From: Asaia prunellae JCM 25354
GTDB taxonomy: Bacteria > Pseudomonadota > Alphaproteobacteria > Acetobacterales > Acetobacteraceae
Reading direction: 5' to 3'
Length of the DNA stretch: 64,000 nt
Assembly: GCF_000613885.1 (NCBI RefSeq)
Contig: NZ_BAJV01000002.1
Coordinates: 186,001 to 250,000 of the forward strand
Both the position numbers and the translations under genes were made by a program. Below the pieces are notes generated by a model. It saw only the letters and a program-made list of their open reading frames with translations, searched no databases and was not told the origin of the DNA. Of the stretch, positions 1 through 64,000 are shown in pieces (position 1 is the stretch's first letter; each line of letters opens with the position of its first letter).

Positions 1-257
1 CAGTCGATGTACCGTCCGAACCAGAAGATACGCGTTGTATTGGCCGCTCCTGCCAGAGTGGCATCGGTGGGGAGGAGCAGGGCACCCTGACCGGTAGCCA
101 TAGCCACATAGAGGCAGCCGGCGATGATGGGCACTATGCCGTGCGAGAGGCTCATGACCCCTTCGGTTTCCGTACGTCGTTTACCGAGCAGGAGGAGCGC
201 CGTCCCTCCGGCAAACATGATCAGGGCAGTCAGCCATAGAACGGTCTGGGTCATCAT
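1..257 (-). CDS. Microbial (type I) rhodopsin, N-terminal part
   Basis: The reverse strand encodes 86 residues running off the left edge. Helix A lies near residues 5-25 (LWLTALIMFAGGTALLLLG). Helix B lies near 40-63 (HGIVPIIAGCLYVAMATGQG). A loop then leads to FWFGRYIDW at the edge, the start of helix C. This matches the start of the bacteriorhodopsin family, where the Arg and Asp of R-Y-x-D-W are the helix C arginine and the primary proton acceptor. Counting from the first Met they fall at 82 and 85. Family knowledge: a retinal-binding seven-helix membrane protein, usually a light-driven ion pump. The retinal lysine and the rest of the ion-selectivity motif lie outside the window, so pump type is unknown. 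Two adjacent ATGs (257, 254) are possible starts, with only a weak GA-rich ribosome site. Confidence 0.85.
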   Translation of the reverse strand, partial: MMTQTVLWLTALIMFAGGTALLLLGKRRTETEGVMSLSHGIVPIIAGCLYVAMATGQGALLLPTDATLAGAANTTRIFWFGRYID

Positions 258-484
258 CGCTATCTTTCACGCAGAGAAGAGATTGCTGAACGAGTCCTGA
301 CACAAAAGTTGTAGAACTTCCCATCTTGACCGATCTTTTGGGTCCCTTTTTCGATCTGCAGGTCTTTTCCGGACCAGAGATAACTGTCTGGACGCTTCAG
401 GCAGAAACCAGAACAAAAACGGGGTATTTGCACTGGACATTGTCCGGGGCACCGCCTTATCTGCCTGAAACAAGAGGGCGTGAG
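258..484. other. Intergenic region between divergent rhodopsin and parC
   Basis: This 227-base spacer must hold promoters for both divergent genes. I see no convincing -35/-10 pair, RNA gene or repeat. Open frames here are fortuitous. Confidence 0.5.
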
Positions 485-2705
485 ATGAGTCAGGATCTGG
501 CAGGACATATCGAGGATACGAAACTCGCTGATGCGTTGAGCGAGCGATATATCGCCTATGCGATGTCAACCATCATGCGCGTTCCCTGCCGGATGTGCGT
601 GATGGCATGAAGCCGGTCCACAGGCGCATACTCTATGCCATGCAGCAACTGAAACTGGATCCCAGTTCGGGCTTCAAGAAATGTGCCCGGGTAGTTGGTG
701 ATGTTATCGGTAAATTCCATCCCCATGGCGACGCGGCTGTTTATGAGGCACTGGTACGTCTGGCTCAGGATTTTGCTGTGCGCTACCCGCTTGTCGAGGG
801 GCAGGGTAACTTCGGTTCAATCGATGGCGATAATGCGGCTGCCATGCGATATACCGAGTCCCGTCTGACGGAAGTGGCAAAGGCGCTTCTGGAAGGGATC
901 GAGGATGATGCTGTCGATTTCCGCCCGACATATGACAACGAGGATGCAGAGCCTGTTGTCCTGCCAGGTGCTTTCCCGAATCTCCTTGCCAACGGGGCAG
1001 CGGGTATTGCCGTCGGTATGGCTACGTCCATACCACCGCATAATGCCGCAGAAATCTGCCGTGCCGCACGCCATCTGATTGATGACCCCAAGGCGTCTGT
1101 CGAAGCGCTCATGCAGTATATGCCGGGTCCGGATTTTCCGACTGGTGGAGTGCTGATCGAAGAGGCGCAGAGCATACGCAGCGCCTACGAGACGGGGCGA
1201 GGCAGCTTTCGTACCAGAGCACGCTGGGAGGTTGAGCAGGGGCGTTTCGGGACCTGGACAGTTATTGTAAACGAGATCCCCTATCAGGTGCAGAAAGCGC
1301 GTCTGATCGAGCAGATTGCCGAGTTGATGGAGCAGAAGAAACTGCCTCTGCTCGCGGATATACGCGATGAAAGTACGACGGATATCCGTCTTGTTCTCGA
1401 GCCGAAAACCAAGGGAATCGAGCCCGAAGTGCTGATGGAAACGCTTTTCCGCGTTACGGCACTCGAGAGCCGCTTCAGCCTCAACATGAACGTGCTTGAT
1501 GCCAATCGCGTGCCCAGGGTTATGGGACTGCGTGAAGTTATCCAGTCCTGGCTCGACCATCGTGAGATCGTGCTGGTTCGTCGCTCGACCCATCGTCTGG
1601 CTGCCGTTGAACGACGCCTGGAGATTCTTGAAGGCTTTCTGGCAGTTTATCTCAATCTTGATGAGGTCATCAGGATCATTCGCGAGAGCGATGAGCCCAA
1701 GCCGGAACTGATGCGCGTTTTCAGCCTGACAGATCTTCAGGCAGAATATGTGCTGAACATGCGTCTGCGTTCACTGCGCAGATTGGAGGAAATCGAGCTC
1801 CGCAAGGAGCGTGATGCGCTTCTGAAGGAAAAGGCGAGTCTTCAGGGATTGCTTGGCAGCGAGCGCAAGCGCTGGACCCGTATCGGCAAGGAACTCGAAG
1901 CGACTGCAATCAGGTTTGGTGATGGCGCACTTGGTGCCCGTCGTACGCAGATTGCGGCACCTCCTGCACCCATAGATCTGAGTGTTGCCATTCAGGTCGA
2001 TCGTGAACCGCTGACGGTACTCCTGTCACGCGAAGGCTGGGTGCGAGCGGTAAAGGGACATGGCATTGATCCTGAGAGTCACAAGTTCAAGGAAGGTGAC
2101 GCCTTCGGACTTTCGCTCGAATGTCAGAGCACGGAGCGCCTGTGTCTTCTGGCGAGCGGGGGTCGTGTCTTTACGCTCAAGGCGGCCGACCTGCCGCGTG
2201 GGCGCGGTTTCGGCCAGCCGATCCGCGTACTGGCTGATCTGCCTCAGGACGAAGACATCGTTGCGTTTTTTGTGCTTGATGAAAACGGACGTCATATCCT
2301 TGCCAGTGAGAGCGGGCGTGGTCTGATCATACGTGATGTCGATATGGCGGCAGAAAAACGGACGGGTAAACAGGTACTGACCCTTCGGATGGTGATCGTG
2401 CCTCATTCTGTGTTGCCCTTACCGGCGATCAGGTCGTTACCATGGGAAGTAACCGAAAAGCACTTTCCTTCGCTGTATCGGCCTTGCCGGAAATGACCAA
2501 GGGTATGGGGGTAACCATACAGAAATTGCCACCTGGTCAGCGTCTCGTCGATCTGCGCGTTTTTTCAAGCGAGGAGGGACTGGTGTGGCATGAAGGGCAG
2601 AAGCCACGTAATGCAGCAGATCTTGCCCTGATTTCAGGCAAGAGAGCCGATCAGGGCAAGGCAGCGCCGCAATGGATGACACGCAAGGCGGTCACCCGGA
2701 GCTGA
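485..2705 (+). CDS. parC: DNA topoisomerase IV subunit A, frame broken twice
   Basis: ParC is the DNA-cutting subunit of topoisomerase IV, which unlinks daughter chromosomes. The frame opens with [31 protein letters not shown], continues in a second frame from [16 protein letters not shown], and ends in a third ([15 protein letters not shown] to the stop). The catalytic tyrosine is in AMRYTESRL. The C-terminal beta-pinwheel follows to about residue 740, normal length for alphaproteobacterial ParC. The breaks, near 578 and 2387, are each cured by adding one base (ATG-gCG-CGT and CGg-GAT). Both sides match the family without a gap, so sequence errors are likely. The quinolone-determining segment reads [10 protein letters not shown], with alanine at the position of E. 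coli Ser80. ATG 485 is chosen because the family N-terminus begins there. Confidence 0.93.
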
Positions 2706-2719
2706 CGCCTTTTGTGAGG

Positions 2720-3442
2720 TCAGGGTTTCTGAGGGGGATGGCGTTGCCATTGCCCCGCCTTGAGGATCTCGGCTGGCTGAAAGCGTGATTTATAGCCCAT
2801 CTTGGCGCTGCCTGGCACCCAGTAGCCCAGATAGAGATAGGGTTTGCCACGCCTTGCTGTCTCTTCGACCAGCCAGAGAATTGACGCCGTACCGTACGAG
2901 CGTTGCGGATCATCCAGACAATAGAAGGTATAGACGGCTGAAAGCCCGTCTGACAGCATGTCTATCAGTGATACGCAAACAAGTCGGCCCTCTCTGGTGC
3001 GGAACTCGAAAAGACTGGTTTCGATCGGACTCGTTTCGATCATGGCCTGATAATCGTCCAGCCCCATGAGTGCCATGTCGCCATCGCTGTGACGTTGTTC
3101 CTGATAGGAGCGAAAAAGGTCATATTGCTCGAGCGTGGCGACGATCGGGCGTTCCACAACAGTCAGATCAGCATGGCTCCGACGGATGCGACGCATGGTA
3201 CGATCCGGCTGGAAACCGGAAACGGGAAGACGGATCGGGATGCAGGACTGGCAGTTACTGCAGACTGGTGCGTAAACGATGCCATGGCTGCGCCGGAAAC
3301 CGGCGCGCGAGAGTCTGTCATGGAGCAGGTCGGCGTCGACACCGCTCAGTTCGGTCATCACCTTGCGTTCAGTACGCCCTGGCAGATAGGGGCAGGGCGA
3401 GGGTTCTGTGGTGTAGAAAAGCTGAGGACGGTGTGCAGACAT
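2720..3442 (-). CDS. bpt: Aspartate/glutamate leucyltransferase (bacterial ATE family)
   Basis: Bpt moves leucine from Leu-tRNA to N-terminal Asp or Glu of proteins, making N-degron substrates for ClpS/ClpAP. The 240-residue product starts MSAHRPQLFYTTEPSPCPYL, the usual family start. It has the cysteine cluster VCSNCQSCIPIR near residue 55 and the C-terminal acyltransferase core with LYLGYWVPGS and MGYKSRFQPAE. ATG 3442 follows a GAAGGAGAGG ribosome site; ATG 3448 in the same frame is also possible. It is convergent with parC, with 14 bases between stops. Confidence 0.9.
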   Translation of the reverse strand: MSAHRPQLFYTTEPSPCPYLPGRTERKVMTELSGVDADLLHDRLSRAGFRRSHGIVYAPVCSNCQSCIPIRLPVSGFQPDRTMRRIRRSHADLTVVERPIVATLEQYDLFRSYQEQRHSDGDMALMGLDDYQAMIETSPIETSLFEFRTREGRLVCVSLIDMLSDGLSAVYTFYCLDDPQRSYGTASILWLVEETARRGKPYLYLGYWVPGSAKMGYKSRFQPAEILKAGQWQRHPPQKP

Positions 3443-3577
3443 GACCATCCTGTCCCTCTCCTTCACAATGTTGGGCGTATCCGAGCGATCACACTCCATC
3501 CTTGCATAATTTACGACGAAATTCGGCGTTGCAAGATCGCACCCTTTGAATTTCGAGAGAATACGCTAACGTTATGA

Positions 3578-4996
3578 ATGATGACCTGGCCTGTTACGCT
3601 ATTTGACTATTTCATGCTCGTATTGCGACTCAGTCTTGCAGTGACGGTGACGCTTCACGTTCTCAGAACGAAACAGAATACAGCAGCATGTGCAGGATGG
3701 ATCGGTGTGAGCTGGCTCATGCCTGTCTGCGGCGCGCTGCTCTATCTCATGTTCGGTATCAATCGTGTTCAACGTCTCGCGCGACGTCTGGTCAATGATC
3801 ACCGCTGGCGGGGTCGTGGTCTGGCCTATAACGCCCATTACCGCATGAAGGGCGATTTCGCACCATTGGCCCGGATGGTCGGCAGACTGACCGAGCGTCC
3901 TCTTCTGGGCGGTAATTCGGTTACCTGTCTGCATGATGGCGATAATATCTATCCGCGTATGCTGGAAGATATTGCCTCGGCTCGTCGCTCGGTTCTGCTC
4001 TGCTCCTATATATTCAGGGCAGACCGGATCGGCGATCAGTTTGTCGAAGCTCTTGCGGCCGCTCAGAAGCGAGGGGTTGAGGTGCGCGTACTGGTGGATG
4101 GTATTGGCGGCGGATATTTTTACAGTGGGATTGTCAGGGCCTTACATCGTCGTGGTATCGCCTGTCAGCGCTTCATGCATTCGCTTCTGCCGTGGAAAAT
4201 GCCGTTTATCAATCTTCGTAATCATCGCAAGATACTGATCATTGACGGACAGATCGGTTTTATGGGCGGACTGAACATAGGTGAGGAAAACCTGCGCCGT
4301 CTGCGAACAAAACATCCAGTTGCCGATACGCATTTCCGGCTCGAAGGTCCGGTGGTGCATCAGCTTACCGAGGCGTTTGCCAGTGACTGGTCCTTCACCT
4401 GCGGCGAGCAGCTTGACGGGGAGATCTATTTTCCTGAACTGAAGCGTCAGGGCGATATTCCCATGAGAGTCGTGACGTCCGGGCCAGATAATGATCTGGA
4501 GAAAATCGAATTTTCGATGTTGCAGGCTATCGCGCTGTCCCGCCGGTCGGTGCGTCTGATGACGCCTTACTTTCTGCCTAATGAACGTCTGGTTTCTGAA
4601 CTCTGCCTCGCGGCGCTGCGAGGTGTGGAAATCGATATCATTCTCCCCAGACGCAGTAACCATCGTCTGATTGATTATGCGCGTGATGCCAGCCTGGCGC
4701 CCTTTCTGACAGCTGGCTGCCATGTATGGATGAGTCGTCCGCCGTTCAATCATGCTAAACTCCTTGTTGTGGATGAAGCATGGTCGTTTGTCGGCAGCAG
4801 CAATATCGATGCGCGCAGCCTGAGACTGAATTTCGAGATCAATCTTGAAATCTATAGCGACTTAGTCGCGCAGGAGCTCAATGCGTTTATGGAGCGGCAC
4901 CGCACAAGGCGCCTGACGCATCATGCGATTGACAGTGTCAGTACCACCCGAAAGATCAGAAATGCTGCGGTAAGGTTATTCAGCCCTTATCTCTGA
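3578..4996 (+). CDS. cls: Cardiolipin synthase (phospholipase D family)
   Basis: The predicted enzyme condenses two phosphatidylglycerols, or a related phospholipid pair, into cardiolipin at the inner membrane. Two N-terminal membrane segments (residues 8-28 and 37-58, including SWLMPVCGALLYLMFGI) precede two phospholipase D domains. The catalytic HKD motifs are HRKILIIDGQIGFMGG near residue 215 and HAKLLVVDEAWSFVGSSN near 390. At 472 residues it is normal for bacterial Cls. Adjacent ATG codons at 3578 and 3581 are both possible starts. Its last 17 bases overlap the convergent downstream gene. Confidence 0.9.
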   Translation: MMTWPVTLFDYFMLVLRLSLAVTVTLHVLRTKQNTAACAGWIGVSWLMPVCGALLYLMFGINRVQRLARRLVNDHRWRGRGLAYNAHYRMKGDFAPLARMVGRLTERPLLGGNSVTCLHDGDNIYPRMLEDIASARRSVLLCSYIFRADRIGDQFVEALAAAQKRGVEVRVLVDGIGGGYFYSGIVRALHRRGIACQRFMHSLLPWKMPFINLRNHRKILIIDGQIGFMGGLNIGEENLRRLRTKHPVADTHFRLEGPVVHQLTEAFASDWSFTCGEQLDGEIYFPELKRQGDIPMRVVTSGPDNDLEKIEFSMLQAIALSRRSVRLMTPYFLPNERLVSELCLAALRGVEIDIILPRRSNHRLIDYARDASLAPFLTAGCHVWMSRPPFNHAKLLVVDEAWSFVGSSNIDARSLRLNFEINLEIYSDLVAQELNAFMERHRTRRLTHHAIDSVSTTRKIRNAAVRLFSPYL

Positions 4997-5708
4997 GACG
5001 CTGCTTCTGTCTCAGACGCTGGAAAAACGTGCTGTGCCGGTCGGGAGCCTCGAGTCTGAGTCTGACCTTTATCGGATGATGATCCGAGCTCTGGTTGGGC
5101 AGAACAGCGGTCTCCAGAGCGGTCATTCCCCGCACCATGCAGCGGTCGATTCGTATTGGAAGCATGTCGGCCATGCGATGGGTTGGTGCTCTTGGGCCAA
5201 CATCCTGAAATCCCGGCATCAATGCAGGACCGACAAGATTGAAGTCACCCATAACGAGCGCGTGATGCCGGAGCATGGGCGCAACATGGCGCAGCTGCCG
5301 TCTGTTCAGGATCTGACCGTGGGAGAGATGGACATTGGCGATCGAGAAGGAGCCGAAATCGATCAGCTGAGCCGTACGGCGCACCATGAGCCCCGAGGGC
5401 AGGGCGCAGGAGACCGGTGCACGCGCAAAGGGGAACCGGCTCCAGCATGCCGTGCCATGTATGCGATCGGGCAACGGAATACGGGCATAATACCCCCCCA
5501 TTATCTCCGGCAGTCGATCGAACGCGCCAATGGCTTCCTGCATCAGGAAGATATCCGGTTTTACATTTCTGGCGAGTGCCACCACCTCGTCGAGCGGGGC
5601 GCCTACGGCGCGCAGCAGGTTCCAGCTCAGAATGGTAAAACTCTGGCCAATCTGCGGAACGTTCCCGCTTTCGGAAAGTATGTTCTGATCAGCAAGGGAG
5701 TGGCTCAT
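4980..5708 (-). CDS. Endonuclease/exonuclease/phosphatase (EEP) family protein
   Basis: The 242-residue protein has the EEP fold signatures: ILSWNLLRA (metal-binding Asn), IFLMQEAIG (catalytic Glu), NVHLSHG, VMGDFNL (Asp/Asn pair) and SSDHHPIKV (catalytic Asp-His). Family members cut nucleic acids or phosphodiester and phosphoester bonds; the substrate cannot be read from the sequence. There is no signal peptide. Its ATG overlaps the stop of the upstream permease gene as TAATG, so the two are translationally coupled. Confidence 0.8.
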   Translation of the reverse strand: MSHSLADQNILSESGNVPQIGQSFTILSWNLLRAVGAPLDEVVALARNVKPDIFLMQEAIGAFDRLPEIMGGYYARIPLPDRIHGTACWSRFPFARAPVSCALPSGLMVRRTAQLIDFGSFSIANVHLSHGQILNRRQLRHVAPMLRHHALVMGDFNLVGPALMPGFQDVGPRAPTHRMADMLPIRIDRCMVRGMTALETAVLPNQSSDHHPIKVRLRLEAPDRHSTFFQRLRQKQRLRDKG

Positions 5709-6760
5709 TACTGCAGTTTCTTTTCAGTCTGATAGGCGCCACGAGCAAATTCCGTCGTCAGTGTATAGCCGACTCCAAGCAATACCGGACCAAGAAAAAT
5801 GCCTAGTCCACCTAACGTGACAACTCCGCCAAGCACACCCAGAACGGTAAGGAGATAAGGGAGCTGTGCACCACGCGCGATAAAGGCGGGACGTATGATA
5901 TGATCTGCGCCTGAAATGAAGATGATGCCGTATCCGGCAAGAAAAAGGCCCCAACCGAGATGATGGTGCATGGCGAGCCAGATAGCGGCAGGTGCCCAGA
6001 CGAGCGGGGCGCCGACCGGTAACACTGCGACAAAGGCAGCCACGCCGCCCAGCAATACAGGCGCAGGCACACCGGAAATGAACAGGCCTATCGCGGTCAG
6101 TACGCCCTGAACGATTGCCGTGCCCAGAATGCCATAAACGGTTCCTCTTATCACCCCGCCGATGATCGTGATCAGCCGGTCGGCATAGTTGCCCGTGATG
6201 CGCGTCAGAACAGCATGGATAACCCTTCCTAGGGAGTCTCCGCTGATCCAGAAAAACAGGGCGATGAACAGGGCCATCACGAGCTCTGCCAGGCCACTCG
6301 CCATCTGCATCAGGGCCTTGAGAGCATAATGGGCAATCTGCCCGGCATAGGGATGGAGTGCTTCGCCCAGCCCTTTGACATCGTGGCTCCAGTGCAGATA
6401 GGCATTTGAGAGTTGTGGACCGATCGCTGGTACCGAGATCAGCCAGTCAGGGGCCGGATGGGTACGGCTGAGTGCTTCTATCTCGTTGTTGACGCCTGCA
6501 ATGATCAGCGGCAGATCAGCCAGTCCTGTTGAAGTCAGAAGGGCAAGCGGCATGACGATGGCAACGGCGCTGCATGTCATCATTACAACCGCCGCAAGAG
6601 AGGGCCGCATGTGGCGACGCAGGCGTTTGAAAAGTGGCCATGTTGTGAATGTGAGAATGGCGCCCCAGAGAATGGCAGAGAGAAACGGCCATAATACGAC
6701 GCCGCAGCCATAGGCTACGCCCACGAGCAGCAAACCAAGCATGATGCGTTCGGTCGTCAC
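5708..6760 (-). CDS. AI-2E family transporter (PerM/YdiK-like permease)
   Basis: This is a 350-residue inner-membrane protein with about eight hydrophobic helices and the family layout. Two N-terminal segments (LGLLLVGVAYGCGVVLWPFL) are followed by a periplasmic stretch with conserved tryptophans. The C-terminal helix bundle includes GTVYGILGTAIVQGVLTAIG and a Gly-rich end, GVVTLGGLGIFLGPVLLG. Members export AI-2 or act as cation/proton antiporters, so the substrate is not predictable. It is first in a two-gene unit with the EEP hydrolase. Confidence 0.85.
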   Translation of the reverse strand: MTTERIMLGLLLVGVAYGCGVVLWPFLSAILWGAILTFTTWPLFKRLRRHMRPSLAAVVMMTCSAVAIVMPLALLTSTGLADLPLIIAGVNNEIEALSRTHPAPDWLISVPAIGPQLSNAYLHWSHDVKGLGEALHPYAGQIAHYALKALMQMASGLAELVMALFIALFFWISGDSLGRVIHAVLTRITGNYADRLITIIGGVIRGTVYGILGTAIVQGVLTAIGLFISGVPAPVLLGGVAAFVAVLPVGAPLVWAPAAIWLAMHHHLGWGLFLAGYGIIFISGADHIIRPAFIARGAQLPYLLTVLGVLGGVVTLGGLGIFLGPVLLGVGYTLTTEFARGAYQTEKKLQ

Positions 6761-6853
6761 AGAATCTCCCGTAGAACTTTCTGGCAGCAGTTGACCAGAT
6801 TATCTTTCTGCCTGCTATCGTGCGGGTCTCGTCCTTTCTTGCAAGGCCCGTTC

Positions 6854-7696
6854 ATGACGCCGGCACCTCTCATTGACGTCCAGACCCTCATGGCGCTTCC
6901 TCCACGCCGATACCGCTATCTCGACGCCTCGATCCTTCTTCCCGGTCAACAGGGGGATATGGAAAGGGCGTTCAGGGAACTAGCGTTCCGGAAAGCCGAT
7001 CGTTTCCGCATTGACGAGATATGCGACAAGGACAGTCCTCTCCCGCATATGGTACCAGGAGCCGGGTTATTCGCGACTTTCATGAAAAGCCTTGGAATTG
7101 GCCGTGAAACCGGACTGATCTTCTATGATCAGAAAGGCAGCATCGGGGCATGTCGCGCCCATTGGATGGCCTCGTTGTTCGGCCATGATGCCGTTCATGT
7201 ACTTGATGGCGGTCTGGAGGCACTTGTTCGTGACGGACATGATCCCGGCGAGGTACCTGAACCTGCCGGCCCCGTGCAGGAAAATTATTTTCCGTGCACA
7301 ACCTATGCAATGCTTGCCGGCAAAGGTGATGTTCTGGCTGCATTGATCGATCCGGCCACGATCATTCTTGATGCACGCAGCAAGGCGCGGTTTGACGCCG
7401 TCGCCCCTGAGCCAAGGCCGAACATGCGTGGCGGTCACATGCCCGGTGCCGTGAATCTGCCTTTCGGCGAGTTGCTGGATGAAAGGGGGTGCTTTCTGCA
7501 GCCTGAGGCACTTCTGGCGCGTTTTCAGGATCGTGGCGCTGGACAGTGCCGCGTCATTACCAGCTGTGGTTCCGGACTTACAGCGGCCACCATCACCATG
7601 GCGTTGCGTGTGGCAGGACTGGCGCCGGGTCAGCTTTATGATGGGTCATGGGCGGAGTGGGGCAGTGATCCCATGACGCCGATCGAGGTTTCTTAG
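6854..7696 (+). CDS. sseA: Thiosulfate/3-mercaptopyruvate sulfurtransferase
   Basis: Tandem rhodanese domains transfer sulfur from mercaptopyruvate or thiosulfate to thiol acceptors or cyanide. The N-terminal domain (about 1-130, RYLDASILLPG, GACRAHWMASLFG) is the inactive copy. The C-terminal domain carries the persulfide cysteine in TSCGSGLTAATI near residue 238, close to the CGSGVTA loop of mercaptopyruvate sulfurtransferases. At 280 residues it is normal length. An in-frame ATG at 6791 exists, but family similarity starts at MTPAPLIDVQTL. It is 13 bases ahead of the PLP lyase gene, suggesting a sulfur-metabolism pair. Confidence 0.88.
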   Translation: MTPAPLIDVQTLMALPPRRYRYLDASILLPGQQGDMERAFRELAFRKADRFRIDEICDKDSPLPHMVPGAGLFATFMKSLGIGRETGLIFYDQKGSIGACRAHWMASLFGHDAVHVLDGGLEALVRDGHDPGEVPEPAGPVQENYFPCTTYAMLAGKGDVLAALIDPATIILDARSKARFDAVAPEPRPNMRGGHMPGAVNLPFGELLDERGCFLQPEALLARFQDRGAGQCRVITSCGSGLTAATITMALRVAGLAPGQLYDGSWAEWGSDPMTPIEVS

Positions 7697-7709
7697 GAGA
7701 CAAAAGAGA

Positions 7710-8933
7710 GTGGAAAACACCGCTAAGCGGGTTGCTTCCGGTTGGAAGCGCCTGTCATCCCTTCTGGTGCAGAGTGGCCGCCCCGAACCAACCCCTGAAG
7801 AGGGAGGTTTTGTGAATGCTCCGGTGACGCGAGGGTCGACGGTACTTTTCCCGTCACTCGCGGCCATGAAGGAACAGGGGCTGCGCAGCCATGACCATGA
7901 GCTTGTCTATGGCGCCATGGGATCGCCCGTCCAGCACGAGCTTGAGAAACTTGTGGCGCTGATCGAAGGGGGAACACATACCCAGGTTGTCTCCTCCGGA
8001 CTTGCCGCCTGTACCCTTGCGCTTCTGGCCTTTCTGAATGCCGGTGATCATCTTCTGCTACCGGACTCCGTCTATGGTCCGACAAGGCGCTTTGCAGGAA
8101 CCATGCTCGCCCGTATGGGAATAGAAACAAGTTATTATGCCCCCCTCGCTGATGAAGCGACGATTATCGGCATGATGCGTGAGAACACGCGGGTCCTGTT
8201 CGCCGAAAGTCCGGGCAGTCATACATTCGAGGTTCAGGATGTACCGATGCTGGCTCGCGTGGCTCATGAGCGTAACGCGCTGCTGATGCTCGATAATACC
8301 TGGGGCATAGGTATTTTCCAGCCCTTCCGCCATGGGGTGGATGTATCGATACAGGCTCTCACCAAATACCCGGCAGGTCATTCGGACGTTATTGCCGGTG
8401 CCATTACCGTATCCGATGGTGCGCTGTGGAAAGATCTGCGGGATGCCGCCATCCAGACCGGTCAGCTCGCCGGACCTGATGAATGCTGGCTGACTTTGCG
8501 TGGATTGCGCACGATGGCTGTGCGTCTGGAGCGTCAGGCAGAATCTGCTTTGCTGGTGGCTCAATGGCTGCGCGGCAGGCCGGAAGTTGCGCGTGTATTG
8601 CACCCTGCTTTCGAGGAATGCCCCGGTCATGATTTCTGGTTGAGGGATTTCGAGGGAGCCAGTTCTCTGTTCGGCGTCGAACTGCGAGCCGACCTCTCCG
8701 TATCTGCCATGCGCGATATGATCGACGCTTTGGCGCTGTTTGGTATTGGTGCGTCCTGGGGAGGGTATGAAAGTCTCGTTCTGCCAACGACAGGTGGTGT
8801 GCGGCGTTCCCTGCCTGACGCGATGCCGGAGGGGCCTAGCTTCAGACTGCATATCGGACTGGAGGATCCCAATGATCTGATTGCTGATCTTGAAGGTGGT
8901 CTTGAAGTACTGCGGGCTTCTATTGCTGGCTAG
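7710..8933 (+). CDS. metC: Cystathionine beta-lyase type PLP enzyme
   Basis: This Cys/Met-metabolism family enzyme splits cystathionine to homocysteine, pyruvate and ammonia. The 407-residue frame has the cofactor region SSGLAACTLAL, the aspartate in LLMLDNTWGIG, and the Schiff-base lysine in QALTKYPAGHSD. Trp after the Asp-Asn-Thr motif and the SWGGYESL C-terminal segment are typical of MetC. The start is GTG at 7710, preceded at good distance by TAGGAGAC, which overlaps the stop of the upstream gene. The last 14 bases overlap the convergent comM gene. Confidence 0.88.
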   Translation: MENTAKRVASGWKRLSSLLVQSGRPEPTPEEGGFVNAPVTRGSTVLFPSLAAMKEQGLRSHDHELVYGAMGSPVQHELEKLVALIEGGTHTQVVSSGLAACTLALLAFLNAGDHLLLPDSVYGPTRRFAGTMLARMGIETSYYAPLADEATIIGMMRENTRVLFAESPGSHTFEVQDVPMLARVAHERNALLMLDNTWGIGIFQPFRHGVDVSIQALTKYPAGHSDVIAGAITVSDGALWKDLRDAAIQTGQLAGPDECWLTLRGLRTMAVRLERQAESALLVAQWLRGRPEVARVLHPAFEECPGHDFWLRDFEGASSLFGVELRADLSVSAMRDMIDALALFGIGASWGGYESLVLPTTGGVRRSLPDAMPEGPSFRLHIGLEDPNDLIADLEGGLEVLRASIAG

Positions 8934-10439
8934 GGAGGGGAGATCGAAGCCGGAAGCCAAGTGCCTCGCTTATGTGCGGGGCGCTGACAATGTCAGCATT
9001 GTCGAGATCGGCAATGCTGCGACTGACACGAAGCAGCCGGGTTAGACCACGCGCTGAGAGGCGAAGCCGTTCATCTGCCTGGGAGATGAGGTTGCGTGCT
9101 TCCGTACTCAGGGTAATGGACGTTGCGTCTGCCTGTGAATTGGGAACACCCTGACGGTCGATTTGCCGTGCCCGTGCGGCACAGACCCGTGCACGTACGT
9201 TTGCGCTGCTTTCCCCCGGTGGCAGGGTAATCATGTTAAGGGGGGAGACCGGCGTGACGAACAGCGACAGATCGAGCCGGTCGAGCATCGGACCGGAGAG
9301 GCGTGCTAGGTAATCTTCCCCACACCTGGGGGCTTTTCTGCACGATCGAGTGGTATCGCCCAGATAGCCGCATCGACAGGGGTTCATGGCTGCAATGAGC
9401 TGGAAGCGCGACGGATAAAGAACAGTCTGCCTGGCACGGGCAACGGTGATTGAGCCGGTTTCCAGTGGCTGGCGCAGGGATTCGAGACAGGCGCGCGAGA
9501 ATTCGGGCAGCTCGTCCAGAAACAGGACGCCGTTATGGGCAAGACTGACTTCACCCGGCCTGGACCGGGATCCGCCTCCAACAAGAGCGGGCAGGGTGGT
9601 CGAGTGATGGGGGGCACGAAATGGTGGCTGGGTGACCAGCACACTGCCAGCAGCCTGACCACCAAGACTGTGAATGCGGCTGCACTCCAGGATCTGCTCA
9701 TGGGTGAGCTCGGGCAGGATGGAAGGCAGGCACTGGGCAAGCATGGATTTTCCTGCACCCGGCGGTCCGGTCATGAGCAGGGAATGACCACCACTTGCCG
9801 CAATTTCCAGCGCACGACGTCCTGTTTCCAGCCCTCTGATCTCTGCGAGATCTGCTACAGGAGGGGAGGCTGACACGGTTTCAAGTTCAGGGGGTGTCAG
9901 AACGTGGTCGCCGTTGAAATGGGCAAGAAGACCGCGCAGTGTCTCGGGGGCAAGAATATCAAGGGCATCGCTTGCCCAGCGGGCTTCCTGCGCCTGGGAT
10001 CTCGGGCAGATCAGGCCGAGTTGCAGACCAATCGTTTCCAGTGCAGCGGAGAGCACTCCCCCGGTAGCCTGAAGGCGGCCATCAAGGGAAAGTTCGCCAA
10101 TAGCTGCATAGGCACTCAGGGCCTCTGAAGAAAGGATCCCCATGGCCGTCATGATGGCGAGCGCAATGGGCAGGTCAAAATGGGAGCCTTCCTTCGGTAG
10201 GTCGGCGGGAACCAGATTGATCAGAATGCGCCTGGGCGGCAGGGCCAGACCAAGTGCCGCCAGAGCAGCACGCACACGTTCACGTGCTTCACCGACAGTT
10301 TTATCCGGCAGGCCCACGATAATGAAGGCGGGCAGCCCGATGATATCTGGATTTCGACTGTGACCGGTATGGCGTCGATTCCCGCGAAAGCAAAGCTCTG
10401 GATACGGGCGATCGATGATGAAGCGGACACGGCACCCAC
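8920..10439 (-). CDS. comM: ComM/YifB-type Mg-chelatase-like AAA+ ATPase, frame broken once
   Basis: ComM is a hexameric helicase that aids branch migration during natural transformation. The upstream frame gives SIARIQSFAFAGIDAIPVTVEI; the downstream frame resumes at GLPDKTVGEARERVRAAL. One lost base near 10336 explains the split. Seen in order: the N-terminal ChlI domain, Walker A GPPGAGKSMLAQ, Walker B NGVLFLDELPEF, the CRCGYLGD zinc-like loop, and the C-terminal domain ending in RSIADLDNAD. About 506 residues, normal length. The exact start is uncertain; GTG codons at 10439 and 10430 are candidates. It lies downstream of serA on the same strand. Confidence 0.88.
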
Positions 10440-10448
10440 TAATGTCAG

Positions 10449-10470
10449 GAACAGATTTCTCTGTTCCTAA
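10449..10470. repeat. Perfect 9-base inverted repeat between serA and comM
   Basis: Arms AGGAACAGA and TCTGTTCCT are separated by TTTC, immediately upstream of comM in its reading direction. There is no U-run on either side, so an operator or RNA hairpin is as likely as a terminator. Two TCAATAATT direct repeats lie next to it at about 10487-10507. Confidence 0.45.
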
Positions 10471-10509
10471 CGATTACGTCGGGTTCGTCAATAATTCATC
10501 AATAATTAT

Positions 10510-11760
10510 TCAGCGTTGATAGATCAATCGGGCCCGCATCGTACCTTTGAGATCACGCAACCTTGCGAGCAGACGGGTGTCGAGCTCACTGTCGGGCGTG
10601 GAGTCGATTTCGACCACGACATAACCTACCTCGCCATCTGTCTGGAGATACTGCGCGACGATATTGCATTCTTCACTCGAGAAGATCTCGTTGATCTGCC
10701 GGAGAATGCCAGGGCGGTTTTCATGGACATGCATGAAGCGGGTGCCACGTGGACGCTCGGGCAGCTGCACGGGCGGAAAGTTCACTGCGCCAAGTGTCGA
10801 GCCGACATCGGAATATTCCACAAAACGTCTGGCCACTTCCACACCGATGCGTTCCTGCGCTTCCATGGTCGAGCCGCCAATATGGGGCGTAAGAATGACA
10901 TTGGGCAGCCCCTGGAGTGGTGACTGGAAACTCTCGCCCGCTCCCTTGGGTTCCTTGGGGAAGACGTCCACAGCGGCACCCATCAAATGGCCGTCGCGCA
11001 GGGCTGAAGCGAGGGCATCAATATCGACAACTGTACCACGGGCATTGTTGAGTAGGATCGAATTCGGCTTCATGGCCCGAATCTCGGCCTCGCCTATCAT
11101 GTCTTTTGTCTGGTCGGTCTGCGGGACGTGCAGGCTGACGATATCGGACTGGGCAAGAAGATCATGCAGGCTCGCAACGGCGGTCGCATTGCCATGGGGC
11201 AGCTTGTCTACAGTGTCATAGAAAATGACACGCAAGCCGAACGCTTCAGCGAGTACGGAAAGCTGCGAGCCAATGGAGCCATAACCGACAATACCCAGCG
11301 TTTTGCCACGTACTTCCCAGGCGTTGACGGCAGATTTGTCCCAGCCGCCAGCATGACACTGTTCCGAGCGTGACGGTATGCGACGCAGCAGCATCACGAT
11401 CTCGCCCATGACGAGTTCTGCGACCGAGCGCGTGTTGCTGAAAGGAGCGTTGAAAACCGGAATGCCTGCCATGCGCGCTGCGTTGAGATCGACCTGATTG
11501 GTTCCTATGCAGAAGCAGCCGATGGCCATGAGGCGATCGGCTGCCTCGATCACAGGTGCTGTCAGCTGGGTGCGTGAGCGAATGCCTACCATATGAACGC
11601 CTTTAAGCGCTTCTGTCAGGGCTTTGCCTTCAAGCGCAGTCTTGACGCAGGTGACCTGCCGGTAGCCCTGCGCAGCAAGATGCTGCGCCGCGCTGTCATG
11701 AATGCCCTCAAGAAGAAGAATGCGAATGCGGTCTTTGGGGAGAGAAAAAGAGGCTTCCAT
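10510..11760 (-). CDS. serA: D-3-phosphoglycerate dehydrogenase
   Basis: SerA oxidises 3-phosphoglycerate to 3-phosphohydroxypyruvate, the first step of serine synthesis. The 416-residue product has the E. coli-like short architecture: substrate domain (GIRSRTQLTAPVIEAA), Rossmann NAD site (LGIVGYGSIGSQLSVLAEAFG near 156), catalytic His in LTPHIGGSTMEAQ, and a C-terminal ACT domain (MHVHENRPGILRQINEIFS) that binds serine for feedback control. It is followed on the same strand by comM and preceded by hisN. Confidence 0.93.
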   Translation of the reverse strand: MEASFSLPKDRIRILLLEGIHDSAAQHLAAQGYRQVTCVKTALEGKALTEALKGVHMVGIRSRTQLTAPVIEAADRLMAIGCFCIGTNQVDLNAARMAGIPVFNAPFSNTRSVAELVMGEIVMLLRRIPSRSEQCHAGGWDKSAVNAWEVRGKTLGIVGYGSIGSQLSVLAEAFGLRVIFYDTVDKLPHGNATAVASLHDLLAQSDIVSLHVPQTDQTKDMIGEAEIRAMKPNSILLNNARGTVVDIDALASALRDGHLMGAAVDVFPKEPKGAGESFQSPLQGLPNVILTPHIGGSTMEAQERIGVEVARRFVEYSDVGSTLGAVNFPPVQLPERPRGTRFMHVHENRPGILRQINEIFSSEECNIVAQYLQTDGEVGYVVVEIDSTPDSELDTRLLARLRDLKGTMRARLIYQR

Positions 11761-11815
11761 GTCTGGCTCCTGTCAGCGGCGCAAATCCGAAAAGCGGTGC
11801 TAGCCTATAGTTTTC

Positions 11816-12616
11816 TCAGGGGGAAGGGCGAAGGCGCGCTATTGCGTCCTGCAGCATCGTCCTGTCACCGCAGGCAAGAACCGTACCATCGCTTTCAAGC
11901 GTGAGAGGGGCGCCCTGCCAGTCCGTCATCACGCCTCCCGCGCCAGAAACGACAGGAACCAGGGCTCCCCAGTCCCAGGGTTTCATGGTGCATTCCGCAA
12001 TCAGATCGATCTGGCCAAGTGCGAGCAGCCCGTAACCATAGGCATCGCCACCCCAGCTTGTACGCCTGGTTGCTGCCTTGAGGGCGTTGAAACGATTATC
12101 ATAAGGCGAGATCAGCATGTCGGGCGACGTGCAGGAGAGCTCTGCCATGCTGAGTGTCGGGCAAGAACGTGTTCCGACCTGTCCCGGCATTCCGGGGGAG
12201 ATGAAACGGGTCGTTTCGCCTTCAATGCCGATCCAGCGTTCCTTTGTGAACGGCTGATCGATAATACCCAGAACGGGCCGGTTCCTGTGGAATAGGGCAA
12301 CAAGCGTTGCGAAGCTTGGACGACCGGTGATGAAGGCGCGCGTGCCGTCAATCGGGTCGAGCACCCAGACCCAGTCTCCCGTCACGCCGGAGAAGCCAAA
12401 TTCCTCGCCCAGTATCGCATGGTCGGCATGACGGCTACCAATCAGGCTGCGCATGGTGCTTTCCGCCTCGCGATCGGCGCGGGTGACAGGACTTTCGTCG
12501 CTCTTGTCGTCGACAGCGAGACCTGAACGGAAATAGGGAGAGACGGCAGAACGCGCGTGGTCTGCACAGAGAAGGGCGGTTTCCAGACAGACGGCAAGAT
12601 CGGGCAGAGACGACAT
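11816..12616 (-). CDS. hisN: Histidinol-phosphatase, inositol monophosphatase family
   Basis: The predicted activity is removal of phosphate from histidinol phosphate. The 267-residue protein shows the metal-binding motifs of the IMPase fold: ILGEEFG, WVLDPIDGTRAFITG and KPWDWGALVPVVSGAGG. The FITGRPSFATLVAL segment favours HisN over true inositol phosphatases. ATG 12616 is preferred because similarity begins at MSSLPDLAV; an upstream in-frame ATG would add 25 unrelated residues. It is divergent from kdsB. Confidence 0.82.
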   Translation of the reverse strand: MSSLPDLAVCLETALLCADHARSAVSPYFRSGLAVDDKSDESPVTRADREAESTMRSLIGSRHADHAILGEEFGFSGVTGDWVWVLDPIDGTRAFITGRPSFATLVALFHRNRPVLGIIDQPFTKERWIGIEGETTRFISPGMPGQVGTRSCPTLSMAELSCTSPDMLISPYDNRFNALKAATRRTSWGGDAYGYGLLALGQIDLIAECTMKPWDWGALVPVVSGAGGVMTDWQGAPLTLESDGTVLACGDRTMLQDAIARLRPSP

Positions 12617-12736
12617 GAAAGCATTCCGTGGCGAGAAGTGAGGAGTAGCGGACGATTGACGCATCAAGGGGGGTGCGGCATGTCTGGCCATGCGTTGCAG
12701 CCCTCACAAGACAAGCGGAAAGCCTGCTTCTACCTC

Positions 12737-13468
12737 ATGAAACCGATTATCGTCATCCCATCGCGTCTTGCTTCGACGCGCCTGCCCAACAAGCCCCTAG
12801 CCGAGATCGATGGTATACCCATGATCCTGCATGTGGCGCTGCGTGCGCGTGAAGCCAGGCTTGGTCCGGTACTTGTAGCGTCCGGTGACGCGACTATTCT
12901 TGACGTGCTGGCAGGTCATGACATCGAAGGAGTGTTGACTGACCCGGCTCTGCCAAGCGGTTCGGATCGCGTTTATGCTGCCTTGCAGGAGTATGACCCT
13001 GACGGGGATCATGATGTCGTGATCAATCTCCAGGGCGATCTGCCACTGATTGCGCCGTCAAGTCTTGCTTCCGCACTGCGCCCAGTCAGGGAAGAAAGGT
13101 ATGATATCGGTACGCTTGTCGCACCGGTCGAGACACAGGAAGAAGCCACGCGCGAGTCTGTTGTAAAAGCGGCCTGCGCTTTCGGCGCGAAGCAGAGTAT
13201 AGCCCGTGCACTCTATTTTTCACGTCAGACTATCCCCTGGGGCAGCGGGCCGCTCTGGCATCACGTCGGCGTGTATGCCTGGCGACGCGAGGCATTGGCA
13301 CGTTTTGTTTCCCTGCCTCCCTCCGGGCTTGAAAAGCGGGAATCACTTGAACAGCTTCGTGCGCTGGAGGCGGGTATGACGATTGGCTGTGTTGCAATTG
13401 ACGAGGCGCCGCTTGGTGTAGATACGCCTGCTGACCTCATTCGTGTTCGGCAGACCTTCACCTCATGA
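12737..13468 (+). CDS. kdsB: 3-deoxy-manno-octulosonate cytidylyltransferase
   Basis: KdsB activates Kdo with CTP to CMP-Kdo for the lipid A inner core. The 243-residue product starts MKPIIVIPSRLASTRLPNKPLAEI, the nucleotide loop of the family. It also has LTDPALPSGSDRVYAAL, VINLQGDLPLI and a C-terminal HVGVYAWRREALARF segment. The upstream in-frame extension to 12557 lies inside antisense hisN and is not used. The stop overlaps the pheA start as ATGA. Confidence 0.93.
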   Translation: MKPIIVIPSRLASTRLPNKPLAEIDGIPMILHVALRAREARLGPVLVASGDATILDVLAGHDIEGVLTDPALPSGSDRVYAALQEYDPDGDHDVVINLQGDLPLIAPSSLASALRPVREERYDIGTLVAPVETQEEATRESVVKAACAFGAKQSIARALYFSRQTIPWGSGPLWHHVGVYAWRREALARFVSLPPSGLEKRESLEQLRALEAGMTIGCVAIDEAPLGVDTPADLIRVRQTFTS

Positions 13469-14304
13469 ACCAGATCATAGCTTTCCAGGGGCGTCCCGGC
13501 GCTTATTCTGATCTTGCCTGTCGCGTTGCGCGTCCTGGCTGGACAACTCTGCCTTGCCCCAGTTTTCAGGCTGCTATTGATGCTGTTCGGGAAGGGCGGG
13601 CCACGCTTGGCATGCTTGCCTGCGAAAATTCTCTCGCAGGGCGCGTTCCCGAGATACATGCGCTTTTGCCTGAGGCCGGGCTACCCATCATCGGGGAGCA
13701 TTTTCAGCGGGTTGAACACTGCCTGCTTGCACTGCCCGGAACCCGTATCGGGGATCTGCGGCGTATCCATACCCATCCCGTAGCCCTTGGCCAGATACGC
13801 AGACTCGTAAGTGAGCTGGGTGTTGAAGCCTGCTCTGCCTTTGATACGGCCGGCGCAGCGGAAATGGTGGTCAAATGGCAGTCGCGTGAGGATGGTGCTG
13901 TCGCCTCATCCCTTGCCGCAGAGCTGAATGGTCTGGAAATCCTGCGGGCCAATGTGGAAGATGCAGCCCATAATACAACTCGCTTCTATCTTGTCGCGCG
14001 TGAGGCTGTCAGGCCGCCGTCAGAAGCGGAGCGTGTTATGACCACTCTGGTTTTTCGAGTTCTCAACCGTCCTGGTGCGCTCTATCAGGCTCTGGGTGGT
14101 TTTGCCGAAAATGGCGTGAACATGACCCGTCTTGAAAGTTACATGAGCCCGGGCACGTTGACCGCAACCGGCTTTCTGCTCGATGTGGAAGGACATCCGG
14201 AACAGGCAGCATTGAGCAAGGCACTTGCGATGCTGAACGATTGCAGTGAGAATATTGCTGTTCTGGGCGTCTACCCGGCCAGTCCATCACGGTATCCTGA
14301 GTAA
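13465..14304 (+). CDS. pheA: Prephenate dehydratase
   Basis: This enzyme converts prephenate to phenylpyruvate in phenylalanine synthesis. It is the monofunctional type with no chorismate mutase domain. Residues 1-180 are the catalytic domain (FQGRPGAYSDLA at the N-terminus, the hallmark NTTRFYLVAR near 172). Residues 190-279 form an ACT domain (NRPGALYQALGGFAENGVNMTRLESYM) expected to sense phenylalanine. It is coupled to kdsB by an ATGA overlap. Confidence 0.93.
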   Translation: MNQIIAFQGRPGAYSDLACRVARPGWTTLPCPSFQAAIDAVREGRATLGMLACENSLAGRVPEIHALLPEAGLPIIGEHFQRVEHCLLALPGTRIGDLRRIHTHPVALGQIRRLVSELGVEACSAFDTAGAAEMVVKWQSREDGAVASSLAAELNGLEILRANVEDAAHNTTRFYLVAREAVRPPSEAERVMTTLVFRVLNRPGALYQALGGFAENGVNMTRLESYMSPGTLTATGFLLDVEGHPEQAALSKALAMLNDCSENIAVLGVYPASPSRYPE

Positions 14305-14389
14305 GGGCCGAGAGAGCGATATCCATTTGACAGCGTCGTCTAGAGTTCTATTTAGCAGCTTGTTTGTTTAACGCGGCAGGTGAGGGCTC

Positions 14390-15286
14390 ATGGCACGGAA
14401 CAAGGATTTCAAAGGGTCTCTGACCGCGCTGCTCACGCCTTTTCGTGAAGATGGTACCGTGGATCTGGCTGCGCTGGGCCGGTTTATCGACTGGCAGATT
14501 GACCAGGGTACGGCTGGACTTATTCCGGCAGGCACGACCGGTGAGAGCCCGACCCTGACTCATGACGAGCACGGACTTGTCGTGGCGCATACCGTCAGGG
14601 TTGCGGGTGGTCGTGTGCCTGTAATGGCTGGAGCCGGCTCGAACAGCACGCATGAAGCGATTGGCATGGCGCGCCATGCCAAAGCTGTTGGTGCAGATGC
14701 GCTTCTGGTGGTGGTTCCCTATTACAACAAACCCACCCAGGAAGGGTTGTACCAGCATTTCATGCGTGTGGCCGATGCCACTGACCTGCCACTCTACGTC
14801 TATAACGTGCCTGGTCGTTCCGTGGTGGAAGTGTTGCCGGAAACCCTGGCTCGTCTGGCAGAGCATCCCAATATCGTTGGAACAAAAGATGCTACAGCCA
14901 ATCTCTCCCGTCCGCTTCAGCTGCGGCATTGCCTCGGTGACAAGCCCTTTACGCTGTTGACGGGTGACGATGGAACAGCGCTGTCCTTTCTCGCAGCAGG
15001 CGGCACAGGGTGTATCAGTGTCACGGCTAATATTGCCCCGCGCCTCTGTGCCGACATGCATGAAGCCTGGCAGGCCGGGAATGTTGAAAAGGCGATGCAG
15101 CTTCAGCAGCTCCTGACACCGCTTCATGATGCGATGTTCTGTGAGAGTAATCCGGGCCCCGTAAAATATGCGGCTTCCCGTCTTGGGCTGTGCACCTCAT
15201 ATGTGCGTTTGCCTCTTTCTGAACCCAGCGCTGCGTCTCGCGCTGTCATCGATGAGGCCCTCAAGAAAACGGGTCTGTCAGGATGA
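14390..15286 (+). CDS. dapA: 4-hydroxy-tetrahydrodipicolinate synthase
   Basis: DapA condenses pyruvate and aspartate semialdehyde, opening the lysine/diaminopimelate branch. The 298-residue TIM barrel shows the GTTGESPTL pyruvate-binding loop, the catalytic tyrosine in LYVYNVPGRS and the Schiff-base lysine in NIVGTKDAT. Length is standard. It sits 3 bases ahead of smpB, an arrangement seen in many alphaproteobacteria. Confidence 0.95.
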   Translation: MARNKDFKGSLTALLTPFREDGTVDLAALGRFIDWQIDQGTAGLIPAGTTGESPTLTHDEHGLVVAHTVRVAGGRVPVMAGAGSNSTHEAIGMARHAKAVGADALLVVVPYYNKPTQEGLYQHFMRVADATDLPLYVYNVPGRSVVEVLPETLARLAEHPNIVGTKDATANLSRPLQLRHCLGDKPFTLLTGDDGTALSFLAAGGTGCISVTANIAPRLCADMHEAWQAGNVEKAMQLQQLLTPLHDAMFCESNPGPVKYAASRLGLCTSYVRLPLSEPSAASRAVIDEALKKTGLSG

Positions 15287-15289
15287 ACT

Positions 15290-15781
15290 GTGGCTGAAAA
15301 AAAGAAATCCGGTCTGATCTCGCATGGTATTGCTTCACAAAACCGAAAAGGCCGGTTCAATTACACTATTATTGAAACTGTAGAGGCGGGAATTGTCCTC
15401 AAAGGGCCCGAGGTGAAAAGCCTTCGTATGGGCCGTGCCACGATCAACGAGGCCTATGCCGGTGAACGCAACGGCGAAATCTGGCTGCTCAATTCCTATA
15501 TCCCTGAATATCAGGGCGGCGTTCTGTCGCGTTTCGATACCCGTGCTCCACGTAAATTGCTGCTGCATAAAAAACAGGTTGATCATCTGCTTGGTGCCGT
15601 ATCTCGTTCCGGTGCGTCTCTTGTACCGCTTGATATTCATTTCAACGCGCGTGGTGTTGCCAAACTGACCCTGGGTCTGGGTCAGGGGCGCAAGAAGGAA
15701 GACAAACGTCACGCGATTGCCGAACGCGACTGGCAGCGAGACAAGGCTCGTCTTTTGCGAAGCAAGGGTAAGGATTACTGA
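15290..15781 (+). CDS. smpB: SsrA-binding protein
   Basis: SmpB binds tmRNA and brings it to stalled ribosomes in trans-translation. The 163-residue product has NRKGRFNYTIIETVEAGIVL, the LRMGRATINEAYA beta-barrel segment, and the basic tail GQGRKKEDKRHAIAERDWQRDKAR that enters the mRNA channel. It starts with GTG at 15290, three bases after the dapA stop. The tmRNA gene is not in this window. Confidence 0.95.
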   Translation: MAEKKKSGLISHGIASQNRKGRFNYTIIETVEAGIVLKGPEVKSLRMGRATINEAYAGERNGEIWLLNSYIPEYQGGVLSRFDTRAPRKLLLHKKQVDHLLGAVSRSGASLVPLDIHFNARGVAKLTLGLGQGRKKEDKRHAIAERDWQRDKARLLRSKGKDY

Positions 15782-15821
15782 GGCAGTACAGCCAGAAAGT
15801 ATCCTGATGTTGTTGTACGAA

Positions 15822-15853
15822 GAAGCCACGTTGTCCTGCAGCGTGGTTTTTTT
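15822..15853 (+). terminator. Rho-independent terminator of dapA-smpB
   Basis: CCACG and CGTGG arms around an 11-base loop are followed by a run of seven T, 45 bases after the smpB stop. Confidence 0.7.
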
Positions 15854-15938
15854 GTTCCGGGATGATTTCGTACTCCGACGACAGGAGAATCGGAGAGTCG
15901 AAAAAGCCAGGGTCCATTTTTCAGCGAAATCAGGGCAT

Positions 15939-15968
15939 AAAAAAACCCGGCTCGTAAGCCGGGTTTTT
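15939..15968. terminator. Bidirectional hairpin terminator
   Basis: AAAACCCGGCT and AGCCGGGTTTT arms around CGTA form a perfect 11-base stem with A/T flanks on both sides. It lies between smpB and the convergent cold-shock gene and should stop transcription from both directions. Confidence 0.85.
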
Positions 15969-15985
15969 CTGGTATTCGCGGGAAA

Positions 15986-16699
15986 TCAGGCGAGGCTGAT
16001 ATCAGCGGCTTCCGGACCTTTCTGGCCCTGAACAACCTTGACATCGACAGCCTGGCCTTCATTCAGACCGGAGAGGCCGGAACGTTCCAGGGCAGAAGCA
16101 TGAATGAAGATATCCTTGCCGCCGTTTTCCGGTGTGATGAAACCGAAACCCTTGGTGGAGTTGTACCACTTGACGATTCCACGCAGGTCCTGAGCGTGCG
16201 AAAGGTCGGGGGCCGGACGAGCCGGGCGACCGCCGCCACCGAAAGACGGACGCGGACCAGCCGGGTTGAAAGCAGCGCGCGGACGCGGAGCTTCCTCGGT
16301 GCTGGTATCGACAGTCAGAACTTCAGCGACCTGACGACCTTTCGGGCCCTGACCGATGCGGACATTCAGCGTGGTGCCCGGGTTTACGCTGGTATGACCA
16401 GCACTGGAAAGCGCATTGGCATGGAGGAATACGTCACCGGATCCATCAGCAAGCTCGACAAAGCCGAACCCTTTTTCACTGTTGAACCACTTGACGCTGG
16501 CACCCACTTCCGGGCCTGACGCCAGAACCTGTGGGCCGCCCGAAGGGGGACGACGATTTTGCATCCCGCCGCGGTCTCCGCCGAAGGAGGGGGGGGCCAT
16601 AAAATCGTCATCGAATCCGCCGCGGCGCGGGGAACGTGGGCTGCGGTCGGTACGGTTGCTTCTCAACGGTCTAATCCCGAGATCTGAGCGGTGATTCAT
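15986..16699 (-). CDS. Protein with two cold-shock domains and an Arg/Gly-rich leader
   Basis: The 237-residue protein has a disordered RG-rich N-terminus (about 1-60, SPRRGGFDDDF, GGDRGGMQNRR). The first cold-shock domain spans about 67-130 with the RNP1-like KGFGFVEL and RNP2 VFLHANAL. A Pro/Arg linker follows, then a second domain (about 170-237) with KGFGFITP and IFIHASAL. Family role: single-stranded RNA or DNA binding, RNA chaperone. ATG 16699 is chosen because the upstream codons lack family character. Double-CSD proteins are common in alphaproteobacteria. Confidence 0.87.
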   Translation of the reverse strand: MNHRSDLGIRPLRSNRTDRSPRSPRRGGFDDDFMAPPSFGGDRGGMQNRRPPSGGPQVLASGPEVGASVKWFNSEKGFGFVELADGSGDVFLHANALSSAGHTSVNPGTTLNVRIGQGPKGRQVAEVLTVDTSTEEAPRPRAAFNPAGPRPSFGGGGRPARPAPDLSHAQDLRGIVKWYNSTKGFGFITPENGGKDIFIHASALERSGLSGLNEGQAVDVKVVQGQKGPEAADISLA

Positions 16700-16962
16700 C
16701 TGCGTGAGAATCACCAGTGTTGTAAGTCGAAACGGTGTGCACGAGCCCACCGGTTGAAACGGTACGGGCGATGTCCACAAGGGGTTTCGGGCCGACCCTA
16801 ACACGCTTTTTTCGAAATATGCCACTGGAAAACGTGGCTTGATTACCACGATCTTCTGGATATCGCGTTTTTATGAGCTGATCGTCTTCGTAATCTAACT
16901 GACCTCTGTTTCCCGACCTATGAAATGGGATATGGTGACATAGTATTATTATTGAAGGGGGG
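16700..16962. other. Intergenic region between cold-shock and LpxR-like genes
   Basis: This 263-base AT-richer spacer is between divergent genes. It probably holds a long 5' leader of the cold-shock mRNA and the promoter of the deacylase gene. I see no convincing RNA gene. Confidence 0.4.
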
Positions 16963-18003
16963 ATGGCGTTGCGCTGTTCAAAATCGCGCTGGCCGAGCGC
17001 CAGGAAGGTCACAACTGGATCGCTCTCGGTTTTCGGTCTTGCGCTGGTCACTGCGGTTGCTGCTCATGCCACGCCCAGGCAGGATCCGTACGGAACCTGG
17101 ACGCTTCAGGGTGAAAACGATGCTGTCTCGACCCTGAAAGGGACGTCGGACCAGTATTACACGTCCGGCCTGCGCTTCAACTGGACCTCAGGTACGGACA
17201 ACCTGCCCAAGCCTTTTGCCGATGTGAACCGGTTCCTCCTTGGTAATGGCACGCAGCGTATCAGCCTTGGGGTTCAGCAGCTGATCTACACGCCGCGTGA
17301 TACGCAGTCGGCTCAGCTTCCCTCGGGCGACCGCCCCTATTCAAGTCTTCTGCTTGGTACAGTCAATTTCATCAATGATACAGACCTGTCGCGCAGTGTT
17401 GCCGGTATCCAGTTCGGCGTGATGGGGCCTGCCGGTCTTGGTCGTCAGCTTCAGAACGGGTTTCATGGAGCCATTGGCGACACCAAGAACCGTGGCTGGC
17501 ACACGCAGCTTCAGAACCAGCCGATCTTCCAGATCCAGGCTGGTCGTATCTGGCGTCTGCCAGTCGTCAATCTTTATGGCATAAGTGCCGATGTGCTGCC
17601 CGCCGTCTCGGGTGCCGCTGGTGACTACCGGACGTATGCTGACGTTGCGGGTACATTCCGCATTGGGCAGGGGCTGGACAGTGATTTTGGCAATGCGACG
17701 ATCGGGCCGGGGCTTGATGGGACTGATGCCTTCGTCGCGACCCGTCCTGTCGCCTGGTATCTTTATGGTGGTGTGGAAGGTCAGGCTGTGGCTTACGACT
17801 CTACCCTTCAGGGCAACACGCTTCGTGACAATTCACCTCATGTCAGCAAGACATGGGATGTTGGCATGATCCATGCCGGTGTTGCTGTGATGTGGCATGG
17901 TGTGCGTCTGTCCTACAGTCAGAACTGGCAGACTGCGCAGTTCAAGACGTCCAAGGCAGGCCTGTTCAATTACGGATCACTCAAGCTGTCAGTTAAATTC
18001 TGA
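16963..18003 (+). CDS. LpxR-family outer-membrane lipid A deacylase (DUF2219)
   Basis: An N-terminal signal peptide (LSVFGLALVTAVAAHA, cleavage near residue 36) is followed by an outer-membrane beta-barrel domain. Family signatures are GENDAV (the Asn-Asp pair), YYTSGLRF, GDRPYSSLLLGT and the histidine of LQNGFHGAIGD, which align with the catalytic Asn, Asp, Thr and His regions of LpxR 3'-O-deacylase. The C-terminus ends in Phe, as usual for outer-membrane barrels. Likely role: trimming acyl chains from lipid A at the cell surface. ATG 16963 sits very close to its AAGGGGGG site; an in-frame TTG two codons later is better spaced. Confidence 0.8.
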   Translation: MALRCSKSRWPSARKVTTGSLSVFGLALVTAVAAHATPRQDPYGTWTLQGENDAVSTLKGTSDQYYTSGLRFNWTSGTDNLPKPFADVNRFLLGNGTQRISLGVQQLIYTPRDTQSAQLPSGDRPYSSLLLGTVNFINDTDLSRSVAGIQFGVMGPAGLGRQLQNGFHGAIGDTKNRGWHTQLQNQPIFQIQAGRIWRLPVVNLYGISADVLPAVSGAAGDYRTYADVAGTFRIGQGLDSDFGNATIGPGLDGTDAFVATRPVAWYLYGGVEGQAVAYDSTLQGNTLRDNSPHVSKTWDVGMIHAGVAVMWHGVRLSYSQNWQTAQFKTSKAGLFNYGSLKLSVKF

Positions 18004-18041
18004 CGTTCCGATCACTTTAACGGTTCGGATCACCCGATATG

Positions 18042-18079
18042 AAAACCCCATGGTGCCAGAACGGCACCATGGGGTTTTC
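18042..18079. terminator. Strong bidirectional terminator
   Basis: AAAACCCCATGGTGCC and GGCACCATGGGGTTTT form a perfect 16-base stem with a short loop. It lies between the deacylase gene and the convergent GGDEF-EAL gene. Confidence 0.9.
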
Positions 18080-18106
18080 TATATCAGCAAAAGAACAAGA
18101 GCCCGA

Positions 18107-19710
18107 TCAAAGGTAATCGCTGGTTGGCAGGCCCAGCAGATAGCCCTGGACTTCTTCGCATCCGTAGGAATCGAGGAAGGCCATCTGTCTTTCGGTCTCA
18201 ACCCCTTTTGCGCAGCAGGAAATGCCAAGACGGCGCGCCATTTGAATGGTCTGCCCCATCACCTCGTTTACGCGTCGATCATCATTCAGTCGCTGCATGA
18301 AAGAGCGGTCGAACTTGATCTGGTCGACCGGGAAATTTGCCAGGCGTTCCAGTGATGAATAGCCGGCGCCGAAATCGTCCAGAGCAACATGAACGCCAAG
18401 GGCGCGCAGGCGGGAGAGTTCCTGATAGGCAATATCGCGTGGTCCGAAAGAACGCTTCTCGGAAAGTTCAATCTGTAATCGCTCAGCGGCAAGACCTGTT
18501 TCACGCAACACAGTCTCAACCATGCCGGACAATCGGCGTTTGGCGAGCCAGGTCGGAGAAATATTGACGCAGACCCTGAGTGGATGACTCCATGTTATCG
18601 CAGTGCTGCAGGCCGTCTGAAGCTCCATTGATCCAGTTTTTCAATGAGTCCGCCATTTTCTGCACATTGTATGAAAATTTCGGGGGAAATCTGTCCATAG
18701 CCAGGGCGTTCCCAGCGCAGCAGGGCTTCCAGCGCAACCACGGTCTGGGTGCCGGATGCAATGATGGGCATCCAGTTGAGAGAGAGTTCTCCGCGTTCAC
18801 CGGCATTGGCAAGATCACGCTCCAGCCCGGAGGTGCCGATGAGGGCGGCAATGCTGCTGGAGTTTGCCCGCCTTTCATGCGCACCGCCATAAAGGCGCAC
18901 TTCGGCTATCGCGGCATCGACTCCTTGCAGGATGGATGTTGCATTTGTGCCGTCATCAGGGAACAGGGCCCAACCAATGGAGAACGAGGCCTGTATCTCG
19001 CTTGAACCGGCCCGAATCGCCGGTGAGAGTGCCTGGCGAATATTTGTTATGAGGCTACGTGATGTAACGAGTGACAGACCTGGGGGAGAAATGACGAGAA
19101 TATTGCCTCCACCACCATAGCCGAGAAAGGATTTGGGGGGCAGGATTGCGTAAACCCGCCTGATGGCCTCGTCGATGATCAGATTAGAGGTTTCCCATCC
19201 ATAACGCAGATTGAGCGCGTTCAGATGATCAAGATCGATCGCCATCACTGCAAAGCTTGCTTTGCGCGTGTCCGGCGTCGTCATTCCGATCATATATTCG
19301 ATATGACTCGCACAAAGACTGCGATCCGGGAGATCGGGGCGCCGGGTCTGCAGGGTCTGGTTACGGAGAATTGTCTCGGCGCAGACGGCAAGATAGGGAG
19401 CGAGTTCACGCAGCTCTGTCTCTGCGACTGTCAGCGGAATTGTGGCGAGGAGGGTCAGATCGGAGTCGAGGGCGAGGCCAAGATGATAGCAGGTTTCGGT
19501 TTTTGCCAGATAGATCCGATCCGGACTGGCACATACTGTCTTGATGCACGCTATGGTGGGTTCGTCTGTTTTGGAGCAGCCATCGCTTGCTATTTCAATC
19601 AGATTGTCTTCCGTATCATAACCGCAGATGCAGATGGACGAGGCGCCTAGCAGCCGGCGCGCGATTTCCAGTATCGCTGCCTGCGGCTGAAGCTGTTTGT
19701 TTGACGACAT
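18107..19710 (-). CDS. GGDEF-EAL protein with degenerate GGDEF, frame broken once
   Basis: Probable c-di-GMP phosphodiesterase or sensor. Residues 1-130 form an unrecognised, possibly GAF-like, sensory region. The GGDEF domain has GYGGGGNILVIS where GGDEF should be, so cyclase activity is unlikely. The EAL domain has ALEALLRW, VNIS, IELSEKRSF, ALDDFGAGYSSL, IKFDRSFM and EVQGYLLG, mostly intact, although the usual AEGVET reads AKGVET. No membrane segments. The frame shifts near 18625 (LIEKLDQW then LQTACSTAITW); one missing G restores it. ATG 19710 follows GAGAGAGG. Confidence 0.82.
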
Positions 19711-19849
19711 GGGCCTCTCTCTCACGGGGAACCCGCTCATGAAAGACGATGCAGGTTCATGCAACTATGGCGAAAATTCAGTCAATAATCCATACGTACC
19801 ATTATTTCAAACTTTTAAATAAGTATTGAAACACAGCCTCGGATGAGGC

Positions 19850-21939
19850 CTAGCCAGAGCGATTGATACGATTCATGTTGTCTCGGTCAAATAGATGAAG
19901 GAGGACTTGCAGCTCTTTTGCAAGTATAGAAGAATTACACATTCTTTTCACGGTCAATACTGCATCACGATTGGCTTCCTGCAATAACATCTCGGAATCG
20001 ACACCCTCGATCAGACGAAAAAGGGGTAGACCCGATTGACGGTTGCCTGCGAGATCACCCCCGCCGCGTAGTTTGAAATCGCGCTCCGCAATGATGAAAC
20101 CGTCCTCTGTCTCTCGCAACAACGCGAGGCGTTCCTTTCCGGTTGCTCCTGTAGAGTCATCGTAGAGCAGCAAGCAGTAAGAGGCTGTAGCACCGCGCCC
20201 GACACGCCCGCGCAGCTGATGCAGCTGGGCGAGGCCAAAACGCTCTGCATGTTCGATGACCATGACGGAGGCGTTGGGAATGTCGACCCCCACTTCGATA
20301 ACTGTTGTTGCAACGAGTAAGCGTGTTTCCCCCAGTCTGAAACGTTCCAGTTCAGCCTGTCTTTGCGCGATTTCCTGCCGGCCATGAGCCAGTCCGACTG
20401 GCATGGAGAGACGCAGGGACAAGTCGCTCCAACGCGCCTCTGCCGCAGCGACATCAAGTATTTCACTTTCTTCGACCAGCGGACAGACCCAGAAGACCTG
20501 CGCCCCTCTCTGGAGAATGCGCGTAATGCCACTCATGACCTCATCGAGAGTCGAAAGGGGATGAAGTGAGGTTTGTACGGGCTTGCGGCCAGGCGGTTTT
20601 TCGTCAAGGCGGCTCACGCTCAGATCGCCCCATTGTGTCAGCAACAGCGTACGGGGAATCGGAGTGGCTGTCATGACCAGAATATCAGTCTGTGCCCCTT
20701 TGACGCCAAGCATCAGACGTTGCTGCACGCCAAAGCGATGCTGTTCATCAATGACAGCCAAAGCAAGATCCTGAAAGACGACTTTTTCCTGGAACAGTGC
20801 ATGAGTGCCAATGATCAGTCTGGCCGAGCCCTCAGCTATGGCTTCGAGTGCCACTCTGCGCGCCTTGCCTTTCACACTTCCTGAAAGATAAACGCAGGGG
20901 ACATCGGTCAGGCTGGAAACAGTTCTGAAGTGTTGACTTGCGAGGATTTCAGTTGGCGCCATCAGCGCTGCCTGTCCTCCGGACTCCACAACACGAAGCA
21001 TGGCAAGAAGTGCTACCAGCGTCTTTCCTGAACCAACATCGCCCTGGAGCAGGCGCATCATGGGGGTTGGAGCCGCAAGGTCAGCATCAATGTCGCCCAG
21101 AGCCCGGATCTGGCGCCGGTTGGACGATGGCCAAAACGTTTCAGCGTCTCTGCGCGCAGATGATCATTGCCAAGAATGACCCGTCCGGTTTGAGCGCGTG
21201 CTTTCTGGCGTGCCAGAGCAAGAGAAAGCTGATCGGCTAGACATTCGTCATAGGCCAGGCGTTCCCGGGCAAAAAGCGCTATGGCTGACCAGCTCCGATC
21301 ATGCTCAGGAGCCGGCCGATGCAGGATTTCCAGAGCCTGAGCGAAGCTTGGCCATTGGCGTTGCTCCAGTCGGTCAGAAGCAATCCATTCGGGAAGAGGG
21401 GGCATCAGGTCGAGCGCCCTGTGAATGGCGCGTCGCATGACCGAGGTAAACAATCCGGCTGTCAGGGGCCAGACAGGATCGATGGCCGGAATGGTATCAC
21501 GGCGAGCCCAACCCAGCATGTAGTCGGGATGGGGCATGGTGAGTGAGAGGCCATAGCGTTCGAGACGCCCTGACACGGCCAGTTCGTCGCCTATTGCCAC
21601 CGACCGGATAAAAGCCTGATGAAAAAACAGGATCTCGATTTCATCCGTTTCGTCGCAGGCACGGATACGGAATGGCTGACGTGGCCGGGTGGGGTGGGTA
21701 ATATCAAGTACCCGCAGCCTGATTGTCAGTGTGGCACCAGGCATGAGCTGTTCACGGGCCTCATGCAGGGTCAGTACGGTGCGACGGTCGGTATAGCTGG
21801 TGGGGAGGGTAAACAGCAGATCGATCACGCGCGGCCCGCACGCAACCTTTCGCAGCAGATCAGCGTAACGAGGGCCTATGCCGGGCAATGTGCTCAGAGG
21901 GGAGAGCAGCTGCGAAATACTTGAGGACTCTGGGTGCAT
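19850..21939 (-). CDS. recG: ATP-dependent DNA helicase RecG, frame broken once
   Basis: RecG remodels stalled forks and branch-migrates Holliday junctions. The N-terminal wedge/OB region (LPGIGPRYADLL near 20, LPTSYTDRR, then the OB barrel) is in the first frame. The helicase domain, LLQGDVGSGKTLVAL and VIDEQHRFGVQQR through the motif VI region LHQLRGRVGRG, is in the next. The break near 21114 removes one base within an alternating GC stretch (TGA-R-QIRALGDIDADL when restored). Total about 696 residues, normal. It is divergent from mfd, so two repair genes share a 127-base spacer. Confidence 0.92.
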
Positions 21940-21966
21940 GGCCTTCGCGGAACATGGGCTGACAGC

Positions 21967-21972
21967 GTATAA
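21967..21972 (+). promoter_or_regulatory. Candidate -10 element upstream of mfd
   Basis: A perfect TATAAT lies 95 bases upstream of mfd. I cannot find a good -35 at 16-18 bases, so this is weak. Confidence 0.3.
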
Positions 21973-22066
21973 TGCACAGGCTATAGGATAGAACCGTCAT
22001 GGAACAAAACGAAACCATCGCCTGGCAGCCTGACTGCATTGTGGCGCGCGTGCTTTGGATTTCTGA

Positions 22067-25000
22067 ATGACCGATACCCCCAACTGGCCGACTCTCTGGG
22101 GCGTGCCGGAAGCCTATACCGCGTTTCTCCTGCGTCGCCGCCTTGGCGAACACGAAGGGCCGCTGATCCATGTGGCGCGGGACGATGCGGCTGTTGCCGC
22201 CCTTGCTGATATGCTTGCCTATGTCGAGCCCGATGTCAGTGTGTTGCGTTTCCCGGCATGGGACTGCCTGCCTTATGATCGTGTCTCACCCAACCCGGTG
22301 ATTACGGCCGAACGTGCCGCCACACTGACGCGGCTGCTTGAGCCCGCAGGCAAGACGCGGCGTATCGTGCTGACTACGGTCCATGCACTTGTTCAGCGTG
22401 TGCCGCCACGCGATGCCTTCCGCAACCAGTCGATTGGTGTGAAAAAAGGTGAGTCGCTAGATCAGGCCATGCTGATCGAGCTGCTGGTTGCCAGCGGATA
22501 CACCCGTACCGACACGGTGATGGAGGCCGGGGAGTTCGCAACACGTGGCGGGATATTCGATCTATTCCCGGCTGGGGAAAGCGAGCCGATCCGCCTCGAT
22601 CTGTTCGGGGACGAGGTGGATAACATCCGCCGTTTTGACGTGGCCACCCAGCGTTCAACAGAGTCCCTTGAGTCGTTCAAGTTGCGTCCGGTCTCGGAAT
22701 ATGCCCTGAGCCCGGATGCGATCAGCCGTTTTCGCTCGGCCTGGCGGGACCTGTTCGGCCCGTCTTCAGCATCGGATGTGCTGTACGAGCATGTCAGTGA
22801 GGGGAGGCGCTTTCCGGGGCTTGAGCATTATATCCCGCTCTTTCATGAGCATATGGACACGCTGATCGATTATCTGCCTGATGCTTCAGTCAGCTTCGAT
22901 CATCAGGTGCCGGATATCCTCAAGGCGCGCTTAGAAATGATCGCTGATCATTTTGAAGCCCGCAAAGCCCCGGCCCGTGAAGGAGAGGCGATTTACCGCG
23001 CCCTGCCATCTCATCTGCTCTATCTCAACCGCACTTCCTGGGATGCAATGCTTGCCCGGGTACCGAGCATCGCCCTCAATCCCTTTGCAAAACCCGATAC
23101 AATGCAGGGACTGGATGCGGGTGGCCGACCGGGGCCAATTTTTGTCCGTGGCAAGGACGGAACGCGTGAAGGCGCGTTTGATGCACTCCGAACCCAGCTC
23201 GAATCCTGGGAGAAGGCCGGACGGCGCTGCTTTGTCACAGCATGGACCAAAGGCTCCCGCGAACGTATTGCTTCGTTGCTCCGGGAGCACCGTTTCACGA
23301 CAGAACTTCATGACAGCTGGGCTTCGGCGGCAGGGATTGCTCCCGGGACAGTCGGTCTGATCGTCCTCGGGCTTGAACGTGGTTTTGTGGCCGATCGCAT
23401 GGCGTTCGTTTCCGAGCAGGATCTGCTTGGCGAACGTATTGCCCGTCCACCACGTCGCAAGCGCCGGGCGGAGCAGTTCATCACCGAGGCCTCCGAAATC
23501 AGTGAAGGCGATCTGGTAGTTCACGCGGATTATGGCATCGGGCGTTATGAAGGGCTTGAGACTGTCAGCGATGGCGTGGCCCCGCATGATTGTCTGAGGC
23601 TGCTTTATGACGGTGCCCAGAAGCTCTTTTTGCCTGTCGAGAATATCGAGCTTTTGAGTCGTTTCGGCTCCGAGCAGGGCGGGGTCGCGCTCGACAAGCT
23701 TGGCGGTCAGGCCTGGCAGGCCCGCAAGGCCAAGATGAAGGAGCGTATCCGCGATATGGCGGGTGAGCTCATTCGCACCGCTGCAGGGCGCGCCATGAAG
23801 GACGCGCCATCGCTCATTCCTGCCGAAGGCATGTGGGACGAGTTCTGTGCGCGTTTTCCGTTTGTCGAAACCGAGGATCAGTCACGCGCCATTGCTGATG
23901 TGCTTGAGGACCTGACCTCAGGCCGTCCCATGGATCGTCTCGTTTGTGGCGATGTTGGCTTCGGCAAGACTGAAGTGGCCTTGCGAGCAGCGTTTGTGGC
24001 AGCTCTTTCCGGCGTGCAGGTAGCCGTTGTCGTACCGACCACACTTCTGGCGCGTCAGCATTTCCGCAGCTTTTCGACGCGTTTCGAAGGCTTCCCCGTG
24101 CGTATCGCGCAGCTTTCGCGTCTGGTGACAGCCAAGGAGGCCGCCGAAACCCGTAAGGCGCTTGAAGAAGGACAGGTGGATATTGTTGTTGGTACCCATG
24201 CGCTGATTGCAAAATCGGTCGGGTTTGCCAATCTCGGGCTGCTGATCATTGATGAGGAGCAGCATTTTGGCGTGGCGCACAAGGAGCGTCTCAAGTCTCT
24301 GCGCGAAGATGTGCATGTGCTGACGCTCTCTGCCACACCGCTCCCTCGTACGCTTCAGCTTTCGCTTACCGGCGTGCGGGAAATGAGCCTGATTGCGACC
24401 CCGCCGACTGACAGGCTGGCCGTGCGAACGTTCATTACGCCCTTCGACAGTGTGATGATACGTGAGGCGATCCAGCGTGAGCGTTTTCGTGGTGGGCAGA
24501 TCTTCTGCGTCGTTCCACGCATCGAAGATATGGACAGGATGGCTGAGCGTCTGCGCGATATCGTGCCCGATGCCAAGACCGTCCAGGCCCATGGCCGTCT
24601 GACGCCTGCCGAACTTGAGCGCGTCATGACCGAGTTCTCGGACGGTCGTTACGATGTTCTGCTCTCGACCAATATCGTCGAAAGCGGGCTCGATATGCCT
24701 GCGGTAAACACGCTTATCATTCATCGTGCCGATATGTTCGGCCTTGGCCAGCTCTATCAGCTGCGCGGTCGTGTAGGGCGCGGGAAGCAGCGCGGTTATG
24801 CATATCTGACATGGCCACAGAGCCATCGTCTCTCGCCAGCTTCCGAAAAACGTCTGGAAATCATGCAGACGCTTGATACGCTTGGTGCAGGGTTTACCCT
24901 TGCATCGCATGATCTTGATTTGCGTGGTGCGGGCAATCTCCTCGGTGATGAGCAATCGGGCCATATCAAGGAGGTCGGCATCGAGCTGTATCAACAGATG

Positions 25001-25522
25001 CTCGAAGATGCCGTCACTACCATGCGTCTGCAGAAGGACCAGAAGCGCGAGGAAGACAAGGACTGGACGCCCAATATCATTCTCGGCCTGCCGGTTCTGA
25101 TCCCCGAAACCTATGTGCGGGATCTGCCTGTGCGTCTTGGTCTCTATCGACGCATTGCCGGGCTCCAGGGGGAGGCCGAGCTCGATGCCATGCGTGCCGA
25201 AATGGTCGATCGTTTCGGCTCCCTGCCGCAGGAAGTCGAGAACCTTCTTGACGTGGTCGTGATCAAGCGCCTGTGCAGCGCGGCCGGGGTTGACCGCCTT
25301 GAGGCAGGGCCAAAAGGTATGGTCATCCAGTTCCGTAATCGCAAGTTCCGCAATCCCATGGGGTTGCTCAAATGGGTTGAGCGTCACAAGGATCAGGGGG
25401 TCAAGCTTCGTCCCGACCAGAAACTCGCTGTAGTGCGTGAAATGACCAATGCCCAGCGCATCACGATGGCACGCAAGGTTATGACCGCACTCAGGAAACT
25501 GGCGGAGAAAACCGATCCCTGA
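22067..25522 (+). CDS. mfd: Transcription-repair coupling factor
   Basis: Mfd removes RNA polymerase stalled at lesions and recruits UvrA. The 1151 residues show the UvrB-like N-terminal module (WDCLPYDRVSPNP, GGIFDLFPAGE), the RNA polymerase interaction domain (EGDLVVHADYGIGRYEGLE near 475) and the translocase (DVGFGKTEVALRAA, DEEQHFGV, LSATPLPRTL, LRGRVGRGKQRG). The C-terminal autoinhibitory D7 domain ends the protein. The frame is intact. The ATG overlaps the stop of a 23-codon upstream frame as ATGA. Confidence 0.96.
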   Translation: MTDTPNWPTLWGVPEAYTAFLLRRRLGEHEGPLIHVARDDAAVAALADMLAYVEPDVSVLRFPAWDCLPYDRVSPNPVITAERAATLTRLLEPAGKTRRIVLTTVHALVQRVPPRDAFRNQSIGVKKGESLDQAMLIELLVASGYTRTDTVMEAGEFATRGGIFDLFPAGESEPIRLDLFGDEVDNIRRFDVATQRSTESLESFKLRPVSEYALSPDAISRFRSAWRDLFGPSSASDVLYEHVSEGRRFPGLEHYIPLFHEHMDTLIDYLPDASVSFDHQVPDILKARLEMIADHFEARKAPAREGEAIYRALPSHLLYLNRTSWDAMLARVPSIALNPFAKPDTMQGLDAGGRPGPIFVRGKDGTREGAFDALRTQLESWEKAGRRCFVTAWTKGSRERIASLLREHRFTTELHDSWASAAGIAPGTVGLIVLGLERGFVADRMAFVSEQDLLGERIARPPRRKRRAEQFITEASEISEGDLVVHADYGIGRYEGLETVSDGVAPHDCLRLLYDGAQKLFLPVENIELLSRFGSEQGGVALDKLGGQAWQARKAKMKERIRDMAGELIRTAAGRAMKDAPSLIPAEGMWDEFCARFPFVETEDQSRAIADVLEDLTSGRPMDRLVCGDVGFGKTEVALRAAFVAALSGVQVAVVVPTTLLARQHFRSFSTRFEGFPVRIAQLSRLVTAKEAAETRKALEEGQVDIVVGTHALIAKSVGFANLGLLIIDEEQHFGVAHKERLKSLREDVHVLTLSATPLPRTLQLSLTGVREMSLIATPPTDRLAVRTFITPFDSVMIREAIQRERFRGGQIFCVVPRIEDMDRMAERLRDIVPDAKTVQAHGRLTPAELERVMTEFSDGRYDVLLSTNIVESGLDMPAVNTLIIHRADMFGLGQLYQLRGRVGRGKQRGYAYLTWPQSHRLSPASEKRLEIMQTLDTLGAGFTLASHDLDLRGAGNLLGDEQSGHIKEVGIELYQQMLEDAVTTMRLQKDQKREEDKDWTPNIILGLPVLIPETYVRDLPVRLGLYRRIAGLQGEAELDAMRAEMVDRFGSLPQEVENLLDVVVIKRLCSAAGVDRLEAGPKGMVIQFRNRKFRNPMGLLKWVERHKDQGVKLRPDQKLAVVREMTNAQRITMARKVMTALRKLAEKTDP

Positions 25523-25691
25523 TCAGGGCTGAAAACCGGAGCTTTTCAATGGGCTGGAATGGACCTGTTGTCTCCGGCCTGCTGAAAGATCGCGCAGACA
25601 AGGCTTCGGATCAAGCAGGGGGTGATGCCCCATCCGGGCAACTTGAACGGGATTCGTTTGTTCGCTGTCTAGCGTATGAATGGAGAAGCTT

Positions 25692-26489
25692 ATGCTGACG
25701 ATCAATCTCTCGGGCCAGAAGGCTCTTGTGACAGGATCAACAGGGGGTATTGGCCTTGCGATCGCGTCGCGTCTGGCTCAGGCAGGCGCCCATGTGATCG
25801 TTAACGGGCGTGGCAAAGAGCGTGTGAATACCGCAATCGAGGCGATCCGCAAGGATGTGCCAGGTGCAACGCTGACGGGGTTCGCGGGCGACGCAGCACG
25901 TCCGGAAACTGTACGGGCATTATATGAGGCCCATCCTGATCTGGATATTCTGGTCAATAATCTTGGTATATTCGAAGAGGTACCATTTGCCGATATCTCT
26001 GATGAGGATTGGCAGCGCTTTTTCGATATCAACGTTATGAGCGGCGTTAGACTGAGCCGCGCCTATCTTCCCGATATGGTCGAGAGGGGCAGTGGGCGGA
26101 TTGTGTTTATTTCAAGCGAATCCGGGCTGAATATTCCGGCTGAGATGATCCATTACGGGTTCAGCAAGGCAGCCCAGATTGCCATTGCCCGTGGTCTTGC
26201 GGAAAGTGTGGCGGGTAGCGGTGTAACGATCAACAGTGTGCTGCCCGGTCCGACCCGGACCGAGGGTGTTATGGAAATGCTGGGCAAGACCGCGCAGCAA
26301 TCGGGGAAGACACCAGAGGAAGTTGAGGCCGGTTTTCTCAAAAACAATCGTCCAACCTCATTGATTCGCAGGCTCGAAGAACCGGAAGAGGTGGCAAACA
26401 TGGTCGCGTATATCTGCTCGCCGCTGGCATCAGCGACGTCGGGCGCGGCCTTGCGTGTTGAGGGGGGATTACTGCGCCATCCGGGTTAG
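25692..26489 (+). CDS. Short-chain dehydrogenase/reductase
   Basis: A classical SDR with the NAD(P) loop TGSTGGIGLAIASRLA, NNLGIF and the active-site Ser-Tyr-Lys (ISSESG, YGFSK). The C-terminal PGPTRTEG and the final GAALRVEGGLLRHPG are typical of 3-oxoacyl-ACP reductase-like or polyol/sugar oxidoreductases; the substrate is unknown. ATG 25692 is preferred because GGAG lies eight bases upstream; ATG 25680 is in the same frame. The 169 bases before it contain nothing I recognise. Confidence 0.82.
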   Translation: MLTINLSGQKALVTGSTGGIGLAIASRLAQAGAHVIVNGRGKERVNTAIEAIRKDVPGATLTGFAGDAARPETVRALYEAHPDLDILVNNLGIFEEVPFADISDEDWQRFFDINVMSGVRLSRAYLPDMVERGSGRIVFISSESGLNIPAEMIHYGFSKAAQIAIARGLAESVAGSGVTINSVLPGPTRTEGVMEMLGKTAQQSGKTPEEVEAGFLKNNRPTSLIRRLEEPEEVANMVAYICSPLASATSGAALRVEGGLLRHPG

Positions 26490-26522
26490 GGTGAAAGCCG
26501 GAACTACAGGCTGAAAAGTGGT

Positions 26523-27226
26523 TCAGGGCTGGAATATGGAGTGTCGTTCCGGGAGCAGCTTGTCGATGAAGCACTGATCGACAGATCTTCCGGCAATATC
26601 GACAAGAATCCCTGAAAATCTGTTGCTCCTGTCATAAAGAGCTACAGCGGCAAAGCCTCCATCGCTGCCCGTACTGGCGATGAAGGCAGGAACGTTGTCG
26701 GGCGGAATGTTCAGAGGGCTGGCAAAATGCGGCTGGTTGGAAATCTGGCAATCATCCACTCGAAAGACTCATTTCGTTGATCAGCCAGATCGAGCGCCTT
26801 GAGGGCCTGTAGGGCTCTTTCGGAAAACACCCCTATGCAGGCACCATCAACAGGAAATTCAATCAGCATTTCCTTTGAAACGGGGAGTGTTCCTTGTGCT
26901 TCCAGCCAGATCAGACTGTTGGTATGGGCAAAGAACGAATCGTTTTCCTCTCCCGATTCAAATACCCAAGGTGTCAGGATTGTGGGGATCTCCGGTAGGG
27001 TAGCCGCCTGCAAGGCCTCCGGCCCGCTGAGAGGGTCGCCAATATATAGGCTTTCCGTAACGGTGATCGGAGTGAAGCTTTGCCAGTAAAACGGGCGCCC
27101 TGCTTCTGACTCCAGCCATTGACGGGCAGGAGTCAGAGGTGATGGAATTTCCTGTTCGTTATGCGACTTGTGGATATTCAGCGTAGTCTGCTTTTTTCCT
27201 CGCCATATGAGCGTCCACCAGGCCAC
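26523..27226 (-). CDS. DUF4241-like protein, frame broken once
   Basis: Two overlapping frames together give about 230 residues. The first has GDPLSGPEAL, WLEAQGTLPVS and FPVDGACIGVFSERALQAL, reminiscent of the DUF4241 pattern (DPL, then a V-D-x-G-x-x-x-F block). The second has NVPAFIASTGSDGGFAAVALYDRSN, close to the Gly-Asp-Gly region late in that family. A single lost base between 26711 and 26757 would join them. There is no signal peptide or membrane segment. The family link is tentative and the function unknown; no cognate partner gene is adjacent. Confidence 0.5.
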
Positions 27227-27230
27227 GGGA

Positions 27231-28118
27231 TCAATTGACCGGAATAGGGATCGAGTTGACCTTCAGAATGCCGCCACCAAGCGTGAGGTCCCACATCACT
27301 TTGTTGCCGTCGCGATGCCCCATGAACTGGGCCACCGAAAGCGCAGTCGAGACCCCACCCGGCAGCACAGGGCGAATTGTTGCCAGCAGGTCACTCAGAT
27401 CCGTGATTGCCAGATGGATCTGACCGGTGCTCGTGGCCGTCGTGTGACCGGGAGAGATCCAGCCGTTACCCTCCAGCTTTCCCTTGGCCCAAAGGGCTTC
27501 AAGAGAGGAAATGGTAATTTTTCCTTCGGGGGTTTTCCCTCCATCGAGCATCTGTTCGGGGATAGTGAGTGTGGTACGCAGACTGGCTGGTAATGCCGAA
27601 CCACCCGGTGCGCTTAGACCCGACGCTGCAAAAACAATATCGATGCTGCCAGAAGCCTGACCGGCACGCAGGGTGGCGTTCACGTGCTCTGCAGAGTAAC
27701 GGTTCTTGCCGCTGGAGAGGGCGACGCCTGTCCAGACAAGCTCGGCGACGGCCCCCTGATGCAGGGCGTCACGCAGATTTCTGAGTGCGGCGCGGCCGTT
27801 CACATCGTGACACCCTGCCGGCGAGCCGTCATGGACAAGCTTGAGCAGGCCAAACGAGATGAGTGCGTTGGCGTCGCGCAGATTGGGAAGGGTCAGATGT
27901 CCCTGCCGGTCCTGCACCACTACTTGCCCGACCCCCAGATGAGCGTCACCAGTTGCGAGGGCCGCGCTGTAGCCTGACATGGACAGGCTGGCCGTACCCA
28001 TTGTCCTCGATGTGGCATCTGATGTCATGCACGCAGCGGGAATGGCATCGGCCCGGGCCTGTGTCAGGCTTCCACCGAGGGCGAGAAGCGCTATGAGAGA
28101 GGCTGTGGCGTATTTCAT
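27231..28118 (-). CDS. Secreted protein of unknown function
   Basis: About 295 residues with an N-terminal signal peptide (MKYATASLIALLALGGSLTQARA). The mature part is rich in beta-strand patterns and small residues (GTASLSMSGYSAALATGDAHLGVG). It has a few cysteines, IPEQML and a C-terminal GGGILKVNSIPIPVN. I do not recognise a family. ATG 28118 gives the best signal peptide; an upstream ATG at 28142 is possible. It ends 4 bases before the DUF4241-like gene starts, so they may be co-transcribed. It diverges from the PLP decarboxylase. Confidence 0.65.
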   Translation of the reverse strand: MKYATASLIALLALGGSLTQARADAIPAACMTSDATSRTMGTASLSMSGYSAALATGDAHLGVGQVVVQDRQGHLTLPNLRDANALISFGLLKLVHDGSPAGCHDVNGRAALRNLRDALHQGAVAELVWTGVALSSGKNRYSAEHVNATLRAGQASGSIDIVFAASGLSAPGGSALPASLRTTLTIPEQMLDGGKTPEGKITISSLEALWAKGKLEGNGWISPGHTTATSTGQIHLAITDLSDLLATIRPVLPGGVSTALSVAQFMGHRDGNKVMWDLTLGGGILKVNSIPIPVN

Positions 28119-28252
28119 GGGAGTAAGGATGGGGCTGTTCATGTTGCCACACAACCGGAATTTTGCGGCAGGAGTTGGGCGCAGGCAGTGGCATCGTTAC
28201 AACGGACATCAAAGCCGTCAGAACATGTTTCAAGCAGGGTATTGGATTGGCA

Positions 28253-29665
28253 ATGAGTGGACTTGACCCCCAGGACTGGACATCGATGCGCGCTCTGGCG
28301 CACCGCATGATGGATGATGTGTTTGATCGGGCTGAGCAGGTCGGCAGCGGGCCGGTATGGCAGCCCATGCCTCAGACAATACGTGACGCCTTCAAGCGTG
28401 AATTGCCCCGGCAGGGACGGGCGGCGGAAATTCTCTACGGAGAATTTCTTGAGCAGATCCGCCCCTATTCGAATGGCAACATACATCCCGGTTTTATGGG
28501 ATGGGTGCAGGGGGCGGGGACACCTGTTGGCATTCTGGCCGAGCTTCTGGCTGCAAGTCTGAACGATAATTGTGGAGGGCGTGATCATGCGGCGATCGAG
28601 GTCGAGCGTCAGGTTATCCGTTGGGCCGCCGAGATGGTCGGGATGCCCGAAGAGGCTTCTGGCTGTCTTGTAACGGGGTCATCCCTCGCCAATTTCATCA
28701 GCATCGTCACGGCCAGCCGTGCAGTTGATCCCTCTTTGCGCCAGCAGGGCGTGTCGGGGCGTAAACTTGTTGGTTACGCAGCAGAGACGGCCCATGGCTG
28801 TGTCAGCCGGGCTTTTGATCTGGCCGGACTGGGAAGCGATGCGCTGCGTCTGATCGCGGTTGATGAGCTGTATCGTATGGACGAAACGGTACTTGCCGAG
28901 CGTATCAGAGAGGATCGGAAGGCGGGGTATCATCCTTTCATCATCATTGGTACGGCAGGCAGTGTCGATTGTGGGGCCGTTGATCCGCTTGAAGCCCTGG
29001 CCGATATCGCGCAGAGAGAAAATTGCTGGTTCCACGTCGACGGCGCCTTCGGCGCCTTTGCAAGGCTTTCTCCTGAACACGCCATTATGCTCGATGGTAT
29101 CGACAGGGCTGACAGCCTGGCGCTTGATTTTCATAAATGGGGGCAGGTGCCCTATGATGCAGGCTGCGTTCTGGTACGTGACCGCGCTGCCCATGCCCAG
29201 GCTTTCTCGCAATCTCTCAGTTATCTGACACGAGCCGATCGCGGTCTGGCCGGGAATGCACCATGGCCTTGCGATTTCGGACCAGACCTGTCGCGTGGCT
29301 TTCGGGCGCTTAAAGTCTGGATGACTCTTGCTCATTACGGGACAGACCGTCTGGGCGAGATGGTTGCCACGTGCTGCGACGTTGCGCGTTATCTTGCCGA
29401 GCGCGTGGAAAATGATGCCCGGTACCTGCTTATGGCACCGGTCGCACTCAATATCGTCTGTTTCACTCTGGTGGATCTTGATGATGATGCGGTTGATGAG
29501 CTGGTGAAGGACTTGCACGAGAGCGGTATTGCGGCCCCCTCAACAACCCGTATCGAGGGGCGGCTTGTCATTCGTGCAGCTATTGTCAATCATCGCACAA
29601 CGCGGCGTACGATCGATGCCATGCTCGACCAGATCGCTCTTCTGGCAGAAAAACACGGCAGTTAG
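28253..29665 (+). CDS. Group II PLP-dependent amino acid decarboxylase
   Basis: A 470-residue aromatic-L-amino-acid/tyrosine decarboxylase-like enzyme. Visible are NGNIHPGFMGWVQGAGTP (substrate side), SGCLVTGSSLANF, the cofactor aspartate region WFHVDGAFGAFARL and the Schiff-base lysine in LDFHKWGQVPYDAGC. The C-terminal small domain is present (RIEGRLVIRAAIVNHRTT). Substrate candidates are aromatic amino acids or glutamate; the sequence alone does not decide. ATG 28253 is the first start consistent with the family. It is convergent with cobT. Confidence 0.83.
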   Translation: MSGLDPQDWTSMRALAHRMMDDVFDRAEQVGSGPVWQPMPQTIRDAFKRELPRQGRAAEILYGEFLEQIRPYSNGNIHPGFMGWVQGAGTPVGILAELLAASLNDNCGGRDHAAIEVERQVIRWAAEMVGMPEEASGCLVTGSSLANFISIVTASRAVDPSLRQQGVSGRKLVGYAAETAHGCVSRAFDLAGLGSDALRLIAVDELYRMDETVLAERIREDRKAGYHPFIIIGTAGSVDCGAVDPLEALADIAQRENCWFHVDGAFGAFARLSPEHAIMLDGIDRADSLALDFHKWGQVPYDAGCVLVRDRAAHAQAFSQSLSYLTRADRGLAGNAPWPCDFGPDLSRGFRALKVWMTLAHYGTDRLGEMVATCCDVARYLAERVENDARYLLMAPVALNIVCFTLVDLDDDAVDELVKDLHESGIAAPSTTRIEGRLVIRAAIVNHRTTRRTIDAMLDQIALLAEKHGS

Positions 29666-29675
29666 CGGTCTGCAA

Positions 29676-29717
29676 GCCCCGGTAACCACAGGCTGGAAGG
29701 CTGTTGGTTACCGGGGC
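29676..29717. terminator. Long hairpin between convergent decarboxylase and cobT
   Basis: GCCCCGGTAACCA and TGGTTACCGGGGC form a perfect 13-base stem around a 16-base loop in the 65-base gap between two convergent stops. There is no clear U-run, but the position fits a bidirectional terminator. Confidence 0.7.
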
Positions 29718-29730
29718 AGGGCAGATCATT

Positions 29731-31593
29731 TTATCGGGCGACGAAGAGATCCGAGAGCTGCTGGATCATTGTACCGCCGAGCTCTTCGGCATTGGTGAGC
29801 GTGACGGAATTGCGATAGTAGCGTGTGACGTCATGCCCGATTCCAATCGCCAGAAGCTCGGTTTCGGGAGAGGCTTCGACCCGCGCGATCACAGAGCGCA
29901 GATGATCCTCAAGGTAAGAACTGGGGTTCGTCGAGAACGTGCTGTCATCAACCGGAGCTCCGTCCGAGATTACCATCAGGATGCGACGATGCTCCGGTCT
30001 GCGGCGCAGGCGTTTCCATGCCCAGAGCAGGGCTTCGCCATCAATGTTTTCCTTGAGCAATCCTTCGCGAAGCATCAGTCCCAGATTGTTTCTGGCTCGA
30101 CGAAGCGGAGTATCTGCATCCTTGTAGATGATATGGCGCAGATCGTTCAGGCGCCCCGGATCGGCAGGGCGTCCGGCAGCAACCCAGCGTTCACGGCTCT
30201 GTCCGCCTTTCCAGGCGCGTGTGGTAAAGCCGAGAACCTCTGTTTTCACGCCACAGCGTTCCAGCGTACGCGCGAGGATGTCACCGCACATGGCTGCAAC
30301 AGAAATCGGGCGTCCGCGCATGGAACCGGAATTATCAATCAGCAACGTGACGACGGTATCGCGGAATTCGGCCTGTCGTTCTGTCTTGTAGGAGAGGGAG
30401 AGCGTCGGATTGGCCACCACACGGGCCAGACGCGCCGCGTCCAGAATACCTTCTTCCTGATCGAATGCCCAAGAGCGCTGCTGCTGGGCCATAAGCTTGC
30501 GCTGGAGACGATGCGCAAGCCGGGATACCACACCTTGAAGGCTGCTCAGTTGCTGGTCGAGTTGCTGACGCAACCGGGCCAGCTCGTCAGGATCGCAAAG
30601 CTCTGCAGCATCGGCCTCTTCGTCGAAAGCCGTTGTAAAAATCTTGTAGGCCGGGGCGGTGCTGGCTGTTTCGCCTTCCTTGCTTGCGTCATCGTCAAGT
30701 GTACCGGCCGGTTGTTCGGCGCCCTCATCCTGAAGATCGGAATCGCTTGAATCCCGGCTGTCAGGCTGTTCAGTCGGTTCGGGCTGAAAGCCATGTGTGT
30801 CGCTGTCATCCTGATTCTGGGGTGAGGGCTCCTCTTCAGGTTGATCGGATTCCGTCTGGCTGTCGTCGTCCTGATCAGGATCGTCAGTCTCGCTCTGTTC
30901 ATTCTGCTCCGGCTCATCGGTCAGATCAAAGGCCTTGAACAATCCCGAACAGGCCTCGGCGAAACGCGTCTGGTCCATTTGCGACGAGGCAAGTCTGCCC
31001 AGGGCACGTCGGGCATCAGGTGAGAGCGTGTCGCGCCAGGCTTTCAGTCCGGCTCCCGCCTGGGAAGGCGCTGCCTCGCCCGACAGGGCCTCGCGTACGA
31101 GTAAAGGCAGAGCAACCGAGGCAGGCATGGTGTCGCGTGTCGTCATGCGACCGTAGCCGCCATCAAGACAATCCTGCACAAGCTTGTGATGCAGATTGGC
31201 CTGCACCCCCGCCATATGCCGGGCACCGAACACCTCGCAGCGCACCTGTTCCAGCGTGTCATAGAGTGGGCGCGTCTCAGGGGTTTCCGCGTTCAGGGGC
31301 AGGGGGGACAGATTTGAGTCGTGGTGTCGCAGCCTGAGCGCAGCGGCATCTGCAGCGCCACGCACACGCTGCATTTCCTGAGGGGTGAGTGCACGCGAAA
31401 CATAAGGGAGCTGCACACCCTTGCTTTGACTGGCTGCTGACGACGCGGCAAAGCTGATCTCGGTTTCTGGCTCACCTGACATGGCGCGCAAAGCCGCAGT
31501 CGTTGCACGGCGAAAGGCATCTGTGCGTTCACTGCCGGGCAAGGCAAGATCTGTCGTGTTCCTGTCTGGCGTCTTTGGCCTGGGGGAAGCCAT
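29731..31593 (-). CDS. cobT: Cobaltochelatase subunit CobT
   Basis: CobT is the vWA-domain partner of CobS in the aerobic cobalt chelatase (CobNST), which inserts cobalt into hydrogenobyrinate diamide for vitamin B12. The 620 residues comprise a helical N-terminus, a strongly acidic central linker (about 230-310, repeated Asp/Glu/Gln/Ser) and a C-terminal vWA domain with the MIDAS motif DNSGSM and [10 protein letters not shown]. It lies downstream of cobS with 13 bases between. CobN is not in the window. Confidence 0.93.
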
Positions 31594-31606
31594 GGGCCTG
31601 CCCCTT

Positions 31607-32622
31607 TCAGCTGTTCAGAGGCGAATGGTTGAAGCAGCGCTGGTAGTACTCGGCTACAATTCCGCGCTCGGCCTCATCGCATTTATTGAGGAAGGTGAGA
31701 CGAAATGCGAAAGCGAGATCACCAAAGATACGCTCGTTTTCGGCCCATGTAATGACCGCACGTGGTGACATGACAGTCGAAATGTCACCGGCCATAAAGC
31801 CTGAGCGGGTCAGGTTGGCAAGTGCCACCATGCTTTCCAGACGCTTGGTGATGGCAGGTTCCTCGCTCAGACCCAGCTTGGCGCGGACAATCCCGACTTC
31901 CTGGTCAAGGGGCAGATAGTTGAGAGAAGCAACAATGTTCCAGCGATCCATCTGTCCCTGATTGATCTGCTGCGTACCGTGATAGAGTCCGGTTGTGTCA
32001 CCAAGTCCGACCGTATTGGCGGTTGCGAAGAGGCGGAAACCGGAATGTGGACGGATAACGCGGTTCTGGTCGAGCAGGGTCAGATGCCCCTCGGCTTCAA
32101 GAACGCGCTGGATGACGAACATCACATCAGGGCGGCCTGCATCATACTCGTCGAAGATCAGCGCCACGGGGTGTTGCAGACACCATGCAAAAGCCCTTCG
32201 CGAAATTCGGTAATCTGCTTGCCGTCACGCAGGACGATAGCGTCCTTGCCGATCAGGTCGATACGCGAAATATGGCTGTCGAGATTGATGCGGACAGTTG
32301 GCCAGTTAAGGCGGGCTGCAATCTGCTCGATATGCGACGATTTGCCGGTGCCATGAAAGCCCTGCACCATGACGCGCCTGTTATTGGCAAAACCGGCCAG
32401 AATCGCGCGCGTAGTGTCACAGTCGAACTGGTAGCTGTGGTCGATATCAGGCACATGTTCGGTGCGTATGGAAAAGGCGGGAACCTCCATGTTGCAATCG
32501 ATGCCAAAAACCTCACGGGCAGATACGATCCGATCAGGCGCGCCAAGTACATGGGTCGGCACCGCGTTCTGTTCGGCGGTAACAACCGTTTCCGGTGCGT
32601 CGATAGAGGCGAGATCGCTCAT
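31607..32622 (-). CDS. cobS: Cobaltochelatase subunit CobS, frame broken once
   Basis: CobS is the AAA+ ATPase that drives cobalt insertion. It has Walker [14 protein letters not shown], Walker [13 protein letters not shown] and [14 protein letters not shown] (sensor 1). The C-terminal helices end in [13 protein letters not shown]. Two frames meet near 32187; adding one C (TTGcCATGG) gives the expected LLPW then [10 protein letters not shown]. Total about 339 residues, near the usual length. It is preceded by the J-domain gene, as in other alphaproteobacteria. Confidence 0.92.
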
Positions 32623-32733
32623 GGGTTCAATCCGTCTTTCATACAGTCTGGCGACATTCTGTCTTGTCTGGTTGCCGCCAAGATATGGTCATGTTTCCCC
32701 TGATGGCCAGAGGGAAACGCGCAATAAACCGGC

Positions 32734-33321
32734 CTAGAGACTGATCAAATGGGCGCGAATCGCGCTATAGGCCACGCTTACGGTCTTGAAGCGGTCTTCC
32801 GCTGCCGGATCCCCGGCATTGGCATCAGGATGATGTTTTCGGGCAAGTTCCTTGTAGCGTGTCTTGAGTGTGTCAACCGTCAGAGGCCAGTCAAGCGCAA
32901 GTGCCCGCAGATGATCCCTGAGCCCCGGTGGTGCGGCTTCCTGTGCCTGCTGGTGGCGTCGTTTTGCCGATTGGGCACGTTTGGCGCGAGTAGATGAAAG
33001 GATATCAAGAGGATCCAGAACCTCTTCCTCATCGAAACTCTGACCACCACGTGTTCCCAGTTTCCATGAGGGTCGTTGCCAGGAGATATCGGCGCGCAGC
33101 TGGGCTTCGATCTGCCCTGGTGTCATACCCTTGTAGAAATCCCAGCGCGCATTGTACTGGCGGACGTGATCAAGGCAGAACCAGAAATACTGCCGTAATT
33201 GTGTTCGATCCTTGGGTGCACGATATCCTGCATGCTCGGTGCAGTTTGGCATGTCGCAGTAACGCTCCGGCGCGTCAGGATCGGGGTCGAATGCCCTGTG
33301 TCTTGTGGATTTGCGCTGCAT
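32734..33321 (-). CDS. J-domain protein with N-terminal Cys/His cluster
   Basis: A 195-residue DnaJ-class co-chaperone. A C-terminal J domain (about 135-195) carries the essential HPD in ELARKHHPDANAG. The N-terminal half has YCDMPNCTEHAGYRAP and YFWFCLDHVRQYN, a conserved Cys/His cluster that could bind zinc. It is found beside cobS in many alphaproteobacteria and faces bolA. The start is ATG 33321 (MQRKSTRHRAF); the longer upstream frame runs into bolA. Inferred role: helper of DnaK, perhaps for the chelatase ATPase. Confidence 0.85.
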   Translation of the reverse strand: MQRKSTRHRAFDPDPDAPERYCDMPNCTEHAGYRAPKDRTQLRQYFWFCLDHVRQYNARWDFYKGMTPGQIEAQLRADISWQRPSWKLGTRGGQSFDEEEVLDPLDILSSTRAKRAQSAKRRHQQAQEAAPPGLRDHLRALALDWPLTVDTLKTRYKELARKHHPDANAGDPAAEDRFKTVSVAYSAIRAHLISL

Positions 33322-33372
33322 GATCGGGTTTATGTGCGTTGTAAGAGTGATTGATGCAAGAAGGGAGTGCTC

Positions 33373-33660
33373 ATGAGTGACCTCAAGGAACGCGCTGCGC
33401 GTATGAAGACCGAGCTCCAGGCGAAGTTGCAGCCCGTCGAGCTGGTCATACGTGATGACAGCAAACGCCATGCGCATCATGCCGGACGCAACGGTATTGA
33501 GGGAGATGAGACCCATTTCACCATCTCCATCGTAAGTGATCGTTTTGGTGGCATGAACCGTGTCGCGCGGCACAGGCTTGTGAACGAGCTTCTCAAGCCC
33601 GAATTCGCCTCCGGGCTTCACGCCCTCTCACTCTCTCTTTCAGCCCCCGGTGAAGAATGA
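33373..33660 (+). CDS. bolA: BolA family protein
   Basis: A 95-residue BolA/IbaG-like protein that works with monothiol glutaredoxins in Fe-S cluster handling. It shows KLQPVELVIRDDSKRHAHHAG and the motif FGGMNRVARHRLVNELL. The start ATG 33373 follows AAGGGAG. The stop overlaps the next ATG as ATGA. Confidence 0.9.
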   Translation: MSDLKERAARMKTELQAKLQPVELVIRDDSKRHAHHAGRNGIEGDETHFTISIVSDRFGGMNRVARHRLVNELLKPEFASGLHALSLSLSAPGEE

Positions 33661-34246
33661 GAGCGATGCTGCGCCGGCTTCCGGCACTGACGCTTCTGGG
33701 TGCATTGGCCGGGTGCGCGGTCAATGGCATGGATGGGCTCTCTCCTGCGCAGCAGCGTGATGCTCATCGCGTCGAGACAGTGCTCAACAGGCCTGTTACG
33801 TTCACAGGTCATTTCGTTCAGGTAGGGCCGGGCCAGAATCGCGGGGCAGGGCAGTTTGACTATCGTCCGGTGCGCTGGCCCTTGATTATGTCTCCCCCCA
33901 TGTCATGACCCTTAGGGCCTCGGGCAAGCACCTTGTGCTCAACGATTCCCAGACAGGAGCCGTGACAAGGATGAGTCTGGCGCGCAACCCGCTGGGTCTG
34001 CTTCTTCATGTACCAGTGCGCTTTACGGGTGCGATTCGGGTGACCGATATCCATATGGCGCCGGGCGCAGCACAGATATCGCTCGCAGAAGCAGACAATC
34101 CGTCCCAGGGCCTCCTGACCCTGCAATTCATCGACAGAAACGGAACACTTCAGCTTTCAACGGTGGATGGTGTGGACGCGCGTGGCAACAGGATAGTGCT
34201 GTCCCTTTCCGATGTTACGGAAACCGGATCCGTGCCAAAAAACTGA
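33657..34246 (+). CDS. LolA-like outer-membrane lipoprotein carrier/insertion protein, frame broken once
   Basis: The first frame begins with a lipoprotein signal (MRAMLRRLPALTLLGALAGCAV; lipobox LAGC). The second frame continues with YVSPHVMTLRASGKHLVLNDSQTGAV and SLARNPLGLLL, the LolA-like convex-sheet pattern (LxYxxP then ASG.xLxLxD). One base lost near 33871 explains the split. About 197 residues in total. The predicted mature protein is lipid-anchored, unlike soluble LolA. It is coupled to bolA by ATGA. Its 3' end overlaps the convergent lipB frame by 97 bases, unusually long. Confidence 0.72.
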
Positions 34247-34914
34247 CCCCAGTGGGACAGCAGGGCGTTATCCAGATCTTCCATCGTAAGAGTCGGATCA
34301 AAGCGTCTGAGGCTTGTCACACCATACTCCCTGATACCGCAGGGAATGATGCCATCGAAATCGCCCAGGCGCGGATCGAGATTGATCGAGATGCCGTGCC
34401 ATGACACCCAGCGACTCACTCTTATGCCAATGGCAGCGATTTTCGTCTCACAACCGGATATCGGATCATCAACCCATACGCCGATCCGGTTGCATTCCGT
34501 GCGACCTGTGACCCCCAGGCTGGAAAGGCTGGCAATGACCCAGCTTTCCAGGCTCTGGACAAAAGCCCGCAGATCACGCGCCGGCGTGGGACCATGCGGA
34601 CGCTGGAGGTCAAGCATTACATAAACGATTCTCTGACCGGGTCCGTGATAGGTCCATTGCCCCCCGCGCCCCGCCTCGAAAGTGGGCAGATCATCCGGGT
34701 TGATAAGGTCTGCCGGCTTGGCCGAGGTCCCGGCTGTGTAGAGCCTTGGATGTTCCAGAAACCACAGGCGTTCCTCGGCTTCACCTGACCGTATGGCTGC
34801 GGCGCGATTCTGCATTTCACGCAGCGCAACCTCATAGGAAATCAGTTCTTTTTCCCTTTTCCAGAATATTTTGTCGAAAATCGCCGTTTCGGCGATTGCC
34901 TGCTCATGAGTCAT
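34150..34914 (-). CDS. lipB: Octanoyltransferase
   Basis: LipB transfers octanoate from acyl carrier protein to lipoyl-domain lysines, the first step of lipoate attachment. Motifs are GRGGQWTYHGPGQRIVYVMLDL, the catalytic lysine in ETKIAAIGIRVSRW and the acyl-cysteine in IIPCGIREYGVTSL. The fold ends near WGQFFG; the remaining 30 residues read into the antisense LolA-like gene and look non-native. A missed stop from a frameshift is possible. Confidence 0.9.
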   Translation of the reverse strand: MTHEQAIAETAIFDKIFWKREKELISYEVALREMQNRAAAIRSGEAEERLWFLEHPRLYTAGTSAKPADLINPDDLPTFEAGRGGQWTYHGPGQRIVYVMLDLQRPHGPTPARDLRAFVQSLESWVIASLSSLGVTGRTECNRIGVWVDDPISGCETKIAAIGIRVSRWVSWHGISINLDPRLGDFDGIIPCGIREYGVTSLRRFDPTLTMEDLDNALLSHWGQFFGTDPVSVTSERDSTILLPRASTPSTVES

Positions 34915-34924
34915 CGGCTATAGC
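34896..34924 (+). promoter_or_regulatory. Promoter of tRNA-Leu
   Basis: TTGCCT and TATAGC are separated by exactly 17 bases, 48 bases before the tRNA. The spacing matches the candidate promoters of the other tRNA genes here. Confidence 0.6.
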
Positions 34925-34971
34925 CCCCTTCACACGAGCGGTATCGCCCAGAGCGGCCCGCTTGTCACGAT

Positions 34972-35057
34972 GCGGTCGTGGCGGAATGGTAGACGCGCAA
35001 GCTTGAGGTGCTTGTGGGGGCAACCCCGTGGAAGTTCGAGTCTTCTCGACCGCACCA
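34972..35057 (+). tRNA. tRNA-Leu (GAG)
   Basis: The acceptor GCGGTCG/CGACCGC, the anticodon arm CAAGC-TTGAGGT-GCTTG with anticodon GAG, a long class II variable arm (GGGGGCAACCCC) and an encoded CCA end are all visible. It reads CUC (and CUU) leucine codons. Confidence 0.95.
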
Positions 35058-35062
35058 TAGGA

Positions 35063-35095
35063 ACTGGAAGCACCCCCTTCGGGGGGTGCCAGTTC
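35063..35095. terminator. Hairpin after tRNA-Leu
   Basis: GCACCCCC-TTCG-GGGGGTGC is flanked by AACTGG/CCAGTT arms, giving about 14 base pairs closed by a UUCG tetraloop. It starts a few bases after the tRNA end. No U-run follows, so it may be a 3'-end processing barrier as much as a terminator. Confidence 0.65.
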
Positions 35096-35331
35096 AAAGA
35101 AATCCCAAAACTGATCTCCAGAAAATGAACTTTCAGCAAGCTGGCGACTTTCTTGTGTCTTGCTGATTGTGACATTTCGCATCCATGCCATCACTTTGCC
35201 TGAGTTTTGTTTCTATATACTGGATGTGAAACACTATCCGTGTAATCTGCGACGTCGTATTCGGGTATAATTCTGACTAAAATACCCCGATCGATGCCGC
35301 AATAGTTTGTAAAATCTAGAGGTCGGATAAC

Positions 35332-36207
35332 GTGATTAAGCCGCTCAAAAAAGCTGTTCTCCCCGTTGCTGGTATGGGAACACGTTTTCTTCCTGCCACC
35401 AAGGCTATGCCAAAAGAGATGCTGCCGGTCGTCGACCGCCCTCTGATCCAGTATGCAATTGATGAAGCCAGAAAAGCAGGAATTGAGCAGTTCTGCCTTA
35501 TAACGGGGCGTGGCAAGGACAGCCTTATCGATTACTTTGATGTGGCTTTTGAACTTGAGACCACCCTGCGGGAACGCGGCAAGAACGCCCTGCTGGAAAC
35601 GCTCCAGCCAAGCTCTATTGAGGCAGGCTCACTTGCTGCTGTGCGTCAGCAGGAGCCTCTTGGATTGGGACATGCCATCTGGTGCGCGCGCTCGTTTATC
35701 GGTGATGATCCGTTTGCCATTCTGTTGCCTGACGATATCGTACAGGGCGAGAAGGGCTGTATTGCCCAGCTGGTCGACGTGTACAATCAGACAGGCGGCA
35801 ACGTCGTTGCTGTTTCCGAGGTCCCCAAAGAACATACCAATCGTTATGGTATTCTGGATGTGGGCACCGACGACGGCAAGCTGGTCGAGGTAAAGGGGCT
35901 GGTCGAGAAGCCGAAGCCTGAGGACGCGCCGTCCAATCTTTCCATTATCGGTCGCTACGTCCTGCTTCCCGATGTCATGACCCATCTTTCAAAGCTGGAA
36001 CGTGGTGCCGGTGGTGAGGTTCAGCTGACTGACGCAATGGCCAAGATGATCGGCCACACGCCTTTCCATGGTCTGCGCTATGATGGCATCCGTTATGATT
36101 GCGGCGACAAGGCAGGTTACCTCGAAGCACAGATCGCCTTCGCTCTGGAACGTCCTGATCTCCGCGAGGCCATGCGTGGTTTCATCAAGAAATATGCCAA
36201 TGCCTGA
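35332..36207 (+). CDS. galU: UTP-glucose-1-phosphate uridylyltransferase
   Basis: GalU makes UDP-glucose for cellulose, exopolysaccharide and LPS. The 291-residue product has the nucleotide loop AVLPVAGMGTRFLPATKAMPKEMLPVVD, the LLPDDIV metal site and GNVVAVSEVP. It starts with GTG at 35332 after GAGG. The stop overlaps the downstream phosphohexomutase start as TGATG. Confidence 0.94.
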   Translation: MIKPLKKAVLPVAGMGTRFLPATKAMPKEMLPVVDRPLIQYAIDEARKAGIEQFCLITGRGKDSLIDYFDVAFELETTLRERGKNALLETLQPSSIEAGSLAAVRQQEPLGLGHAIWCARSFIGDDPFAILLPDDIVQGEKGCIAQLVDVYNQTGGNVVAVSEVPKEHTNRYGILDVGTDDGKLVEVKGLVEKPKPEDAPSNLSIIGRYVLLPDVMTHLSKLERGAGGEVQLTDAMAKMIGHTPFHGLRYDGIRYDCGDKAGYLEAQIAFALERPDLREAMRGFIKKYANA

Positions 36208-37634
36208 TGGATATGCTTCACAGGCATGAGTTTCATCCTTCGATCCTGCGGGAATATGATATCCGTGGGATTGTTGGTAAGACATTGTTCGAAAACGACG
36301 CCCATAGTCTGGGCGTCGTTTTTGCATGTGTACTGCGAGACTGCGGTCAGCAGGATGTGATTGTCGGTCATGACGGACGCGACAGTTCTCCGGTGCTGGA
36401 ACAGGCGCTGGTTGAAGGTCTTGTCTCGGGCGGCATGGCTGTTACCCGTCTCGGATGCTGTGCAACTCCTGAGCTCTATTTCGCCTCTGCGAGGGAGCAG
36501 GCCGCAGGCGCCATCATGGTAACGGGAAGCCATAATCCCATCGGTTATAACGGCTTCAAGATTCTGCGCGGGAACCAGCCTTTTTTCGGAGAGACGCTTG
36601 AATCTCTGGCTCATCTGTTAAAGCAGGGTGTTGCACAATCCCTTACTCGGGGTCGGGTCGACAGATATCAGGGCGACAAGCATTACGAAAATGCCCTGTC
36701 GGAAGGATTGATCAACCGCACGAGAAAACTGCGTGTTGTGTGGGATAATAGTCATTCCTCGGCTGCTCGCGCTCTTGCGGCGCTGATTGCGCTTCTGCCC
36801 GGGGAGCATCTTGTTCTGAACGGAACAGTAGACGGGCTGTTTCCGGCTCATCACCCTGATCCAACTCTTCCCGAAAACATGGTCCAGCTTCAACAGGCAG
36901 TCATCGCCTCTGGTGCCGATCTTGGGGTGGCGTTTGATGGAGATGCAGACCGCCTGGGTGTGGTGGACGAGACCGGCATGCTTGTTCCGGCGGATCGACT
37001 GTGTCTTCTTTTCGCTCAGGCGATCCTTCACAAGAAACGTGCGGCAGTGATTCTGGGCGATGTGAAAATGTCCCAGACGTTTTTTGACGGCGTGAGTGAT
37101 GCTGGTGGCAGGGCAGTGATGTGTCCGAGTGGCCATTCGCAGGTCAAGTCGGCGATGCGTGAGACGGGAGCGATGTTTGCGGGAGAAATGTCAGGACATT
37201 TCTTCTTTGCCGATCGCTGGCCGGGATTTGATGACGGTCTCTATGCCGCCATTCGTATGATTGACTTGCTGGCAGGAGAAACGCGTACGCTTTCTACTCT
37301 CTGCGCTTGTCTGCCCCGACTGGTCTCGACACCGGAGCTCAGGTTTGATTGTCCTGATAATATCAAATTTGGCGTGATCGAAGAGATCATAGCCCATTGT
37401 CAGGCGGAGGGCTCGGATATGACCCTGATCGATGGTTTGCGCGTGCGGGAGGCAGAGGGATGGTGGCTGCTGAGGGCTTCCAATACGCAACCGGCACTGG
37501 TGGCGCGTGTGGAAGGAAAAGACCATCGGGCGTGTAGTATCATGATCACGCGTCTGGCCGGATTGCTCGAATGTCGGGGTGTGTTTCTGCCCAGGATCGA
37601 AGGTTTTTCCAGTGCCGTGCGACCGGTCGATTGA
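36207..37634 (+). CDS. Phosphomannomutase/phosphoglucomutase
   Basis: An alpha-D-phosphohexomutase that interconverts the 1- and 6-phosphates of mannose or glucose for nucleotide sugars. Four domains are visible: FHPSILREYDIRGIVG at the N-terminus, the phosphoserine loop MVTGSHNPIGYNG, the metal loop VAFDGDADRLGVVDE, sugar-binding GEMSGHFFF and the phosphate-binding RASNTQPALVARVEG. This pattern is of the AlgC/ManB type. With galU directly upstream it likely supplies glucose 1-phosphate for UDP-glucose. An ATG at 36213 is also possible. Confidence 0.9.
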   Translation: MDMLHRHEFHPSILREYDIRGIVGKTLFENDAHSLGVVFACVLRDCGQQDVIVGHDGRDSSPVLEQALVEGLVSGGMAVTRLGCCATPELYFASAREQAAGAIMVTGSHNPIGYNGFKILRGNQPFFGETLESLAHLLKQGVAQSLTRGRVDRYQGDKHYENALSEGLINRTRKLRVVWDNSHSSAARALAALIALLPGEHLVLNGTVDGLFPAHHPDPTLPENMVQLQQAVIASGADLGVAFDGDADRLGVVDETGMLVPADRLCLLFAQAILHKKRAAVILGDVKMSQTFFDGVSDAGGRAVMCPSGHSQVKSAMRETGAMFAGEMSGHFFFADRWPGFDDGLYAAIRMIDLLAGETRTLSTLCACLPRLVSTPELRFDCPDNIKFGVIEEIIAHCQAEGSDMTLIDGLRVREAEGWWLLRASNTQPALVARVEGKDHRACSIMITRLAGLLECRGVFLPRIEGFSSAVRPVD

Positions 37635-37810
37635 TGAGGTCGATCATCAGCTTTTATGAACCCGGTCAATTCGTGACCCATCCCGATTGTCCTGACTGGG
37701 GTATCGGACAGGTCCAGAGTGTTGTCGGCCATCGTGTGACGATCAATTTCGAGAATCAGGGGAAGGTTCTCGTCAATACAGAGCTTGTCGACCTGGTCGT
37801 GATGGAATGA
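37634..37810 (+). CDS. DUF3553 small protein
   Basis: A 58-residue protein, MRSIISFYEPGQFVTHPDCPDWGIGQVQSVVG and onward, with the DUF3553 layout (G-x-x-V-x-H-P-x-x-x-x-W-G-x-G-x-V). The fold is probably a small beta-barrel like CarD/Tudor domains. Function unknown. It overlaps both neighbours (TGATG upstream, ATGA downstream), so it is translated as part of the galU-comF run. Confidence 0.8.
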   Translation: MRSIISFYEPGQFVTHPDCPDWGIGQVQSVVGHRVTINFENQGKVLVNTELVDLVVME

Positions 37811-38586
37811 GAAGAGTCGGGAGATCATTGACAGTTCTGGCGCAAGCCGGCCTGGACTGGATTTTTCCGCCAACCTGTCTGTGTTGTGGCGGAGAAACCA
37901 CTTCAGCTGGACTTGTTTGTGTCAGCTGTTTCCGTGCGCTTCCTGCAAATGTCCTGTTATGTTCTCATTGCGCCTTGCCGGTTCCTTCCCAGGCCTATCT
38001 GGATACACAGGGGCGCTGTGCCAAATGTGGTTCTTTGCCCAATCCGTGGAGCAGGGCTCATGCAGCCTGGCTCTATGAGGGCACTGCACGTCGACTGATC
38101 CTGCAACTCAAATATGCCGATCGACTTGATATGGTACCCTTTCTGTCACGTGCCATGATGTCTGGCGCTGCCCATATTCTCGACGGTGCCGAGTATCTTG
38201 TCCCTGTTCCCATGCATCGTTATCGCTTCTGGCATCGGCGTTTCAACCAGTCAGCCCTGCTGGCACGCTGTATTGCGCGCAAGAGGCATGGTCTCATCCT
38301 GCTGCCGGACGCCCTGATTCGTCATCGTCGCACCCCGGCCATGGCGAGGCTTGCGCGACTTCAGAGAGCGCAGGTGCTTGAAGAGGCATTCAGTGTGAGG
38401 GCGCCTCTGCATCACAGGATAGCCGGGCGGCATATTGTTCTCGTCGACGATATCTTGACCACAGGCGCCACCGCCGCCATCTGCGCTAGGCGTCTTCGGG
38501 AAGCGGGTGCGAGGCAGGTGGATCTTCTGGTAGCTGCGCGCACTGTCAGGCTTGCCGGTGAGGCCGAGCAATATTGTGAGAGTTAG
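37807..38586 (+). CDS. comF: ComF family phosphoribosyltransferase-like protein
   Basis: The 259-residue protein has an N-terminal four-plus-four cysteine zinc module (PPTCLCCGG, LVCVSCFRAL, LLCSHCALP, GRCAKCGS). A type I phosphoribosyltransferase domain follows with the PRPP loop IVLVDDILTTGATA. ComF members act in DNA uptake during transformation. comM is elsewhere in this window, so part of a competence gene set is present. Confidence 0.9.
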   Translation: MRRVGRSLTVLAQAGLDWIFPPTCLCCGGETTSAGLVCVSCFRALPANVLLCSHCALPVPSQAYLDTQGRCAKCGSLPNPWSRAHAAWLYEGTARRLILQLKYADRLDMVPFLSRAMMSGAAHILDGAEYLVPVPMHRYRFWHRRFNQSALLARCIARKRHGLILLPDALIRHRRTPAMARLARLQRAQVLEEAFSVRAPLHHRIAGRHIVLVDDILTTGATAAICARRLREAGARQVDLLVAARTVRLAGEAEQYCES

Positions 38587-38607
38587 CAGCAAGGACTGAG
38601 ACCAATC

Positions 38608-38868
38608 GTGCAGAAAATTGAAATCTATACCCAGCCAGGCTGCCCTTACTGCGTACGCGCTGTGCAGATTCTGGCATCGAAGCACGTTGTATTTGAGGAA
38701 ATCGATGCTCCGCGTGGAACGAGCGAGAGAGAAGATGCCATCCGTCGTTCCGGTGGTGCGCGTACTGTCCCGCAGATTTTTGTCGGTGATCGTGCTTTGG
38801 GGGGCTGTACTGAGCTGATGCAGCTGGATGCTACGGGTCAGCTTGACGAGATACTCGGCACGAAATGA
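38608..38868 (+). CDS. grxC: Glutaredoxin 3
   Basis: An 86-residue dithiol glutaredoxin with active site CPYC at residues 11-14, the cis-proline segment RTVPQIFV and the glutathione-binding GGCTEL. It starts with GTG at 38608. It is coupled by ATGA to the DUF1178 gene. The comF-grxC-DUF1178 order is typical of alphaproteobacteria. Confidence 0.94.
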   Translation: MQKIEIYTQPGCPYCVRAVQILASKHVVFEEIDAPRGTSEREDAIRRSGGARTVPQIFVGDRALGGCTELMQLDATGQLDEILGTK

Positions 38869-39290
38869 TCTGCTATCGGTTGCACTGCCCTGCCGGACAT
38901 GAGTTTGAAGGATGGTTTCCCAGTGGGAAGGCCTATGACCGGCAGCGTGAGACTGGTCTCGTTTCCTGTCCGCGATGTGAATCGACTGAGATCGAGAAAA
39001 GTCTCATGGCGCCTGCTGTATCACGCACCGTCGATATCGAGCGCATTACCCCCGCCGACCAGTTGCGCATGGCATTACATGCTGTACGGAAGGAGGTGGA
39101 AGCACAGTGCGATAATGTCGGTGACCGATTTGCTGTGGAAGCGTTGAAGCGTCATAATGGGCAGGATCAGGGAGAGCGCCGTTCTGAACGTGGCATCTAT
39201 GGCACGATGAGCAGCTCCGAGAGGAAAAGACTCGAAGATGAAGGCGTGGACTTTACTCCGATCCCATGGATCGACCATTCTGATTCCTGA
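38865..39290 (+). CDS. DUF1178 family protein
   Basis: A 141-residue protein with a zinc-ribbon-like N-terminus (MICYRLHCPAGHEFEGWF, LVSCPRCES) and the C-terminal RGIYGTMSSSERKRLEDEGVDF that defines DUF1178. Function unknown. The two CxxC-type pairs suggest metal binding. Confidence 0.88.
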   Translation: MICYRLHCPAGHEFEGWFPSGKAYDRQRETGLVSCPRCESTEIEKSLMAPAVSRTVDIERITPADQLRMALHAVRKEVEAQCDNVGDRFAVEALKRHNGQDQGERRSERGIYGTMSSSERKRLEDEGVDFTPIPWIDHSDS

Positions 39291-39326
39291 AAAGGGTCGG
39301 CTACGTTCCTCTCTGTTTCGGGCCTT

Positions 39327-39773
39327 GTGTGTCCTAGGAGCCTGATTCTGCTGCCAGCGTCTTCGCTGACATCTGTCCGGGCTCAGGGCGTACAGACTCC
39401 GCCTGTACCGGAAGAAGGACTGTGGCTCTCGCAGGATCACGATGGTGTGTTCCTGATCGGTCATTGTGGCGATACGCTTTGCGGAAAGCTGATCGGTATG
39501 CAGTACGATGGCCCTGTTCCCAAGGATGTGTGGGGCCGGTCACAATGTGGGCTGGTCATGTTGACCGATTTCCGCTTAAGCAAGGACGAAAACGCGTGGC
39601 AGGGGCATATTCTCGACCCGGAGACAGGGCGTACCTACGACGCCCGTATCCATGCCGAGTCTTCTGATGTGCTCAAGCTGCGCGGTTTCATTCTGGGAAT
39701 TCCCCTTTTTGGCAAGACGCAGACCTGGACCCGGTATCGGGGCACTATCGGGCCGGAATGCAAACTGCCCTGA
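39327..39773 (+). CDS. DUF2147 secreted protein
   Basis: Residues from about 30 on match DUF2147: GLWLSQDHDGVFLIGHCGDTLCGKLIGM, DPETGRTYDARI and KLRGFILGIPLFGKTQTWTR. The family is periplasmic, and the start region (SLILLPASSLTSVRA) looks like part of a signal peptide. GTG 39327 is the only nearby start in this frame. The basic start of the signal may lie in another frame just upstream (LKRVGYVPLCFG), hinting at a further indel near 39330. Confidence 0.75.
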   Translation: MCPRSLILLPASSLTSVRAQGVQTPPVPEEGLWLSQDHDGVFLIGHCGDTLCGKLIGMQYDGPVPKDVWGRSQCGLVMLTDFRLSKDENAWQGHILDPETGRTYDARIHAESSDVLKLRGFILGIPLFGKTQTWTRYRGTIGPECKLP

Positions 39774-39808
39774 GTGGGAAGGCCATCCGAGGAGCTTGAG
39801 ATCAGACC

Positions 39809-41071
39809 ATGAAGACGACCCTTTCCCGCCGCGGCTTTGCGTTGGGTACACTTGGACTGCTTGGATGCGCCACAGCGCATGCACAGGATGCCACCGATCG
39901 AACGCCAGCTGCGCCGCCACCGCCGCCCAAACCGGTTTCGAAAACGATCTGTTTCGTCGGGGGCTATACCAAGCATGCGCCTCCGGGTGGGGCTGGTAAT
40001 GGCGAGGGAATTGCTGTCTTCGAAATGGACCGTCAGAGCGGCGTTCTGACGCCGGTCACGACCTTTACGGATATTGCCAGCCCCTCCTTTATCACGCTCT
40101 CGCATGACAAGCGTTTTCTGTACGCGTTGAGCGAGATCGACGATTTCAACAAGGATGGTGATGGCTCAGTGACGGCTTTTGCCGTTGACCGGAAGACCGG
40201 TTCTCTCAAGAAGCTCAATACGGTCAGCTCCGGCGGTGCCGTTCCGGCGCATCTGAGCGTGCACCACTCCGGTCGTTATGTCCTGGTCGCCAACTATATG
40301 GGTGGTTCTGTCGGCGTGCTGCCGATCCGTCCTGACGGTTCTCTGGGTCCCGCTACCGACGTTGTTCACAATACCGGTCCGCGCCAGCCCGAACGTGCAG
40401 CAGATAACCCGCAGGGTAATTTTGCCGTTTCGGATCATTCCGGATCCCACCCTCACATGATCCAGAGCGATCCGAGCGGGAAATTCGTGATCGCCGATGA
40501 TGCCGGGCTTGATCGGGTTTATGTCTGGACGCTGAATCTGCAAACGGGCAAGCTCGTGCCGGCCAAGGTGCCGTACTACGATATGACTCCGGGCAGCGCA
40601 CCGCGCCACTTCCAGTTCAATCGCTCCGGCAAGTTGATGTACAATCTCTGCGAGCAGGATTCGAAGATCGTTGTCAGCGCCTTCGATCCGCAGACGGGTG
40701 CCATCAACAACCTTCAGTCGGTCAGTACGGTTACGTCACATTTCCGTGGCAGCACGCTGGCGGCTGAAATTCTGATCTCGGCCGATGATCGCTTTGTCTA
40801 TGCGTCGAACCGTCTTGGTGACTCTCTTGCAGTGTTCAAGGTTGGCGAGGATGGTACGCTTACGTTGCAGGACGAAGCGTGGATGCATGCCGATTACGGT
40901 CGCGCCATGATGTTCGATCCATCAGGTAACTTCCTCTTCTGTGCCAATCAGCGCAGCGACGCTGTAACGTCGTTCCGTGTCGACAAGGCGAGCGGCCAGC
41001 TGGGCTTTACAGAGAATTTTACGCCGGTTGGCAGTCCGACCACCTTTGCCTTCATGGACACTGAGGTCTGA
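39809..41071 (+). CDS. Secreted seven-bladed beta-propeller lactonase
   Basis: A 420-residue 6-phosphogluconolactonase-type (YbhE/Pgl) propeller with repeated blades such as DPSGKFVIADDAGLDRVYVW and SADDRFVYASNRLGDSLAVF, and the family-typical HVHMI-like stretch as HPHMIQ. The N-terminus has a twin-arginine motif SRRGFALG followed by LLGC, so export by Tat with possible lipid attachment is predicted. Because it is exported, a periplasmic sugar-lactone role fits better than the cytosolic pentose-phosphate step. Confidence 0.82.
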   Translation: MKTTLSRRGFALGTLGLLGCATAHAQDATDRTPAAPPPPPKPVSKTICFVGGYTKHAPPGGAGNGEGIAVFEMDRQSGVLTPVTTFTDIASPSFITLSHDKRFLYALSEIDDFNKDGDGSVTAFAVDRKTGSLKKLNTVSSGGAVPAHLSVHHSGRYVLVANYMGGSVGVLPIRPDGSLGPATDVVHNTGPRQPERAADNPQGNFAVSDHSGSHPHMIQSDPSGKFVIADDAGLDRVYVWTLNLQTGKLVPAKVPYYDMTPGSAPRHFQFNRSGKLMYNLCEQDSKIVVSAFDPQTGAINNLQSVSTVTSHFRGSTLAAEILISADDRFVYASNRLGDSLAVFKVGEDGTLTLQDEAWMHADYGRAMMFDPSGNFLFCANQRSDAVTSFRVDKASGQLGFTENFTPVGSPTTFAFMDTEV

Positions 41072-41078
41072 AGCCGAA

Positions 41079-41109
41079 GGAGGCAGGCGGGAATTCTCTG
41101 CTTGCCTCC
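41079..41109. terminator. Hairpin between lactonase and ubiG
   Basis: GGAGGCAGGC pairs with GCTTGCCTCC (one G-U) around an 11-base loop, between convergent genes. There is no U-run. Confidence 0.5.
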
Positions 41110-41157
41110 CCGCGTCACACTGACCGGGTGCTTCTTTTGCAGAAGCAAGCCGGATTA

Positions 41158-41887
41158 TCAGTCGCGAACGAACATGGTGATATAGTTGATGCTGGTATCA
41201 CGTGTGATACGCCAATGCATCGGACGATAGCTCATTCCCGCGACATCTATCATCCGCAAACCGACAGCACGTCCCATCTGATGCAATTCGTCCGGTTTGA
41301 TGAACTTCTTCCAGTCATGCGTACCGATCGGCAAGAGACGTGCGATATACTCTGCGCCGATCTTGCTACTGCCAGTGAGCGCAATGTGCGGTTAAGAGTC
41401 GAGACGGCTATCAATCCGCCTGGCCGTGTCAGGGAGCGGAGTAGTGCCAGAAACGCCTGCGGGTCGTTGACGTGTTCGATGACTTCGAGCACCGAAATGG
41501 CATCAAAGCTCTGCTCCTCACGCACCAGTTCTTCGGCACTGCTCTTGCGATAGGTCAGTCTGCCTGATCCTAGTGGTAAGGGGGAGGCCGCAAGATGGGC
41601 TTCTGCTGCGCGGATGCCTTCCGGAGAGGCATCGAGCCCAAGTACGTCATGGCCCATTCGGGCAAAGGCTTCACTGGCAAGGCCGGCACCGCAGCCGATA
41701 TCGAGGAGAGAGAGGGTGCCCCCCTCAGGCCTTCGAGGCGTCTGAGATGCGCATCGACCACTGCGTCCGCATGGGGTTCATGTCATGCAGGGGCTTCATG
41801 GGCTTTCGGGTCCCACCAGGTCGCGGCCAGCTGATCAAAATGGGCGATCTCGCGATCAGAAACGGAAGAGGCGGCGTTATCTGGCAT
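41158..41887 (-). CDS. ubiG: Ubiquinone biosynthesis O-methyltransferase, frame broken four times
   Basis: UbiG performs both O-methylations in ubiquinone synthesis. Read across four breaks, the protein is continuous: MPDNAASSVSDREIAHFDQL and WWDPK; then PMKPLHDMNPMRTQW; then VDAHLRRLEGLRG; then the SAM site LSLLDIGCGAGLASEAFARMG through RPGGLIAVSTLNRTLRSLAVA; and last KIGAEYIARLLPIGTHDW to INYITMFVRD. Breaks lie near 41802 (net two bases), 41759, 41721 (six-G run in the coding strand) and 41367. Ubiquinone is central to quinone-linked oxidation in these bacteria, so real loss is unlikely. Confidence 0.88.
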
Positions 41888-42061
41888 TATGGTTCCACAA
41901 AAAAACAGAAATGAGTCCGTTTTACCAGAGTATCTGGACGGCGCGAGCTGGACTTAGTATGTGACCGGCCTTTCCTTGCGCAACATCGCAGGCTGGAAAA
42001 TCCGATCCAGGCGCTCTGTGATTGACCGCTTTCTGCTACGTACGGAGCCAGGTGCACCATT

Positions 42062-43308
42062 ATGACGTCATCAGACCAGCGCCCGACCCGGATCGTCATG
42101 AAGTTCGGTGGAACCTCAGTGGCTGATCTGGACCGCATACGCGCCGTTGCCGAACGTGTCCGTATTGAGCGCAACAAGGGGCATCAGGTTGCCGTGGTTG
42201 TTTCTGCCATGGCCGGCGTAACCAATCAGATGGTGGGGTATGTGCAGGCGCTCGACCCCATGGCCGACGCACGCGAATATGATTCTGTCGTGGCCAGTGG
42301 CGAACAGGTAACGAGTGGTCTGACAGCTATTGCACTTCAGACACTGGGCGTACCTTCCCGCTCGTGGCAAGGCTGGCAGATTCCTTTTCGCACTGATGAT
42401 GCTCACGGCAAGGCCCGTATCGGCGATGTGGAAGGGGCAGCGCTGATCGCGTGCATGGAACGGGGAGAGGTGCCGGTAATTGCCGGATTCCAAGGCGTGG
42501 CCCCCGGCGAGCGCATCAGCACACTTGGACGCGGCGGATCCGATACGTCTGCCGTTGCCGTAGCTGCGGCTATCAAGCAGACCGATGTGATATCTATACC
42601 GACGTCGATGGCATCTACACCACCGATCCGCGTATCGTGAAAAAAGCCAGAAAGCTGGATCGCATCACTTTTGAGGAGATGCTGGAGCTGGCTTCGGTAG
42701 GCGCCAAGGTACTCCAGACCCGTTCGGTCGGGCTGGCGATGAAAGAAAAAGTGCGCGTACGCGTATTGTCAAGTTTCGAGCCCGAGACGGAACTCTCTGG
42801 CTCACTGGTGGTGGATGAGGACGAGATGATGGAAAAGGAACTGGTCACGGGGATCGCCTATTCCCTGGATGAGGCGAAGATCTCGGTGAGCCGCATTCCG
42901 GATCGTCCGGGCATCGCCGCCGCTATTTTCAGCCCGTTGACCGCAGCGCGTGTGAATGTGGACATGATCGTCCAGAGCGTTGGCTCTGACGGATCAACCA
43001 ACATGACGTTTACTGTGCCAAAAGGCGATCAGGCCCGCGCACTTGCCGCTCTCGAAGCCGCGCGCAAGGACATCCAGTATGGTGAGATCCATACGGCAAA
43101 TGACGTTGTAAAGATCAGTGTTGTAGGCATCGGCATGCGTTCTCATTCCGGCATGGCGAGCACGATGTTCCAGACCCTGGCAGAGCGTGGCATCAATGTT
43201 CAGGTCATCTCGACCAGCGAGATCAAGATCTCGGTGCTGATCGATGCGGAATACATGGAGCTGGCCATGCGCGCATTGCATACGGCCTATGGGCTGGACG
43301 GGGAATGA
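42062..43308 (+). CDS. lysC: Aspartokinase, frame broken once
   Basis: LysC phosphorylates aspartate, the entry to lysine, threonine and methionine. The kinase domain begins [16 protein letters not shown] and has [19 protein letters not shown]. The second frame continues [21 protein letters not shown] into two ACT domains ([35 protein letters not shown]) that give feedback control. One G is missing near 42576 (AAGgCA). About 415 residues when joined. It overlaps the next gene by ATGA. Confidence 0.94.
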
Positions 43309-44387
43309 GCATGACCGATCTCGATCATAACCGCCAGCAAGCGCGTGCGACCCTCGATCGTCTCTGGGCGCCAGGCTGCCAATTTCTTGGTACGCCAACC
43401 GCCATTCTGGGCGGTGCCATGTCCTGGGTGAGTGAGCGCAATCTTGTCTCGGCAATTTCGAATGCCGGCGGATTTGGTGTGATTGCCTGCGGCGCCATGA
43501 TGCCCGATCGTCTGGCCGAGGAGATCGCAGCGACCCAGGCTCTGACTGACAAGCCCTTTGGCGTGAATCTCATCACCATGCACCCCGAGCTGGATCGTCT
43601 GGTGGATGTCTGTCTGGAACTCAAGGTCGGACATATCGTCCTTGCCGGTGGTGTTCCCGGTGCAGCAACGATCAGGCAGGTGCGTGACGGTGGTGCAAAG
43701 GCCATTGGCTTTGCACCGGCATTGGCGCTTGGCAAACGTCTGGTGAAACAGGGTATCGAAGCGCTGGTTATCGAAGGGTCGGAAGCCGGGGGTCATGTCG
43801 GTCCGGTTTCGCTCAACGTGCTTGCGCAGGAAATCCTGCCGCATATCCATGATGTACCTGTTTTTGTTGCTGGTGGTCTGGCGCGTGGTGATGCGGTGCT
43901 GGGCTATCTGGAGCAGGGGGCATCGGGTGCGCAGCTCGGCACTCTTTTCGCGGCCAGCAGCGAAAGCATCGCGCATGACGCTTTCAAAAAGGCTTTTGTG
44001 CGTGCCTCTGCCCGTGACGCGGTGACCTCCAACCAGATTGATGAGCGCTTCCCGGTCATTCCTGTGCGTGGTCTCAATAACGCGGGAACGCGTCGTTTCA
44101 TGGCCCATCAGGCGGCGACACTGGCACGTTTCACCTCAGGAGAGCTGAGCAAGGAAGAGGCGCAGCTCGAGATAGAGCATTTCTGGGCAGGAGCCCTGCG
44201 TCGTGCAGTGATCGAGGGAGATGTGGAAGAGGGCTCGGTGATGGCCGGTCAGTCTGTGGGGATGGTCAAGGCCGTTCGTCCTGTGGCTGATATCCTGCAT
44301 GATCTGGTAGAGCAGGCGGTTGATGCTCTGGTTGCAAGAGAGGCGCGTACCGGGCATCCTTGCTCTTCTGAGATCGCAGTCGGGTAA
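43305..44387 (+). CDS. Nitronate monooxygenase (NPD) family flavoprotein
   Basis: A 360-residue FMN-binding TIM barrel with GGFGVIACGAMMPDRL, FGVNLITMHPEL, the conserved His segment VIEGSEAGGHVG and the FMN phosphate loop VAGGLARGDAVLGYLEQGASGAQLGTLF. Members oxidise alkyl nitronates or act as enoyl reductases; the true substrate is not clear. The position right after lysC with an ATGA overlap is conserved in related bacteria. Confidence 0.85.
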   Translation: MSMTDLDHNRQQARATLDRLWAPGCQFLGTPTAILGGAMSWVSERNLVSAISNAGGFGVIACGAMMPDRLAEEIAATQALTDKPFGVNLITMHPELDRLVDVCLELKVGHIVLAGGVPGAATIRQVRDGGAKAIGFAPALALGKRLVKQGIEALVIEGSEAGGHVGPVSLNVLAQEILPHIHDVPVFVAGGLARGDAVLGYLEQGASGAQLGTLFAASSESIAHDAFKKAFVRASARDAVTSNQIDERFPVIPVRGLNNAGTRRFMAHQAATLARFTSGELSKEEAQLEIEHFWAGALRRAVIEGDVEEGSVMAGQSVGMVKAVRPVADILHDLVEQAVDALVAREARTGHPCSSEIAVG

Positions 44388-44389
44388 TC

Positions 44390-45702
44390 ATGCCAGAGAA
44401 GACGACAGACAGTATCCCGGGGTGGCAGAGTGGTAGTGGCCAGGGCGCACGCGACCTAGGGAATGACCTGCGCGCCAGACGCGAGGAGCTTGGCTGGGCT
44501 TTGTCTGATGTCGCAAACTGGCTGCGCATCCGCGAAACCTATCTTCTTGCCCTGGAAGAGGGAGATACGGGTGTTTTTCCGGGAAGCGCCTATGCGCTCG
44601 GCTTTCTGCGCAGCTATGCCCATGCGCTCGGCATGGATCCGGATCACGCTGTTGCACGATTCCGTCAGGACACGCGCGGCGCGCTTGATCGAAAGCCGGA
44701 GCTGAGCTTTCCGGAACCTGTTTCCGAGCGAGGGGTACCTGTCGGTCTTTGGGTTGGAGCAGGACTGGCCGTTCTGGTTGGCACCTATATCGGCTATTAT
44801 CATTTCTTTGGCGCAGATCCGGCACCGACCCATCAGATGCCACCAGTGGCCGAGATCATGCCGGGTGTGACCCAGCATGGTACACCTTCGCCACAGATTG
44901 CGGCCGTGATGCCTGATCGCGGGTTGGCGCCATCGCCCCAGACTGCACCGGCTCCGGTACAGGTACAACACCGCCTTTGCCATCCACGGAAGGCGTCGAG
45001 CCCACCAGGAATCAGCCAGTGTCTCCGGCATCTGCCGGTGTGACCGGGGCAGGAAATGGTGCAACATCGCCCTCTCTGGCGCAGCCTGATCAGGCTGCGC
45101 TCTCACCGCCTGCAGTCACGCCGCAACCGGAAACAGCTCAATCCTCCCTGCCGATAACGACCAGACCGGAACCCCCGGGCGCAAACTCCACGGCTACAGA
45201 AACGCCGCCAGTATCCCCGGCTGCCGCAAACATGATTGTCCTGCATGCCGCTGCAGATGCCTGGGTGTCGATCAGGGACAAGACAGGAGCGATCGTCCTG
45301 AGCCGCGTGCTGAAAGCTGGCGAGACTTGGCAGGGAGCAGAAGATGCCGGCCCCTATCGCATGACGCTTGGCAATGCCGGTGGACTGTCCCTGAGCGCAG
45401 GCGACGTGACAACGGCGGCGCTCGGGCGAGTGGGCGCCGTGCGGCGTGGTCTGGTCGTTACGGCAGAGGCTATTCGCAATGGCCAGCTCGGACAGGAGAC
45501 GGGAGCAGCAGGCACGGCTATGCCAGCAGCAGCTCCTGCTCCCAATAGAGGGGTAGTCTCTCCGGACACAGGATCGGGACAGAATGCTTCGCCAACCTTG
45601 AAAAAGCCGCCAATCGTTCCAAAAATGACGACAACAGGACATGAGTCGGAAACCGACCGTCTGAATGCGCGCCAGCTGGAACAAACGGCGCAGCCGCGCT
45701 AA
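44390..45702 (+). CDS. rodZ: RodZ-like HTH protein with C-terminal DUF4115, frame broken once
   Basis: RodZ links MreB filaments to the cell-wall elongation machine. Seen: a cytoplasmic helix-turn-helix (LGNDLRARREELGWALSDVANWLRIRETYLLALEEGD), one membrane helix (VGLWVGAGLAVLVGTYIGYY near 125), a long Pro/Ala/Gln-rich periplasmic linker, and the DUF4115 beta domain (AADAWVSIRDKTGAIVLSRVLKAGE and TLGNAGGLSLSAG). The break near 44966 is in the linker and is cured by one base. rodZ-ispG order is common in alphaproteobacteria. Confidence 0.87.
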
Positions 45703-45948
45703 AGCCTCATCCATACCGGAATTCTACTCCCGGTTGGTCCAAGAGGACTGGGAAACGACTAAGGAGGCACGGTCACTGATCGACAGCGGTCAGACACGGC
45801 TTCAACAAATCGGGCAGGGTGCTTCATCAGGAAGTGCACTGGTCAGCATGACACAGACAGGGGGGTGCGACATGGAACCGGGTTTCCGACGCTTTCCCCC
45901 GGAAACCGGAACTGAACTGGCTTCGGTTTCCGTTACGGAGACGAGATT

Positions 45949-47109
45949 ATGAGCGGATATCGCCCCTACCAGTATATCGAACGTCGCAAATCCCGTCAGA
46001 TTCATGTTGGCAAGGTGGCTGTCGGCGGCGATGCCCCGATTTCGGTCCAGACCATGACCAACACGCTTACTTCCGATGCGAAAGCGACGATCGAGCAAAT
46101 CCGTCTTTCCGAAATTGCAGGCGTGGATATCGTGCGCGTCTCCTGTCCTGACGAGGAAAGCACGGCAGCCCTTGCCGAGATCGTGCGTGAAGTGAATGTG
46201 CCGATCGTGGCCGACATCCATTTTCACTACAAGCGTGCCATCGAAGCAGCAAAGGCCGGTGCAGCCTGTCTGCGTATCAATCCGGGCAATATCGGCAGTG
46301 CCGAACGCGTGCGTGAGGTCGTGAATGCAGCTCGCGATTATGGGTGTTCCATCCGTATCGGGGTGAATGCCGGCTCCCTCGAAAAGCATCTGCTTGAGAA
46401 ATACGGTGAGCCCAACCCTGATGCGCTCGTTGAAAGCGCCCTCGAGCATGCCAAGATCCTGCAGGATCATGACTTTCACGAGTTCAAGATCAGCGTGAAA
46501 GCTTCGGACGTGTTCATGGCTGTCGCAGCCTATCAGCAGCTTGCCGAAGTGTGCGACCATCCGCTGCACATCGGCATTACCGAAGCCGGGTCGAAGCGTG
46601 CTGGTACCGTGAAGTCGTCGATCGGACTGGGCAATCTGCTCTGGGCCGGTGTGGGCGATACCATGCGTGTCTCGCTTTCCGCCCCTCCGGAAGAGGAAGT
46701 GCTGGTTGGCTGGGACATCCTCAAATCGCTTGGTCTGCGCCATCGCGGTGTGAAGATCATTTCCTGTCCCTCCTGTGCGCGTCAGGGCTTCAATGTGGTC
46801 GAAACGGTACAGACCCTGGAAGACCGCCTGCAGCACATCAAGACGCCGCTGACGCTTTCAATCATCGGCTGCGTGGTGAATGGTCCGGGCGAGGCGCTGA
46901 TGACCGATCTGGGTGTGACCGGTGGTGGCGCTGGGCGTCACATGGTCTATTCGGCCGGCAAGCAGGATCATCGTCTGAACGAAGGTCAGGACATGATCGA
47001 GCATATTATCGATCTGGTTGAAGAGCGTGTGGCCAGGATCGAGGCTGAGAAGGCCGAGCAGGAAGCTGCCCAGCAGGCTGAAGCGGCTCTCGCGACGGCA
47101 GGCGTCTGA
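45949..47109 (+). CDS. ispG: 4-hydroxy-3-methylbut-2-enyl diphosphate synthase (flavodoxin)
   Basis: IspG makes HMBPP in the MEP isoprenoid pathway. The 386-residue protein has the TIM-barrel start [27 protein letters not shown]. The [4Fe-4S] cysteines lie in [10 protein letters not shown] and [12 protein letters not shown]. The tail is Ala/Glu-rich. It is followed 4 bases later by hisS. Isoprenoid output also feeds carotenoids, the precursors of retinal for rhodopsins, though no carotenoid gene is visible here. Confidence 0.95.
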
Positions 47110-47113
47110 GGTC

Positions 47114-48358
47114 ATGAACCAGTTGCAGCCGGTTCGTGGTACGCATGATCTGATTGGTGACACGGCGCGCCGTCACGCCCATGTAGTTGAAACGGCGCGT
47201 GAGATAACGCGTCGCTATGGCTATGAGGAATGGTCCACGCCCATTTTTGAAGATACGCGTGTCTTCTCCCGTACGCTGGGCGATACCTCCGATGTCGTTA
47301 CAAAGGAGATGTACACATTCGAGGACAGGGGAGGTGACAGCCTGACCCTGCGTCCCGAAGGTACGGCCGCTATCTGCCGGGCTTTTGTCACGAACGGACT
47401 GACGCAGGCGTTGCCGCAGCGCGTGTTCTATAACGGGCCGATGTTCCGCTATGAACGCCCGCAAAAGGGACGCTTTCGTCAGTTTCATCAGATTGGTGCC
47501 GAGCTGCTGGGTGCCTCCGATCCCCTGATGGATGCCGAGACTATTGCCATGGCCCAGACTATTCTCAAGGCTCTGGGTCTGGGTGATGCTGTAACGCTCG
47601 AAATCAATACACTTGGTGATCTGGAAAGTCGTCAGGCCTGGCGCGAGGCGCTGGTTTCCTACTTCCAGTCTCATGCCGAATTGCTCTCGGAAGAGAGCCG
47701 CGCGCGACTTGAAGCCAATCCGCTGCGTATTCTGGATAGTAAATCCGCCCAGGACAGGGCTCTCCTGAGTGACGCTCCAAAATTCGGAGCCTATCTGAAT
47801 GAGGCTTCACGCACCTTCTGGGACGATCTGCGTCGCAAGCTCGATCTCTTCGGGGTCGCTTTTGTAGAGAACCCGCATATCGTGCGTGGTCTGGATTACT
47901 ACAGCCATACGGCTTTTGAGTTCGTTACTGATCGTCTTGGGGCGCAGGGAACAGTTCTGGCAGGTGGCCGCTATGAAGGGCTCGTAGCGCAGATGGGTGG
48001 GCCTGCGACACCGGCAATTGGCTGGGCTGGCGGAATAGAGCGTCTGGCCCTTCTGATTGACGGCGCTCCGGAGCAGGTTCGTCCGGTTGCGGTCCTTCCC
48101 ACAGGGGAGTCCACACTTCCCGCTGCAATTGCGGCCGTGCAGGCGTTGCGTGGTGCCGGGCTGGCTGCAGAACTGGAAACACGCTCATCGCTCAAGAAGC
48201 GTATGGAACGCGTGGTCAAGTCAGGAGCCGCTCATATGGTTCTGGTTGGCGAGGATGAAATGACTCGTGGTGCCGTCACCGTACGCGATCTTGGCAAGCG
48301 CGAGCAGATCGAGGTCGCCCTCACGTCTCTCGCGGATCATTTCCTGAAAGCTGTCTGA
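47114..48358 (+). CDS. hisS: Histidyl-tRNA synthetase
   Basis: A class II synthetase of 414 residues with motif 1 near [12 protein letters not shown], motif 2 [21 protein letters not shown], the histidine-specific [14 protein letters not shown] and motif 3 GGIERLALL. The C-terminal anticodon domain follows. ATG 47114 is chosen from the conserved QPVRGTHD start. It is two bases ahead of prfA. Confidence 0.96.
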
Positions 48359-48360
48359 AC

Positions 48361-49425
48361 GTGGCACTGGACGACAGGCTGGAGCGTATCGTCGCCCGGT
48401 CGGATGAATTGCAGGCATTGATGTCCAGCGGGGAAATCCAGGGCGATGAATTCGTGCGGGCCTCGCGTGAATTTGCCGAGCTGGAGCCCGTTGTCTCTTC
48501 TATTCTGGCCTATCGCCGGGCAGAGGCAGCGCGTCTTGATGCTCGCGCCATGCTCGATGACCCGGAAATGCGTGAGCTTGCGCAAGGCGAAATCGACGAG
48601 ATCGAGGGACAGCTGGCAGGGCTTTACCAGCAGGTGCGCCTTGCCCTTCTGCCGCGCGATGAAGCCGATGAACGAAGCGCCATTCTCGAAATCCGCCCTG
48701 CCGCCGGTGGTGATGAGGCGGCTCTTTTCGCTGCTGAGCTGTTCGGTGCGTATAAGCGGTTTTCCGACCTGCACGGCTGGCGCTTCGAGATCATGGAATA
48801 TGACGAGAGTGATCTCTCGGGTCTGCGTGAGGGCGTGGCCACTATCTCGGGCCGCTCTGTTTTTGCCCGGCTGAAATATGAGTCGGGTGTGCACCGTGTC
48901 CAGCGGGTGCCTGCCACAGAGAGTCAGGGGCGTATTCACACCTCTACGGTGACTGTCGCGATCATGCCCGAGGCCGAAGAGGTGGATGTCGCCATTGATG
49001 AGGGCGATCTGCGTATAGATGTCTATCGCGCTTCGGGCGCAGGTGGTCAGCATGTCAACAAGACAGAAAGTGCGGTGCGTATCACGCATATGCCGAGTGG
49101 CATTGTCGTGGCGATGCAGGAAGAAAAAAGCCAGCACAAGAACAAGGCCAAGGCCATGAAGATCCTGCGGGCGCGTCTCTATGAGAGACAGCGCGCCGAG
49201 CTTCATGCCAATCGTGCTGCCGATCGCAAATCGCAGGTTGGTACGGGCGATCGCTCAGAGCGTATTCGCACCTACAACTTTCCGCAGGGACGTGTCACCG
49301 ATCATCGCATCAACCTCACCTTGCACAAAATCGATCGCATTATGCTTGGTGAGTTTGACGAGATCGTAGATGCCCTCGCCCAGGAAGAGCAGACCTCGTT
49401 GCTGGCCGCGGAAGGCCTGAACTGA
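48361..49425 (+). CDS. prfA: Peptide chain release factor 1
   Basis: RF1 reads UAA and UAG stops. The 354 residues include the peptidyl-hydrolysis GGQ in RASGAGGQHVNKTESAVR and the RF1 tail YNFPQGRVTDHRINLT. The start is GTG 48361. RF1 loops, not RF2, are supported by the lack of a programmed frameshift and by the prmC neighbourhood. Confidence 0.95.
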   Translation: MALDDRLERIVARSDELQALMSSGEIQGDEFVRASREFAELEPVVSSILAYRRAEAARLDARAMLDDPEMRELAQGEIDEIEGQLAGLYQQVRLALLPRDEADERSAILEIRPAAGGDEAALFAAELFGAYKRFSDLHGWRFEIMEYDESDLSGLREGVATISGRSVFARLKYESGVHRVQRVPATESQGRIHTSTVTVAIMPEAEEVDVAIDEGDLRIDVYRASGAGGQHVNKTESAVRITHMPSGIVVAMQEEKSQHKNKAKAMKILRARLYERQRAELHANRAADRKSQVGTGDRSERIRTYNFPQGRVTDHRINLTLHKIDRIMLGEFDEIVDALAQEEQTSLLAAEGLN

Positions 49426-49479
49426 TCTGTGCTCCTGTTTCTTTATCGGTTGTTCTAGCTGACGGGAGAAGCACAGATC
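49424..49479. terminator. Inverted repeat spanning the prfA and hypothetical gene ends
   Basis: GATCTGTGCT and AGCACAGATC are perfect 10-base arms, 36 bases apart, covering both convergent stops. There is no U-run; it may terminate both transcripts. Confidence 0.45.
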
Positions 49480-49893
49480 TCTGCGTGACCGGGATGATGC
49501 TTGGCTACGCTTGGGTCTGTCGGATCACGCAGGAAGAAATCGGTAAAACCTTCATCGCCGAGTGCAACAAGATGATGCTTCGGGATGAGTGAGAGTGCCC
49601 TCGCTACTGACCTGATGGGTTTCGGCTCGGCCTTCGGCATTGAGAATGGTGATTTGTCCGCATAGAGCATAGCTGTGATTGATACGCCCGAGTGGAAGGT
49701 CAATTTTTTTCGTCAGGCTGGGTGTCTTGTCGTCAAGACGAAACGTGGCAGCCAGTCTTCCGTCAACATAAAGACGTGAAATTTCGGAAACCTCGATTGG
49801 CGCACGATCATCAGTGACGGTGAAGCTCTCAGCCAGAGCCAAGCCAGGGCTGACGCCTGTAAGCGCAGCGAGCAGGAAGAAGATCTTTTTCAT
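49455..49893 (-). CDS. Small secreted protein of unknown function, frame broken once
   Basis: It starts with a clear signal peptide (MKKIFFLLAALTGVSPGLALA). The mature part reads SFTVTDDRAPIEVSEISRLYVDGRLAATFRLDD, then YALCGQITI, and in the next frame SLIPKHHLVALGDEGFTDFFLRDP. Joining the frames near 49595 gives about 146 residues. I do not recognise the family. It sits between the convergent prfA and the divergent prmC. Confidence 0.6.
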
Positions 49894-49925
49894 AAGTCCA
49901 CTATAGGATGTTTCAGGAGAAGCGG

Positions 49926-50846
49926 GTGAGCAGTAATCGACGTCCCCTCAAAGACGTGTTGATCGAGGTGGCTGCTATCCTGCAGGCGGCGGGTATTGCC
50001 TCTCCCCGTATGGAGGCCCGTCGTCTGGCCGGTTGGGCTATTGGCTGTGATGCTGCAGGTCTGCTTTCCCTTGATACATTGCCGCCTGAGGCGGAACCGC
50101 GTCTGGCTGGCGGCCTGGCGCAGAGATGCGCCAGACGCCCACTGGCCCTGATCGAAGGGAAAACCGGTTTCTGGTCGCTGACACTAATGGTTTCATCGGA
50201 GACGCTGATCCCCAGAGGTGACAGTGAAACCCTGATCGAGGCGCTTCTTTCCCTGCGACCGGAACGGGACGCGATCGGATCGGTACTCGATCTCGGGACG
50301 GGAACCGGTTGCCTGCTTCTGGCAGCATTGAGTGAATATGATATGGCTTTCGGCGTAGGGGTCGAGCTTTCCCCCGATGCGGCACATCTTGCAAGCCTGA
50401 ATGCGCGGCGCAATGGTCTGGCCGGGCGGAGTGCTTTTTTTTCGGGGAACTGGTTTTCGGCCTTGCGCGGGACTTTCGATGTGATTCTGAGCAATCCGCC
50501 TTATATCCGCGCGGCAGATCTTGCCGATCTCATGCCTGAGGTGCGTGATTATGAACCCGTCCGTGCTCTGGTGGGCGGGCAGGACGGGCTTGATGATTAT
50601 CGGCGTCTTTTCGCTCAGGCCAAACCTTATCTTGCGCCTGATGGTATCATGATTTTCGAGATAGGGCAGGGACAGGAAAGGGAAGTCACTGCTCTTGCAG
50701 AGAGAGCAGGTTTTGTCATGACTGAGGCCAGGCTGATCTGGCCGGAATTGTCAGAGCGCTCTGTTTTGAAATTGCGACAACGTATTGACCCGTACAGGAT
50801 CGAAAAACCATTGGCAGAGCGGAGTAAACTTGCTAGTCTGATCTGA
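49926..50846 (+). CDS. prmC: Release factor glutamine methyltransferase
   Basis: PrmC methylates the GGQ glutamine of RF1/RF2 and follows prfA in many bacteria. The 306-residue protein has the N-terminal helical domain, the SAM loop VLDLGTGTGCLLLAALSEY and the signature SNPPYIRAADLADLMPEVRDYEP. GTG 49926 is favoured because CAGGAG lies about seven bases upstream; an ATG at 49908 is in frame but has no site. Confidence 0.93.
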   Translation: MSSNRRPLKDVLIEVAAILQAAGIASPRMEARRLAGWAIGCDAAGLLSLDTLPPEAEPRLAGGLAQRCARRPLALIEGKTGFWSLTLMVSSETLIPRGDSETLIEALLSLRPERDAIGSVLDLGTGTGCLLLAALSEYDMAFGVGVELSPDAAHLASLNARRNGLAGRSAFFSGNWFSALRGTFDVILSNPPYIRAADLADLMPEVRDYEPVRALVGGQDGLDDYRRLFAQAKPYLAPDGIMIFEIGQGQEREVTALAERAGFVMTEARLIWPELSERSVLKLRQRIDPYRIEKPLAERSKLASLI

Positions 50847-51059
50847 ACGGCTTGTTGCGGTCATTGATGGACACATCAACACGGCAAGACGTCTTCCGCG
50901 TTTTCGCAATGATCATGTTGATCAAGCTGAGCGGAGTCATGGCCTGATCCTGTTATCCGGCCGATCAGATACAAACCAAGGGTCATTCATTCCCTGCAAT
51001 CGCTCGGTTCTCGCTCAATGCGGATAGGGATTGCGAATAAGAAAGTGCTACGCGAATCC

Positions 51060-51467
51060 ATGAACATGAAACGTATGAGAAGCCGTCATCATCGCCCGAG
51101 CGGTGGCGGATCGCGTCACTCCAATGGTCAGACGCCTCTGAATCGCAACCATGTCTTCGATAGCAATGGTCCGGACATGCGTGTGCGTGGTACGGCCCAG
51201 CAGCTTTTTGAAAAATATCTGCAGCTTGGTCGTGATGCAACGGGTACCGGCGATCGTATTCTTGCTGAAGCGTATTTCCAGCATGCGGAACATTATTTCC
51301 GTATTCTGAACGCGATGACACAGGCTGCGCAACAGAGTCAGATGGAACGACAGGAACGTCACCAGCAGCGTGCCCGTGCCCAGCAGGATCATGATGATCG
51401 CCGTCAGGGTGAAGAGGCAACCGCAGAAAGCGACAGTGACGAACAGGTTGAGGAAACCACAGAGTAA
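51060..51467 (+). CDS. DUF4167 protein
   Basis: A 135-residue highly charged protein. The conserved core is RGTAQQLFEKYLQLGRDATGTGDRILAEAYFQHAEHYFRIL (about 43-83), preceded by a basic Arg/Asn-rich start and followed by a Gln/Arg then Glu/Asp-rich tail. This is the DUF4167 family, found after prmC in alphaproteobacteria. The function is unknown; the basic start suggests nucleic-acid binding. The 213 bases upstream hold no gene I can see. Confidence 0.85.
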   Translation: MNMKRMRSRHHRPSGGGSRHSNGQTPLNRNHVFDSNGPDMRVRGTAQQLFEKYLQLGRDATGTGDRILAEAYFQHAEHYFRILNAMTQAAQQSQMERQERHQQRARAQQDHDDRRQGEEATAESDSDEQVEETTE

Positions 51468-51485
51468 ACGGCTTACCTTTCTTCC

Positions 51486-52355
51486 CTAGAACAGGCCCTT
51501 GAAACGTTCCGGCAAGGGCCAGAGTCTGTTTCCGGACAAAGTAAGATCTATAGGATAGGGCTCGTTTGCCCGTTCTCTCCCCTCCCTGACGATACGGTCA
51601 CGCCATGTCTTCATGAGGGGGTCATCCTCGTTCAGCGTTGCCTTCTCATAATCCAGTCCGGCCATGGCTGACAGCATATGTTGCCAGGCTTCGTCGGTCA
51701 TGCGTTGATGACTGCCTGCTTCGGCGCTGCACCAGGCCTGCCCGCGTGTACGTGCCAGCCTCGCAAGACCCTGCCTCAGATCGCAATAGCGCAGGTGGAT
51801 CAGGAGCAGGGCAGGGTCAGGATTGGGGAGAAACTCTTTCACGCTATGAAAACCCGGTGACCAGGTTACAGTTGAGCGTATAAGGCAGGGCTTGCACATG
51901 GCTGCCGAGAAACGCAGGAGATGTCTCTGTAACGAGAGGGGCAGGCTGAAATCCAGGTCCGGTTCCTGACTGGCGTTATGCAGCAGATCAAATCCTGTCG
52001 CGGTCACGCAGGGAAGATTGCGTGCCTCAGACAATGTGCTCAGTGAGGAAAAACAGTCCGGATCTGCAATCAGGAGTTCGTCCACATCGCAATAGAGAAC
52101 TGCTTCGTACCATTCGAGCAGTCCCGAGCAGATATTGCCTATCGCACGGGCACGTCGCTCGTCGTCCTGTGGTGAGCGCGGGATACGCAGGCGATTGCAC
52201 GAAAGTCTTTCCGTGGAGCCATCATCCGATCCATGATCGATGACATAGCAGCATTCGGCGCCGAGTATGCCGGTATAGTGACGTAACCAGACCGGCAGAA
52301 AGACCGGCTCGTTATAAACCATCGTGACGGCGGCAAGAGGCGCTTTCATGAGCAT
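51486..52355 (-). CDS. Glycosyltransferase-2-like protein (Glyco_tranf_2_4 type)
   Basis: A 289-residue cytosolic protein starting AAVTMVYNEPVFLPVWLRHYTGILG. It has YVIDHGSDDGSTE and the metal-binding DxD-like block LYCDVDELLIADP, typical of the short family-2 relatives of GT92-type enzymes. The C-terminal half has GFHSVKEF. The acceptor is unknown; a role in surface glycan synthesis is inferred. ATG codons at 52355 and 52349 are both possible starts. Confidence 0.75.
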   Translation of the reverse strand: MLMKAPLAAVTMVYNEPVFLPVWLRHYTGILGAECCYVIDHGSDDGSTERLSCNRLRIPRSPQDDERRARAIGNICSGLLEWYEAVLYCDVDELLIADPDCFSSLSTLSEARNLPCVTATGFDLLHNASQEPDLDFSLPLSLQRHLLRFSAAMCKPCLIRSTVTWSPGFHSVKEFLPNPDPALLLIHLRYCDLRQGLARLARTRGQAWCSAEAGSHQRMTDEAWQHMLSAMAGLDYEKATLNEDDPLMKTWRDRIVREGRERANEPYPIDLTLSGNRLWPLPERFKGLF

Positions 52356-52406
52356 TTCTTGCCTGAGTACGAAAGCACTGTCTATCGGGGGAGATTTCCG
52401 GTCGGA

Positions 52407-52481
52407 TGGTAGCGGCGGACGGATTTGAACCGCCGACCAAGGGATTATGATTCCCCTGCTCTACCGCTGAGCTACGCCGCC
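52407..52481 (-). tRNA. tRNA-Met (CAT), elongator type
   Basis: The reverse strand folds with GGCGGCG/CGCCGCT acceptor arms, D arm GCTC-AGCGGTA-GAGC, anticodon loop ATCATAA (CAT) and T arm GGCGG-TTCAAAT-CCGTC, with encoded CCA. It lacks the three G-C pairs of initiator tRNA and resembles alphaproteobacterial elongator tRNA-Met. A tRNA-Ile2 with modified C34 is less likely. Confidence 0.9.
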
Positions 52482-52500
52482 ATCGCGACCGGTGGGCGTG

Positions 52501-52529
52501 GAATTAGAAGGGTTGAGCGCATGTGTCAA
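52501..52529 (-). promoter_or_regulatory. Promoter of tRNA-Met
   Basis: On the reverse strand a perfect TTGACA and TAATTC are separated by 17 bases, ending 20 bases before the tRNA. Confidence 0.7.
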
Positions 52530-52668
52530 CACTCTGCCGGGAGGTTTTTGCGCGAACCCGTCTTTTGAGCCTTGGGCACTCTGTGGCATTGTACCAAGAC
52601 AGAACGTCCTGTGCCTGACAGGGACAGCTCGATATGCCTCATCCCCCTCAAGGATCTGGATCTCAGAT

Positions 52669-53877
52669 TTGAAGCAGCAGTTTCTAAGCTCCCTTTTTGC
52701 CTTCCGGTCATATTTCGATTGGCTTCCGGCTCAGCTTGTTTCCATTCTCATGCTTGTTGTGCTGGCAACTGTTGCCTTTTATGCCAGCAAGCTCGTTTCG
52801 GTGATCATTCTGCGCATATTCGGCAATCGCGAAGATGCGGTTCTGCGCAAGATCATTCTGGCAATGCGTCGTCCCATGCGTGTCATGGTCGTGCTTGCCG
52901 TGCTGCTTTCCGCATTACCTGCGGCTTCAGGCTTCACATGGGAGACAACGCAGCTCCTGCAGAAGCTTTTGCTGTTCATCGGTATTCTCATGATTGGATA
53001 TGCGGGCATCGTTGCGTTCCGTATCATGACTGAAGCCTATCTCCAGCGTATCACCTCCCGTGATCATTCCGATGACATCATGATCAGGACGCATCAGACC
53101 CAGATCAGGGTATTGAGACGTCTGACGGAAATCCTGGTGGCGATTGTCACGGTTGCAACGGCTCTCATGACTTTTGATTCCGTCCGGCAATATGGCGTTT
53201 CGCTTTTTGCTTCTGCGGGTGCCGCGTCGCTTATTGTAGGTCTGTCGGCACGGGGATTGCTGACAAATCTTCTGGCCGGGGTGCAGATCGCCATTACGCA
53301 ACCGATTCGTATGGAAGATCTGATTATCATCAATGGTGACTGGGCCTGGGTTGAGGAAATTACATCAACCTATGTCGTCCTGCGTGTCTGGGACTGGAGG
53401 CGCCATATCGTCCCGATTTCCTACTTTCTGGAAAACCGCTTCGAGAACTGGACGCATAGCTCTGCGGCGATCATTGGCGTGGTTTTTCTTTATGTCGATT
53501 ATGAAGCGCCGATTGATAAGATACGGGGCTATCTGAATGAGATCATCAAGACCTGCCCGTTATGGGATGGGAAGGTGTTCGATTGTCAGATTGCAGATTG
53601 TGATGCCCATACGCTCAAGGTCCGTGTGATTGCCAGCGCGCGCAATGCTCTGCAAAGCTGGGATCTTCGATGTGATATACGAGAAAAGATCATTTTGCGC
53701 ATGCGTGAGGAATGTCCTGAGGCATTGCCGCGATCACGCTTTGCCATGGTTCCTCCGCGGCCGGGTGAAGAGGCGTGGCCCTCTGCAGAAGCGATCTCTC
53801 CGGAGATCGACCGCCCACCGCCGGGCTCCTATATGGGCCCGGGAAGTGTCATGCCTAAGGGAGGCGCAGATCTCTGA
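52669..53877 (+). CDS. MscS-family mechanosensitive channel
   Basis: A membrane protein of about 400 residues. Four N-terminal helices (LVSILMLVVLATVAFYASKLV; MRVMVVLAVLLSALPA; KLLLFIGILMIGYAGIVAF; EILVAIVTVATALMTF) precede the pore helix SLFASAGAASLIVGLSARGLLTNLLAGVQIAI. The beta domain follows with GDWAWVEEITSTYVVLRVWDWRR. It opens under membrane tension to release solutes. The start is uncertain: no ATG fits, and TTG 52669 after AAGGA is my choice. The open frame reaches back to 52492, but that part overlaps the tRNA-Met promoter. Confidence 0.85.
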   Translation: MKQQFLSSLFAFRSYFDWLPAQLVSILMLVVLATVAFYASKLVSVIILRIFGNREDAVLRKIILAMRRPMRVMVVLAVLLSALPAASGFTWETTQLLQKLLLFIGILMIGYAGIVAFRIMTEAYLQRITSRDHSDDIMIRTHQTQIRVLRRLTEILVAIVTVATALMTFDSVRQYGVSLFASAGAASLIVGLSARGLLTNLLAGVQIAITQPIRMEDLIIINGDWAWVEEITSTYVVLRVWDWRRHIVPISYFLENRFENWTHSSAAIIGVVFLYVDYEAPIDKIRGYLNEIIKTCPLWDGKVFDCQIADCDAHTLKVRVIASARNALQSWDLRCDIREKIILRMREECPEALPRSRFAMVPPRPGEEAWPSAEAISPEIDRPPPGSYMGPGSVMPKGGADL

Positions 53878-54172
53878 GAAAAAGAAGGCGCGTGAAAATC
53901 TTGAGGCTGTGCCAGTGTAGTTCGAAAATCGTCATTGGTCTTATCTCCCGGAATGAAGAGATACGCTGAACGTGGCAGCTGGATGGCAATTATTTCACGA
54001 AAACGTCATATTTTTTGACGATATCATTCCAGCCAATCGCCCCAATTCTGAAATAATTTCCTGATTTCAGCGGCTTGAGCATTCAGGGCAACGCGGCCTG
54101 CTGTTCATTTATCGTTAATCTGCTCATCTGTTTCAGGTGGCATCACCGGATCGATATCCAAGGAAAACCGAT
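53878..54172. other. Intergenic region, AT-rich
   Basis: There is no gene. A short palindrome CGTCA-N7-TGACG lies at 54004-54020. It may hold the promoter of the Cas2/SinR-like gene. Confidence 0.4.
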
Positions 54173-54460
54173 ATGACCACATATCTCGTCGTCTACGAGA
54201 AGAACGAAGCTCAGTCCTACGAGGCTATCGAACAGAAGCTATCGGGTTTCAGCGAGAGCTTTCATGAGATTGATAATTTCTGGATCATCACATCCAGCCT
54301 GATCATTTCCGATCTGCGTGATGTTCTGGCCAAGCTTCTCCCTGAAGGCACGAAGCTGATGGTGATGAAATATGTGCCTCATAATGCCATGGAGATGGGA
54401 GCTGCAGCCTGGCAGGGTTTTTCCCTTTCTCATGAAGGCTGGCTTGCTGGTCGTCTGTAA
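54173..54460 (+). CDS. Small Cas2/SinR-fold protein, orphan
   Basis: A 95-residue protein: TTYLVVYEKNEAQSYEAIEQKLSGF, then FHEIDNFWIITSSL, ISDLRDVLAKLLPEGTKLMVMKYV. This strand-helix-strand order, with a start like YLVxYxLN and a WxI strand, follows the SinR-like branch of the Cas2/VapD ferredoxin fold. No CRISPR array, cas1 or toxin-antitoxin partner is nearby. The last 25 residues (AMEMGAAAWQGFSLSHEGWLAG) extend the domain. ATG 54173 follows AAGGAAAA. Function unknown; a nuclease role should not be assumed. Confidence 0.6.
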   Translation: MTTYLVVYEKNEAQSYEAIEQKLSGFSESFHEIDNFWIITSSLIISDLRDVLAKLLPEGTKLMVMKYVPHNAMEMGAAAWQGFSLSHEGWLAGRL

Positions 54461-54476
54461 AAGACGGGGAAGGGAT

Positions 54477-54525
54477 CGGATACCCCGCCATCAGAGGGTC
54501 TGTTACTGTGGCGGGATACGAATCC
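54477..54525. terminator. Hairpin between Cas2-like gene and phosphotransacetylase
   Basis: CCCGCCA pairs with TGGCGGG, with outer CGGAT/ATCCG arms, between two convergent stops. A T-rich stretch follows on the + strand. Confidence 0.65.
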
Positions 54526-54526
54526 G

Positions 54527-55510
54527 TCAGTTTTGTTTCTGGTCTTCGAGGTAACGTGCATAGAGGGCACCAATAGCTGCCGAAGCCAGACGGGCCGTTG
54601 CATCATCAGCACGGCTGGTAAGCAGCACCGGGACTTTTGCCCCCATGACAATGCCAGAAGTGGCAGCCTTGCCAAGAAAGGCCAGTGTCTTGACCAGGAT
54701 ATTGCCTGATTCCAGGTCGGGAGCAATCAGCACCTGGGCGCGTCCGGCAACAGCAGATTCCACGCCTTTGATTTTGGCTGAGTCCAGGCTCACGGCAACG
54801 TCCATGGCAAGAGGGCCATCAAGCATGCCGCCTGTGATTTCCTTGCGATCAGCCATCTTGCACAAGCTGGCAGCATCCAGCGTACCCTGGATTTTGACAT
54901 TGATCGTCTCGACTGCCGAAAGCAGGGCAACACGCGGCGTACCAAGGCCGAGCGCATGATGCAGGTCGATGGTATTCTGTACAATGTCCCGTTTTGTGAT
55001 GAGATCAGGGGCTATATTGATTGCAGCATCCGAGATCAGCAGCAGATCGGGATAATCAGGTACGGCAAGGCAGAAGACGTGGCTCATGCGACGTTTTGTG
55101 CGCAGGCCGCTCTCCTGCCTGATAATGCCTGCCATGAAAGTATCGGTATGAAGGCTTCCCTTCGAGATACCTGAAGCCTCTCCCTCGTGCACAAGGGTAA
55201 CAGCGTGTTTTACTGCAGCCTCGGGTGTCGCCACGGAGTCAATACGCATTCCGCTTATGTCGAGCTTTGACTCAACCGCTGTTTTCTCAATGGTCTCGCG
55301 ATCACCGATCAGTATGGGAAGAATGATGCCATGGCGTGCAGCTTCCACAGCGCCACCAAGGGCATGGCTGCTGCAGGGCCAGACAATGGCATAAGGTACA
55401 GGCCCCAACCGGGACGCTTTTGCGACGAGAGCGCGCATCAGGTCATGCTGTTCGGGGAAAACGGATGCGAGATCATCTGTCGTTGCAGGTGAGGGAGCAG
55501 AAGAAGCCAT
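54527..55510 (-). CDS. Phosphate acetyl/butyryltransferase
   Basis: A 327-residue PTA/PTB enzyme that exchanges acetyl-CoA and acetyl phosphate. It has VEAARHGIILPILIGDRETIE, GISKGSLHTDTFMAGII, the SDAAINIAPDL loop and SGIVMGAKVPVLLTSRADD. It lacks the N-terminal DRTGG extension of long Pta, matching the short form often next to acetate kinase; no ackA is adjacent here. ATG 55510 is taken because similarity starts soon after MASSAPSP. Confidence 0.85.
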   Translation of the reverse strand: MASSAPSPATTDDLASVFPEQHDLMRALVAKASRLGPVPYAIVWPCSSHALGGAVEAARHGIILPILIGDRETIEKTAVESKLDISGMRIDSVATPEAAVKHAVTLVHEGEASGISKGSLHTDTFMAGIIRQESGLRTKRRMSHVFCLAVPDYPDLLLISDAAINIAPDLITKRDIVQNTIDLHHALGLGTPRVALLSAVETINVKIQGTLDAASLCKMADRKEITGGMLDGPLAMDVAVSLDSAKIKGVESAVAGRAQVLIAPDLESGNILVKTLAFLGKAATSGIVMGAKVPVLLTSRADDATARLASAAIGALYARYLEDQKQN

Positions 55511-55914
55511 GGGGCATGTATCTCCGGTTTTGAAACATCCTCCCCCAGGCAGCACCGTCATGCAATGAAGGACGCTTGCCGCAAAGAGGGCAGAACACGG
55601 CAGAGATCAGGGGCTACCCTTGTCGCCTTCACCTGACCTTGGGTCGCGGACAGATCTGTCATCCATTACCGGAGTGTGACCTGATGCTTGTGCCTTGGTT
55701 CTGGCGTAAGCGGTGTTCTGCGGAATGCAGCATAACAGAAGGTCGTATCAGGCAGACGATCAGCTTTTCTTGAGCGTCATGGCCTGTGGAGTATCGGTAA
55801 GAGACAGAGTTCCAAGGGAAGGTTCTGCGTCATGCCAGAAGACGATCGATAGGTATTTCCAGTCAGGAAACTTGTAACGATCGACAAAAAGAATGGGGAT
55901 TTCTACGGACCGGA
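55511..55914. other. Gap without a confident gene
   Basis: On the reverse strand directly downstream of tRNA-Val, a frame of about 50 codons reads RSVEIPILFVDRYKFPDWK and ends MTLKKS. It has protein-like composition but no ATG, GTG or TTG start after the tRNA. It may be the tail of a decayed gene or chance. The rest (55511-55750) shows nothing. Confidence 0.4.
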
Positions 55915-55989
55915 TGGTGGGCGCAACAGGGATTGAACCTGTGACCCCTACCATGTCAAGGTAGTGCTCTACCGCTGAGCTATGCGCCC
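55915..55989 (-). tRNA. tRNA-Val (GAC)
   Basis: The reverse strand folds with GGGCGCA/TGCGCCC acceptor arms, anticodon arm CTACC-TTGACAT-GGTAG (GAC), T arm ACAGG-TTCAATC-CCTGT and an encoded CCA end. Confidence 0.95.
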
Positions 55990-56007
55990 ATCCGGTCCGT
56001 GAGCGGC

Positions 56008-56036
56008 GTTTTAGCGGGCGTTGACGTGGCTGGCAA
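56008..56036 (-). promoter_or_regulatory. Promoter of tRNA-Val
   Basis: On the reverse strand TTGCCA and TAAAAC are spaced by 17 bases, ending 19 bases before the tRNA. Confidence 0.6.
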
Positions 56037-56074
56037 GATGGGTTCTCTGAAAAAGTCACCAAACCGGAAAAAAA

Positions 56075-56968
56075 ATGAATTTAGGCGCTCCGGCGGAGCC
56101 AGAGCTCTGTCTTTCAAAGAATTTTTTACTGCACGACGTTCCTGAACCGGTCGCACCGCTCGTTCTTGCATCCCCTCATTCAGGCCGATCCTATCCGGAG
56201 GCGTTTCTCAAGCAATCCCGTCTGGATATGATTTCCCTGCGCAGCAGCGAGGACGCCTATGTTGACCGGTTGTTCGAGGCTGCGCCTGCTTTGGGAGTGC
56301 CTCTGCTGTGTGCAGATTTCCCGCGTTCCTATTGCGATGTGAACCGGTACGCTTGGGAGCTCGATCAGGGGATGTTTCGCGAGCGGCTGCCTGAGGGGAG
56401 CCAGACCAATACCGTCAAGGTACGCAACGGGCTGGGCATGATCGCGCGCATTGCCGGGTCAGGGCGTGGTATCTATCGCCATCAACTGCCTGTCTCTGAA
56501 GCGCGGAACCGCATCGCCTCGTGCTGGCTGCCCTATCACGAGGCACTTCAGGCAATGATCGACCGGTGCAAGGCGCGCTTCGGGGTTTGTCTCTTCATCG
56601 ATCTGCATTCGATGCCGAGTCTGCCTCATATGCGTTTACCTGATATTGTACTGGGTGATCTGCATGGCAAAAGCTGTGCCCGACCAGTGGTCGACAGGGT
56701 AGCTGCCTGCCTTATGGCGCAATATTTTTCGGTCGGGCGTAATCGTCCCTATGCCGGGGGATACATCACCTCTCGTCACGGGGCGCCATCAGAGAATGTC
56801 CATGTCATCCAGATGGAAATTGGTCGTGGCCTCTATCTTGATGAACAGGCGGTCAAACTATCGGCAGGTTTCCCGGCGCTGCAGAAACGTTGTGAATCGT
56901 TTTTACTCGAGGCAATCGGTGTGGCTCGTGCGTTGGTGCCTGATGGGGCGGGGTTTTCCCCTCGCTAG
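56075..56968 (+). CDS. N-formylglutamate amidohydrolase family protein
   Basis: A 297-residue zinc hydrolase fold: VLASPHSGRSYPEAFL (metal His), DFPRSYCDVNRYAWELD, SGRGIYRHQLP, LFIDLHSMPS (metal Asp-His) and the late ENVHVIQMEIGRGLYLDE. HutG2-type members cleave N-formylglutamate in histidine breakdown, but no hut genes are nearby, so the substrate is open. The start ATG 56075 is inside an A-rich leader without a clear ribosome site. Confidence 0.8.
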   Translation: MNLGAPAEPELCLSKNFLLHDVPEPVAPLVLASPHSGRSYPEAFLKQSRLDMISLRSSEDAYVDRLFEAAPALGVPLLCADFPRSYCDVNRYAWELDQGMFRERLPEGSQTNTVKVRNGLGMIARIAGSGRGIYRHQLPVSEARNRIASCWLPYHEALQAMIDRCKARFGVCLFIDLHSMPSLPHMRLPDIVLGDLHGKSCARPVVDRVAACLMAQYFSVGRNRPYAGGYITSRHGAPSENVHVIQMEIGRGLYLDEQAVKLSAGFPALQKRCESFLLEAIGVARALVPDGAGFSPR

Positions 56969-57134
56969 AGCGGGGGTACGATCCAATTCCACGATCAACT
57001 CCGGCTGAGTGCACGGTTAAGGGACTCGATTGATGCCCCCAAGCTGTGTTTCAAAGAGGCCCGTTTCTCGTGGTCGGCCCCCGCTTGGCTTCGACGAATA
57101 AATTGGTGTCTAACCAGACTGGAAGATTTGCCTC

Positions 57135-58613
57135 ATGACCCAGACTTCAGAAGAGCGCCCGGATATCGTCCTGATCGGTGCCGGTGTCATGAGTGCCAGC
57201 TTTGCTGCACTTATTCGTCGTCTGGACCCGGACCTGTCTCTAAATGTGTACGAAACGCTCGATTCCTGCGCCAGAGAGAGTTCTGAAGCCTGGAATAATG
57301 CCGGTACTGGCCATGCGGCCTATTGCGAGCTGAATTATACTACAAAACGCAAGGATGGCAGCATCGACATCGCCAAGGCGCTGGATGTGAACACCGAGTT
57401 TGATTTGTCACGTCAGCTCTGGACCCATCTTGCTGAGTCGGGCTGGATCGAGAATCCGTCCTCCTTCATTCGGACCTGTCCTCATGTAAGCTTTGTGCGG
57501 GGTGAGGAGAATGTGGCGTTTCTGCGCGCGCGCTATGAAGCAATGGCACGTCACCACTGTTTCGACACCATGAGCTACACTGAAGATCCTCATGTCATCG
57601 CAGAATGGGCACCGCTCATGATGGCACGCCGTAAACCCGGTGAACATCTGGCGGCAACGCGTGTGACGGCAGGGACAGACGTCGATTTCGGTACATTGAC
57701 GCGTCTGCTTTTCTCCCGGCTGCGTCAGGAGAAGGGGGTCAGCATTCACTATCGTCACAAGGTGACGGCACTCACACGTGAATCCGGCGGTCGCTGGAGG
57801 GTAACCGTGCAGAACACAGAGACAGGCGAAACAAAAAATGTCTCTGCCGGATTTGTTTTTGTCGGAGCAGGGGGTGCTGCGCTTGATCTTCTCAAGCGCG
57901 CCGATTTGCCCGAAGCCCATGGTTATGCCGGTTTCCCGGTGAGCGGGCTTTTTCTGCATGCGGATAATCTCGATCTCTGTCAGCGGCACACAGCCAAGGT
58001 TTATGGCAAGGCAGCTGTCGGTTCGCCTCCCATGTCGGTGCCACATCTCGATACGCGCGTGATCGGGGGAAGGCCCTATCTGCTTTTTGGCCCCTATGCG
58101 GGTTTCACTACCAAGTTTCTGAAGTCCGGCAGATGGACCGATCTGCCGCGTTCGATTACGCGCGATAATGTCAAGGCGATGTTCGATGTCATGGTCGATA
58201 ATCGCGATCTCGTCCGTTATCTGGTCGGGCAGGTAGTGCAAAAACCTTCCTCCCGTTTTGCCGCACTCAGGGAATTCTATCCGGCGGCCCGTCAGCATGA
58301 CTGGCGCGTTGCCGTTGCCGGGCAGCGTGTCCAGATCATCAAGACCGAGAACGGGCGTGGTACACTCAAATTCGGTACAGAGGTTCTGACAACGCAGGAT
58401 CGTAGTCTTGCGGCCGTTCTTGGAGCGTCGCCAGGTGCCTCCATCGCCGCTTCGGTTGCATTGCAGGTGGTGTGCAGGAATTTTGCTCATCGTCTTCCTG
58501 AATGGCAGGAGCGGCTTAAGGAAATCATTCCCAGCTACGGGATCGATCTGCGTCAGGACGAGGCGACATGCCGCGCCATCAGGGCGAGGACGGGTGAGGC
58601 CCTCGGGATCTGA
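57135..58613 (+). CDS. mqo: Malate:quinone oxidoreductase
   Basis: A membrane-associated FAD enzyme that passes malate electrons directly to ubiquinone in place of NAD malate dehydrogenase. The 492 residues begin with the FAD loop DIVLIGAGVMSASFAALIRRLDP. Also present are SSEAWNNAGTGHAAYCELNYT, AGTDVDFGTLTRLL, FVGAGGAALDLL and FGPYAGFTTKFLKSG. The typical end LPEWQERLKEIIPSYG is intact. Fits the strongly quinone-linked metabolism of acetic acid bacteria. Confidence 0.95.
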   Translation: MTQTSEERPDIVLIGAGVMSASFAALIRRLDPDLSLNVYETLDSCARESSEAWNNAGTGHAAYCELNYTTKRKDGSIDIAKALDVNTEFDLSRQLWTHLAESGWIENPSSFIRTCPHVSFVRGEENVAFLRARYEAMARHHCFDTMSYTEDPHVIAEWAPLMMARRKPGEHLAATRVTAGTDVDFGTLTRLLFSRLRQEKGVSIHYRHKVTALTRESGGRWRVTVQNTETGETKNVSAGFVFVGAGGAALDLLKRADLPEAHGYAGFPVSGLFLHADNLDLCQRHTAKVYGKAAVGSPPMSVPHLDTRVIGGRPYLLFGPYAGFTTKFLKSGRWTDLPRSITRDNVKAMFDVMVDNRDLVRYLVGQVVQKPSSRFAALREFYPAARQHDWRVAVAGQRVQIIKTENGRGTLKFGTEVLTTQDRSLAAVLGASPGASIAASVALQVVCRNFAHRLPEWQERLKEIIPSYGIDLRQDEATCRAIRARTGEALGI

Positions 58614-58631
58614 GCTCGATCCGCTTCCCAT

Positions 58632-58669
58632 TTCTCCACGGTAATGCCGGGCGCAATTGCCGTGAGAAA
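58632..58669. terminator. Hairpin between convergent mqo and ruvX
   Basis: TTCTCCACGGTAAT pairs with ATTGCCGTGAGAA (one bulge, one G-U) around a 10-base loop, 18 bases after the mqo stop. There is no long U-run. Confidence 0.55.
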
Positions 58670-58691
58670 AGATTCTGGTCGCCTTGACCGA

Positions 58692-59168
58692 TTATATTGT
58701 TTGCCGTGATGCGGTGGCGTCGAGCCAGGACTGCAGCGTGTAGGCGGCAGCCATTTTATCGACGACTTCGGCCCGTCGTTTGCGGGTCATATCGGCTTCC
58801 TGAATCAGAAAACGGTTCACGGCGCTCGATGAAAGGCGCTCGTCCCAGCAGCAGGCGGGCAGATCAAGCCGGTTGGAAAGTTCTGTCATCCAGTCCTGCG
58901 CAGCGCGGGCAGCCGGCCCGAAGGAACCGTCGAGCGAGAGCGGTAATCCGCAGATAAGACCGCCAATATCCTCCTTTTGTACGATCTTGCCGATCTCCTG
59001 TGCCGTTTCGCCGAATTTGCCGCGCCTGAGGCTCTTATAGGGCGAGGCCAGCATGAGCGTGACGTCGCTCAGGGCAAGGCCAATCGTCTTCTGACCGGGG
59101 TCGAGCCCGAGAAGGCGGGAGCCAGGGGTGAGGGCGTCGCGCAGGGCGTATGGATTGAACAGAGTCAT
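58692..59168 (-). CDS. ruvX: RuvX/YqgF, Holliday-junction resolvase-like protein
   Basis: A 158-residue RNase H-fold protein with LLGLDPGQKTIGLALSD, GGLICGLPLSLDGS, CCWDERLSSSAVNRFL and VDKMAAAYTLQSWLD. Roles reported for the family are pre-16S rRNA 5' processing and possibly junction resolution. It faces gatC, an arrangement conserved in alphaproteobacteria. Confidence 0.92.
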   Translation of the reverse strand: MTLFNPYALRDALTPGSRLLGLDPGQKTIGLALSDVTLMLASPYKSLRRGKFGETAQEIGKIVQKEDIGGLICGLPLSLDGSFGPAARAAQDWMTELSNRLDLPACCWDERLSSSAVNRFLIQEADMTRKRRAEVVDKMAAAYTLQSWLDATASRQTI

Positions 59169-59242
59169 GGGAAGGCGTTATGATCTCGCTAAATTCTGGA
59201 CCATCGGGATTATCCGCTCACTTTCAGGAAAGTCGATCCTTT

Positions 59243-59528
59243 ATGTCGTTGGAAACGCGCACAGTCAGGCGCATAGCAAAACTGGCCCGAATTGGCCTCA
59301 GTGATCAGGAATGCGAAGCCATGCGTCAGGAGCTGAGTGGCATCCTGCTGGGTCGAGCAACTGAACGAGGTCGATATCACCGACGTGCCGCCCATGATCG
59401 GTACCGGGCTGGCCATACCGCGCCTGCGTGAGGATGTTGTGACCGATGGCGACAAGCGCGATGCCGTTCTGGCCAATGCGCCCGACAGTGTCGGGCCCTA
59501 TTTTACTGTTCCGAAGGTTGTTGAGTGA
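59243..59528 (+). CDS. gatC: Asp/Glu-tRNA amidotransferase subunit C, frame broken once
   Basis: GatC clamps GatA to GatB. The first frame gives MSLETRTVRRIAKLARIGLSDQECEAMRQELSGIL; the second gives WVEQLNEVDITDVPPMIG and ends DSVGPYFTVPKVVE. The family expects GWVEQL at the junction, and two bases are missing near 59346. About 95 residues. Its stop overlaps the gatA ATG as TGATG. Confidence 0.92.
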
Positions 59529-61006
59529 TGCATGATCTGACCCTCGCCTCTGCGCGAAAGGCTCTCAGGGAGCGTCGTCTCTCGGCAGTCGAACTAACCG
59601 ATCATTTTCTGGCCTCTATCAGGAAGCTGGATGGTGAGATCAACAGTTTCGTGACGGTGACCGAAGATCAGGCGCGTGCTGGCGCCCGTGCAGCTGATGC
59701 GCTGCTTGCGACTGACAATGCGCCGTCGCTTTGCGGCCTGCCGCTCGGCATCAAGGATCTGTTCTGCACCAATGGTGTGCGCACCACGGCGTCGAGCAAC
59801 ATCCTGCGTAACTTCGTGCCACCATATGAAAGTACGGTGACGTCCAATCTCCTTGCTGATGGAGCGATTTTTCTCGGCAAGATGAATCTTGACGAGTTCG
59901 CCATGGGCTCGACGAACATGACCTCGGCTTTCGGTCCGGTCACCAACCGTGGCGCCGCAAGGGTTCGGACGTGAAGCTGGTGCCGGGTGGTTCGTCAGGC
60001 GGTTCGGCTGCCGCTGTTGCTGCCGGGCTCGCTCTTGGAACGGACTGGCACCGATACGGGCGGTTCGATCCGCCAGCCTGCGGCTTTCTGCGGTATCACG
60101 GGCATCAAGCCGACCTATGGCCGCTGCTCGCGCTTTGGTACAATCGCTTTCGCAAGCTCGCTCGATCAGGCCGGACCGATGGCGCGCACGATGGAAGATT
60201 GTGCCATTCTGCTCGAATCCATGGCCGGGTTCGACGCGAAGGACAGCACGTCGGTCGATCGCGCCGTGCCGCGCTACGAAGATGCGCTTGAACGCGGTGT
60301 GAAGGGACTGAAGGTCGGGATTCCCCGCGAATACCGCCCTGATACGCTGCCTTCCGATATCGCGGCACTCTGGGATCAGGGTATTGCCTGGCTGCGTGAT
60401 GCCGGAGCCGAAATTGTCGATGTGTCGCTCCCGCATACGAAATACGGTCTGCCAACCTATTATATTGTGGCTCTGGCCGAGGCATCATCCAACCTTGCCC
60501 GGTATGATGGCGTACGCTTCGGCGAACGTGTTGAGGCAGGCACGCTTGATGAGCTGTATGAAGCGACCCGTCATGCCGGTTTTGGCGAGGAAGTGCGTCG
60601 CCGTATTCTGATGGGCACCTATGTGCTCTCTTCGGGCTATTACGATGCCTATTATCTTCGCGCGCAAAAGGTTCGTACGCTGATCCAGCGCGACTTCCTG
60701 AACGCGTTCGAGACGGTCGATGTGCTTCTGACACCGACGGCGCCTTCTGCGGCCTTCGCTCATTCGGAACGTCCGACCGATCCTGTGCAGATCTATCTGA
60801 ACGACATCTTCACTGTGCCCGCCAGTATGGCGGGTGTTCCGGCGCTCTCGCTGCCCGCCGGCCTCGATCACGACGGCCTGCCGCTCGGATTGCAGCTCAT
60901 CGGGCGCTACTTCGAGGAAGAAACCTTGTTTGCCGCCGGGCGTGTCATGGAAAAAGCAGCGGGTTTCACGCACAGACCTGCCCTGCATGCGGGAGCGTTC
61001 GCATGA
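59528..61006 (+). CDS. gatA: Asp/Glu-tRNA amidotransferase subunit A, frame broken twice
   Basis: GatA releases ammonia from glutamine for transamidation of Glu-tRNA(Gln) or Asp-tRNA(Asn). The amidase lysine is in [10 protein letters not shown], the Ser-cisSer pair in [13 protein letters not shown] and the nucleophile region in [17 protein letters not shown]. The frame breaks near 59947 (one C lost, expected NPWRRKGSD) and near 60041 (net one base gained or two lost, ALG then TGTDTGG). The remainder to the stop is intact, total about 492 residues. GTG 59525 is an alternative start. Confidence 0.94.
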
Positions 61007-62457
61007 GCAGCTATCATATCGAGGGTACTACTGGCACCTGGGAAATTGTTGTCGGGCTTGAGGTTCATGCTCAGGTCATCAGCCACGCCAAGTTGTTTTC
61101 AGGCGCTTCTGCCGAATATGGCGGCGAGCCCAATACGCATGTGAGCCTGATTGACGCGGGATTCCCCGGCATGTTGCCGGTCATCAACGCTGAATGCGTG
61201 GCGCAGGCGGTCCGCACGGGTCTTGGGCTGAATGCCCAGATCCATCTGATGAGCCGTTTTGACCGCAAGAACTATTTCTATGCGGATCTGCCTCAGGGTT
61301 ATCAGATCAGCCAGTTCGCTCATCCGATTGTGGGTGAGGGGCAGGTCGAGATCGAACTTGCCGACGGCTCGGTGCGCCATATCGGCGTGACGCGTCTGCA
61401 TCTCGAACAGGATGCCGGCAAATCGATGCATGATCAGGACCCGACGCGGTCGTTCATCGATCTCAACCGTGCTGGTGTGGCGCTGATGGAAATTGTCAGT
61501 GAGCCGGATATCCGTTCGCCTGAAGAGGCTGGCGCCTATCTACGCAAGCTGCGCCAGATTCTGCGTTATCTCGGCACGTGTGACGGGAACATGGAAGAAG
61601 GCTCAATGCGCGCCGACGTCAATGTTTCGGTACGCAAGGCAGGTGAGGAGTATCGCACCCGCTGTGAGATCAAGAACGTCAACTCGATCCGTTATGTCAT
61701 GCAGGCTATCGAAGTCGAAGCCGCGCGTCAGGTGGAAATCTGGGAGTCCGGCGGCACAGTCGATCAGGAAACGCGCCTGTTCGATCATGTGAGGAGTGAA
61801 ACACGCTCCCTTCGCTCGAAGGAAGACGCACACGATTACCGTTACTTCCCGGATCCTGATCTGCTCCCGCTTGTTATCGAGCAGGACTGGTTGATTCTCT
61901 TCGCGCGGCTCTGCCGGAGCTTCCTGAAGCCAAGCGGGAGCGCCTTGAGAAGACCTACGGCATTTCGCGTTATGAATCGGGTGTGCTGACGGTCGAGCAG
62001 GGTATAGCCGATTTCTATGAAACGGTTGCCAAAGGCAGTGACCCGCGTCTGGCTGTGACCTGGATGCTGGGCGACTTTTTCGCTGCGCTGAACCGCACGG
62101 GAGCCACGATCGAGACGAGCCCGGTCAAGGCAGAGGCTCATGGAGCTGCTCGCGCTGATTACGGACTCGACGATCAATGGAAAGATCGCGAAAGAAGTGC
62201 TCGAAGACATGTTCGAGACCGGAGATTCTGCTTCGGCTATCGTCGAACGCAAGGGGCTGCGCCAGGTCACCGATACAGGCGCAATCGAGACCGAGATACG
62301 CGGCATCCTGCAGGCCCACGCCGACAAACTGGCCGAGTACAAGAGTGGCAAGGACAAGCTGTTCGGATTTTTCGTCGGTCAGACCATGAAAGCCATGAAG
62401 GGCAAGGCCAATCCGGCCATGGTCAATGAGCTGCTGCAGAAGCTTCTGGCAGAATAG
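61003..62457 (+). CDS. gatB: Asp/Glu-tRNA amidotransferase subunit B, frame broken twice
   Basis: GatB phosphorylates the misacylated tRNA and channels ammonia from GatA. The first frame has [47 protein letters not shown]-like [10 protein letters not shown] and [15 protein letters not shown]. The second starts [18 protein letters not shown] and the third [25 protein letters not shown], the YqeY-like tail. Breaks lie near 61890 (one G lost after GACTGG) and near 62138 (two bases). Normal length, about 485. ATGA overlap with gatA. Confidence 0.94.
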
Positions 62458-62477
62458 AAAAAACTGGTGAAGGGGGT

Positions 62478-62506
62478 TTGACGCAGGCGCCAAATCCCCC
62501 TAGAAG
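62478..62506 (+). promoter_or_regulatory. Promoter of tRNA-Ser, inside a gatB-end hairpin
   Basis: TTGACG and TAGAAG are spaced by 17 bases. The same stretch can fold as GGGGGTTTG/CAAATCCCCC, so it may also form the end of the gatB transcript. Confidence 0.5.
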
Positions 62507-62517
62507 CAGTTCTGCAA

Positions 62518-62535
62518 ACGCCGTGAAAACGGCGT
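62518..62535 (+). other. GAAA-tetraloop hairpin in the tRNA-Ser leader
   Basis: ACGCCGT-GAAA-ACGGCGT is a perfect 7-base stem capped by a GNRA loop, ten bases before the tRNA. Confidence 0.5.
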
Positions 62536-62545
62536 CCCTCAAGGC

Positions 62546-62638
62546 GGAGGGGTGGCCGAGAGGCTGAAGGCGGCGGTTTGCTAAACCGTTGTACGATGTC
62601 AAGTCGTACCGTGGGTTCGAATCCCATCCCCTCCGCCA
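62546..62638 (+). tRNA. tRNA-Ser (GCT)
   Basis: A class II tRNA with acceptor GGAGGGG/CCCCTCC, anticodon arm CGGTT-TGCTAAACCG region with anticodon GCT, long variable arm (GTACGATGTCAAGTCGTAC), T arm GTGGG-TTCGAAT-CCCAT and encoded CCA. It reads AGC and AGU codons. Confidence 0.95.
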
Positions 62639-62861
62639 TTTTTCAAAAACATCCCACCAAAATATTCTGGTTTTAAGTCTGCCATGCAGGTTTATCTCTT
62701 TGCTGTGGGCACTTTGCTATTGACCCGGTCGCTGTCTGGAATTTTGGTAGTCTCAAAAGGGTTTTCTTTTGTTTCATTGCGCTTGACACGATATTAGCCT
62801 CAGAAGAAATGTATCATTAAGTTTATCATTGTTACCCTTCGAGGTTTGGAGCGAGCGAAAG
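62639..62861. other. AT-rich spacer after tRNA-Ser
   Basis: A 223-base stretch with clearly lower GC than the core genes. TTGACA at 62783-62788 is a candidate -35, but no -10 at good spacing is clear. No attachment-site copy is visible. Confidence 0.45.
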
Positions 62862-64000
62862 TTGAAAGAAATCGACACGCGATATGGGACTCTTCGGGTA
62901 CCTGTAGACGATAACGACCTGATAGGTCGATTTCTTATGCATTATGGCGAATGGGCATGGGACGAGGTCTCATTTGTGGCATCAGTGGTGCCCGATAATG
63001 CGCGAGTTCTTGATATAGGCGCGTGTTTTGGCACATTTGGTATTGGCTTGTCACAAGTGCGCAGGCTGTCGAAGGTTTGCTTCATAGATGGAAATCCGGC
63101 TGTTATTCCGAGCCTGGATTACAATGTAAAGCATAACGTAAAAACCAACTACGCAGTAAAAGAAGCCATCATCGGGCGTCCAGGTATGGAGGTTGCTCGG
63201 GTGCATGCAGATTCCGACAATATCGGATCCGCAAGTTTTACGCCGGACGAAAATGCGCAACCTTCAGCTGCTACAGGCTCTCATTTGCGTAGCCTCAAGG
63301 AGATATGGGACGAAGAAGGCCCTTTTGATTTTATCAAAGTAGATGCTGAGGGGATGGAACTAAGTATTATAGACAGTTACGCACGAGGTCTTTCAAAAGG
63401 CGAAACAACCTTGTGGCTCGAGTGTAACGAAGACGAGCAATCGCTGGTTCTTTGTGACAGGCTGCTTTCCTGGGATCTCGACGTCTATTATTTTGCTTTT
63501 CCATCGCACAACCCAGATAATTATCAGGGTCAAGATCTGCCAATTTTTTCGTTTGCTTACGAAGCTGGCCTACTGGTTGCCCCGCACAATGAACCTGTTC
63601 TTTCGGCAGAGTTGAAGGAACATGGTTGTACCCTGGGCAAGATTACCTCGGTTGAGGCTTTAAGGGCACGCCTATGGGAGACACCAAGATGGGGTTATCC
63701 CGAGTGGCAGGGAAAGAAGACTTTTGAGCTGGCCGCGCTTGCGGGACATGCATTGCGTGATGAGAGTTTTGCAAATTTTCTGAAAGCTGGTTGGAAAAAC
63801 AAGATTCCACTTACCGAGGTAAAGTTGAGTCTTGAGGCTGAGCTCGGCAAACTTGCTGATGAAGTTCAAGAAAAAAACTCTGCCAACAGGATAGAATTAG
63901 ACAAAGCGATCGAGAAGAATCTTGTTCAGCAAAAACTCTTGGAGAAGGCAGAGGCAGAGCAAGCATCTCTGTTGAAGAACATTGTTGATATAGAGCAAAG
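62862..64000 (+). CDS. FkbM-family methyltransferase with coiled-coil extension, runs off the right edge
   Basis: An open frame of 379 codons with no stop before the edge. The SAM site is VLDIGACFGTFGIGLSQ near residue 53. The family motif FIKVDAEGMELSIID lies near 155, followed by TLWLECNEDEQ. After about residue 300 the chain becomes a charged heptad-like coiled coil (LSLEAELGKLADEVQEKN and on to the edge), as in long multidomain proteins of polysaccharide loci. The predicted role is O-methylation of a surface glycan. TTG 62862 is preferred because GGAG lies ten bases upstream; ATG 62937 is the alternative. Codon use is more AT-rich than the neighbours. Confidence 0.82.
   Translation, partial: MKEIDTRYGTLRVPVDDNDLIGRFLMHYGEWAWDEVSFVASVVPDNARVLDIGACFGTFGIGLSQVRRLSKVCFIDGNPAVIPSLDYNVKHNVKTNYAVKEAIIGRPGMEVARVHADSDNIGSASFTPDENAQPSAATGSHLRSLKEIWDEEGPFDFIKVDAEGMELSIIDSYARGLSKGETTLWLECNEDEQSLVLCDRLLSWDLDVYYFAFPSHNPDNYQGQDLPIFSFAYEAGLLVAPHNEPVLSAELKEHGCTLGKITSVEALRARLWETPRWGYPEWQGKKTFELAALAGHALRDESFANFLKAGWKNKIPLTEVKLSLEAELGKLADEVQEKNSANRIELDKAIEKNLVQQKLLEKAEAEQASLLKNIVDIEQ

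Follow-up and report, generated by a model that had tools for sequence, protein, structure and literature searches.

The closest described counterpart of the locus reported here is the rhodopsin/beta-carotene 15,15'-monooxygenase operon of Asaia bogorensis NBRC 16594, published in 2015 (PMC4596401). The passage of that paper on NBRC 16594 does not discuss the motif of the rhodopsin, its clade or the carotenoid genes. Outside Asaia, the nearest points of comparison are the DTG rhodopsins, which, in the account that PMC10154332 gives of Harris et al., have D85, T89, a glycine at 96 and a histidine in helix B at the position of T46 (bacteriorhodopsin, BR, numbering), and which are said there to pump without the carboxylic donor at BR96. 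The same account tells that PspR and PaR are proton pumps, that MpR of Methylobacterium populi has been reported to pump Na+/Li+, and that E32, E33 and D35 are given for most MpR-like proteins; M. populi BJ001, which belongs to the species that MpR comes from, is among the strains treated in PMC10448405.

Our window is a stretch of 64,000 nucleotides from Asaia prunellae JCM 25354 (G000:C37:186001-250000, in a genome of 3.18 Mb and 38 contigs), and a rhodopsin gene runs over its left edge. The 5' third of the 237-residue protein is encoded inside the window on the reverse strand, where positions 3-257 translate to 85 residues, the last four being RYID. An earlier note on this DNA had read R-Y-I-D-W here; RYID stands in the window, while the tryptophan had to be inferred, as only two bases of its codon lie inside the window, and the flanking sequence bears that inference out. 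The same note had named an early stop or frameshift beyond the edge, or loss of the retinal lysine in helix G, as grounds for giving up its reading, but the flank contains neither interruption and the lysine is kept at BR216. The protein scores 146.4 bits against the Pfam Bac_rhodopsin profile (cut-off 24.6). The window-edge gene is a complete, conserved microbial (type 1) rhodopsin (Table 1). A pseudogene or an edge artefact is ruled out, as the gene is intact.

Table 1. Coordinates of the rhodopsin locus and of the carotenoid gene cluster; window positions are counted from the first letter of the stretch.
Feature	Location	Strand	Remarks
Rhodopsin gene, 5' part	window 1..257	-	codons 1-85 plus two bases; D85 codon at 3-5; remainder outside the window
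Whole rhodopsin gene	G000:C37:185544-186257 = L002:9544-10257	-	237 aa, without internal stop
Brp/Blh gene	L002:8601-9527	-	TTG start as listed, true start unsure
Intergenic region between divergent rhodopsin and parC genes	window 258..483	.	parC start at 484 by eye
Conserved block upstream of rhodopsin	window 291..313	-	TACAACTTTTGTGTCAGGACTCG on the - strand; largely kept in 9 aligned Asaia/Swaminathania loci
parC-like gene (topoisomerase IV subunit A), conserved neighbor	window 484..2705	+	named by eye; several frames in this assembly
Candidate C30 carotenoid cluster	L095:6049-13973 (G000:C26)		iron alcohol dehydrogenase, aldehyde dehydrogenase, two CrtI-family, acyltransferase-like and glycosyltransferase-like genes

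The locus has the two-gene arrangement of the NBRC 16594 operon, in another species. A Brp/Blh gene, for which the earlier note had proposed a search, follows the rhodopsin gene on the same strand and scores 125 bits against Pfam BCD and 165 bits against TIGR03753. Just downstream of the rhodopsin, a BCD match is present in all nine Asaia genomes and in Swaminathania (in two pieces in G307). With recO beyond Blh and parC on the opposite side, both on the + strand and both named by eye, the order parC/rhodopsin/blh/recO is identical in 9/9 loci, and the rhodopsin of A. bogorensis GD-01, at the same site between parC and recO, is 89% identical to the A. prunellae copy. A protein search returned relatives at 85-91% identity from Asaia platycodi, A. 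bogorensis, A. krungthepensis, A. siamensis, A. lannensis, A. astilbis, Asaia sp. W19 and Swaminathania salitolerans. In seven of the eight other genomes of the genus, the rhodopsin scores equal those of the named Asaia records. The note's reading, a rhodopsin gene of the pump type in acetic acid bacteria, therefore stands, carried by an intact Asaia gene with its retinal lysine and an adjoining blh. Its remark that such rhodopsins are not usual in this group needs correcting: the A. bogorensis operon has been in print since 2015, which is also why the gene is not new for the genus, and of 397 Acetobacteraceae genomes, 30 match Bac_rhodopsin. Overall, the observation of the note is confirmed and its interpretation partly supported.

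Two further features of the locus bear on how it is read. The conserved block upstream of the rhodopsin gene is possibly a promoter or regulator site; inspection by eye matched it to no known promoter or regulator. The parC-like frame, which is split in this assembly, aligns unbroken over 598 residues in seven of eight relatives; dnaE, rpsB and hpnC also look broken (dnaE and rpsB by eye; L002 at about 2000 and about 6600, L084 at about 8500), and all these broken frames are probably draft sequencing errors.

Conservation differs along the locus. Identity to the A. prunellae proteins is 87-96% for parC, 74-85% for recO and 85-91% for the rhodopsin, but 47-53% for Blh. The rhodopsin has a median dN/dS of 0.062 over 36 pairs and Blh one of 0.236 over 28 pairs, at high synonymous differences (medians of 0.62 and 0.69 per site, respectively). 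By these ratios, the rhodopsin is under purifying selection. The His motifs of Blh (PHGALDGE, HFG, HxxxH and LTLPH) are kept in all eight aligned proteins, one of them from Swaminathania; A. platycodi was left out of the Blh comparisons because its Blh frame is broken. The fast evolution of Blh could mean relaxed function. It is in part general, since a Pantoea/Sphingomonas pair shows the same (rhodopsins 71% and Blh 47% identical).

Aligned with bacteriorhodopsin, the Asaia protein has R82, Y83, D85, W86, T89, D115, W182, D212 and K216, and so contains the acceptor Asp85, Arg82 and Asp212 of outward proton pumps. The retinal lysine, K220 of the protein, is invariant in 12 aligned rhodopsins. 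Substitutions are found at D96 (Gly), T46 (His, H39), E194 (Asp) and E204 (Ser). In the alignment, a carboxylic donor at BR96 is absent, with glycine in Asaia and serine in Swaminathania. The three-residue pump motif that the earlier note wanted checked is thus present, but as D-T-G instead of the usual D-T-D/E, the helix-C donor being the part that is missing. With D85, T89, a glycine at 96 and H39 in helix B at the position of BR T46, the protein is by its residues a rhodopsin of the D-T-G kind with a helix-B histidine. An AlphaFold2 model built from 15 sequences has seven helices (mean pLDDT 85.3, pTM 0.84); its best match in the PDB is the DTG rhodopsin of P. putida (7w74, TM-score 0.87), followed by SpaR (8anq, 0.85). 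An anion pump was set aside, as Asp85 is present.

We favor a model, on balance a probable one, in which rhodopsin and blh form an operon for a light-driven outward cation pump, most likely of H+, that depends on a carotenoid from outside cut by Blh. The two genes would be co-transcribed. The seven-helix protein would bind retinal at Lys216 (BR numbering), light would isomerize the retinal, and the Schiff-base proton would pass to Asp85 and then to the outside. Because the helix-C donor Asp96 is a glycine, reprotonation from the cytoplasm would probably proceed via His39 in helix B, the route suggested for other DTG rhodopsins. Blh would cleave beta-carotene to retinal, and this beta-carotene, or another provitamin-A carotenoid, would most likely come from plant, nectar or fruit. 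We invoke carotenoid uptake because the searches, for the kinds they covered, turned up neither a phytoene synthase nor a lycopene cyclase in Asaia; no gene for the uptake itself was identified.

The genes for making beta-carotene are where the Asaia genomes depart from self-sufficient rhodopsin phototrophy. Blh is present, and of the crt genes that the earlier note wished to see, CrtI-family members occur in a C30-like cluster of A. prunellae, but crtB and lycopene cyclase were not found by the models searched. Each of the nine Asaia genomes has two loci matching PF00494 (SQS_PSY), close together, one of them in two pieces in A. prunellae, where they sit with hpnA, hpnE and squalene-hopene cyclase genes. 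The HpnD proteins of A. prunellae (317.6 bits), G149 and Swaminathania all exceed the cut-off; the remaining seven Asaia HpnD proteins are 84-91% identical to the A. prunellae one. Eight HpnC proteins, of which the matched part only was scanned, score 242-249 bits, just under the cut-off of 250.45 and far above the next family; the broken A. prunellae copy and the second SQS_PSY protein of Swaminathania were left out of this scoring. Judged by these scores and neighbors, the Asaia SQS_PSY loci are the hopanoid-type HpnC/HpnD pair only. A phytoene synthase (a third, CrtB-type SQS_PSY locus) was not found in any of the nine Asaia genomes, including the single-contig 3.2 Mb genome G149. We limit this statement to Asaia, extending it to Swaminathania with a limit, because extra SQS_PSY genes in genomes with MpR-like rhodopsins outside Asaia (for example G086, G132 and G358) were left unclassified.

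The searches for a cyclase, which covered TIGR01790, CrtYcd and PF05834 and left out CruA/CruP types as well as GGPP synthase (crtE), gave a similar picture. Across ten Asaia/Swaminathania genomes, the best match to the CrtY model TIGR01790 has 29.2 bits (cut-off 209.5), with no match of cyclase length; the CrtYcd model matched in 0/30 genomes, and an RPE65-type oxygenase in none of the ten. PF05834 (Lycopene_cycl) is exceeded at its low cut-off in 9/9 Asaia genomes but also in 9/14 controls, and the matches listed cover at most 158 of 380 positions. The best of them (33.6 bits, 158 of 380 positions; L112, in A. prunellae) fits Trp_halogenase better, at 52.7 bits. When six of the proteins behind PF05834 or TIGR01790 matches of this sort were scanned, L165 proved to be a dihydrolipoyl dehydrogenase, L112 and L161 matched Trp_halogenase, L116 an FAD-NAD(P)-binding domain and L121 a phosphatase-like domain, and L113 gave nothing at the thresholds used. 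By profile score, the proteins scanned resemble other enzymes more closely, where anything fits. The searches did recover SQS_PSY and a cyclase-like match near other Acetobacteraceae rhodopsins (G284, G018, G017 and G105).

It is nevertheless conceivable, if somewhat unlikely, that the same pump runs on wholly self-made retinal, with an unrecognized phytoene synthase and lycopene cyclase feeding Blh. A UHPLC-MS study reports beta-carotene in A. bogorensis ISD1 and alpha-carotene in A. lannensis, with neurosporene as the main pigment, all of them C40 carotenoids (PMC6151773), and the authors call for gene work to confirm the pathways. If these pigments are right, the unrecognized synthase and cyclase exist and uptake is unneeded. 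The report thus speaks against beta-carotene from outside; we set it against the absent synthase without discounting it. An unrecognized cyclase may also be among the weak FAD-enzyme matches to the Lycopene_cycl profile, and Aurantimicrobium minutum holds retinal without known cleavage genes (PMC7734400). What counts the other way is that a third SQS_PSY locus is lacking in nine genomes out of nine, one of them a single contig, that no TIGR01790 match above 30 bits turned up in Asaia and no CrtYcd match in the 30 genomes searched, and that the best weak matches are better fits to other enzymes (halogenase-like, dihydrolipoyl dehydrogenase). We found no discussion of the missing beta-carotene genes of Asaia in the open-access literature searched. 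What appears to be new here is a rhodopsin-Blh pair in a genus without recognized beta-carotene genes (9/9 Asaia genomes).

A comparison across Acetobacteraceae places this absence in context. The 30 genomes with a Bac_rhodopsin match, among the 397 drawn, include all nine of Asaia. An MpR-like rhodopsin is present in 22, in 21 of them as the sole type; seven carry one that is SpaR-like or of another type (G360, G018, G026, G284, G105, G260 and G017, the last with both types and counted with the seven). TIGR01790 exceeds 30 bits in 0/21 genomes with an MpR-like rhodopsin only, whereas all seven others reach 67-325 bits, a score that exceeds the cut-off in three. For a lycopene cyclase match above 60 bits, the contrast among these 28 rhodopsin genomes is therefore 0/21 versus 7/7, where four of the seven "cyclases", at 67-94 bits, lie under the cut-off of 209.5 and were assigned from the adjacent SQS_PSY, BCD and rhodopsin genes. 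As the 28 genomes are not independent, we also counted by genus, which gives 0/7 versus 6/6 (Fisher p ~0.0006) with genus g18, which has both types, left out. Five of the 21 MpR-like genomes are less than 90% complete: G128 (85%), G163 (73%), G206 (67%) and, within Asaia, G307 (85%) and G286 (88%). BCD is found in 25/30 rhodopsin genomes; among those with an MpR-like rhodopsin it is missing from the incomplete G128, G163 and G206. G084 and G148 were left out of both groups. Their rhodopsins (L058:1444-2160 and L059:1435-2157, respectively) lack the retinal lysine, with Asn in its place (LADIVNELTF and LADLVNELTF, by eye), and have Ala for Asp85 (RYAAW); neither genome has a BCD match.

The choice of H+ as the ion in our preferred model is tentative, because MpR is reported to pump Na+/Li+ (PMC10154332) and 8xx8, a relative with TTG, bears the title of a halorhodopsin. 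Our tree has 59 rows (56 of 70 distinct sequences plus three typed references) and leaves out 14 sequences, two lysine-less and the others distant or redundant. In it, the ten Asaia/Swaminathania rows group with two Methylobacterium plasmid rhodopsins (L086 and L087) and 12 other Acetobacteraceae rhodopsins (UFBoot 93, SH-aLRT 97). The sister clade comprises SpaR, PspR, the Pantoea and Sphingomonas proteins and one Acetobacteraceae copy (100/99), and the two clades join at 99/98. On this topology we call the Asaia rhodopsin "MpR-like", grouping with Methylobacterium rhodopsins, at a support of 93 that is just under the usual 95 and with M. populi MpR itself outside the tree.

This position is one argument that the Asaia protein, like MpR, pumps Na+/Li+ and not H+, and E32, shared by Asaia and the MpR-like pattern, is another. 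Of that pattern, Methylobacterium L086 has all three residues, but Asaia has G33 and M35 in place of E33 and D35 and so departs in part from what is given for most MpR-like DTG/DTS rhodopsins. The N-D-Q motif of known sodium pumps is likewise absent from the alignment, and the claim for MpR is second-hand, via PMC10154332. We regard a Na+/Li+ pump as unlikely. A sodium pump of the NDQ kind was itself set aside, the motif being D-T-G.

The relatives differ in how closely they resemble the Asaia pair. Methylobacterium L086 shares D-T-G, the helix-B histidine, E32, an adjoining blh and the tree clade, at 44% identity. The pair may be mobile there, as its plasmid (NZ_CP099615.1, 40 kb; L086:6001-10151) carries genes for an integrase and an IS91 transposase next to rhodopsin and blh. 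The SpaR/PspR/PaR clade (8anq, 7w74) has D-T-G or D-T-S, the helix-B histidine and a similar fold (TM 0.85-0.87), and in its Pantoea and Sphingomonas members blh adjoins the rhodopsin, as in Asaia; it differs in being a separate clade, with 34% (Pantoea) and 32% (Sphingomonas) identity to Asaia. A "mirror proteorhodopsin" of the SpaR kind was rejected, because H32/H33 of SpaR are V34/M35 in Asaia and the protein falls outside that clade. The "Glycilhalorhodopsin" of Salinarimonas soli (8xx8) also has Gly in the donor place but, as a TTG rhodopsin, has Thr for D85 and Gln for the helix-B histidine in the alignment. Since 8xx8 is the solved structure closest to the L086 rhodopsin (2.1e-48), more than one change of transported ion may have occurred in this part of the family. 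A class-wide protein search of 385 genomes matched 20, with only distant rhodopsins outside the A. prunellae genome (best 48.9 bits, 32% identity), and the origin of the gene is therefore not shown by that search.

That the protein is a light sensor instead of a pump is very unlikely. Its usual proton donor is missing, and pumping is our inference; however, no transducer gene neighbors the rhodopsin in any of the nine loci, all of which place it with blh, parC and recO (the last two named by eye), and the DTG relatives PspR and PaR pump protons (PMC10154332).

Lastly, the A. prunellae genome contains a cluster that is likely a C30 carotenoid pathway and a candidate source of the pigment of this strain. 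Its two neighboring CrtI-family genes (498 and 396 bits) are preceded by the aldehyde dehydrogenase gene and followed by the acyltransferase-like and glycosyltransferase-like genes. Similar C30 pathway genes are described for Methylobacterium extorquens and for staphyloxanthin (PMC10448405), and by this analogy we infer that the CrtI-family pair is CrtN/CrtP, starting from squalene; crtB of M. extorquens is described as having no role in its pigment (PMC10448405). Our search for such a cluster covered the A. prunellae genome only. It is scarcely credible that Blh cuts this C30 carotenoid of the cell to give the opsin a chromophore other than retinal, because, for all that the cluster is there and Blh diverges fast in Asaia, Blh keeps its BCD model match and His motifs, retinal cannot come from an acyclic C30 carotenoid, and we know of no precedent for an opsin with a C30-derived chromophore.

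Taken together, these observations make the gene itself ordinary for Asaia, where it is in print for one species, and leave a mismatch as the part worth following: a conserved opsin and a retinal-forming enzyme set against no recognized route to beta-carotene. Under our preferred model of an outward pump supplied with carotenoid from outside, we tentatively suggest, as something possible, that Asaia, and perhaps the whole MpR-like clade of Acetobacteraceae and Methylobacterium, runs retinal light capture on host-derived (plant or insect) carotenoid. If such salvage is true, these inhabitants of flowers, fruit and insects would depend on pigments of the host for their use of light. The alternative to salvage is that the mismatch points to an unknown carotenoid pathway, and both can be tested directly, as the strains are culturable.
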